NCBI GenBank assembly: GCA_937868015.1
Contig: CALMLW010000006.1
Coordinates: 1 to 35,311 of the forward strand
Direction: 5' to 3'
Length of the DNA: 35,311 bases
From: an uncultured Synergistaceae bacterium
GTDB lineage: Bacteria; Synergistota; Synergistia; Synergistales; Aminiphilaceae
Under the pieces are notes generated by a model, which searched no databases, was not told the origin of the DNA, and saw only the letters and a program-made list of their open reading frames with translations. The position numbers and the translations under genes are program-made. The first letter of the stretch is position 1; every line of letters begins with the position of its first letter. Positions 1-35,311 of this stretch are shown here, piece after piece.

Positions 1-26
1 CCCTTCCACGGAAGAACTCCGGCGGT

Positions 27-923
27 ATGCGACGAGCTGACCCTTCCCGGGGACTTCGATATCGGGGGGCGATTCTCCTGGGACTTCTTGTGGGGGCGCT
101 GGTGTGGGGATCCCCGGCGGAGGCTACCCCAAAGCCGGAGCGCCTCTCGATTTGGGTTACGTCGCCCTGGCTTGCCCTGATGACGCGTTTCCTGGGGGGG
201 GTGTACGTGGAAGTGCACCCCCTTTCTGGGTGGAACGACCGGGGGCAGTTGGTGCGCTTCAAACGCCCCCCTTCCGGGGCGCGGATCATCGCCCTCGATC
301 GAGAAGAAAAGGGGCTTTTCGACCTGGGAAACGTCCCTGATGCCCGGGTTCGCCTTCTTTTTTCCGATATGCCCTATCTTCGCCAGGAAGGCAAGAGAAA
401 TTTTTTGGACCCCGCCACCATGCCCTTCCTCGGCCAGGAGATTTTAAAGGCCTTGGCGGCCTTCGATGGAGATAACTATCGGTACTACCAGCGCCGTCTG
501 GCGGAATTTCAGTCGAGGCTGGAGAGCACTGTGGGGGTAGGGCGACAGCTATTGTCGGAAGTTCCCTTACTAAACCTATCCCTCGAGCTAGCGCTCTGGA
601 CGGCCGCTGCGGGAAAGCGCCACGTGACTCCCTCCTGGGATATGGTCCAGGCCTGGGGGCGGGGCGAGCGCATGGATGTCTTTGAGAGGACCTTGGCGGA
701 GGCTCAGGCGGGACACATGGTGGTGATCTACGACAATCAGATGCCTCCAGCGGTCAAGAACTTCCTGGCCTCTTCTTCTTCGGCTCTGTTGATAGAGCTT
801 CCCGACGTTAACCAGGTGGATGATCTCTTCCTCTATCTCTACGACCAATACATGGCGGTATGGAACTTTGCTCGCCATGGCACCGCCCCATGGCGATCCC
901 CGGGAGGCCAGCGTCACTTTTGA
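27..923 (+). CDS. ZnuA/TroA-like metal ABC transporter substrate-binding protein, degenerate
   Basis: The 298-residue protein starts with an apparent signal peptide: a basic start, a hydrophobic stretch at about residues 15-28 and an Ala-x-Ala-like cleavage site near 31-33. It should therefore act outside the cytoplasmic membrane. The middle part (about 125-165) has the ZnuA-family pattern FLDPATMPFLGQEI, followed by a Tyr- and Arg-rich helix that resembles the family's connecting helix. The histidines that bind Zn or Mn in ZnuA/TroA are not visible where expected: the usual Asp-Pro-His site near residue 67 reads PLSGWND, and the His before LDP is absent. It may bind another ligand or be a diverged paralogue. 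The frame is open to the left edge of the window, so the ATG at 27 is only the first visible start. No transporter ATPase or permease is seen beside it, but upstream genes are cut off. Confidence 0.55.
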   Translation: MRRADPSRGLRYRGAILLGLLVGALVWGSPAEATPKPERLSIWVTSPWLALMTRFLGGVYVEVHPLSGWNDRGQLVRFKRPPSGARIIALDREEKGLFDLGNVPDARVRLLFSDMPYLRQEGKRNFLDPATMPFLGQEILKALAAFDGDNYRYYQRRLAEFQSRLESTVGVGRQLLSEVPLLNLSLELALWTAAAGKRHVTPSWDMVQAWGRGERMDVFERTLAEAQAGHMVVIYDNQMPPAVKNFLASSSSALLIELPDVNQVDDLFLYLYDQYMAVWNFARHGTAPWRSPGGQRHF

Positions 924-1072
924 CGTGCCCCGGCGCGGTCCGATGGAGCTATGAGATATCTTTATTCGAGGCCTCGACGGGCCCAAGGGTTTTGGTAACT
1001 TTTTTTGTGGCCCCCAGGCCCCATCGGATCGAAATCGTCGGGGACTTCTTGACAAAGTGAAAAAAATACCCT

Positions 1073-1101
1073 TTGCGAAAAGAGGGAAAGTATGATAAAA
1101 T
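1073..1101 (+). promoter_or_regulatory. candidate promoter of veg
   Basis: A -35 box TTGCGA (1073-1078) is followed after 17 bp by TAAAAT (1096-1101), preceded by TGA as in an extended -10 element. A consensus TTGACA also lies at 1049-1054, but no -10 box sits at a normal distance from it. Transcription would begin about 25-30 nt before the veg start. Confidence 0.5.
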
Positions 1102-1134
1102 CTCCCCGAGCTTAGGAAAGCAGAGGTGGGCTTG

Positions 1135-1377
1135 ATGGGGTGCAGCCTTTCGCAGATTAGGGAAGAACTCATGGCGCATAAGGGCGCGTGCCTGCGTTAT
1201 AAGGCGCTTAAGGGGCGACGGAAGGTGGAGGAGCGCCAGGGAGTGCTCGTGGAGACCTATCCTAAACTCTTCACCCTCTTCGTCGAGTCCCAGAACAGCA
1301 CGGTCTCTTTTAGTTACGCAGAGGTGCTGACTAGGGAAGTGGAGCTGGAGCTGATCCCTGACCCCCGGAAAGGGTAG
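1135..1377 (+). CDS. veg: Veg family protein
   Basis: This is an 80-residue small protein of the Veg family (formerly DUF1021). Visible family features are the core KGRRKVEERQGVLVETYP, then a beta-rich stretch ending in SFSYAEVLTREVEL. In Bacillus, Veg is a highly expressed small protein linked to biofilm gene control and spore outgrowth; here only the family is clear. The ATG at 1135 is preferred because AGAGGTG lies about six bases upstream; a GTG at 1126 would add three residues. It has its own candidate promoter and is followed by two strong hairpins, so it is probably transcribed partly alone. The next gene is ispE, as in the veg region of B. subtilis. Confidence 0.85.
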   Translation: MGCSLSQIREELMAHKGACLRYKALKGRRKVEERQGVLVETYPKLFTLFVESQNSTVSFSYAEVLTREVELELIPDPRKG

Positions 1378-1404
1378 CTCGACTTTCCCCCGGCGAGGGG
1401 ATAT

Positions 1405-1431
1405 CCCCGGGGCGTGAGGCCCCGGCCTTTT
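1405..1431 (+). terminator. intrinsic terminator after veg
   Basis: CCGGGGC (1407-1413) pairs perfectly with GCCCCGG (1419-1425) around a 5-base loop, followed by CC and TTTT (1428-1431). A separate 12-bp palindrome, GGGGATATCCCC, overlaps its left side at 1397-1408. The short T-tract suggests partial termination. Confidence 0.5.
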
Positions 1432-1465
1432 GGCCCTGGGGCCTTCGGTTCGGGCGGTGAACAAA

Positions 1466-1497
1466 GGCTCCGGCGCGGGGACGCCCGGGGCCTTTTT
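1466..1497 (+). terminator. second intrinsic terminator, upstream of ispE
   Basis: GGCTCCGGCG (1466-1475) pairs with CGCCCGGGGCC (1482-1492) with one G-U pair and one bulge, around a 6-base loop, and is followed by TTTTT (1493-1497). It ends 20 nt before the ispE start, so ispE needs read-through or anti-termination unless it has an unseen promoter. Confidence 0.65.
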
Positions 1498-1517
1498 CGT
1501 GGTGGTGGGAGGTTCAG

Positions 1518-2360
1518 ATGGAGCACGTGGTGGCGTCGTGGGGCAAGGTGAACCTGTCTCTCCGGGTGACGGGACGACGGGAGGACGGGTATCATGCCCT
1601 TCACTCCCTTTTTCTCCGAGTGGGGCCGCTGGAAGCCATGAGACTCCGGATCCGGTCTGGGGCTGGGAGGGGAGATCTTTTGCACCTCCGGAGCGAGGTC
1701 CCCATCTCGGGGGAAAACCTGGTACTTCGGGCCCTGGCCCTGGTGAGACAGTACCACAAGGCATTCCCTTTTTTTGAAGTGGAGCTGCAAAAACAGATTC
1801 CCCCGGGGAGTGGATTGGGGGCGGGAAGCGGCAATGCGGCGGCGATTCTTTCCTGGGCCCGTCAGCAGGGCTTTCCCGTTCCCGACGTCTCGGCGGTGGC
1901 GTCGCTGGGGGCTGATGTGCCCTTTCTCGCCTCCTCATGGCCCGGAGGGCGGGGGGAAGGCATAGGGGATGATCTGTCCCCATTCTCTCTGCCAGCTTTG
2001 CGAGTGGCCCTGGTGGTGCCCCGGTGGAGCTGCGCCACTGGGTTGGCCTTTGCCGCCCTGGACCGGACTAGGGGAGGGGATTGGAGCCCTTTGGAAGAGG
2101 CTCGTCGGGAGAGCGACCGTCTTTTAGAAAACCTTGCGGCGGGCAAACGTGTGGGGCTTTTGCCCAACGACTTTGGTCCGGACCTTTGGGCCGCGCACGG
2201 AGAGTACAAGGATTTTTTCGACCTCGCAGAGGAGCAGGGGGCCCTGGGGTGGGGGATCAGCGGCAGCGGTGGAGCGGCTCTGGCCCTTTTTCCCCGAGAC
2301 AAAGCCCTTCGTTGGCCCGACTTTTCCTGGGCCCGCATGGGGACCATTTTGGAGGTGTAG
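1518..2360 (+). CDS. ispE: 4-diphosphocytidyl-2-C-methyl-D-erythritol kinase
   Basis: IspE is the GHMP-family kinase that phosphorylates the 2-hydroxyl of CDP-methylerythritol in the non-mevalonate isoprenoid pathway. The 280-residue protein is of normal length. It shows the N-terminal KVNLSLRVTGRREDGYHAL, the ATP-binding glycine loop PPGSGLGAGSGNAAA (about residues 95-110), the LGADVPF motif, and the C-terminal GISGSGGAAL of motif 3. The ATG at 1518 follows GGGAGG about seven bases upstream. Its stop at 2360 lies three bases before the GTG of purR, so the two genes are co-transcribed and probably translationally linked. Confidence 0.93.
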   Translation: MEHVVASWGKVNLSLRVTGRREDGYHALHSLFLRVGPLEAMRLRIRSGAGRGDLLHLRSEVPISGENLVLRALALVRQYHKAFPFFEVELQKQIPPGSGLGAGSGNAAAILSWARQQGFPVPDVSAVASLGADVPFLASSWPGGRGEGIGDDLSPFSLPALRVALVVPRWSCATGLAFAALDRTRGGDWSPLEEARRESDRLLENLAAGKRVGLLPNDFGPDLWAAHGEYKDFFDLAEEQGALGWGISGSGGAALALFPRDKALRWPDFSWARMGTILEV

Positions 2361-2363
2361 GCC

Positions 2364-3245
2364 GTGCGCCCCGCACGTCCCGAACGCCTGGCCCGCCTCA
2401 CCGCCCGATTGATGTTCGCCCCCTCTCGGCGGATCTCCCTCACCGAAAACGCGGGGGAGTTTGCCATATCCAAGACCATGGTGGGCAATGATTTATCGCT
2501 GCTGGACGACCTCTTCCAGGAGGAAGGCCTGGGGAGTGTGGTCGTGGAGCGGGGAAGGGACGGGGGGGCGACCTTTCGCCCCCGGCTGAGCCCCGAGAGA
2601 CGCCAGGAATGGCTGAAGGAAGTGGCCCACATCCTGGAAACCCCCGATCGAGTGCTCCCCGGGGGTCTACTCTACTACAGCGATTTACTCTTCTCTCCCT
2701 TCTGGGCCCAAAGGCTGGGCTTTGCCCTGGCCTCCAGCTTTGCCGACTCTCCCATCGACGTGGTCATGACCACGGAAATGAAAGGCATTCCTCTGGGAAT
2801 GTTCACGGCCCATGCCTTGGGGGTGCCTCTGGCGGTCTGTCGCTTCGGGAATCGCCCCAGCGATGGATCCGCCGTGGTGGTTCACTACCCTTCGGCCTCC
2901 GGGGACGTGCGAACTCTGTTCATGGGAGTGCGCATGCTTCCCAAGGCTTCCCGAGTTCTTTTGGTGGACGATGTCATGCGAGGGGGAAGCACCCTGGCGG
3001 GCATGCTGCAGGTGGCGAAGGAGTTCGAAGCCCAGGTCTCTGGCATTGGGGTCTTTCTCGTGGCGGAGACCCCCCAGGTGAAGCGCGTGGGACACCACAC
3101 GGCGCTACTACGCTTTTCCATCTCGACCGCCGGGATCCCCTGCGTGGAGGTCCAAGCCCCCCCTCTGGCGTTTGACGGAGCGGGATACGTGCGATACAAT
3201 CGCTCCATCGAAAGGGGGCGATGCCGTCCATGGACGTCAAGCTGA
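2364..3245 (+). CDS. purR: PurR-type transcriptional regulator (phosphoribosyltransferase fold)
   Basis: The 293-residue protein has the two-part build of B. subtilis PurR. The N-terminal winged helix (about residues 5-75) contains ISLTENAGEFAISKTMVGNDLSLL. The phosphoribosyltransferase-like domain (about 90-275) carries the PRPP loop RVLLVDDVMRGGSTLAGM. In Bacillus, PurR represses purine synthesis genes and PRPP relieves repression; the same role is inferred here. PyrR and adenine phosphoribosyltransferase lack this N-terminal domain. The start is GTG, three bases after ispE, and the last 25 bases overlap the start of the ferredoxin gene. The order ispE-purR is also that of B. subtilis. Confidence 0.88.
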   Translation: MRPARPERLARLTARLMFAPSRRISLTENAGEFAISKTMVGNDLSLLDDLFQEEGLGSVVVERGRDGGATFRPRLSPERRQEWLKEVAHILETPDRVLPGGLLYYSDLLFSPFWAQRLGFALASSFADSPIDVVMTTEMKGIPLGMFTAHALGVPLAVCRFGNRPSDGSAVVVHYPSASGDVRTLFMGVRMLPKASRVLLVDDVMRGGSTLAGMLQVAKEFEAQVSGIGVFLVAETPQVKRVGHHTALLRFSISTAGIPCVEVQAPPLAFDGAGYVRYNRSIERGRCRPWTSS

Positions 3246-3412
3246 ACCGCAACGATTGCATCGGCTGCGGCGTCTGCGTTCAGATCTGTCCCGAGGTGTT
3301 CGAGCTGGATGAAGAGGCCGGAAAGGCCCGCGTGGCCCGTCAAGGCGGGACCCCTGAGGCGGTCCGCGAGGCGGTGGAGAGCTGCCCTGTGGGATGCATC
3401 TCGGTGGGATAA
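3221..3412 (+). CDS. small single-cluster ferredoxin
   Basis: A 63-residue ferredoxin. Cys13, Cys16 and Cys19 (DCIGCGVCVQICP) with Cys55 in ESCPVG would ligate one [4Fe-4S] cluster. Cys23 and Cys59 lie where some thermophile and Desulfovibrio-type ferredoxins form a disulfide. It is a soluble electron carrier, but its partner cannot be told from context. The start could be ATG 3221 or ATG 3230; both lie inside the end of purR, so expression depends on that transcript. A weak hairpin (3437-3456) with a T-run follows before the tRNA. Confidence 0.88.
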   Translation: MPSMDVKLNRNDCIGCGVCVQICPEVFELDEEAGKARVARQGGTPEAVREAVESCPVGCISVG

Positions 3413-3464
3413 GGCAAATAAGTCAGGGTTTCCCTCCCTCGTTCTTTGGGGCGAGGTTTTTCGT

Positions 3465-3541
3465 GGGCCCATAGCTCAAGTGGTTAGAGCCACCGGCTCA
3501 TAACCGGACGGTTCCTGGTTCGATCCCAGGTGGGCCCACCA
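3465..3541 (+). tRNA. tRNA with CAU anticodon (elongator Met, possibly Ile2)
   Basis: A complete 77-nt cloverleaf with an encoded CCA. Acceptor GGGCCCA pairs with TGGGCCC. The anticodon arm has the loop CTCATAA, and the T arm contains GGTTCGATCC. A CAU anticodon can belong to elongator Met or to lysidine-modified Ile2; sequence alone does not settle it. The 1-72 pair is G-C, so it is not the usual initiator form. No promoter is seen directly upstream, so it may be processed from the ispE-purR-ferredoxin transcript. Confidence 0.92.
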
Positions 3542-3551
3542 CGGCGAATGC

Positions 3552-3574
3552 GAGCCACCTTCGGGTGGCTTTTT
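3552..3574 (+). terminator. terminator after the CAU tRNA
   Basis: GCCACC, loop TTCG, GGTGGC, then TTTTT: a stable UUCG-type tetraloop hairpin 13 nt after the CCA end. It is a clear rho-independent terminator closing the ispE-to-tRNA unit. Confidence 0.85.
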
Positions 3575-3629
3575 CTGTGCGACCCCGTCGGACCGAGTAT
3601 GGGGGGTCCGAAGGAAGGAGGCCCCTCCT

Positions 3630-4424
3630 ATGAAAACCGTAAAGGACTTGATGACGACCTTGGAAATCATCGCCCCCTCCCGAGGCATGGAGGAATGGGA
3701 CAACGGAGGATTGCTGCTAGGGAGCCCCCATTGGCCCTTGGGTCGCGTGGGAGTTGCCCTGGACCCTTCCGAAGAAATAGTGAGTGCGGCAGTGTGCCGG
3801 AAGTGTTCTGCGGTGGTCACCCATCACCCCATGACCTTGACGGGATGGAAAGCCCTGTCCCTGGAAACCCCCGAGGGGCGCCTGGTCTCCCGAGCCCTGG
3901 GGGAATCGGTGGCCCTGGTGGCGGCCCACACCAACTGGGATCGGGCGGAGGAAGGGGTGAATGTAGCCTTGGGGAAGGCCCTTCCCCTGTCTGGCATGCA
4001 TCCCCTATGCTCCTCCCGGGAGGAAGGGCTCTGGGGGGACGGGGGGTGGGGAGATCTGGTTACTCCTCTTCCCGTCCGGGAAATGGCCCAGAACGTGGGG
4101 CGCCTGTGGGGGCTGAGTTGGGGGCATCTTTTTTCCCCGGATCCCTCTCTGGTCGTGTCTCGACTGGCTTGGGTCGGTGGATCGGGGGGGAGTTTCTGGC
4201 GCAGGGCCCGTGAAAAGGGGGCCACCCTTTTCTGCACGGCGGACATGAAGTATCATGAGCGACGGGACGCCATGGCGGCGGGTTTGGCCCTCCTGGTGGT
4301 GGACCATGGAGAGATGGAAAGCTTTTCCCTGGGATCCTTGGCCCGGTTGATCCAAAGCCATCTGGGCCAGGAGGTGGAGATATTGGCGGAGCCCCCTTCT
4401 TACGGATCCATTCTTTTGTTTTAA
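3630..4424 (+). CDS. Nif3-like dinuclear metal center protein
   Basis: The 264-residue protein belongs to the Nif3/YqfO/YbgI family, widespread proteins with a two-metal site and no settled general function. Ligand motifs are present: WDNGGLLLG near residue 23, VVTHHPM (about 63-69), AHTNWD (about 98-103), and the C-terminal ADMKYHE and VVDHGEME. It is the short form, without the PII-like insert of B. subtilis YqfO. AAGGAGG (about 3615-3621) precedes the ATG. It starts a new unit just after the tRNA terminator and leads the housekeeping series. Confidence 0.9.
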   Translation: MKTVKDLMTTLEIIAPSRGMEEWDNGGLLLGSPHWPLGRVGVALDPSEEIVSAAVCRKCSAVVTHHPMTLTGWKALSLETPEGRLVSRALGESVALVAAHTNWDRAEEGVNVALGKALPLSGMHPLCSSREEGLWGDGGWGDLVTPLPVREMAQNVGRLWGLSWGHLFSPDPSLVVSRLAWVGGSGGSFWRRAREKGATLFCTADMKYHERRDAMAAGLALLVVDHGEMESFSLGSLARLIQSHLGQEVEILAEPPSYGSILLF

Positions 4425-4493
4425 CGCAATGGAGGAGGCCCCGGGGCAAGAGGGGGGCGAGCGCCTCTTCTCGGGGGGATTGGAGAATACGTA

Positions 4494-4521
4494 AAGGGCC
4501 GAAAGGGGCCGCAGGGCCCTT
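4494..4521 (+). other. hairpin ahead of trpS
   Basis: AAGGGCC (4494-4500) and GGCCCTT (4515-4521) form a perfect 7-bp stem around a G-rich loop, 44 nt before the chosen trpS start. A second stem, AAGAGG/CCTCTT, lies at about 4449-4469. No T-box core and no tryptophan-rich leader peptide was found. Confidence 0.35.
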
Positions 4522-4564
4522 GACGATGGCGGCCATGACTCGGGAACGGAGCGTGAAAAGTATC

Positions 4565-5560
4565 ATGCGAGAAAGAGTGTTCAGCGGCATGCGACCCACC
4601 GGGCGGCTTCACCTGGGACACCTGGCGGGGGCCCTGACCAATTGGGTGCGCCTTCAGGATGACTACGAGTGTTTCTACTGCATCGTGGATTGGCACGCCC
4701 TCATGTCCGACTACGCGGACTCGCGCCAGCTTGCGGCTAACGGCCAGGAGATCCTATTGGATTGGCTCGCAGTGGGGCTCGATCCCGCCAAGAGCGCCAT
4801 TTTCGTCCAATCCCACGTGGCGGAGCACGCCGAGCTCCATCTGGCCCTATCCATGATCACCCCCCTGGGGTGGTTGGAGAGGTGCCCCACGTACAAAGAT
4901 CAGATCATAAACATGAAAAACAAAGATCTAAGCAACTACGCCTTTCTGGGGTACCCGGTGCTGATGGCGGCGGATATCATTCTCTACAAGGCCCACAAAG
5001 TGCCCGTGGGCGAGGACCAGTCCGCTCACCTGGAACTCACCCGGGAAGTGGTGAGACGCTTCAACCACTTTTACGGCGATGTCTTTCCCGAGCCCGACAT
5101 CCTCCTTACTCCCACCCCCAAGGTCCCGGGCACCGATGGCCGTAAGATGAGCAAGTCCTACGGGAACTCCCTGGCCATCGCCGATAGCCTGGAGGAAATC
5201 TGGGAGCGGATCCGCACCATGCTCACCGACCCGGCCCGCATCCGCCGGACCGATCCGGGGGATCCGGAAAAGTGCCCCGTCTGGGATCTCCATAAGGTGT
5301 TCAATGCGGACGCGGCCGAGAGAGAAGAAGTGGCTTCGGGGTGCCGGAGTGCCGCCATGGGGTGCATCGAGTGCAAAAAAAAGCTCCACGGCCACATTTG
5401 TACCCTTCTGGAGCCCATCCAGGAGCGGAGGCGGTATTATGAAACCCATGGCAGCGCTTTGGAGGAGGTCCTCCACCAGGGAGCCCAGAAGGCCCGCGTG
5501 GTGGCGGAGGCCACCATGCACCACGTCCGAAGCGCCATGGGCCTGCAGCCTCCTCGATAG
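4565..5560 (+). CDS. trpS: tryptophanyl-tRNA synthetase
   Basis: A class I synthetase that charges tRNA-Trp. The protein starts MRERVFSGMRPTGRLHLGHL, giving the usual position of the HIGH-like motif (GHLAG). KMSKS occurs in GTDGRKMSKSYGNS at about residues 194-207. At 331 residues it matches the family. The frame stays open upstream to a TTG at 4520 with other ATG/GTG codons (4526, 4535, 4552), but family alignment favours 4565; the ribosome site there is poor, so the start remains uncertain. A 50-nt gap follows before scpA. Confidence 0.93.
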   Translation: MRERVFSGMRPTGRLHLGHLAGALTNWVRLQDDYECFYCIVDWHALMSDYADSRQLAANGQEILLDWLAVGLDPAKSAIFVQSHVAEHAELHLALSMITPLGWLERCPTYKDQIINMKNKDLSNYAFLGYPVLMAADIILYKAHKVPVGEDQSAHLELTREVVRRFNHFYGDVFPEPDILLTPTPKVPGTDGRKMSKSYGNSLAIADSLEEIWERIRTMLTDPARIRRTDPGDPEKCPVWDLHKVFNADAAEREEVASGCRSAAMGCIECKKKLHGHICTLLEPIQERRRYYETHGSALEEVLHQGAQKARVVAEATMHHVRSAMGLQPPR

Positions 5561-5610
5561 AAGGCCCCTTTCGCCGGGGGACGAGGAGAGCGATCCCGAG
5601 GTCCTTTGTC

Positions 5611-6402
5611 GTGCCTTTGTCCTTTGAAGTCACCCTGGAGGGGTTTTCCGGCCCCCTGGACCTTCTTTGTGCGCTGGTGGAATCTCGAGCCATTGCGGCG
5701 TCTCGAGTGCGGGTATCCGACGTGGTGCGCCTTTACGGCGCCTACCTCGCTCGGGGGGACGTGATGACCATTCGAGAGATGGCCGAATTCTTCGCCCTGG
5801 CGGCTCGGCTCTTGCTGGGTAAACTTCAGGCCCTCATGCCCGGGATCTTTCGGGAAGAGGAGGGGGGCGCCCCCGAGGAAGATCCAACGGGGACGGTCGG
5901 TGGCACCGAGGAGGACGTGGAGGAAGCCCTGGCTCGGTATCGTCCCTTTCGGGCGGCGGCGCGCATGATGGAAGAGCGATTTCACCGCAGGGCGGCCTAC
6001 GTGGGGCGGCGGGCCGAAGAGGGGGAGAAGATCTTCGACCTGGGGGATGTCTATGCCCTGGCATGCCTCTGGTGGCCCCTGATACGGCAAAAGCGACGGC
6101 CCTCGGTAGGGATTTGCGAAGAAGATTTCTGGGACGAGGAGGGCGTCCCCTCCATGGTCCCCGAGGAATCCCAAGTAGAGTCCTGCATGGACCGCTTGAG
6201 GTCCCTGATGACGCCCCACGTTCCCGTGGAGCTGGATGGCCTTCTAGAAGAGCGTAGAAGCCGGTCGGCGCTGGTCTTGGTTCTGTTGGCTTTGCTGGAG
6301 CTCTCCCGGAGGAACGAAGTGAAGCTGGTACAGTCCGATTGTTTCGGCTCCTTGCGCGTGACCCGGTGCGCAAATCCTGCCGTGGAGGGGAGTGTCCCAT
6401 GA
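5611..6402 (+). CDS. scpA: segregation and condensation protein A
   Basis: ScpA is the kleisin subunit that bridges SMC heads in bacterial condensin. The 263-residue protein opens with the kleisin signature FEVTLEGFSGPLDLLCALVE, then an N-terminal helical domain that would contact the SMC neck. A variable acidic linker lies at about residues 85-105, and a C-terminal winged helix (about 200-255) includes ALVLVLLALLELSRRNEVKL. The start is GTG. The last four bases overlap scpB as ATGA. No smc gene is in the window. Confidence 0.9.
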   Translation: MPLSFEVTLEGFSGPLDLLCALVESRAIAASRVRVSDVVRLYGAYLARGDVMTIREMAEFFALAARLLLGKLQALMPGIFREEEGGAPEEDPTGTVGGTEEDVEEALARYRPFRAAARMMEERFHRRAAYVGRRAEEGEKIFDLGDVYALACLWWPLIRQKRRPSVGICEEDFWDEEGVPSMVPEESQVESCMDRLRSLMTPHVPVELDGLLEERRSRSALVLVLLALLELSRRNEVKLVQSDCFGSLRVTRCANPAVEGSVP

Positions 6403-6980
6403 ACGGGGTGCGGGGCGAAGCGCCCCTCCAGAATCCGTCGATCCGCACCTTGGAGGCCCTGCTTTTCGTGGCGACCCAGCCCGTTCCTTCGGCGTCATTG
6501 GCGGCGGTCCTGGGGATTTCCTCCCGGGAAGTGGGACGCATCCTTTCCCAGTTGCGGGAGCACTACGAGGCGGGGCACGGGGTGACTCTTATCGAGGTGG
6601 CGGGAGGGTGGCAGATGGTCACCGCCCCAGAGGAAGAAGAGGCGGTGCGCGCCTTCCGGGCGGATCACCTGGACGAGAAGATCCGCCTTAGCAAGGCATC
6701 TCTGGAGACGCTGGCGGTGGTGGCCTATCGTCAGCCCGTCACCCGGGGCGAAGTGGAAGAGATCCGAGGGGTGCGATGCGACCGGGTCATGGAAACCCTC
6801 CTTCGCCACGGCCTGGTGCGAGTGGCGGGCCGTCGCCGAGGCAGCGGGACCCCTCTCCTTTTCCGCACCACGGATCGCTTTTTGGAGCTCTTTGGCCTCC
6901 AGGCCATTGCCGACCTTCCAGCCTTGGAAGAGTTGCGTGAGGCCCTGCCGGAGGCCTTTTCAGAAGAGGGCATGGCGTGA
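6399..6980 (+). CDS. scpB: segregation and condensation protein B
   Basis: The 193-residue protein has the two winged-helix domains of ScpB. Landmarks are SIRTLEALLFVATQPV, the central KASLETLAVVAYRQPVTRGEVEEIRGV (about residues 100-128) and GTPLLFRTTDRFLELFGL near the C-terminus. ScpB binds ScpA as a dimer in the SMC complex. The ATG at 6399 is chosen over longer frames because it overlaps the scpA stop and has GGAGGGG upstream. The gene ends in TGATG with the next start. Confidence 0.92.
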   Translation: MNGVRGEAPLQNPSIRTLEALLFVATQPVPSASLAAVLGISSREVGRILSQLREHYEAGHGVTLIEVAGGWQMVTAPEEEEAVRAFRADHLDEKIRLSKASLETLAVVAYRQPVTRGEVEEIRGVRCDRVMETLLRHGLVRVAGRRRGSGTPLLFRTTDRFLELFGLQAIADLPALEELREALPEAFSEEGMA

Positions 6981-7699
6981 TGGAATCCGCCGGGTCGGTG
7001 CGGCTGAACAAATACCTGGCCTCCTGTGCCTTGGGATCCCGGCGTCACGTGGAAGATCTGGTGCACCAAGGACGGGTGGAGGTGGACGGAAAGCGGGCCC
7101 TAAGCCCCGGAGAGAGGGTGGGGCCCGGAGGTCGTGTGCGCGTGGACGGGCGGGTCGTGATGCCCCGGGAGCTTTGTTACGTGGTCTGTTATAAACCCCG
7201 GGGGGTGGTGTGCGCCGTTTGGGACCGCTTTTACCCTACGGTTCTGACCGTTCTCCCCCCAAAATTTCAGGATCGGGGGCTCTTTCCCGTAGGTCGTCTC
7301 GACAAAGACAGCGAAGGACTCCTCATCTTGACGAACGACGGCGATTTTGCCCAATCGGTGGCCCATCCGAGGTTCGGGGTGACGAAAAAGTACCGCGCGG
7401 AGCTCTCCCGCCCCATGGATGCCGAAGATCTGGGGCGGTGGCGAAGGGGCGTCGATCTGGAGGGGCGTTGGGTGGTTCCCGAAGGGGTGGACCGATTCTC
7501 GGGGGGGGTGGAGGTGACCCTTCGGGAAGGGATGAAGCGCGAAGTCCGGATGATGGCCCGGGCTTTGGGGTATGAGGTCACCCGGCTGATCCGCGTGGCC
7601 ATCGGAGCGCTAAAATGGGAAAAACTCCCCCCAGGAGGATGGATGACGTTTTCCCGGGAGGAGTTATGGTGTATGATTAGGGCTGGGGGTTTGGTATGA
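6980..7699 (+). CDS. RsuA/RluB-family rRNA pseudouridine synthase
   Basis: An N-terminal S4 RNA-binding domain (RLNKYLASCALGSRRHVEDL, about residues 7-26) is followed by the pseudouridine synthase domain. That domain has the catalytic motif GRLDKDSEGLLILTNDG with its essential Asp near residue 106, and the later REGMKREVRMMARALG. It should modify a uridine in large or small subunit rRNA; RluB (23S) is the usual assignment next to scpB, but RsuA and RluE share the fold. ATG 6980 overlaps the scpB stop; a GTG at 6977 would add one residue. Confidence 0.88.
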   Translation: MESAGSVRLNKYLASCALGSRRHVEDLVHQGRVEVDGKRALSPGERVGPGGRVRVDGRVVMPRELCYVVCYKPRGVVCAVWDRFYPTVLTVLPPKFQDRGLFPVGRLDKDSEGLLILTNDGDFAQSVAHPRFGVTKKYRAELSRPMDAEDLGRWRRGVDLEGRWVVPEGVDRFSGGVEVTLREGMKREVRMMARALGYEVTRLIRVAIGALKWEKLPPGGWMTFSREELWCMIRAGGLV

Positions 7700-7748
7700 G
7701 CGCGAGCTTACCCCAACGGAGATGTCGGATGGAGCGGGAGGATGCAGG

Positions 7749-8630
7749 ATGCAGGGACTGGACGAACGCACCCGAGATCTGATTCAGCGCAGGGTCCTGA
7801 AGCGCGTCAAAGAAATTCCCTCGTTGCCCCAGTTCGTCGTGGAGACGCTAAAAAAACTTGACGACCCCAAAAGCAGCGCAGCCGATGTTTCCAATCGCCT
7901 CTCCCGGGACGAAGGGTTGGTGATCCGGATTCTTCGGCTGGCTAATTCTGCGTACTATGGGCTTCCTCGACGGATAGTGAGCGTGACGGAGGCTATTGCG
8001 CTTTTGGGTTTCAAAACCGTCAAAAGCATTGTCCTTTCGGCGTCGGTGTATCAATTCATGGACGGAGCTTTTACGGGGTACGCCTTGGATCGAGGGCAGC
8101 TCTGGAAGCACTCCCTGAGTGTGGCTTTCGTGGCCCGGCACATCGCCAAGAAGGTCAAAGGCGAAGAGGAAGAAGCCTACGTGGCAGGGATGTTGCACGA
8201 CCTGGGAAAGATTGTGTTGAACGACTTCGTCCGCTTCGGCTACGGCATCATCGTGCGTTTGGTGGAAGACGAATACATGCCCTTCATGGACGCAGAAACG
8301 CAAGTCCTGGGCTTCAACCACGCCCAGGTGGGAGGGCTGATGCTGGAGCAGTGGAACCTCCCGGAGACCTACCAGTACGCCGCCCGCTTTCATCACAACC
8401 CCGAAGAATGCCAGGACGTGCCCCAAACCATTCGCCGTATGGTGGACGTGGTTCACGTGGCCAACGCCGTGTGCCTCATGATGGGGCTAGGAATTGGGGC
8501 GGACGGGTTGCAATACACCCTGTCAGAGGCGGCCATGGAGCGATTGCGCCTAGAAAGCATAGAGGGACTCATGTCCGAGGTGGTGGATTTCATCTCTCAA
8601 GTGGACGAAGAGTTCCGCCTGGGGGACTGA
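7749..8630 (+). CDS. HDOD domain signalling protein
   Basis: The 293-residue protein begins with the HDOD pattern (KRVKEIPSLPQFVVETLKKL, about residues 15-34). Next come NRLSRDEGLVIRILRLANSAYYG and an HD-like core AGMLHDLGKIVL (about 147-158). HDOD proteins relate to HD hydrolases and act in signalling or c-di-GMP-linked control, often without proven catalysis. This one keeps an His-Asp pair, so residual hydrolase activity cannot be excluded. There is no attached output domain. ATG 7749 is preferred with GGGAGG upstream; an in-frame ATG at 7722 would add nine residues. Its stop overlaps the cmk start. Confidence 0.85.
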   Translation: MQGLDERTRDLIQRRVLKRVKEIPSLPQFVVETLKKLDDPKSSAADVSNRLSRDEGLVIRILRLANSAYYGLPRRIVSVTEAIALLGFKTVKSIVLSASVYQFMDGAFTGYALDRGQLWKHSLSVAFVARHIAKKVKGEEEEAYVAGMLHDLGKIVLNDFVRFGYGIIVRLVEDEYMPFMDAETQVLGFNHAQVGGLMLEQWNLPETYQYAARFHHNPEECQDVPQTIRRMVDVVHVANAVCLMMGLGIGADGLQYTLSEAAMERLRLESIEGLMSEVVDFISQVDEEFRLGD

Positions 8631-9301
8631 TGTCCATGACCCCGGTGGTGACGTTGGATGGTCCTGCGGGAGCGGGAAAGAGTACGGTGGCAAAGCGCCT
8701 AGCGGCCCGGTTAGGCCTGTCTTACCTGGACACGGGGGCCCTTTATCGGGCGTTGGCGTTCGTTTTGGACAGAGGGGGTGTTTTGCCCGCCGAAGGCCCC
8801 GAGCTCCTTCGGGCCCTGGAGGCGCTCCATGTGGATCTCAGAGAGGGCCGGGTGTGGGTGGGATCGGAAGATGTCACGGAGTTTTTGCGATCTTCCCGGG
8901 TGGACTCCGTGGTCTCGTCCTATGCGGCCCTGCCCCCGGTCCGAGATCGGCTCTTGGACCTCCAGCGCCAGCAGGCCCGCTCCGGGGGACTGGTGGCGGA
9001 GGGGCGAGACATGGGCACGGTGGTCTTTCCTCGGGCTAGCCTTAAAATCTTTCTTACCGCTTCGGACGAAGAGCGGGCCCGGCGGCGTTTCGAAGAACGA
9101 CGTCTCCGAGGCGAAGAGGTGAGCATGGAAGTCGTACGGGAGGGGATCCGTCATCGCGACGGCCAAGACGCCTCTCGAGAAGTAGCCCCCCTACGCCCCG
9201 CCGAGAACGCGGTCCTCGTGGCGACGGATGGTAAAACGGTGGATGAAGTAGTGGAAGAGATCGTGACCCTTTTCCGAAAGGCGGATTGTTCCAGTGCATA
9301 G
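8630..9301 (+). CDS. cmk: cytidylate kinase
   Basis: Cmk converts CMP and dCMP to the diphosphates using ATP. The 223-residue protein has the P-loop LDGPAGAGKSTVAKRLA (about residues 9-25), the CMP-site YLDTGALYRALA, EGRDMGTVVFP, and the lid-region RRRFEERRLRGE. The ATG at 8630 overlaps the HDOD stop (TGATG). A much longer upstream frame is only overlap with the HDOD gene. Its 3' end overlaps the GTG start of the acyltransferase gene by eight bases; cmk-plsC adjacency is common in bacteria. Confidence 0.95.
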   Translation: MSMTPVVTLDGPAGAGKSTVAKRLAARLGLSYLDTGALYRALAFVLDRGGVLPAEGPELLRALEALHVDLREGRVWVGSEDVTEFLRSSRVDSVVSSYAALPPVRDRLLDLQRQQARSGGLVAEGRDMGTVVFPRASLKIFLTASDEERARRRFEERRLRGEEVSMEVVREGIRHRDGQDASREVAPLRPAENAVLVATDGKTVDEVVEEIVTLFRKADCSSA

Positions 9302-9941
9302 GGGTCCCTATCGTCTTTTTTATGTCCTTACCTGCGGGGTGTTGCGGGCCTTTCTCCTTTGCTTTCACCGTTTCCGCGTGCGAGGACAGGACTCCCTAGG
9401 CCTTCCCCGAAGGGTCATCGTCGTGGCGAACCACTGCAGTAACCTGGACCCCATGGTGGTAGGGGTCTCTTTTCCCTGGACGTTGCGCTACTTGGCCAAA
9501 ACAGAGCTCTTTCGTGCCCCCCTTTTTGGCTTTTTGATCCGCAACTTGGGGGCTATCGCCGTGGAGCGAGAGGACAGCCAGCGCGCCGGGGCCGTGTTAA
9601 AATTGTTGCTGGACCTCCTGGAAGAAGGGCAATCGGTGCTCCTTTTTCCCGAGGGACACCGATCGCGGGACGGTTTTCTTCAGCCCCTGGAGGGAGGATT
9701 TGCCCTTCTTTCCCTCAAAATGGGAGTTCCTGTGGTGCCCGCCGTGATCTCCGGCACCTTTGCGGCCCTTCCCCCGGGGGGAAAGTGGCGATGGAAACCC
9801 GTTTCAATCTGTTACGGTCCTCCGATTGACCCCGCATCGATCCCCTCTGAGATGCCTGACAAGACCCGGCGCCGCCTCTTAGTGGAAAGGGTCGAGGGGG
9901 CCCTTCGATCCATGGGGGCAAAGGGGGCGGGGAGTCCTTGA
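9294..9941 (+). CDS. plsC: 1-acyl-sn-glycerol-3-phosphate acyltransferase
   Basis: PlsC acylates lysophosphatidic acid to phosphatidic acid at the inner membrane. The 215-residue protein has a hydrophobic N-terminal segment (about residues 7-25). It carries the catalytic HX4D motif as NHCSNLDP (His47, Asp52) and the glycerol-phosphate binding motif LLFPEGHRSRDG (about 117-128), followed by VPVVPAVISGT. The GTG start lies inside the end of cmk. The stop overlaps the TTG start of hflX. Confidence 0.92.
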   Translation: MHRGPYRLFYVLTCGVLRAFLLCFHRFRVRGQDSLGLPRRVIVVANHCSNLDPMVVGVSFPWTLRYLAKTELFRAPLFGFLIRNLGAIAVEREDSQRAGAVLKLLLDLLEEGQSVLLFPEGHRSRDGFLQPLEGGFALLSLKMGVPVVPAVISGTFAALPPGGKWRWKPVSICYGPPIDPASIPSEMPDKTRRRLLVERVEGALRSMGAKGAGSP

Positions 9942-11092
9942 AGAGCTCCCGGGCGGTGACGCTGTTTGTTCAGCAGAAAAACCAGACCGACGAGGAAGTA
10001 GCTCTCCTTCAGGGAGAGCTTTCTCTTCTTCTCGGCAACATGGGAGTGACGGTGGGAGCTTCGGTGGTCCAACGCCGGGATGCCCCCGATCCGGCCTACT
10101 ACATCGGTCAGGGGAAGGCACTGGAAGCGGCGGCGGCGGCCCAGGCCGTGGGGGCTAAAATGGTCGTCTGCGATGACGTCCTCTCTCCGAGTCAGCTTTT
10201 CCACCTATCCCAGCTGACAAAACTTGAAGTATGGGACCGGGCGCGGGTCATCATGCGTCTTTTTGATGCCCGGGCTCATTCGGCGGAGGCCAAGCTCCAA
10301 ATTGACCTCGCCCGATGTCGCATGGAACTGCCCTCGCTGAAGGGGTTGGGACAGCAGATGTCCCGTACCGGAGGGGGCATCGGCACCCGGGGGCCTGGGG
10401 AGACGGAATTTGAGCGGCATCGGAGAAAATTTCACCGACGAGAGCGAGACATCATGAAGCGCTTGGATTTGGTGCGCCAGCGGCGTCAGGGCCAAAGGGA
10501 GCGAAGGCGCCGCCAAGGGTTTTTCACCGTGGCCCTCGTGGGGTATACCAATAGCGGCAAATCCACGCTCCTGCGGAGCCTCTCCAAGGACCCTTCGATT
10601 TTTGTGGCGGATAAACTCTTTGCCACGTTGGACACGGCCCTTCGCCCCGTCTTTTTGCCCTCGGGAGAGCGGGTGATGGTGGCGGACACGGTGGGATTCG
10701 TGCGCAAGTTGCCCCACGACCTGGTGGCGGCTTTTCGGGCGACCCTGGAAGAAGTGCGGGAGTCGGATCTCCTCCTCATCGTTTTAGATCTAACCGCCCA
10801 GGACATCCAGGGCGATCTGGAAGTGGTGCAATCCACGCTGAAAGACCTGGGGGCCGGAGCATTGCCTCGAATTATAGTTCTTAACAAAGAAGACCTGGCC
10901 CCTCCGGAGGCGCGAGAGAGCCTTCTCAGGCGGTGGAGCGAGGAAGGGGAGACCGTTCGGGCCGTGAGTGCCCTTCGAGGGACCGATTTGAAATCCCTTT
11001 GCCGGGCCGTGGATGACGTGCTCTTTGGCGGGGGCGTGCGCGGGGAAAGAAGTCTCGGGCCTTTCGGAGAGGATGGGGGTTCGACATGCTGA
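9938..11092 (+). CDS. hflX: ribosome-associated GTPase HflX
   Basis: HflX is a translational GTPase-family protein that splits stalled or hibernating ribosomes. The 384-residue protein has the glycine-rich N-terminal domain, ending in a linker with GIGTRGPGETEFERHRR and a basic coiled-coil. The G domain shows G1 GYTNSGKSTL, G3 DTVGF and G4 NKED. The start is TTG in TTGA overlapping plsC, with GGGGAG upstream. Its last seven bases overlap yicC. Confidence 0.94.
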   Translation: MKSSRAVTLFVQQKNQTDEEVALLQGELSLLLGNMGVTVGASVVQRRDAPDPAYYIGQGKALEAAAAAQAVGAKMVVCDDVLSPSQLFHLSQLTKLEVWDRARVIMRLFDARAHSAEAKLQIDLARCRMELPSLKGLGQQMSRTGGGIGTRGPGETEFERHRRKFHRRERDIMKRLDLVRQRRQGQRERRRRQGFFTVALVGYTNSGKSTLLRSLSKDPSIFVADKLFATLDTALRPVFLPSGERVMVADTVGFVRKLPHDLVAAFRATLEEVRESDLLLIVLDLTAQDIQGDLEVVQSTLKDLGAGALPRIIVLNKEDLAPPEARESLLRRWSEEGETVRAVSALRGTDLKSLCRAVDDVLFGGGVRGERSLGPFGEDGGSTC

Positions 11093-11970
11093 TTAGCATG
11101 ACCGGTTTTGGCCGGTGCCAGAAAAGTGCGACCTGGGGAAATCTTTCGGTGGAGATCTCCAGCGTGAATCATCGTTTCCAGGAGGTTTCCCTACGCCTTC
11201 CCCGGGAGTTGGGGGGATGGGAGATCCCCTTGGACCGACAGATTCGCCAATCCTTCAATCGAGGCAAGGCGGAAGTCCGGGTGGCGGTATCTTGGGCTCC
11301 CACCTTGCGGGCTGCTTCCGTGCGGGAAGATGTGCTGGAAAAGTACGTGCGGAGCGTGGCGGCCGTGGGAGAGAAGTTGAGATTTCCCCGGAGCGGGGAG
11401 TTGGAGAGCTATCTGGGCCTTCCGGGGGTCTTAGAGACCGGGGAACCTCAGGAAAAGGTTCGTGAACAATTGGAATTTGACCTCCAGGAGACCCTAAAGG
11501 CGGCGATGGAGTCGTGGCAGGCCATGCGACGAAACGAAGGGAAACATATGGAAGAAGACCTCTTGGGCCATTTGGCCTCTTACCGTGGCCGCCTGGACGA
11601 GATCCGATCTCTTTGGCCCGGTGCTCGGGACGAAGCCCTGCGGAGCATGGGCACCCGCCTCCAGGCCCTGCTAGATCAGGGCGGGTGGCGCCTGGATGAG
11701 GCCCGATTCGCCCAAGAGGCCGCTGTGCTGGCGGATCGATGGGACGTGGCCGAAGAGCTCTCTCGCTCCGAAAGCCACATGGCTCAGTTTCGGTCTGTAA
11801 TGGCTGAAGATGGAGGAGTGGGGAGAAAGCTCGACTTCCTCGTCCAGGAGATGAATCGAGAAATAAACACCATGGGATCCAAGGTTTCAGATGGCCGGAT
11901 CCGCTGGCTGGTAGTGGAAGCTAAGGCCGATCTGGAGCGGATGCGCGAGCAAATCCAGAATGTGGAGTGA
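11086..11970 (+). CDS. yicC: YicC family endoribonuclease
   Basis: The 294-residue protein has both YicC family signatures: the N-terminal ISMTGFGR, with VEISSVNHRFQEVSLRLPREL, and the C-terminal domain QEMNREINTMGSKVSD. E. coli YicC is an endoribonuclease that acts on certain RNAs. The gene overlaps hflX by seven bases. The order yicC-remA-gmk-rpoZ-coaBC-priA is well known from Firmicutes. Confidence 0.93.
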   Translation: MLISMTGFGRCQKSATWGNLSVEISSVNHRFQEVSLRLPRELGGWEIPLDRQIRQSFNRGKAEVRVAVSWAPTLRAASVREDVLEKYVRSVAAVGEKLRFPRSGELESYLGLPGVLETGEPQEKVREQLEFDLQETLKAAMESWQAMRRNEGKHMEEDLLGHLASYRGRLDEIRSLWPGARDEALRSMGTRLQALLDQGGWRLDEARFAQEAAVLADRWDVAEELSRSESHMAQFRSVMAEDGGVGRKLDFLVQEMNREINTMGSKVSDGRIRWLVVEAKADLERMREQIQNVE

Positions 11971-11976
11971 TGCCCC

Positions 11977-12246
11977 TTGCAGTACCGGCTGCTGCACGTA
12001 GGATTCGGCAACATGGTGGTGAGCGACCGAGTAGTGGGCATCATCAGCCCTTCTTCGGCCCCCATCAAGCGCCTCAAAGAAGAGGCCCGGGGGGCAGGGC
12101 TTTTGGTGGACGCCACCCAAGGAAGGAAGACCCGATCGGTGCTCATCATGGACAGCAACCACGTGATCCTTTCGGCCCTTCAGCCAGAGACCCTGGCCCA
12201 CCGTTTCGTCGAGGAAGAAGAAGGCGATGGCGACGGCGAAGAATAG
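11977..12246 (+). CDS. remA: RemA/DUF370 family regulator
   Basis: The 89-residue protein is very close to B. subtilis RemA over its core. [10 protein letters not shown], then [15 protein letters not shown], and finally [19 protein letters not shown] and [12 protein letters not shown] are all visible. In Bacillus, RemA is a ring-forming DNA-binding protein that activates matrix and osmoprotection genes; its role in this lineage is unknown. The start is a TTG six bases after the yicC stop, with GGAG upstream. The C-terminus is an acidic tail coded within the overlap with gmk. Its place before gmk matches Firmicutes. Confidence 0.9.
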
Positions 12247-12814
12247 GGGACGAGTCATCGTACTATCGGGCCCTAGCGGGGCGGGAAAGGGGACGCTCCG
12301 CAAGCGCCTTTTCGAGAAGATCCCGGAATTAGTTTTTTCCATCTCCTGCACCACCCGACCTCCCCGGGCCGGAGAGCAGGACGGGGTGGACTATTGGTTC
12401 GTGTCGGAGGAAGACTTTTCCCTGTGGCGCGACCAAGAGGCTTTTCTCGAGTGGGCCGAGGTCCACGGCCATCACTACGGCACCCGGTGGGCGGACGTAG
12501 AGCGAGGATTGGAGGCCGGAAAGTGTGTGGTACTTGAGATCGACGTCCAGGGGGCCCGACGGGTTAAAGCCCTTTTCCCCGACGCGCTGTTGATCTTTAT
12601 CATGCCCCCGTCCTCGGAGGCCCTCCAAGACCGGTTGCGGCATCGAGGCAGCGAAGGAGAGGACACCTTGGTCCTCCGCATGGAGAATGCCCGGCGCGAG
12701 ATGGAACAAGCGTCGTTTTATGACCAGGTGGTGGTGAACGACGACCTGGAAAAAGCCCTGGATTGCCTAGTTCCTGCGGTGCGGGCGTGTGTCGATGGAA
12801 TAAAGGGAAGGTGA
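12227..12814 (+). CDS. gmk: guanylate kinase
   Basis: Gmk phosphorylates GMP and dGMP. The 195-residue protein has the P-loop [17 protein letters not shown] (about residues 11-27), the GMP-binding [34 protein letters not shown], and [14 protein letters not shown]. It is of normal length. The ATG is 20 bases inside remA, so the two genes share a transcript. The last bases overlap rpoZ. Confidence 0.95.
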
Positions 12815-13074
12815 GAAGGGTGATTTTTTCCGACCTGGAAGAGTTATGTGAGAAGTTCGACATAGAAAGCAAGTACGTCCTTACCGTCATTGTGTCTCAG
12901 CGGGCGCGTTTTTTGAGTGAACAAAAGGGGAGGTATGTCGCCGGGGATTCATCCGAAAAGTACATATCGACGGCCCTTCAGGAGTTGGTCGACGGGAAAC
13001 TCCGCCACTCATGCCCTGCGGTGGAGCGCAAGGCCGTGCCAGGGGTCCCCGAACATGTCGTGGTGGAAGAATAA
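12811..13074 (+). CDS. rpoZ: RNA polymerase omega subunit
   Basis: An 87-residue omega subunit, which helps assemble RNA polymerase and in some bacteria helps bind ppGpp. The core LEELCEKFDIESKYVLTVIV followed by SQRARFL matches the omega helix that clamps beta-prime, and ISTALQELVDGKL matches the second conserved helix. The start may be GTG 12811 (GTGA overlap with gmk) or GTG 12820 (better spacing from GGGAAGG). Position between gmk and coaBC supports the call. It overlaps coaBC by 20 bases. Confidence 0.88.
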   Translation: MRRVIFSDLEELCEKFDIESKYVLTVIVSQRARFLSEQKGRYVAGDSSEKYISTALQELVDGKLRHSCPAVERKAVPGVPEHVVVEE

Positions 13075-14272
13075 CCGTCGGGTGCTGCTTGGCATTTCCG
13101 GGGGTATTGCGGCCTATAAGGCTCCAGAAATCGTCCGGGGACTCCGGCGCACGGGCTGTGAGGTGGACATTATCCTCACCGAGGCGGCGGAGAGTTTCGT
13201 CAGCCCCTTGGTGCTGGGTACCCTATCGGGACGCCGGGTTTGGCGCCAAAAGGACTTCTTGAGCCCCGCAGGGGGGGCGCAGATCCCCCATATTACCTTG
13301 GCGGGCCGAGCTGAAACCCTTTGCGTGGCCCCCGCCACCGCCAACACCTTACGCCGGGCCGCCCGGGGAGAGGCCGAAACCCTTCTGGGGGCCGCTATCT
13401 TGGCGACCCGAGCTCCGGTGGTGCTCTTTCCCGCCATGAACGAGCACATGTGGGACCATCCCACCACGAGACGGTCCGTGGAGGAGTGTCGGGCGTGGGG
13501 TTATGGCGTGGTGGAGCCCGAAGAGGGAGCGCTAGCCTGCGGCTACGAGGGAAGGGGACGCCTTCCTTCCGTGGAGGTCATCCTGGAAGAAATCTGGCGA
13601 AGGCTCCGCCCGCTCCCTGATTTAGTGGGGCGCAAGGTGGTGATCACCGCAGGACCCACGTGGGAGTTCCTTGATCCGGTGCGATTTATCTCCAATCCCA
13701 GCAGCGGGCGTATGGGCTTTGCCCTGGCTCGCACCGCCTGGTATCGGGGGGCCCAGGTGTGCCTGATCTCCGGCCCCGTGGCCCTCTCTCCCCTCCATGG
13801 CGTGCGCCACATCTCGGTTACCTCGGCGGAGGAGATGCGCCGGGCGGTCCTGGCAGAAATGGACGACGCCGCCGTCATCGTCAAGGCCGCCGCCGTGGGG
13901 GACTACCGAGGGGCGTCCCCCTCTTCCCAGAAGATCAAAAGGGAGGGGCAGGCTCTCAGGACGATCGACCTGGTGGCTAATCCGGACATCGCCGCCGAGG
14001 TGGGATCTCGCAAGCGCCCGCACCAGATCCTCGTGGGATTTGCCGCCGAGACGGAGGACCTCCGGGCCCACGCGGAGGAGAAGATGCGCCGAAAAAACCT
14101 TGATTTCATCGCCGCCAACCTGGTCTCCGGCGAAGAAGGGGCTTTCCGTCGAGAGACCAACCGAGTGGAGCTGCTGAGCCCTTGGGCGGAAGACCAGGTC
14201 CTCGCAGGCTCCAAAGACGAGGTGGCCGACGGCATTTGGGACGCGGTGGTCCAACGCCTTTCTCAAGTCTGA
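13055..14272 (+). CDS. coaBC: bifunctional phosphopantothenoylcysteine synthetase/decarboxylase
   Basis: The 405-residue fusion makes 4'-phosphopantetheine in CoA synthesis. The N-terminal flavin decarboxylase (CoaC, about residues 8-180) shows LGISGGIAAYKAPE, the motif PAMNEHMW, and the catalytic-cysteine region GALACGYEGRGRL. The C-terminal CTP-dependent synthetase (CoaB, about 190-405) shows ITAGPTWEFLDPVRFISN with SSGRMG, KAAAVGDYRG and the SQKIKRE lysine motif. ATG 13055 has AGGGG nine bases upstream; a longer open frame to 12917 overlaps rpoZ. The stop overlaps priA as TGATG. Confidence 0.95.
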   Translation: MSWWKNNRRVLLGISGGIAAYKAPEIVRGLRRTGCEVDIILTEAAESFVSPLVLGTLSGRRVWRQKDFLSPAGGAQIPHITLAGRAETLCVAPATANTLRRAARGEAETLLGAAILATRAPVVLFPAMNEHMWDHPTTRRSVEECRAWGYGVVEPEEGALACGYEGRGRLPSVEVILEEIWRRLRPLPDLVGRKVVITAGPTWEFLDPVRFISNPSSGRMGFALARTAWYRGAQVCLISGPVALSPLHGVRHISVTSAEEMRRAVLAEMDDAAVIVKAAAVGDYRGASPSSQKIKREGQALRTIDLVANPDIAAEVGSRKRPHQILVGFAAETEDLRAHAEEKMRRKNLDFIAANLVSGEEGAFRRETNRVELLSPWAEDQVLAGSKDEVADGIWDAVVQRLSQV

Positions 14273-16059
14273 TGGAGATCACCCTGGAGGTCTGCGTCCC
14301 CGGCCCTTGGTGGCATGCCCTGACGTACCGCTTTGATCGCCCCCTTCCTCCGGGGGTTCGGGTGAAGGTCCCCGTAGGGCGTGGCCATCGGGTGGGATTC
14401 GTGGCGCCGGACGGCCCTTCCCCTCCTCCGGGGCAAGGAGAGCTGAAAGAGATTGAAGACGTTCTGGATGGAGCTCCTCCCCTGGGAGAAGAGCTGGGGC
14501 GTCTGGCCTCTTGGATAGGAATTAATTATCTTTGCGGCACTCCCCTGGCTTTGGGACGCATCGCCCCGGGGTTTCTTTTGCGGGGCCAGGGGGCCTTTCA
14601 GGAAGACCTTCCGGTGAGGGCGTCGTCCGGCGATTCGGAGGACGCCTTTGTCTTCGACCCTCGGGACGATCGCCGTTGGGGGCGCTATCGGGAAGAGATC
14701 GGGGGCGTATCCGGGGGGATCCTGGCGCTTTTTGGTGAACAAAGTGACGCTGCCCGATTCTGGGATCTTTTGCCAGACAGGGAAAGAGGGCGAGGGATCC
14801 TTTGGCCCTCCTCGGGGGGGCGGGCCCTTCAGCGAGCCTGGGAAGCCGTCCGATCCGGAGAAAGGTCGTTGGTGGTGGGAGGGCGAGGGGCCCTCTTTGC
14901 CCCCTTAAGAGACCTCCGGCTGGTGGTGGTGGACGAAGAAGCCAGTGGCGGGCACCGTTTCGTAGATCCCCCGTTTTTGCACGCCCGCACGGTGGCCTCT
15001 CAGAGAGCCCGCCTTTGGAGATCCCGCTTCCTGGCGGGGGGGCGAATGCCCTCGGCGAGGCTTTTCCGCATGGAGGGGGGGAGGGGATCGGAGCGCCCGG
15101 GGGATCGGCTCTTTTTCGTGGACCTCCGCCGCACGGATGCGGTGGCAGTGGCAGGGGTCCGAGATCCGTTGCGCATCGGCGCGGCGACCTTTCGGGAGAC
15201 GAAGAGGGCGGTCCAGCGAGGAATGGGAGCTCTTTGGATTTTGGACCGCAAGGGATATGCCAGCGAAGTGGCCTGCGCGGAGTGCGGGGCTCCCCTCCGT
15301 TGCCCCTCCTGCGGTGGAACCTGTCGATGGGAGCGGGGGCGCTATGCGTGCCCCTTTTGCGGCACCCCTCAAGCCCAAGATCCCTCCTGTTCGGTGTGCC
15401 GAGGAATCCTGCTCCAGGGGTTGAGGCCGGGGATTGAGACGCTTTGGGAGGCCGCCTCGGATCTTTTTCGAGGTGATTTTCCGGTGATCTTTTGGGCCGG
15501 AGGGAAAAGGGGAACTTTGGAAGCCCGCCGAGCCCTCCGAAAGAGCGGGGGCGTCGTCTTGGGGACTCGGGGAGCCCTGGCGCTGTGCGACCATCTCTCG
15601 GTCGGATGTGTGGCGTGGATCGATGCGGACGCGGAAGCTCGCCAGCCGCGCTATGATGCCCGGTTCGTGGCCTTTCGCATGATATGGGAATCACTGTGGC
15701 GGGGAGGGCGGTGCGAAGATCGCACCGTGGTGGTGCAAAGCCGGTCTCCCCTACGGGGGTGGCAGGAAAGCCTTCCTCGGGGATGGGGGGCCTTTTGGGC
15801 GCGGGAGATGGAGGAAAGAAGGCTCTACAACCTTCCTCCCTATCGCCCCTTGCTCTCCCTGGAAGCGGGACTAGAGGACAAAGAGGCGCTGCGGAAGGCG
15901 CTGGAATCCCAAGGGGTAGAAGTGCTCGATCCCGGCCTTGGAGACGGCATGCTCTGGGCTCGCCCGGAGCACCTGGGGGCGGCGCGCCGGGCCCTGGAAC
16001 CATTCTTTCGCATCCGTCGTAAGGGGCCCTTTCCCAGGATCGTCCTGGAGAGGGAATAG
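14272..16059 (+). CDS. priA: PriA-like primosomal protein lacking helicase motifs
   Basis: The 595-residue protein follows the PriA plan but is shorter than typical PriA (about 730). The N-terminal 3'-DNA-binding domain includes RVKVPVGRGHRVGFV. Zinc-binding cysteines are all present: 335/338, 344/347, 360/363, 373/376, plus Cys351. The helicase motifs are eroded. The Walker A site (GVTGSGKTE in E. coli-type PriA) reads GVSGGILALFGE with no Lys-Thr; DEEH is DEEA (residues 221-224); and the last motif QVAGRAGR reads ESLWRGGR. Replication restart by DNA binding and helicase loading is possible, unwinding is unlikely. Actinobacterial PriA proteins are a known precedent for helicase-less forms. 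Confidence 0.85.
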   Translation: MEITLEVCVPGPWWHALTYRFDRPLPPGVRVKVPVGRGHRVGFVAPDGPSPPPGQGELKEIEDVLDGAPPLGEELGRLASWIGINYLCGTPLALGRIAPGFLLRGQGAFQEDLPVRASSGDSEDAFVFDPRDDRRWGRYREEIGGVSGGILALFGEQSDAARFWDLLPDRERGRGILWPSSGGRALQRAWEAVRSGERSLVVGGRGALFAPLRDLRLVVVDEEASGGHRFVDPPFLHARTVASQRARLWRSRFLAGGRMPSARLFRMEGGRGSERPGDRLFFVDLRRTDAVAVAGVRDPLRIGAATFRETKRAVQRGMGALWILDRKGYASEVACAECGAPLRCPSCGGTCRWERGRYACPFCGTPQAQDPSCSVCRGILLQGLRPGIETLWEAASDLFRGDFPVIFWAGGKRGTLEARRALRKSGGVVLGTRGALALCDHLSVGCVAWIDADAEARQPRYDARFVAFRMIWESLWRGGRCEDRTVVVQSRSPLRGWQESLPRGWGAFWAREMEERRLYNLPPYRPLLSLEAGLEDKEALRKALESQGVEVLDPGLGDGMLWARPEHLGAARRALEPFFRIRRKGPFPRIVLERE

Positions 16060-16098
16060 GGGCCATTGCCATGGCCTGCGGAATTAGGAGGAACAATC

Positions 16099-17439
16099 AT
16101 GGCCATCGTGACCATTGTGGGGCGTCCCAACGTGGGGAAGTCGTCCCTGTTCAATAGGTTGATTGGCCGGCGCCTCGCCATCGTGGACGACGTTCCTGGG
16201 GTAACTCGGGATCGCCTTTACGGGGAGGCCTGCTGGCAGGATCGTCGCTTTTACGTGGTGGACACGGGGGGTATCGTCACGGGGAGCGACGAACCCCTCA
16301 TGGAGGGGATCGTGCGCCAGGTGCGCCTTTCTCTGGAAGAAAGCGATGCGGTGCTTTTCGTCATCGACGGCCGGGAGGGGGCCACGCCCTTAGATCAAGA
16401 CATCGCCCAGGTTCTGAGAAAATCGGCCCGATGTCCGGTGATCCTTGTGGCCAACAAAGCGGACGACCCCAGACACGAAGACGAGGCCCAGGGAGCCTAT
16501 TCCCTGGGGTTTGACTGCCTCGTCGCGGTAAGCGCGGAGCATCGGAGAAACATCGGAGAGCTCATGGAAATAGTGGTGGCCCTTTTGCCCCCCGAGGAAC
16601 TCCCGCCGGAGGACCTCTCGGACGAGCTTCGGGTGGCGATCATCGGGCGCCCTAACGTGGGTAAATCAAGCATCTTCAACGCCTTGGCCGGGGAGGAGCG
16701 ATCTTTGGTGAGCCCCATCCCGGGTACCACTCGGGATGCGGTGGATTCCCTAGTGGAAATTGACGGCACTCCCTTTCGTTTTGTGGACACGGCGGGCCTG
16801 CGACGTCGGTCCCGCATCTCTTCCGATGTGGAGTACTATTCCATGTTGCGCAGCTATGAGGCCATCGACCGTTGTGCCGTGGCCGTTCTCGTCATAGAAG
16901 GGGGAGAGCCCGCCACAGATCAAGAAAAGCGTTTGGCAGGGCACGTTTTGGAGCGAGGGAGAGGGTTGGTCCTCGTCGTCAACAAGTGGGATCTGGCCCC
17001 CCGGGAGGAATCTCTGGGGGACCGTATGAGAAAATACCTGCGGCGGGAATTTGCCTTCGTGGACCATGCTCCCACGGCCTTCGTGTCGGCGAAGACGGGA
17101 CGGGGACTGCAAAAAATCCCTCAACACGTCCTGCAGGTTTACGAAAACTGGCGCCGAAGGATTCCCACGGGGGAGCTAAACCGAATTCTTCGAGACCTGA
17201 TGGCCTTTGAGCGCCTTCCGAGCGACGGGGCGGGAAAGTTTTTGCGTATCTATTACGCCTCCCAGGTGCGCACCGCTCCCCCGAGCTTCGCCTTTTTCGT
17301 CAACGACCCCGACATAGTCACCAAGGGCTTTTCTCGCTACGTGGAGAAGCGATTGCGGGGCGTCGCCCTCTTCGATGGTGCTCCCATGCGCCTTTATTGG
17401 AGGACGGGAGAACGCAAATCCGCCCATGGAGCCCCTTGA
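16099..17439 (+). CDS. der: ribosome biogenesis GTPase Der
   Basis: Der (EngA) has two G domains in tandem and a KH-like C-terminal domain, and is needed for 50S assembly. The 446-residue protein shows the first G1 VGRPNVGKSSLFNRL with DTGG and NKAD, the second G1 IGRPNVGKSSIFNAL (about residues 180-194) with DTAGLRRRSR and NKWD, and the C-terminal RIYYASQVRTAPPSFAFFVN. AGGAGG sits eight bases before ATG 16099. The gene follows priA after 39 bp and ends the long series. Confidence 0.97.
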   Translation: MAIVTIVGRPNVGKSSLFNRLIGRRLAIVDDVPGVTRDRLYGEACWQDRRFYVVDTGGIVTGSDEPLMEGIVRQVRLSLEESDAVLFVIDGREGATPLDQDIAQVLRKSARCPVILVANKADDPRHEDEAQGAYSLGFDCLVAVSAEHRRNIGELMEIVVALLPPEELPPEDLSDELRVAIIGRPNVGKSSIFNALAGEERSLVSPIPGTTRDAVDSLVEIDGTPFRFVDTAGLRRRSRISSDVEYYSMLRSYEAIDRCAVAVLVIEGGEPATDQEKRLAGHVLERGRGLVLVVNKWDLAPREESLGDRMRKYLRREFAFVDHAPTAFVSAKTGRGLQKIPQHVLQVYENWRRRIPTGELNRILRDLMAFERLPSDGAGKFLRIYYASQVRTAPPSFAFFVNDPDIVTKGFSRYVEKRLRGVALFDGAPMRLYWRTGERKSAHGAP

Positions 17440-17464
17440 CCGCGCTGTGAAAAGCTGCTAATAA
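17436..17464 (+). promoter_or_regulatory. promoter of the HU gene
   Basis: TTGACC (17436-17441), a 17-bp spacer and TAATAA (17459-17464) form a near-consensus housekeeping promoter. The -35 box overlaps the der stop codon. The leader is about 55 nt and ends in a strong Shine-Dalgarno sequence. Confidence 0.75.
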
Positions 17465-17528
17465 TGACACGAGGGGAGACCTCGACGGAACGGTCGGAGG
17501 CCCCGATCTCAAAGGGAGGTGTGGCACG

Positions 17529-17900
17529 GTGACCAAGAGTGATCTGGTAAGCGAAGTGGCTAAGGCGACAAATAAGAGCAAAAAGGAATCGGCGGAGTTT
17601 GTGGACGCGGTCTTTGACGCTGTGCAGGCGGCGCTTGCCAAGGGGGACAAAGTACAGCTCGTGGGGTTTGGGACTTTCGAGGTGCGTGAGCGGGCGGCCC
17701 GACAGGGACGAAACCCCCAGGATCCCGAAAAGGTTATCGAGATCCCCGCTAAAAACGCGCCCGTTTTCCGCCCGGGCAAGGGACTGAAGGAAGCGGTGGA
17801 AGTCAAAAAGGGACGTACAAAGAAGGGGGCCGGGACAGCGGTGGCGGCCACGGCGGAGTGCAAAAAGCCGAAGGCCAAGAAGGCCACCCCGGCGAAGTAG
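17529..17900 (+). CDS. hup: HU-family DNA-binding protein with basic C-terminal tail
   Basis: The first 92 or so residues are a standard HU/IHF fold: MTKSDLVSEVAKATNKSKKE, GFGTFEVRERAARQGRNPQ, and IPAKNAPVFRPGKGLKEAV. HU bends and compacts DNA as a dimer. Unlike the usual 90-residue HU, this one has a 30-residue Lys/Ala-rich tail with KKGRTKKG and KKPKAKKATPAK, reminiscent of histone H1-like tails on mycobacterial HupB. The start is GTG with AAAGGGAGGTG upstream. It has its own promoter and terminator, consistent with high independent expression. Confidence 0.93.
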   Translation: MTKSDLVSEVAKATNKSKKESAEFVDAVFDAVQAALAKGDKVQLVGFGTFEVRERAARQGRNPQDPEKVIEIPAKNAPVFRPGKGLKEAVEVKKGRTKKGAGTAVAATAECKKPKAKKATPAK

Positions 17901-17939
17901 CGCCGCGACCTTTCCACCCATCGAACCTTTGATAAAGCG

Positions 17940-17991
17940 CCAAGCGGGGCAGAGTCGGCGTCAGGCCGATGGTGCCCCGCTTGGTCTTTTT
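17940..17991 (+). terminator. strong terminator after the HU gene
   Basis: CCAAGCGGGGCA (17940-17951) pairs perfectly with TGCCCCGCTTGG (17973-17984), with an internal CGGC/GCCG stem, followed by TCTTTTT. The ksgA stop codon on the other strand (17961-17963) lies inside the loop, so the same hairpin sits at the 3' end of the converging ksgA message, though its minus-strand T-run is weak. Confidence 0.9.
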
Positions 17992-18800
17992 GTGCCTTCC
18001 AGGGAGCGCCAAAGCTCGATCCAGGCCTCTCCATCCAGCTCCTCCGGCCGGGACGTCGTCGGGAGGCCTAGGGCCTCTAGGCAGGTTTCCCAGGAGGGGC
18101 ACGCCAGGGGCAGAGGAAGGCCTTCCAGGGAATTTCGTAACATCTTTCTTCGCTCTCCGAAGGCCCTTCGAAGCAGCTCTCTCCATGAGGCGATGGCGGG
18201 AAGGTCCCTATGGGCCTTCAGGTCGATGCGTACCAGGGCGGAATCGACCCGGGGAATGGGGCGAAAGGCCTCGGGAGGGACGGGGCGCAATATTTGCACC
18301 CCTCCCATGAGCTCCAGCGTGACTCCCAAAGGATAGCGGGCCTTGGAGCGCGGGGGCGCCGCGAGCCGAAGGGCGGCCTCTTTTTGGATCATGAGGACCA
18401 GACGCGAAAGACCTTGGGGGGCCAAATCCTCCAAGATTTTCCATATCAACGGCGTGGTGATGTGATAGGGGATATTGGCCACCACCCCTGTGGGAGGGGG
18501 CAACGAAGAATAGTCGAAACGCACCGCGTCCCCCCAGTGCAAGAAAAATCGCTGAGGCTCGTTTTTCTGATAGGGCTCCAGGAAAGGGGCCAGGCGGCGA
18601 TCCAGCTCCACGGCGTCGAGACGACCGCAGGGCGAATCCAAGAGCGCCTTGGTCAGGACCCCCTTCCCTGGACCGATCTCAAGCACCGTCTCTCCGGGGC
18701 AAATCCCGGCGTCTTCCACGATAATACGGGGCAAGTTCCGGTCCACGAGAAAGTTTTGACCTATTTCCGTACGGGGAGAAAAGGGAATCCCCCGAGGCAT
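17961..18800 (-). CDS. ksgA: 16S rRNA dimethyladenosine transferase
   Basis: KsgA (RsmA) dimethylates two adjacent adenosines near the 3' end of 16S rRNA using S-adenosylmethionine. The 279-residue protein has EIGQNFLVDRNL, the SAM-binding LEIGPGKGVLTKALL (about residues 40-54), DAVELDRRL, and the catalytic motif VANIPYHITTPLI (about 109-121). The C-terminal domain contains FGERRKMLRNSL. The ATG has GGGGGTGG six bases upstream. The tRNA-Pro terminator ends only about 17 nt before the ATG, leaving little room for an independent promoter. Confidence 0.95.
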   Translation of the reverse strand: MPRGIPFSPRTEIGQNFLVDRNLPRIIVEDAGICPGETVLEIGPGKGVLTKALLDSPCGRLDAVELDRRLAPFLEPYQKNEPQRFFLHWGDAVRFDYSSLPPPTGVVANIPYHITTPLIWKILEDLAPQGLSRLVLMIQKEAALRLAAPPRSKARYPLGVTLELMGGVQILRPVPPEAFRPIPRVDSALVRIDLKAHRDLPAIASWRELLRRAFGERRKMLRNSLEGLPLPLACPSWETCLEALGLPTTSRPEELDGEAWIELWRSLEGTKRPSGAPSA

Positions 18801-18816
18801 GATGCACCACCCCCAT

Positions 18817-18851
18817 GAAAAAAAGGGGAGAATCCACTGGATTCCCCCCTT
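18817..18851 (-). terminator. terminator after tRNA-Pro
   Basis: On the minus strand a GGGGGGAATCC/GGATTCTCCCC stem (one mismatch, 3-base loop) is followed by seven T residues. It lies 8 nt after the CCA end of tRNA-Pro and directly before ksgA. Confidence 0.85.
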
Positions 18852-18858
18852 GGTCCTC

Positions 18859-18936
18859 TGGTCGGGACGATAGGATTCGAACCTACGACCCCTTGCACCC
18901 CATGCAAGTGCGCTAGCCAGACTGCGCCACGTCCCG
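18859..18936 (-). tRNA. tRNA-Pro (GGG anticodon)
   Basis: A complete 78-nt tRNA with encoded CCA. Acceptor CGGGACG pairs with CGTCCCG; C1-G72 with discriminator A is the usual Pro pattern. The anticodon arm CTTGC/GCAAG encloses loop ATGGGGT, giving anticodon GGG for codons CCC and CCU. The T arm contains GGTTCGAATCC. It has its own promoter and terminator. Confidence 0.95.
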
Positions 18937-18947
18937 AGAACAGGGGA

Positions 18948-18976
18948 ATTATATAGGGAAACCGAGCCCCCGTCAA
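18948..18976 (-). promoter_or_regulatory. promoter of tRNA-Pro
   Basis: Read on the minus strand: TTGACG (18976-18971), a 17-bp spacer and a perfect TATAAT (18953-18948). The predicted start is about 5 nt before the mature tRNA. The GC-rich discriminator between -10 and start is not obvious. Confidence 0.88.
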
Positions 18977-18988
18977 GGGTGTCATCCG

Positions 18989-19010
18989 AAAAAATCCGAT
19001 CTTAGGTCGG
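18989..19010 (-). terminator. weak terminator downstream of the UPF0316 gene
   Basis: On the minus strand CCGACC/GATCGG (one mismatch, loop TAA) is followed by ATTTTTT. It would end the UPF0316 transcript just before the tRNA-Pro promoter. Between it and the UPF0316 stop (19011-19167) I see no gene or recognisable RNA. Confidence 0.45.
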
Positions 19011-19167
19011 CGGAGAGTTCCGAGGGCTCGACCGTCGACGCCTCCTAGAGAATCGGACGGGGGGTCTTTGTGCCTCCTGGGTCCCGGCGACGGCTATCGT
19101 CCCTTTAGCGGTGCCGTTTCGTCCACAGGATAAAGAAAGGAGTCGAGGAGCACTGGAGTGGAAAAGA

Positions 19168-19758
19168 TCACTTCCTAACCCCCCGGAAGTACCCCCTCCA
19201 GACCCCTCGCACGTCGGAGAGCACCACAAAGCCCCGGTTTCCGATGATGAGCGAGGCAGAATCCACGTCTTTGCGGCTGCATACGACCTTGACGATGCAC
19301 CGGCCGCCGCATTTCCCTTCCCCGCGGATCACGGTGGCACCGAAGCCCGCCGATCGCAATTGCTCCACCACAGCGAGGTCTTCATCGTCCCCATCCGCGA
19401 TGAGTTCTAGCAGCACAAAGCCTCGCATCAGGGTCTCTTCAAGCAGGGATCCCAGGTAATTTCCTGTGGCATATCCCGCACAGTAGGCGAGCAAATGAGG
19501 GAAGTCCAAGCTCTTTCCCCCTCCGAGAATGGACCCCAGCACGAGCATGTATACCATGACTTCCACGAAGCCGAGGGATGCGGCAAAAAACCGCTTCCCC
19601 CGAACCAAAAGAAGGAGGCGAAAGGTGCCGATACTCACGTCCAGGACGCGGGCACAAAAGATCAGCCCCATGCCTGCCAGATCCAGCGATGCCAAGTAAG
19701 TCAGAGAAACCATCTCCCCTACGCGTCTTGTGGCGCTTTCCCTACGGCCTGGATCCAT
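19168..19758 (-). CDS. UPF0316 membrane protein (DUF5698/DUF2179)
   Basis: The 196-residue protein has three or four hydrophobic helices in its first half (YLASLDLAGMGLIFCARVLD, then FRLLLLVRGKRFFAASLGFV, then VMVYMLVLGSIL), ending with the family-typical CAGYATGNYLGSLLEE. Its second half is a soluble DUF2179-type domain with GFGATVIRGEGKCGGRCIVKV. The family (B. subtilis YebE type) has no known function; DUF2179 domains are thought to sense or bind small ligands. ATG 19758 is chosen for GGAGAAGGAA at good spacing; the frame is open to 19848, and a shorter start exists at 19713. It is divergent from the beta-CASP gene. Confidence 0.85.
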   Translation of the reverse strand: MDPGRRESATRRVGEMVSLTYLASLDLAGMGLIFCARVLDVSIGTFRLLLLVRGKRFFAASLGFVEVMVYMLVLGSILGGGKSLDFPHLLAYCAGYATGNYLGSLLEETLMRGFVLLELIADGDDEDLAVVEQLRSAGFGATVIRGEGKCGGRCIVKVVCSRKDVDSASLIIGNRGFVVLSDVRGVWRGYFRGVRK

Positions 19759-19791
19759 CGGATTTCCTTCTCCCCGAGGAAGCGCAGGGAA

Positions 19792-19822
19792 AGTATACCT
19801 CACGCGGGGCTCTTTCTGTAAA
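19792..19822 (-). promoter_or_regulatory. candidate promoter of the UPF0316 gene
   Basis: On the minus strand TTTACA (19822-19817) and TATACT (19797-19792) are separated by 19 bp, slightly longer than ideal. The -10 box lies in the palindrome GTATAC. The position suits the start at 19758. Confidence 0.4.
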
Positions 19823-19852
19823 GGGGATGTTCCCAAGGCGAAGGGCACGGGC

Positions 19853-19858
19853 TACAAT
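19853..19858 (+). promoter_or_regulatory. possible -10 box of the beta-CASP gene
   Basis: TACAAT about 97 nt before ATG 19955, with only a poor -35 (TTCCCA, 19830-19835, 17-bp spacer). It is the best candidate in the divergent interval but weak. Confidence 0.3.
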
Positions 19859-19954
19859 GGTAAGGGCGAAAGACTCCTACAGTCGGGAAGGGGGGAAGCC
19901 CTCGCGGTTCTCGTGAACTGGCGTATCGAATCACGGCCGCGAGGGCGACGGGGC

Positions 19955-21565
19955 ATGAGGCTACGCATCTTGGGAGCGGCGGGAGAAGTGACAGGATCGT
20001 GCTATCTCCTAGAAAATGGCGACAGCCGGGTGCTGGTGGATTTTGGCCTGCACCAAGGACGTAACGACGACGATCGAAACAGAGAGCCTTTCCCCGTCGT
20101 GCCCCAGAGCCTCACGGCGGTGGTGCTTACCCACGCCCATTTGGACCACACGGGCCGGGTGCCGTTGTTGGTAAAAGGCGGCTATGGCGGCAAAGTTTGG
20201 TGCACGCTTCCCACGGCAGAGCTGACCGACGTCCTCTGGCGCGACGCGGCTCGACTCATGCAGGAAGAGGCGGAGTGGAAGACCAGAAAGAACCGTCGCA
20301 AGGGATTGGAGGACGTGGAACCCCTTTACAGCGCCGAAGACGTGGACCAGGCCCTGAGACGCCTCGCCCCCGTGGGATACGACCAGCTCCTGGAGGTAGC
20401 GCCGAACATCCGGGTCCGTTTCCGCGACGCGGGGCACATCCTGGGAAGCTCCATTTTGGAGTTCTGGATGATCGACGGTGCCCAAGAGGTCAAAGTGGTC
20501 TTTTCCGGTGACCTGGGACCTCAGGAAACGGTGATGGAAAAATCTCCGGCCTGCATAGAAGATGCGGACTACGTGGTCATTGAGTCCACCTACGGAGATC
20601 GGCTTCATAAGACCAACCTGGAAAGCCGGGACGAATTTCGTGACGTACTGCGCCAAGCCCTGAAAGGTCGGGGCAAGGTCCTCATCCCCACCTTTGTGGT
20701 GGACCGGGCCCAGCGGGTGCTCTACGAGCTCATGCTCCTTCGACAGGAGGGAGACCTCCCTCCGGATGTGCCGGTGTTTTTCGACTCCCCCATGGGAGTA
20801 CGGGCCACGGAGATCTATCGGAGGCACACGGACCTCTTGTCCTCCGAGATCCAAGAGCGGATCCACAAAGGAATAGACCCCTTCGCCTTGGAGAATTTGC
20901 AGTATGTGGCGGAGCCGGAAGCCTCTCGGGAGATCAACGACGTGCGCCACGCCTTGGTGATGGCGGGGAGTGGCATGTGTACCGGGGGACGCATCGTGCA
21001 CCATCTCAAGCACAACCTCTGGAACGAGTCGTGCCACGTCATTTTCGTGGGATACCAGGCCCAAGGGACCTTGGGGCGCCGGCTGGTGGACGGAGATAAG
21101 ATTCTTCGCATCGCGGGCGAGGATGTCACGGTCAAGGCCCAGCTGCACACGATCAACGGGTTTTCCGCCCATGCGGACCGTCGAGACCTCTTGCGATGGG
21201 CGAGGAATTTCCGCAACGGTCCCCTTTTCATCGTGACCCACGGAGAGTCCAAATCCTCCCAAGCCCTGGCGGAGGGGCTAAAAGAAGAGGGGTTCCGGGC
21301 CGAAGTCCCTGCGGTGGGGCAGGAGTTCTCCTTGGAGTCGGGTCAGAGCTTTTCTCCGGCGGTCATCGTGTCCGAAGCCTTCGCCGAGCGGTCGCGGCGC
21401 ACGATTCAGGCCCAGATTTTGGGGGATATCGCCGACTTGGCCCTCTCCATCCGGGAGAGCGGGGACTCTATCAGCGATGAGATGGCCGGGCTGCTCCAGA
21501 CCTCTCGCATGCTGTTGCGCCTGGTCCGACAACAAAGCGCCCAGGAGGAAGAAAAGGCCGGATAA
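19955..21565 (+). CDS. beta-CASP metallo-beta-lactamase family RNA-processing nuclease
   Basis: The 536-residue protein starts MRLRILGAAGEVTGSCYLLE, the family's typical opening. It holds the zinc motif THAHLDHTGRVP (His60, His62, Asp64, His65), then DAGHILGSS, FSGDLG, IESTYGDR, the beta-CASP region IPTFVVDRAQRVLYEL, GSGMCTGGR, and the closing HTINGFSAHADRRDLLRW with THGE. Relatives (YsH1/CPSF73-like bacterial and archaeal proteins) cleave RNA; specificity here is unknown. It is not RNase J, which has a different C-terminal domain. ATG 19955 is chosen because the upstream open frame to 19730 lies in the divergent promoter region. A C-terminal helical tail of about 80 residues ends in a charged stretch. 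Confidence 0.9.
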   Translation: MRLRILGAAGEVTGSCYLLENGDSRVLVDFGLHQGRNDDDRNREPFPVVPQSLTAVVLTHAHLDHTGRVPLLVKGGYGGKVWCTLPTAELTDVLWRDAARLMQEEAEWKTRKNRRKGLEDVEPLYSAEDVDQALRRLAPVGYDQLLEVAPNIRVRFRDAGHILGSSILEFWMIDGAQEVKVVFSGDLGPQETVMEKSPACIEDADYVVIESTYGDRLHKTNLESRDEFRDVLRQALKGRGKVLIPTFVVDRAQRVLYELMLLRQEGDLPPDVPVFFDSPMGVRATEIYRRHTDLLSSEIQERIHKGIDPFALENLQYVAEPEASREINDVRHALVMAGSGMCTGGRIVHHLKHNLWNESCHVIFVGYQAQGTLGRRLVDGDKILRIAGEDVTVKAQLHTINGFSAHADRRDLLRWARNFRNGPLFIVTHGESKSSQALAEGLKEEGFRAEVPAVGQEFSLESGQSFSPAVIVSEAFAERSRRTIQAQILGDIADLALSIRESGDSISDEMAGLLQTSRMLLRLVRQQSAQEEEKAG

Positions 21566-21661
21566 AACGATTTTTTTCTCCGCTGGGTTCGGAGGGTCCC
21601 GGAACTACGCCGGGCGTCTCGGTGGTCGGTTTGTGGCGTTTAGGCGAAGGGAGGGAATGCA

Positions 21662-22594
21662 GTGGGCGTCCAGGTTACTTGGTTTATTCCCCGGGACGTG
21701 CTCCCCTGGGAAGTGTACGTACTTCGGAGCCTGGCTGGAGGACTTAAAGGACATGACGTAACACTGCGCGTCCTCTCCCAGCACCCCGGATCGTGGGGAA
21801 CTATGCCCGTGCTCTACTGGGATGCGGCTCGAGTGGGGGAACGTTGGCGCCACCTTCTGCGTCCCGGGGCGCTATGGCACTTTTGGGGAGGCGCCCCTTC
21901 CTGGCATGCCCTGGTGGCGTTTCGGGCCAAAACCATCCACACCCAGTGGCGCACCACGGGGCCCTGGCGGGGCCTGGCGTCGTCTTTTTCATCTCAGAAC
22001 GCCCGGGAGGGGGAAGTGCGGCTGTGGCCCGCCTTCGACAAGCAACTCCTGTGGAACAACGGGGGAGATGCCCCTTCGGTGCGTTGTGGCGAGGGGGGCT
22101 TGAGCGTCCTGGTGCCCCCGAGGCGTCGCTGGGTCAAAGGAGTCCGCGACGCCTTAAGGCTTCGAGGCGACGCGGTGCAATGGATCCCCTGGGGACCTCG
22201 CCCCGAAGACTTCGGGGAAGAACTTCCCCTCTCCGAAGCCCTATACGCCCACTGGCGAGAGCGGGGAGGGGTGCTGGTGTTTCCCGCCCTTCCCGAGATC
22301 TCGGACGGATGGCTAGCGGCCCACGGAGCCCTCATGGCGGTTCCCGTGGTGGCGGCCCCCTCGCCGGTATTGGACGATCTCCTCGGTCATGGGGGGTACA
22401 TCCCCGTGGACCTCTCTCGGGGAGCCACCGTCGAAGCTTGGATCGGTGCCCTGGACCGAGTGATGAGCAGCGAAGGGCGGGCCGCCGCCGCCCGGGCCCG
22501 GCAACATCTGGAGTTGTCCTTCTCCCCCAGCTCCTCTGGGGAAGAACTGGCGGCGCTTTATCGTCGGGTCTGCGGCGCGGAAGTCCAAAGATGA
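21662..22594 (+). CDS. GT-B/GT4-like glycosyltransferase family protein
   Basis: The 310-residue protein resembles GT4 glycosyltransferases mainly by its layout. The N-terminal half has alternating strands and helices (VQVTWFIPRDVLPWEVYVLRS). The C-terminal half has the pattern of a nucleotide-sugar domain: GVLVFPALPEISDGWLAAH, ALMAVPVVAAPSPVLDDLLG, GGYIPVDLSRG, and a last helix RARQHLELSFSPSSSGEEL. The GT4 EX7E motif is not clear, so activity is uncertain. The start is GTG with GGGAGGG upstream. It overlaps the lipid A acyltransferase as ATGA, which suggests a role in envelope glycolipid synthesis. Confidence 0.6.
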   Translation: MGVQVTWFIPRDVLPWEVYVLRSLAGGLKGHDVTLRVLSQHPGSWGTMPVLYWDAARVGERWRHLLRPGALWHFWGGAPSWHALVAFRAKTIHTQWRTTGPWRGLASSFSSQNAREGEVRLWPAFDKQLLWNNGGDAPSVRCGEGGLSVLVPPRRRWVKGVRDALRLRGDAVQWIPWGPRPEDFGEELPLSEALYAHWRERGGVLVFPALPEISDGWLAAHGALMAVPVVAAPSPVLDDLLGHGGYIPVDLSRGATVEAWIGALDRVMSSEGRAAAARARQHLELSFSPSSSGEELAALYRRVCGAEVQR

Positions 22595-23442
22595 ATCCAT
22601 CGCTGGCCTCGGCCCTCTTTTCCGGCCTTCGCTCCTTTTCCGCTCCAGGGTGGAGGGCAAGTGCCCTGGCTTGGCTACTGGGGTGGGGATTGCGGCGCGC
22701 CAAGCCGCGAAAGAAGGTGGCCCTGGACAACTTGCGCCGGGCTTTTCCGGAAAAGGACGAGGCCTGGCGCGTTGCCGTGGTGGATGAAATCTATTGGCAC
22801 CTCGCCTGGTCCCTGGCCGAATATGGCGCCTTGCTGAAAGATCCTCCCCAGGCTCTGGCATGGTGTGTCCCCGACGAAGGGGTAGATTTTTTGGATCGTT
22901 GCGCGGCGGAAGGACGGGGGGCGGTAATCTGTGCGGGACACTGCGGCAATTGGGAGCTCCTAGGGGCCTGGTTCGCCCGCAAGAGCTACCCCTTTGCCGC
23001 CATCGTACGCCGTCATGACGACCTCCTGATGGAAGAGCTCATCGACGGAGCCCGAAAAACGGTGGGCTTCTCCACGTTGGGAAAGGACGAGCCCATGCGT
23101 CGAGTGGTGCGCCGCCTGAAAGAAGGGGGCTTTGTGGCGGTGCTGATTGACCAGCGGGCGGGATCCGAGGGCATTGAGGTGCCCTTTTTTGGGGTTCCCG
23201 CCACCACCTTCCCCGGGGCCGCCGCCCTCTCTCGTCTGGCTCAGGTGCCCATGGTGCCGGTCTTTTCCTTTCGGGAAAAGCCCTTTAAGCACAAGATCTA
23301 CGTGGGGGCTCCCCTGTCGTGCGCCGCAGGTAGTCGGGACGAGGAGATCGGCGCTCTCATGACGGAAGCCAATCTGGTACTGGAGAAGCTCATCAGAAGG
23401 TATCCCGCCCAGTGGCTTTGGCTCCATCGCCGCTGGCCCTGA
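22591..23442 (+). CDS. lipid A biosynthesis acyltransferase (LpxL/HtrB family)
   Basis: The 283-residue protein belongs to the LpxL/LpxM family, which adds a secondary acyl chain to lipid A precursors at the inner membrane. It has an N-terminal hydrophobic segment (SALAWLLGWGL), RKKVALDNLRRAFPEK, the catalytic HX4E motif as GHCGNWELLG (His117, Glu122), LIDQRAGSEGIEVPFFG, and the C-terminal YPAQWLWLHRRWP, which matches the family end. It implies that the cell has an outer membrane. The ATG overlaps the preceding gene stop. Confidence 0.93.
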   Translation: MNPSLASALFSGLRSFSAPGWRASALAWLLGWGLRRAKPRKKVALDNLRRAFPEKDEAWRVAVVDEIYWHLAWSLAEYGALLKDPPQALAWCVPDEGVDFLDRCAAEGRGAVICAGHCGNWELLGAWFARKSYPFAAIVRRHDDLLMEELIDGARKTVGFSTLGKDEPMRRVVRRLKEGGFVAVLIDQRAGSEGIEVPFFGVPATTFPGAAALSRLAQVPMVPVFSFREKPFKHKIYVGAPLSCAAGSRDEEIGALMTEANLVLEKLIRRYPAQWLWLHRRWP

Positions 23443-23457
23443 TGCGGCGATAGGGAA

Positions 23458-23649
23458 TCATGAAGAACGGTCTCTCATGAGCACTCCGGCGATGGCATAG
23501 TCCTCCTGGGACATCTCCGATAGGATGATGCGCACCTGCTCCGGCCGGACCTGAAGCGCGTCGCACGTCGAGGCCGTTACGCACCGGACGAGGTCTCGTT
23601 TTTGTTCTGTGGACCGGCCTTCCAGCAAATGGATTTGGATTATGGGCAT
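23458..23649 (-). CDS. 4-oxalocrotonate tautomerase family protein
   Basis: A 63-residue tautomerase-fold protein. The invariant Pro follows the initiator Met (MPIIQIHLLEGRSTEQKRDL) and would be the N-terminal catalytic base after Met removal. VRPEQVRIILSEMSQEDYAIAG is the second half of the usual motif. The active-site Arg pair may be Arg12 and Arg39 or nearby; this is not certain. The natural substrate is unknown; no catechol-degradation genes are nearby. GGGAGGG lies about seven bases before the start. Confidence 0.88.
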   Translation of the reverse strand: MPIIQIHLLEGRSTEQKRDLVRCVTASTCDALQVRPEQVRIILSEMSQEDYAIAGVLMRDRSS

Positions 23650-23709
23650 GGATAACCCTCCCTTCGTGTGGGCTTCGGGACCCCGGGGTAAGGGGGCTTC
23701 GATGGCTGG

Positions 23710-23718
23710 ATTATACCA
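23710..23718 (-). promoter_or_regulatory. extended -10 promoter of the tautomerase gene
   Basis: The minus strand reads TGGTATAAT, a perfect extended -10 element, about 60 nt before the start. No convincing -35 box is present; instead the region just upstream holds GTCAC half-sites, which could bind an activator. Confidence 0.6.
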
Positions 23719-23735
23719 GGTCTGTCGCGGAAGGC

Positions 23736-23764
23736 GTGACGGGGCCAGGTCACGGGTGGGTCAC
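23736..23764. repeat. cluster of GTCAC/GTGAC half-sites
   Basis: GTGAC (23736-23740) and GTCAC (23749-23753) form an inverted pair with an 8-bp spacer; a third GTCAC follows at 23760-23764. They lie at the -35 zone of the tautomerase promoter, between two divergent genes, so they could be an operator. No regulator can be named. Confidence 0.35.
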
Positions 23765-23782
23765 TAGCCCCGAAAGGGGTAG
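23764..23782 (+). other. GAAA-tetraloop hairpin in the divergent region
   Basis: CTAGCCCC-GAAA-GGGGTAG forms a stable stem with one bulged base. No T-run follows on the plus strand. A second hairpin, CCCCTCG/CGAGGGG, lies at 23841-23862, next to the ribosome site of the downstream gene. I see no gene in 23650-23891. Confidence 0.4.
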
Positions 23783-23891
23783 TTCTCATAGGTTATTTCG
23801 TCGGCGGCCCTATTGTGATCGAACAACAACATAAGAAGGCCCCCTCGAAAGCCCGCGAGGGGAGAATGAATGGATGAAGGGAGGGTGGGCG

Positions 23892-24821
23892 ATGCTGGCG
23901 GAACTGTTGCGCAATGGGGATATGGTTCTTCTGCCGGAAAAACATCGCCCGGAGGGTATTCCTGCGCCGATCGTTCCCTACGTGGTGCTCTTAGCCCCTT
24001 ACAACAGGGCTCTGGTGGGAACGGACGTGCTCGGATGCCATGAACGATGGCTTTGGGGCAAACTCGGAGGTGATCTTTGGCAGGATGTCACCCTGTACGA
24101 CGACAAGAGTAAGACCCTATCTCTGGGCATCTTTGGTGACATTCGAGTCAATTCCCAGGCCGTGACCCTTCTGCGCCGAGAACTTTTGTCGCACCTTCTC
24201 CCCCCGGGGGACCACGAGGCGGCGCTAAGACTCTTACGCGAAGCTCTGCGCCACGACGCCGTAGCCTCCATCGTGGAGAAATCTCAAGACCCCACCCTCT
24301 GGGGCGAATTGGTGGAAGAAGACGAGACCTTGCGGATGGCCTACTGGGGCTTTCGCCTGGCGCTAGCCTGGGGGACATCGGAAACCATCGTCCATCTCCG
24401 CACGTGGCTTCGTCTTGCGCGTCATTCCTTCGACGGATCGTTACGAAAACCCCGGCTATGGGCCTTCCTGGGGAGTCCTGATGAGGGATCACTGAAGGAC
24501 CTGATGGCCTTGGGCTTTCGGGAGGAGCCCCTGCACGCCCTGAGCTCCAACGAGATAAGTCCGGCGGCGGTAAAGGGCCCCGGGGGATACCTGACCCAGT
24601 TCTGGTACCATCAAGGCTCCCCCAAAGACGGCGTGCCTCCCTTGGGGATGCGCCTCTGGCTCTATCTTACATCGGCCCTTTGGGACGACCTCCGGGGGCG
24701 AAAGGGACTCTCGGTGCGGGAGATGGTCTTCGCCTCCTGGGGCTTTCTAGACGCTCTGGACGCAGAGGCCCACATGGGGCGGTACGGGAAATCCACCCTG
24801 TCTACCGTCCCCTCCCCTTAG
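23892..24821 (+). CDS. hypothetical protein, family not recognised
   Basis: I do not recognise this 309-residue protein. It has no signal peptide and no membrane segment. It is rich in Leu, Trp and charged residues and looks soluble and mostly helical, with a possible beta-rich start (APIVPYVVLLAPYNRALVG). Local features are DVTLYDDKSKTLSLGIFGDI and a repeated helical middle part (RELLSHLLPP, ALRLLREALRHD). ATG 23892 is preferred with AGGGAGGG six bases upstream; an in-frame ATG at 23874 would add six residues. Codon use looks like its neighbours. It stands alone between a divergent tautomerase and a converging rqcH, ending in a strong terminator. Confidence 0.75.
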   Translation: MLAELLRNGDMVLLPEKHRPEGIPAPIVPYVVLLAPYNRALVGTDVLGCHERWLWGKLGGDLWQDVTLYDDKSKTLSLGIFGDIRVNSQAVTLLRRELLSHLLPPGDHEAALRLLREALRHDAVASIVEKSQDPTLWGELVEEDETLRMAYWGFRLALAWGTSETIVHLRTWLRLARHSFDGSLRKPRLWAFLGSPDEGSLKDLMALGFREEPLHALSSNEISPAAVKGPGGYLTQFWYHQGSPKDGVPPLGMRLWLYLTSALWDDLRGRKGLSVREMVFASWGFLDALDAEAHMGRYGKSTLSTVPSP

Positions 24822-24846
24822 GGAGATTCTCCCGAAGCCTTGGCGC

Positions 24847-24875
24847 AAAAGCTCCCCCTTTTGGGGGGCTTTTTT
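24847..24875 (+). terminator. terminator between converging genes
   Basis: AAAAGCTCCCCC, loop TTTT, GGGGGGCTTTTTT. The stem is followed by six T on the plus strand and by AAAA complement (TTTT) on the minus strand, so it can serve both the hypothetical gene and rqcH. Confidence 0.88.
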
Positions 24876-24887
24876 GGCTCCGGCGCT

Positions 24888-26558
24888 TCAGCTTGGTCCT
24901 TTTCCCACCACGGCGTAGGGAACGCTCCGCCAGTAAGACGGGGAGACGCGAACGGTACGAAAACGGTGATAGGTGACGAAGGCCACCCCTTGACCGGGAA
25001 CGTGACGCACTTGGCGACGTTCGGTCACGTCCACTGCCACGGAAAGGCTTCCCTTGGCCCGGCTGTAGGCCGCCGCCAAAGAGGCGGCAAAGTGGACCAG
25101 GACGTCCCGTTGCCCTTCGTCTTCCACCTGGGCGATGACGTGGGCCCCGGGGACGTTTTGGGCGTGGCACCAGAGATCATCCCCCGAGGCTATCTCAAAC
25201 GTGACATATCGATTCCCGGGGGCGTTTAACCCCACGTAGACCCTCCCCCCGGCCAGATCGTATCGAAGATGTGGTGGGGCAGGGCGGCGCTTTTTTGTCG
25301 AAGGCCCGGGGCGGGAGATCTCCAGGAGAGACCGGAGCACCTGAATATCTTCCACCGCGTCGAGCACGGCCATCTGCTCCTCCACGTCGTGTCGCCGGGC
25401 CTCCAGGGCGCGCCGTTCTCTCTCGAGATCTTGGCCGTAGGCCTTCCACTTTCGGTACATTCGGTAACAGTTCTGGGCGTTGGCGGCTACACTCCTCTCC
25501 GGATCGAGAGGGATCTCCTCCGGCGGGGCTTCCGATTCCCACAGGGACAAAGCGATGCTTGTCGCCCGCATCGCCAGCGCCTCCTCCACTCTGGGGGCGT
25601 GGGAGAGCAGGAGATCTCCCCAGACTCGCCTCTGATCCGCCTGGCCGAAAAGTAGCTCTTTGTGGGCAAAACCCTCCTCCTCTCGGGCCAATCGATGGGC
25701 CACACTCTCCGCTTCTTGTCGCAAGAAGCGGAGTCCGGTCTGCAAAATTCGCGACCTCATGGGGGCGGCGACGATCCGCTGGGAGGCGATGAGGAGATCT
25801 TCGGAGATCTCGGTGCCTTCAGGGAGAAGGAAGGGAAATTGGGTCAGATATCCCTTGCCTAGCTCCTGGACGATGCCTCGATGGGGCGCAAAAAAACCCT
25901 CCCGCAGGGCTTGAACCCACCTATCCCGGGGAAGGGTCTGCCAATGGCGGGCCACATGAGCCAGGAAGGGACGGCCGAAGCCGATCATGTGAGTCAGAGA
26001 AGAAGGGGCTTCATCGATCCACGAAGTTTCTTCAGGGGTAAATCCCTCCATGGGGGGAGGGGGGACATAGGGGTGTCCGGGCAGAAGGCTCCGGTAACGG
26101 TTCATATCCGGATGGACGTGTTTTGCCGCATCGACGATGATTCCCCCCTCGTCCCGGAGGGCCAGATTGCTGTAGCGTCCGGCGCACTCCAGCACCAGAG
26201 AACGCCCTCGACAGATTCCGGCGCCGATGGAGCGTTCGAAAAAAAGCTCCAGCACGCGGTCATGTCCCCACTGCTCAGCGCGTACGAAACGGGCCCCGCC
26301 AATGTGGGCACGCAGCGCCAGAAGCAGGGAGCAGGGGGATTCTCCCGCGCTCTTCAAATCCGCCATGCGATGGGGCGCCATTCGACACAGTCCGGGGGAA
26401 TCCGCATGCCATGTTATAAAGAGCCAATCCTTCCCGTGCCAACATTGGAGGGCCACCCACTCCCGCCCCCCTTCCAGCCGGGCGACCCGGTCCGGGGCTT
26501 GATGCCGATCTATCAATGCCCCCGCCCAAGCTCTGACCAATTCCGATCCCAGGGCCAT
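24888..26558 (-). CDS. rqcH: RqcH/NFACT-family ribosome quality control factor
   Basis: The 556-residue protein is the bacterial Rqc2 homologue. It binds obstructed 50S subunits and, in B. subtilis, adds C-terminal alanine tails using tRNA-Ala. The NFACT-N domain shows FVRAEQWGHDRVLELFF with the essential Asp-Arg pair at residues 100-101. Then come the helical middle with a coiled coil (about 350-410) and NFACT-R with DDLWCHAQNVPGAHVIAQV. ATG 26558 is chosen with GGTGGGG upstream; the frame is open to 26585. The middle region carries many Arg/Glu coiled-coil residues (DLERERRALEARRHDVEEQM). It faces away from tRNA-Ala(CGC). Confidence 0.92.
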   Translation of the reverse strand: MALGSELVRAWAGALIDRHQAPDRVARLEGGREWVALQCWHGKDWLFITWHADSPGLCRMAPHRMADLKSAGESPCSLLLALRAHIGGARFVRAEQWGHDRVLELFFERSIGAGICRGRSLVLECAGRYSNLALRDEGGIIVDAAKHVHPDMNRYRSLLPGHPYVPPPPMEGFTPEETSWIDEAPSSLTHMIGFGRPFLAHVARHWQTLPRDRWVQALREGFFAPHRGIVQELGKGYLTQFPFLLPEGTEISEDLLIASQRIVAAPMRSRILQTGLRFLRQEAESVAHRLAREEEGFAHKELLFGQADQRRVWGDLLLSHAPRVEEALAMRATSIALSLWESEAPPEEIPLDPERSVAANAQNCYRMYRKWKAYGQDLERERRALEARRHDVEEQMAVLDAVEDIQVLRSLLEISRPGPSTKKRRPAPPHLRYDLAGGRVYVGLNAPGNRYVTFEIASGDDLWCHAQNVPGAHVIAQVEDEGQRDVLVHFAASLAAAYSRAKGSLSVAVDVTERRQVRHVPGQGVAFVTYHRFRTVRVSPSYWRSVPYAVVGKGPS

Positions 26559-26632
26559 TTTTCCCCACCCTCTCCGTCGTGTCATACCCTTAGAAGAGCA
26601 CGAAGGAACAGTCTACCTGGAACCACGCACTC

Positions 26633-26662
26633 TTGACAAGAGCGGGGGTGCCGCACTAGAAT
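26633..26662 (+). promoter_or_regulatory. promoter reading toward tRNA-Ala
   Basis: Consensus TTGACA (26633-26638), an 18-bp spacer and TAGAAT (26657-26662). It would give a tRNA precursor with a leader of nearly 90 nt. Confidence 0.7.
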
Positions 26663-26744
26663 ACTCCCCGGGTTGCGCCGGGTTGTGGCATCCGATATGG
26701 CTGGGGGACCGTGGCCCTGGCGTTTTGGAATAGTTCCCGGGTTG
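26659..26744 (+). repeat. imperfect direct repeat in the tRNA-Ala leader
   Basis: GAATACTCCCCGGGTTG (26659-26675) recurs as GAATAGTTCCCGGGTTG (26728-26744), differing at two positions. GGGTTG also occurs between them at 26680-26685. The first copy includes most of the -10 box, so the second could be a relic promoter. Confidence 0.45.
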
Positions 26745-26755
26745 TGGTGTGGCGT

Positions 26756-26830
26756 GGGGCTGTAGCGCAGAGGGAGCGCGATTCCTTCGCAAGGAATAGG
26801 CCGGGGGTTCGAGTCCCCCCAGCTCCACCA
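26756..26830 (+). tRNA. tRNA-Ala (CGC anticodon)
   Basis: A complete 75-nt tRNA with encoded CCA. Acceptor GGGGCTG pairs with CAGCTCC, giving the G3-U70 wobble pair that identifies alanine tRNAs. The anticodon arm ATTCC/GGAAT holds loop TTCGCAA, so the anticodon is CGC, reading GCG. The T arm is GGGGGTTCGAGTCCCCC. Confidence 0.95.
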
Positions 26831-26838
26831 ACAATTAC

Positions 26839-26858
26839 AAGGGTTTAGAGACCCTTTT
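26839..26858 (+). terminator. terminator after tRNA-Ala
   Basis: AAGGGT, loop TTAGAG, ACCCTT, continuing into TTTT. The stem is short, so some read-through into the following structured interval is likely. Confidence 0.6.
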
Positions 26859-26922
26859 ACAGCGCGAAAGTCTCGCCAAGGGAGTGGCGGCTTCGCGGTA
26901 GAAACCAGCCTCTTCCTGGGGT

Positions 26923-27064
26923 GATTTTCTATCCTGGGGGGAGGCGTGTTTTGTGGTTAGAAAATCTGCAAGAGCGGCACAAGAGGAGGCGACGCTTCTA
27001 CGTGCCGCCGTCGGAAGCTTCCACATCTTCCGCCGGGGCCTCGGCCTTGCTCCGTCAACCCCGG
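26923..27064 (+). other. chain of hairpins, candidate structured RNA
   Basis: Four inverted repeats follow one another: GATTTTCTA/TAGAAAATC (26923-26966, 26-base loop), GCGGCAC/GTGCCGC with an inner AGAGG/CTTCT stem (26974-27008), CGGAAG/CTTCCG (about 27011-27031) and CCGGGG/CCCCGG (about 27032-27063). No known riboswitch, tmRNA, RNase P, 6S or SRP signature was found. The 54-codon ORF described separately runs through it, so the pairing may be partly accidental. Confidence 0.4.
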
Positions 27065-27117
27065 ACCTCGATCGGCACATTCCCGATTCCTTCGAGAAGT
27101 GGTACCTTAGGCGGTGA
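26953..27117 (+). CDS. small hypothetical ORF, 54 residues
   Basis: A GTG-started ORF preceded by GGGGGGAGG eight bases upstream. The protein begins VVRKSARAAQEEATLLRAAV (Met at position 1 in practice) and ends DSFEKWYLRR; it is basic and I recognise no family. Third codon positions in its second half are mostly G or C, as in neighbouring genes. A terminator-like hairpin begins at its stop codon. The same frame stays open for 42 more codons after this TGA, to a TAG at 27244-27246, so it may instead be a broken longer gene. Only moderately supported. Confidence 0.4.
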   Translation: MVRKSARAAQEEATLLRAAVGSFHIFRRGLGLAPSTPDLDRHIPDSFEKWYLRR

Positions 27118-27160
27118 GAAAACCCGCGCCAGGCGTTCACGGCCGCCCTTTATTTTTTCC
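27110..27160 (+). terminator. terminator-like hairpin 1
   Basis: GGCGGTGA (27110-27117) pairs with TCA and CCGCC (27137-27147, with a CGG bulge), followed by CTTTATTTTTTCC. The left arm contains the TGA stop of the 54-codon ORF. Confidence 0.5.
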
Positions 27161-27178
27161 GCACTCCGTGGACCAGAA

Positions 27179-27205
27179 GCACGCGCCGTTGTGTGCTCCG
27201 CGTGC
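27179..27205 (+). other. perfect 7-bp hairpin
   Basis: GCACGCG (27179-27185) and CGCGTGC (27199-27205) flank a 13-base loop. No T-run follows. It lies between two terminator-like structures. Confidence 0.4.
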
Positions 27206-27229
27206 CGATGGCCTATCTGCGTGAGAAGG

Positions 27230-27277
27230 GAGGGGAAGCGGTCTAGGGCTCCCTTCGGGAATCGCTCCTCAGTTTTT
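27230..27277 (+). terminator. terminator-like hairpin 2
   Basis: GAGG and AGCG (27230-27240, 3-base bulge) pair with CGCT and CCTC (27263-27270), enclosing a CCC/GGG stem, then AGTTTTT. Confidence 0.45.
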
Positions 27278-27320
27278 CGTCGGGAAAGGGTCATAGGAAC
27301 GATGGGTTGATCCAAGGGTT

Positions 27321-27368
27321 CCACCACTTCTTTTGGGCTGGAGACCGTCCGGAGGAGTGGTGGTTTTT
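27321..27368 (+). terminator. terminator-like hairpin 3 (strong)
   Basis: CCACCACTTC (27321-27330) pairs with GGAGTGGTGG (27354-27363) with one G-U pair, then TTTTT (27364-27368). It would stop any transcript entering from the tRNA-Ala side before the DUF1850 gene. Confidence 0.75.
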
Positions 27369-27437
27369 GTATCCGAAGGTATTTCTCAGCCCTCCGCTCC
27401 TTCCACCCCAGAGGACCGGGAGTCACGGAGCCGTCCC

Positions 27438-27466
27438 TTTCAACATCCTTCCTTCCGTGATAGACT
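27438..27466 (+). promoter_or_regulatory. candidate promoter of the DUF1850 gene
   Basis: TTTCAA (27438-27443), a 17-bp spacer and TAGACT (27461-27466), just after the last terminator. A 14-codon ORF (ATG 27482, stop 27524-27526) with GGGAGGGG six bases upstream follows. Its stop is one base before the chosen DUF1850 ATG. Confidence 0.4.
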
Positions 27467-27527
27467 TGGGAGGGGTATTCCATGGGGAGACAAGAGAAGG
27501 GGGATCTGGGGAAAGGGGCCCGATGAA

Positions 27528-28088
27528 ATGGGGGCGGACTTTTGGAAAGCAGGATCGTCGGGCCCTTATGGGGGGCCGCGAGGGGAGGTCTTCTTTGGAA
27601 AGGCCCTGCGTCGGTGGGAAAAGGGGTTGGGGAAGGTCCTCGTGGGGCTGGGGCTCCTCTTTCTCTGCGTCATCCCCACGCCGGTGATCAAGATTTCCCA
27701 CCATGATGGGACTCCGTGGATAGAACAGAAGGTGCTCCCGGGGCAGGAAGTGATTACCGTATACACCCACTCTGTGGAGCGCACCGAGGTGCGAGACACT
27801 TACCGGGTCGTCGGAGGGACGTTGTGGGCCTGGGAGACCTGGACAAAATCTCAAAATGCGGGACTACCCACGGAAACCGGGCTGTGGGGACGCTATTTCC
27901 TCCGGGGCCCGTGGCAGGTTTACCAGGGGTGTCATGCGAGCTACTGCCGCATCGTGTGGCGCGTGGGGAACGAACTCTTGGGGAGAAACGTCGTAATGCT
28001 CCCACCGGGGAAGGAGGTGAAGGCCTTCCTTCTTTTTCCGGGGGAGAGGATGGCCTTTGCGGCTTCTTGGGGGTTGGGCCCTTTCTAG
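27528..28088 (+). CDS. DUF1850 domain protein, TRAP transporter partner
   Basis: The 186-residue protein has one membrane segment (about residues 35-55, VLVGLGLLFLCVIPTP) followed by an extracytoplasmic DUF1850 domain. That domain has its typical motif VYTHSVERTEVRDTYRV (about 78-94) and AGLPTETG. DUF1850 proteins are found almost only next to TAXI-type TRAP transporters with fused 4TM/12TM permeases, and their role is unknown. ATG 27528 has AAAGGGG nine bases upstream; the frame is open to 27333, but that part looks non-coding. The permease follows after 335 bp. Confidence 0.8.
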   Translation: MGADFWKAGSSGPYGGPRGEVFFGKALRRWEKGLGKVLVGLGLLFLCVIPTPVIKISHHDGTPWIEQKVLPGQEVITVYTHSVERTEVRDTYRVVGGTLWAWETWTKSQNAGLPTETGLWGRYFLRGPWQVYQGCHASYCRIVWRVGNELLGRNVVMLPPGKEVKAFLLFPGERMAFAASWGLGPF

Positions 28089-28423
28089 TTTTTTAAAGGC
28101 CCCTCCCTTTCAAGGAGTTCCTTCCTAAAGCGTTTTTGGTGGCCTATTTTTCGGGGAGGAAGGGCAATCTAGAAAAAGATACGGCCGTCCCTGCGGTGAT
28201 TCCTCATCAGATTCCACCTTCGTCGATGGAGACTGCGGTGACCTCTGCAGGGAGTTTACCCTGGAACCCTGGGAGAGTACGGCAAGGGGAGAGGGAAGGG
28301 GGGGAAAAGGCGCCTTTTTTGGAAGGATCTTCCGGGGTTGAAACAGGGAGAGGCCTTTCCAAGGGGCATCGGCCGCAGAACGGTGGGCGAAAGGACCGTA
28401 AGGATTGATCAGAAAAGGAGGCG
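28089..28423 (+). other. 335-bp gap, no gene recognised
   Basis: No convincing ORF. A 90-codon frame (28136-28408) is rich in Gly, Arg and Glu and looks non-coding. A 14-bp palindrome AAAAGGCGCCTTTT followed by TT (28305-28320) could be a weak terminator. The end of the gap carries AAAAGGAGG, the ribosome site of the permease gene. Confidence 0.5.
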
Positions 28424-30553
28424 ATGGATTTGGGAAAACCTGCACCGGAACAAAAGCAACATCAGGTCATGGACGGTGAGCTCCCTGGCCCTGCGACCAT
28501 AGACCTGGACGCCCTGCGTCGCGAATTCGACACCGAGGCCCGTTTTCGCAAGTTGCGGGGATGGATGGCGGGAGTTGTCACGGGGGCCTGCGTGGCTCTG
28601 TCTCTCTTTCACCTCTACACGGCCGGTTTCGGCTTGCTCAACGCCATCAAGCAGCGCTCCGTCCACCTGGCCATAGTTCTTTTTGTGGTGTTTCTCATCT
28701 ATCCCGCGTCGCAGAAATCGGCAAAAGACCGCATCCCATGGTATGACTTCGTCTTGGCCTCCATGGCGGCCTTTGTCGTATTTTACCACGTGATTTTCTT
28801 TCAGGACCTGCTCTTGCGGTCGGGGCTTCCGACGACTATGGACCTTGTGGCGGGTTTTTTGGGCATCACACTCCTTTTGGAAGCCACTCGCCGGGTGTCG
28901 AATCCGGTCTTGCCCATCATCGCCATAATCTTTTTGCTGTACTGTTACTTTGGCCGATATTTTTTCGGCATTTTTGCCCATCGAGGATACAATTTCACTA
29001 GAATAATCAACCACATGTATCTGGGCACCGAAGGGGTCTTTGGTACTCCCCTGGAAGTTTCCGCCACGTTTGTGTTCCTGTTCATCTTGTTTGGGACCTT
29101 TCTGGAACAGACGGGCATGGGGAAATTCATCATCGACCTGGCCATGGCCCTGGCGGGGCATTCCACCGGAGGGCCCGCCAAGGTGGCGGTAATCAGCTCG
29201 GGACTCATGGGTTCCATTTCGGGCTCCTCGGTGGCCAATGTTTGTACCACGGGGATGTTCACCATACCTCTCATGAAAAGTGTAGGATACAAACCCTACT
29301 TTGCCGGAGCCGTGGAAGCGGTGGCCTCCACCGGAGGACAAATCATGCCCCCGGTGATGGGAGCCGCCGGGTTCATCATGGCCACCATGATGGAGGTCCC
29401 CTATCTGGAAGTGGCCGCTGCGGCGGTAATCCCAGCCCTTCTTTATTACTTCGCCGTCTACGTCCAGGTACACTTCGAAGCCCATCGTCTGGGCCTTCGG
29501 GGGTTGGCCCGCGAACGCTTGCCTCATATTGTGCCGCTCATGAAGGAGAAGGGACACTTGCTAATTCCCCTGGCGGGGATCATTTACTTCCTCGTGGCGG
29601 GGTACACCCCTCTTAAGGCTGCATTTAACGGGATCATGATTACAGTGGTGGTCTCCTTCTTCCGGAAAGACACCCGGTTGACCCTTCCCCGCATGCTGGC
29701 CGCCCTGGAAGAAGGGGCCCGTGGAGCCCTGGGCGTAGCCTGTGCCTGCGCCACCGTGGGCATCGTGGTGGGCACCGCCACGCTGACGGGATTGGGCCTT
29801 ACCATAGCCAACGCCATCGTTAAGCTGTCTGGAGGCATGCTGTTTTTAACGTTGGCTTTTACCATGGTGGCCTGTATTCTCCTGGGAGCGGGATTGCCCA
29901 CCACGGCGAATTTCATTGTTACGAGCACCATGGCAGCCCCCGCCCTCTTCCAATTCGACATCCCCCCCATGGCGGTCTACATGTTTGTGCTGTACTATGG
30001 CATCGCGGCGGACCTGAGCCCTCCTGTGGCGCTGGCGGCGTATGCGGGGGCGGGCATCGCGGGGTCCGACCCCATGAAGACCGGCATGACTGCCATGAAA
30101 CTCGCCATTGCGGGCTTCATCGTTCCATTCATCTACGTATTTAACCCCATGCTGGTCCTGGTGGGGCTTCCCGTGCGCCCCGCCATGCTGGCCATCCTGG
30201 CCGTAGGGCTCCTCCTGGCTGGAGTTTTGGGGGCCATGAACCGGGAAAATTCGTCGAAAAAGCGCGCCACCTTTGGCGTCATAGCGGCCCTTTCCCTGGG
30301 AGTCCTGGGGTTCTTGGTGATGAAAGACATCATCCCCCTGGACTTCATCCAGGCCATGGCCACGGCCATGGTGGGCGTCTGCCTCCTGGGCATGAGCGCC
30401 GTGGGGTTCTACCGCGCGGAGATGAGTTGGTGGGTGCGCCTTTTGGCCCTGGCTGGGGCCCTGGGGCTCATGATCCCCGGATGGAAAACGGACCTGGCCG
30501 GGCTCGTCATCCTCGTCGTAATCCACTTCTACCAAAGGTCCCAGGAAAAGTGA
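28424..30553 (+). CDS. TRAP transporter permease, 4TM/12TM fusion (TAXI type)
   Basis: The 709-residue membrane protein fuses the small (4TM) and large (12TM) TRAP subunits, as in the TIGR02123-type family. About 18 hydrophobic segments are visible. Large-subunit landmarks are GTFLEQTGMGKFIIDLAMAL, SSGLMGSISGSSVANV, ASTGGQIMPPVMGAAGFIM and LGAGLPTTANFIV. TRAP systems use an ion gradient and an extracytoplasmic binding protein to take up organic or amino acids; substrate unknown. The N-terminus (about 45 residues) is cytoplasmic and charged. The expected TAXI binding protein is not next to it. Start ATG with AAAAGGAGG. The stop is 106 bp before ileS. Confidence 0.93.
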   Translation: MDLGKPAPEQKQHQVMDGELPGPATIDLDALRREFDTEARFRKLRGWMAGVVTGACVALSLFHLYTAGFGLLNAIKQRSVHLAIVLFVVFLIYPASQKSAKDRIPWYDFVLASMAAFVVFYHVIFFQDLLLRSGLPTTMDLVAGFLGITLLLEATRRVSNPVLPIIAIIFLLYCYFGRYFFGIFAHRGYNFTRIINHMYLGTEGVFGTPLEVSATFVFLFILFGTFLEQTGMGKFIIDLAMALAGHSTGGPAKVAVISSGLMGSISGSSVANVCTTGMFTIPLMKSVGYKPYFAGAVEAVASTGGQIMPPVMGAAGFIMATMMEVPYLEVAAAAVIPALLYYFAVYVQVHFEAHRLGLRGLARERLPHIVPLMKEKGHLLIPLAGIIYFLVAGYTPLKAAFNGIMITVVVSFFRKDTRLTLPRMLAALEEGARGALGVACACATVGIVVGTATLTGLGLTIANAIVKLSGGMLFLTLAFTMVACILLGAGLPTTANFIVTSTMAAPALFQFDIPPMAVYMFVLYYGIAADLSPPVALAAYAGAGIAGSDPMKTGMTAMKLAIAGFIVPFIYVFNPMLVLVGLPVRPAMLAILAVGLLLAGVLGAMNRENSSKKRATFGVIAALSLGVLGFLVMKDIIPLDFIQAMATAMVGVCLLGMSAVGFYRAEMSWWVRLLALAGALGLMIPGWKTDLAGLVILVVIHFYQRSQEK

Positions 30554-30602
30554 TCCCATCGGCGATGGTTCTGGCGATGTGACCCCCGGGAAGACCCTCG
30601 TG

Positions 30603-30634
30603 GTTGCCGCCCTCGCCTAGGCCAGGGCGGCAAC
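30603..30634 (+). other. strong hairpin in the ileS leader
   Basis: GTTGCCGCCCT (30603-30613) pairs perfectly with AGGGCGGCAAC (30624-30634). The 10-base loop contains the self-complementary GCCTAGGC. It ends 25 nt before the ileS ATG, with no T-run but the AAGGAGG ribosome site just after it. It may be an mRNA-stabilising or regulatory structure. No T-box sequence is visible. Confidence 0.6.
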
Positions 30635-30659
30635 AGACCTTTCTCAAGGAGGATGCTTT

Positions 30660-33443
30660 ATGGCAAAAGATTATAAGGATAAAATGAACCTTCCCCGGAC
30701 ATCTTTCCCCATGAGGGCCAATTTAGCCGCCCGGGAACCAGAGCTTCTGGAGTTCTGGAAAAGATCCGAAGTTTACGCCAAACTCCTGGCTCGTCCCAGC
30801 GAGGCCACCTTCGTGTTGCACGACGGCCCCCCCTACGCCAACGGCAACATCCATATCGGTACCGCCTTCAATAAAATTCTCAAGGACTTAATCCCCAAGT
30901 ACAAGAGCATGCGGGGCTTTCGGGCGCCCTACGTGCCGGGGTGGGATACCCACGGCTTGCCCATAGAGCTGCGAGTGCTTAAAGAAGGAGGCATTTCCAA
31001 GGAGCAGATCAATCCGGTGGAGCTACGGCGGCGATGCATGGCGTATGCCTCTCGCTTCCTGGACGTCCAAAGGGAGGAGTTCCGGCGCCTGGGAGTCTTT
31101 GGAGACTGGGAAAATCCCTATGTGACCTTCCTGCCGGAGTACGAAGCGGCCCAGCTGGGGGCCTTTGCGGACATGGTGGAGCGGGGATTGGTATACAAGG
31201 GACACAAACCCGTTTACTGGTGTACGGACTGTCAGACCGCCCTGGCGACGGCCGAGATCGAATACGAAGACAAAAAATCTTTGGCGGTCTATGTGAGCTA
31301 CCCCATGCCGGAGGCTCAAAACCGCTTTGAATCCCTACGAGGAGAAGAAGTTTCGGTGGTAATCTGGACCACCACACCCTGGACCCTGCCCGCCAGCATG
31401 GCCGTGGCGTTCCACGGGGAATACGAATACATCTTCGTCCGCGAGGTAGGGGGAAAGGTGCTCCTTCTGGCCAAGGATCTCCGGGAACGCTTCTCCCAGG
31501 AGACGGGGCTGGAGCTCGGGGAAGTCCTCCAGAGCTGCAGAGGCCGGGATCTGGAAGGATTGACGGCCCGCCACCCGTTCTACGACAAGTCCTTGGCCTT
31601 GGTTTTGGCGGATTATGTGGAGCTTGACCAAGGCACGGGGTGCGTCCACACCGCTCCGGGGCATGGGGTGGACGACTTCGAGACCGGAATAAAATATGGC
31701 CTGGACATCTACAACCCCGTGGACGACCGGGGGTACTTCGTGGAAGGCGTTCCCCTGGTAGGAGGCCTTTCCCTGGACCAGGGATCTCAGCGAGTGTTGG
31801 ATGTCCTGCGAGAGTCCGGCCGATTGCTGAAGCAAGGTCCCATCGTGCACTCCTATCCCCACTGCTGGCGGTGCAAAAAACCGGTTATATTCCGGGCTAC
31901 GGAGCAGTGGTTCATCGCCGTGAGCGCCTTTCGCGACCAGGCATTGCAGGAGATCGAGCGGGTACAATGGGTCCCCGCTTGGGGTGAAGATCGCATCGCC
32001 AACATGGTGCGGGAACGCTCAGACTGGTGTATAAGCCGCCAGCGCATTTGGGGCGTCCCCATCCCCGCCTTCACCTGCGACGGTTGTGGCCAGGTGGTGC
32101 TCACTCCGGATCGGGTGCGCCGGGTTCAGGAGCAAGTACGCACGGCGGGCAGCGACATATGGTGGAGCGCGTCACCGGAAGATCTACTAGGGGACTTGGC
32201 CTTTTGTCCCTCCTGCGGTGCCAGACATCTTCGCAAGGAAACGAACATCATGGACGTGTGGTTCGATTCCGGAGTGAGCCACCTGGCGGTGCTCGAGCTC
32301 CGCCCTGGCCTCACTTGGCCCGCCGACCTCTACTTGGAGGGAAGCGATCAGCACCGGGGGTGGTTCCAGACATCGCTCCTCACCTCCGTGGCCACCCGCC
32401 AAAAGGCCCCTTTTCGGGCCGTCCTGACCCACGGCTTCATCGTGGACGGAGAGGGGAGAAAGATGTCCAAGTCCCTGGGGAACGTCATGGTGCCCCAGGA
32501 GATCATCGGCGAATTCGGAGCCGATATCCTGCGTCTCTGGGTGGCCTCCACGGACTATCGCAACGACATAAGGATCTCTAAGAAGATCGTCGACAACTTG
32601 GTGGAGTCCTATCGGCGTATCCGCAACACCGCCCGGTTTCTCCTGGGAAACCTCTACGACTTCTCCCCGAAGGATCACCAAGTCCCCGGGGACCAGATGG
32701 AAGAGATGGATCGCTGGGTGCTCTCCCGCCTCCAGGACGTGGTGCGTAAGGCCACGGAGGGTTTTGAAAGCTACGAGTTCCACGTGCCAAGCTTCATCAT
32801 CCACCAGTTCTGCGTCAACGACATAAGCGCCATCTTCATGGAAACCGCCAAAGATCGCCTTTATGCCAGCGCGCCAGGGGATAGGGAGCGCCGGAGCTGT
32901 CAGACGGTGATGTGGGAGCTTTTGGGGACCTTGACGCGCCTCCTGGCCCCCGTGCTGAGCTTCACCGCAGAAGAAATTTGGCAGCAAATGAGAAAAATCG
33001 ATGACTGCCTGCCCGAAAGCGTCTTCCTGGCTCCCTGGCCCGAGGCCCGGGGTGAGTGGATCGATGCCGCTCTGGAGGAGAGATGGCAGACCATACTCCC
33101 GGTGAGGAGCGCCGTGGTCCGGGCCCTGGAGAAGGCCCGCGCCGAGCTGGGCATCGGTCAATCCTTGGAAGCGGCGGTTTCCGTGACGGTGCCTCCGGCG
33201 CTGGAGCCCCTCATGGCATCGTCTCCGGTGGCCTTCTGGGCCGACTTGTGCATCGTCTCCGCCTTCTCATGGAGCCTCGCCTCCGACACGTCGAAGGACA
33301 CCGATGAAGTCGAAGTGGCGATCTCCCGGGTGGAAGGCGACAAGTGCCCTCGTTGCTGGAAATACTCTTCCTCCCCCGAGGGGGAGGAAAAACTCTGTCC
33401 CCGCTGTGCGGACGCCTTGCGCCGCATGGAAACCTCCGCGTGA
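30660..33443 (+). CDS. ileS: isoleucyl-tRNA synthetase
   Basis: A 927-residue class I synthetase charging tRNA-Ile. Visible are the HIGH-type motif in GPPYANGNIHIGTAFNKILK (about residues 56-75), WDTHGLPIE, the editing domain with VIWTTTPWTLPASMAVAF and GTGCVHTAPGHGVDDF, and KMSKS in GRKMSKSLGNVMV (about 599-611). The C-terminal zinc-binding motif has CPRCWKYS and CPRCADALR. This is the bacterial IleS type 1 plan. ATG 30660 has AAGGAGG seven bases upstream. It overlaps the next gene by four bases. Confidence 0.97.
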   Translation: MAKDYKDKMNLPRTSFPMRANLAAREPELLEFWKRSEVYAKLLARPSEATFVLHDGPPYANGNIHIGTAFNKILKDLIPKYKSMRGFRAPYVPGWDTHGLPIELRVLKEGGISKEQINPVELRRRCMAYASRFLDVQREEFRRLGVFGDWENPYVTFLPEYEAAQLGAFADMVERGLVYKGHKPVYWCTDCQTALATAEIEYEDKKSLAVYVSYPMPEAQNRFESLRGEEVSVVIWTTTPWTLPASMAVAFHGEYEYIFVREVGGKVLLLAKDLRERFSQETGLELGEVLQSCRGRDLEGLTARHPFYDKSLALVLADYVELDQGTGCVHTAPGHGVDDFETGIKYGLDIYNPVDDRGYFVEGVPLVGGLSLDQGSQRVLDVLRESGRLLKQGPIVHSYPHCWRCKKPVIFRATEQWFIAVSAFRDQALQEIERVQWVPAWGEDRIANMVRERSDWCISRQRIWGVPIPAFTCDGCGQVVLTPDRVRRVQEQVRTAGSDIWWSASPEDLLGDLAFCPSCGARHLRKETNIMDVWFDSGVSHLAVLELRPGLTWPADLYLEGSDQHRGWFQTSLLTSVATRQKAPFRAVLTHGFIVDGEGRKMSKSLGNVMVPQEIIGEFGADILRLWVASTDYRNDIRISKKIVDNLVESYRRIRNTARFLLGNLYDFSPKDHQVPGDQMEEMDRWVLSRLQDVVRKATEGFESYEFHVPSFIIHQFCVNDISAIFMETAKDRLYASAPGDRERRSCQTVMWELLGTLTRLLAPVLSFTAEEIWQQMRKIDDCLPESVFLAPWPEARGEWIDAALEERWQTILPVRSAVVRALEKARAELGIGQSLEAAVSVTVPPALEPLMASSPVAFWADLCIVSAFSWSLASDTSKDTDEVEVAISRVEGDKCPRCWKYSSSPEGEEKLCPRCADALRRMETSA

Positions 33444-34441
33444 CGGAAGACCATCGCCCCCCCGCCCCATCGCCGGAGGTGGATCCTGGGGATCTGGGGG
33501 AAGAAGACCAGGGGCCCCCCCCCGGCGATGGGGCTACGGTGGTGACCGTCTCCCTACCCGCCACCCATGCGAAGGAGAGGTTGGATCGGGTAGTGGCCCG
33601 GGAGCTGGGGCTGACTCGCTCCTTCGCCACCAAATTGATTCGCCGGGGACATGTGGCCTTGGACCCTCCGGAACGGGTCAAGCCTTCTTTTCAGTGTGGA
33701 GGGGGGGCGGTGCTCCGAGTGATCCTCCCCCCTCCGCAGCGCCTGGAGCTAGAGCCCGAGCCGGTCCCCTTTGACGTGGTGTTTTCCGATTTAGACTGCA
33801 TTGTCGTACATAAACCCGCCGGGGTGGTAGTGCACCCCTCCCCGGGGCATTGGCGAGGCACGCTGGTCCACGGCCTACTACATGCCTTCCCGGACATCGG
33901 AGCCGTTAATGGCATCGTGCGCCCGGGAATCGTGCATCGTTTGGACGCAGGAACCTCGGGGTTGATGGTGGTGGCCCGAAACATGTGGGCCCACGACGCC
34001 CTTTCCCGGTCTTTCCGGGATCGGCGCGTGCGTAAACGCTACCTTGCCTTGATTCACCGTCCCCCGGCTTGGACGCGCCAGGAAATTCGCCTTCCCATCG
34101 GCCGAGACCCGGGACACCGCCTTCGCATGGCGGTAAACGCCGACGGACGGGAGGCCCTCACGGAGGTTTTGGTGCTTCGAAATCTCCCTCGCCACGCCCT
34201 GGTGGCCTGCGACCTACACACCGGAAGGACGCATCAGATCCGCGTCCACCTGACTTTTCTGGGACACCCTTTGGTGGGAGACCGGCTGTACGGCTCATCC
34301 TATCCGCTGCCGGAAGGCTTTGATCGGGTATTCTTGCACGCTTGGCAGCTGGCCTTTCCTCACCCCCGCACGGGGGAGCTTCTGAGTTTTCAAGCTCCTT
34401 TGCCGAAGGATCTACTCTCGGTTTTGCAAGCCCTGCGCTAG
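33440..34441 (+). CDS. RluA/RluD-family pseudouridine synthase
   Basis: The 333-residue protein has a disordered Pro/Asp/Glu/Gly-rich start (about residues 1-32) and then an S4 domain (AKERLDRVVARELGLTRSFA). The catalytic domain shows VVHKPAGVVVHPSPGHW, the active-site motif GIVHRLDAGTSGLMVVAR (essential Asp), and TGRTHQIRVHLTFLGHPLVG. RluD-type proteins modify 23S rRNA helix 69; RluC and others share the motifs. The start is GTG overlapping ileS (GTGA); an internal GTG at 33539 would remove the disordered start. Confidence 0.9.
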   Translation: MTEDHRPPAPSPEVDPGDLGEEDQGPPPGDGATVVTVSLPATHAKERLDRVVARELGLTRSFATKLIRRGHVALDPPERVKPSFQCGGGAVLRVILPPPQRLELEPEPVPFDVVFSDLDCIVVHKPAGVVVHPSPGHWRGTLVHGLLHAFPDIGAVNGIVRPGIVHRLDAGTSGLMVVARNMWAHDALSRSFRDRRVRKRYLALIHRPPAWTRQEIRLPIGRDPGHRLRMAVNADGREALTEVLVLRNLPRHALVACDLHTGRTHQIRVHLTFLGHPLVGDRLYGSSYPLPEGFDRVFLHAWQLAFPHPRTGELLSFQAPLPKDLLSVLQALR

Positions 34442-34459
34442 GAATCCCCGAGATATATA

Positions 34460-34468
34460 TGATAGAAT
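34460..34468 (+). promoter_or_regulatory. extended -10 promoter candidate
   Basis: TGATAGAAT, an extended -10 element, in an AT-rich ATATATATGATAG stretch 200 nt before the flavoprotein gene. No good -35 is seen. The intervening leader (to 34665) holds a CCGCC/GGCGG hairpin at about 34580-34592 and no gene that I can support. Confidence 0.45.
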
Positions 34469-34665
34469 GGGGATGTCGACACTACACTAAACCGTCGCGT
34501 TCGTCGGAGCGTCGGCTCGGGCAAGGTCTTGTCGTGACGTCGCTTTCCGCCGTCTTAGGGAGGGTTTTTTGCGAAAGACCGCCGATGGCGGGCCGGGGCG
34601 AAAAAAATCAAGGTGCCCCAGTGCCAAAGCGAGATCCGGAGAAGGTCAAGAAAGGGGGTAAGAAC

Positions 34666-35223
34666 ATGAGTCGCATTTCCGTTCTCCTGGGGAGCCCTCG
34701 AAAAGGGGGCAACAGCGAAACCATGGCGGAGGAGATCTTGGCCCACGCCCCGGCGGGGAGCTCCATAGATCGCATTGTTCTCTCCTCGCTCCGCCTGGAA
34801 GGATGCCGAGATTGTCGCCGCTGCTGGAGTGGAGGAACGCCCTGCGTGATCCCCGACGACATGTCAAAAGTGTATCGCTCCTTGGATCAGGCGGACCTCA
34901 TTTTTTTCGTGACACCGCTTTACTGGTACAGCTGGAGTACCTCGATCAAGGCCGTATGGGACCGCCTTCTTCCGTACTGCACGCCTTCAGCTCCCCGTTC
35001 ACTACAGGGGAAAAGAGCGGTATTGGTGGCCTCGGCAGGGGACGATGGCACCGATTGTTTTGACGGACTGCGATTTTCTATGAAAAAATCCTGCGATCTG
35101 CTGGGGGTCTCCGTCGTGGAAGAGTTTCTGGAAGGGGAGTTGATGGGTCCCGAGGACGCCAAGCGAAGGCCGACGCTGCTTCAAAGGCTCAAGGAACGCG
35201 GGGGGGCCCTTTTCCATCCCTAG
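34666..35223 (+). CDS. Isf-like iron-sulfur flavoprotein / NADPH-dependent FMN reductase family
   Basis: The 185-residue protein has a flavodoxin-like fold: the FMN phosphate loop LLGSPRKGGNSETMAEEIL (about residues 7-25), then FVTPLYWYSWSTSIKAVWDR (about 84-103). A compact cysteine motif, Cys47-x2-Cys50-x2-Cys53-x6-Cys60, nearly matches the [4Fe-4S] site of archaeal iron-sulfur flavoprotein (Isf). It likely carries FMN and a cluster and moves electrons, for example in oxygen or peroxide defence; the partner is unknown. Start ATG has AAAGGGGG upstream. The frame is open upstream to 34342, but that part is not protein-like. Confidence 0.82.
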   Translation: MSRISVLLGSPRKGGNSETMAEEILAHAPAGSSIDRIVLSSLRLEGCRDCRRCWSGGTPCVIPDDMSKVYRSLDQADLIFFVTPLYWYSWSTSIKAVWDRLLPYCTPSAPRSLQGKRAVLVASAGDDGTDCFDGLRFSMKKSCDLLGVSVVEEFLEGELMGPEDAKRRPTLLQRLKERGGALFHP

Positions 35224-35267
35224 GGACTTCTTGGAGCCTCCGCCCTTTTTTCGCCGCCCTTTCCCCC

Positions 35268-35296
35268 TTGACGGATAATCTCTGGGGTGGTATCAT
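35268..35296 (+). promoter_or_regulatory. promoter at the right end of the window
   Basis: TTGACG (35268-35273), a 17-bp spacer and TATCAT (35291-35296): a near-consensus promoter reading rightward to a gene outside the window. Confidence 0.72.
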
Positions 35297-35311
35297 TCCC
35301 CTTGCGCTGTC

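Follow-up and report, generated by a model that had tools for sequence, protein, structure and literature searches.

The interval between the tRNA-Ala(CGC) gene and the DUF1850 gene of an uncultured Synergistaceae bacterium contains a truncated tyrosine integrase gene, of which the N-terminal third is left and is interrupted by a stop codon, and we conclude, with a probability of about 0.9, that it is the decayed end of a small tRNA-targeting integrative element. The DNA that we analyzed, hereafter called the window, is a stretch of 35,311 nucleotides that corresponds to contig C6 of a fragmented assembly (354 contigs, 2.44 Mb, 84% complete). A preliminary description had correctly assigned the genes flanking the interval, a tRNA-Ala (CGC) on one side and DUF1850 and TRAP genes on the other, but considered the roughly 500 nt in between to be without a recognised gene. 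Noncoding RNA, a multi-stage regulatory leader of the transporter genes, and decayed DNA were put forward as possible readings. Only the last of these is supported by the results presented here, and the integrase pseudogene occupies much of the supposedly empty region (Table 1).

Table 1. Features of the interval behind tRNA-Ala(CGC) and of its flanks. Positions are those of the window.
Feature	Position	Strand	Remarks
Promoter-like site of tRNA-Ala	26633-26662	+	TTGACA, 18 nt, TAGAAT; 11/12 consensus matches, by consensus only
tRNA-Ala (CGC)	26756-26830	+	Intact; presumably served the lost element as attachment site
84-nt block	26838-26921	+	Begins with weak hairpin AAGGGTTTAGAGACCCTT; homologous to the DNA that follows tRNA-Val(GAC) on contig C262 of this genome
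Further hairpin	26872-26925	+	Energy-based scan
Strong hairpin in the leader of the relic	26901-26950	+	-26.8 kcal/mol; not listed in the preliminary description
Integrase pseudogene	26953-27231	+	GTG start and N-terminal SAM-like domain; ungapped profile match 26962-27231
First listed "terminator" hairpin	27097-27150	+	-15.9 kcal/mol; entirely within the pseudogene
Terminator-like hairpin	27232-27271	+	-16.0 kcal/mol, then TTTTTCG; directly 3' of the aligned frame of the relic
Further hairpin	27289-27326	+	Energy-based scan
Strong intrinsic-terminator-like hairpin	27319-27364	+	-26.3 kcal/mol, then TTTTTG
DUF1850 gene	27483-28088	+	Alternative start at 27528
TRAP gene	28424-30553		

The frame of the relic starts with a GTG codon located behind the ribosome-binding-like sequence GGGGGGAGG, is interrupted by a TGA stop codon at positions 27115-27117, and then continues in the same frame up to position 27231, so that the first ~93 codons of the gene are left. 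It was first detected by a six-frame comparison of the interval with fetched loci, in which positions 27028-27231 of the + strand matched the N-terminal domain of the integrase encoded by contig C307 of the same genome (37% identity over 68 residues, E 2.4e-5). When this intact integrase was used to search its own genome, three places were found: the gene itself, a distant recombinase and, as the third, C6:27001-27231 (E 2.1e-4, with one TGA inside). With a profile built from seven integrases of the order, the relic scored 32-36 bits, and the next best place in all six frames of the 35-kb window less than 0 bits. The interval scored 36.1 bits with this profile, while the maximum obtained for 1999 dinucleotide shuffles was 7.9 bits; omission of the same-genome C307 integrase from the profile still resulted in a score of 29.5 bits against a shuffle maximum of 10.0. 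Neither the profile nor the own-genome integrase search produced a match to the catalytic domain near the relic; the relic is a pseudogene and not a functional element. Positions 27232-27480, between the relic and DUF1850, carry no such assignment.

It could be argued that the interval is an ordinary long spacer, composed of a tRNA trailer and terminators, which resembles an integrase by chance. In line with this, the pairwise identity between the relic and integrases is only 32-37%, the 97-residue relic alone has no match in Pfam, PHROGs or phage records, and the excess of hairpins in the interval is modest (see below). We consider this explanation very improbable, however, because the profile score lies more than 25 bits above the shuffles at a place that stands alone in the window, because an unbiased genome search finds the relic, and because position, strand and start distance of the relic are those of the integrase family. 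The relic adjoins tRNA-Ala on the same strand, with its start 122 nt behind the tRNA end. Likewise, the six closest members of the integrase family that other genomes of the order encode, each preceded by a tRNA-Val or a tRNA-Thr gene, are located directly behind the tRNA on the same strand, and their start codons are 106-131 nt away from it.

Islands with a tyrosine integrase usually target tRNA genes (PMC4383910). As in the Islander tRNA-gene islands described there, the integrase sequence lies directly behind the 3' end of an intact tRNA gene and on the same strand; unlike them, the relic comprises just ~93 codons with a stop, carries no cargo, and no second attachment site is seen. At two other loci of the integrase family (L125 and L127), and more weakly at L126 and L123, the anticodon-stem/variable-loop sequence of the tRNA recurs in nearly identical form 30-65 nt behind the tRNA (for example GGAAGAGGTCAC and GGATGGGGTCT). 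These copies are above shuffle level in L125 and L127 and may constitute a second core or arm site. The corresponding region 30-65 nt behind tRNA-Ala in the window contains no significant copy of this motif.

The same genome contains an intact element of this kind, integrated in tRNA-Ala(GGC), on contig C307 (7688 nt, i.e., ~7.7 kb; locus L113). Its flanks are found on contigs C13 and C30 (loci L111 and L112), which are connected via C307 by 55-nt overlaps (C13-C307-C30). The element encodes an integrase of 313 residues (Phage_integrase PF00589, E 5.7e-29; phrog_1 integrase), a primase (phrog_1829) and a terminase small subunit (Terminase_2), and it resembles a phage satellite (PICI-like). Its integrase is related to that of the relic, and target (tRNA-Ala) and arrangement are the same, with the integrase start 155 nt from the tRNA end. 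In contrast to the relic, the C307 element is intact and has direct repeats of at least 48 bp. Moreover, the resemblance between the leaders of the two integrases ends after the tRNA and a short trailer, which shows that the C307 element is not the parent of the relic.

We then consider the hairpins, which had been the reason to single out the interval. The preliminary description reported three hairpins followed by T-runs, and an energy-based scan recovered all three near the reported places, the last of them being strong indeed. The characterization of the interval as hairpin-rich holds in part. The + strand of positions 26860-27375 contains six hairpin-plus-T sites, compared to 3.2 +/- 1.3 in 150 dinucleotide shuffles (P ~0.03), and a simple consensus scan of the region 25500-28500 yielded 10 terminator-like sites versus 3.7 +/- 1.9 in shuffles; the entire interval, though, folds only slightly better than its shuffled versions (z -1.8). 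Thus, the hairpins are real, but their excess over chance is modest and is mainly due to the two strongest ones, at 26901-26950 and 27319-27364. The former lies in what was the leader of the integrase gene and contains GGGGGGAGG. The first of the three reported hairpins (27097-27150) is no better than the best hairpin of a typical shuffle (median best -17.5 kcal/mol), and its T-run, TTTATTTTTT, is part of the relic codons CTT TAT TTT TTC (Leu-Tyr-Phe-Phe). The hairpin at 27319-27364 is stable, G+C-rich and followed by a T-run, as is the case for intrinsic terminators, and judged by these features it is probably a true one.

The possibility that the interval is a noncoding RNA gene or a leader that regulates the DUF1850-TRAP genes in several stages would fit the two strong hairpins, the T-rich tails and the position upstream of these genes. 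The Rfam scan that had been proposed as a check, carried out for positions 26831-27480, assigned the interval to no family, not even at E<=5: gathering scores were reached by tRNAs only, and the sub-threshold matches correspond to the tRNA itself. A DNA search of 182 other genomes of the order found nothing beyond chance, and the DUF1850 leaders of relatives are unrelated, being mostly short or containing a methyltransferase-like (pcm-like) frame. Since the pseudogene also accounts for much of the hairpin sequence, we regard an RNA function of this type as very improbable. An even smaller, practically negligible, chance is left for a T-box-like riboswitch. This idea was based on the presence at position 27099 of GTGGTACC upstream of a hairpin with a T-run, an arrangement reminiscent of the T-box riboswitch (RF00230). 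In the window, however, these letters are part of the relic codons GAG AAG TGG TAC CTT AGG CGG TGA, there is no match to the T-box family at E<=5 and no Stem I, and the downstream gene encodes a transporter and is not an amino-acid gene. Codons of a pseudogene can, therefore, mimic a T-box core together with a terminator tail.

Another line of evidence concerns the gene order around the interval. In all ten relatives examined, which belong to the same order, the sequence of genes is tRNA-Arg(CCT), DUF1850, TRAP, ileS, rluD, the gene of an NFACT protein on the opposite strand, and tRNA-Ala(CGC). Eight of these relatives then have tRNA-Pro and further tRNA genes behind tRNA-Ala(CGC). In the window, the NFACT gene and tRNA-Ala are located upstream of DUF1850, such that tRNA-Ala abuts DUF1850; this comparison covered positions 23442-28423 of the window and the ten loci (L060-L069). 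The interval thus marks a junction created by rearrangement, new to this genome. Its own tRNA-Arg(CCT) is present at the end of contig C45, the upstream genes of which agree with the relatives. No match to a tRNA-Arg or to a decayed pcm-like gene, both of which precede DUF1850 in relatives, was seen in the interval.

A gene order that differs from that of all relatives examined might also be produced by an assembly chimera in which the tRNA-Ala and DUF1850 ends were misjoined, all the more so as a number of contigs of the assembly terminate at tRNA genes, where they overlap by 55 nt. We consider a misjoin unlikely: the connection runs through 650 nt of unique sequence with no repeat end, the base composition is continuous, and the integrase family of the relic is present in the same genome. 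In addition, a chimera would shift the junction, yet leave the relic in place.

Based on these results, we propose the following scenario. A small mobile element would have inserted at the 3' end of tRNA-Ala(CGC). The stretch of the element proximal to the tRNA and the first codons of its integrase gene, with the stop inside, would have survived, whereas the catalytic domain, the attachment site at the far end and everything else of the element would have been deleted when the region was joined to the DUF1850-TRAP operon. A second copy of the tRNA-Ala 3' end above shuffle level is not seen in positions 26831-28500, and the absence of the far direct repeat is expected if the far end was deleted; for this reason, we do not claim a complete element. 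An 11-base match to the tRNA end, CGATTCCTTCG at 27084-27094, was rejected as such a copy because it is below shuffle level. The hairpins would then be of three kinds: structures that arise by chance in the DNA of a pseudogene, the hairpin that once belonged to the integrase leader, and intrinsic terminators, one or two in number, by which tRNA-Ala is now set apart from the DUF1850 operon. The hairpins behind the relic, mainly the one at 27319-27364, probably shield the operon from read-through of the tRNA gene. What appeared to be a candidate noncoding RNA is thus replaced by a probable history in which an element entered behind tRNA-Ala and decayed, and its site became a breakpoint of gene order. 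The relic adds one more example to a widespread type of genomic fossil, and its wider interest is small.

The tRNA-proximal part of the interval has a counterpart elsewhere in the genome. The 84-nt block just behind tRNA-Ala aligns with the DNA behind tRNA-Val(GAC) (L115:4509-4720) with an ungapped local score of 68, while the best of 2000 shuffles scored 34 and other post-tRNA regions, of this genome and of relatives, scored 12-30. The block presumably represents tRNA-proximal DNA of the element family, although no integrase frame follows the copy on contig C262. On this contig, which overlaps contig C45 by 55 nt, tRNA-Val(GAC) is followed by the tRNA-Pro array, and hence both tRNAs have new neighbours: DUF1850 in the case of tRNA-Ala, and the tRNA-Pro array in the case of tRNA-Val(GAC). 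Related elements in tRNA-Ala(CGC) and tRNA-Val(GAC) could have recombined, either directly or through the integrase, with exchange of chromosome arms. Such an event would explain both the shared block and the new neighbours at the two tRNAs; it is unproven, and we put it forward as a tentative and rather doubtful possibility. If true, decayed tRNA elements would have driven a change in gene order. Inversions driven by integrase are documented for Thermococcales (PMC5495485).

Finally, two other regions of the window deserve mention. A 315-aa protein is encoded beside the NFACT gene (positions 23874-24821), which has no clear Pfam family and matches TPR weakly. The gap of 335 nt between DUF1850 and TRAP (positions 28089-28423), which is unusual within a two-gene transporter operon, has a G+C content of 0.55, which is low for the contig, and a terminator-like hairpin (28069-28083) is located just ahead of it.
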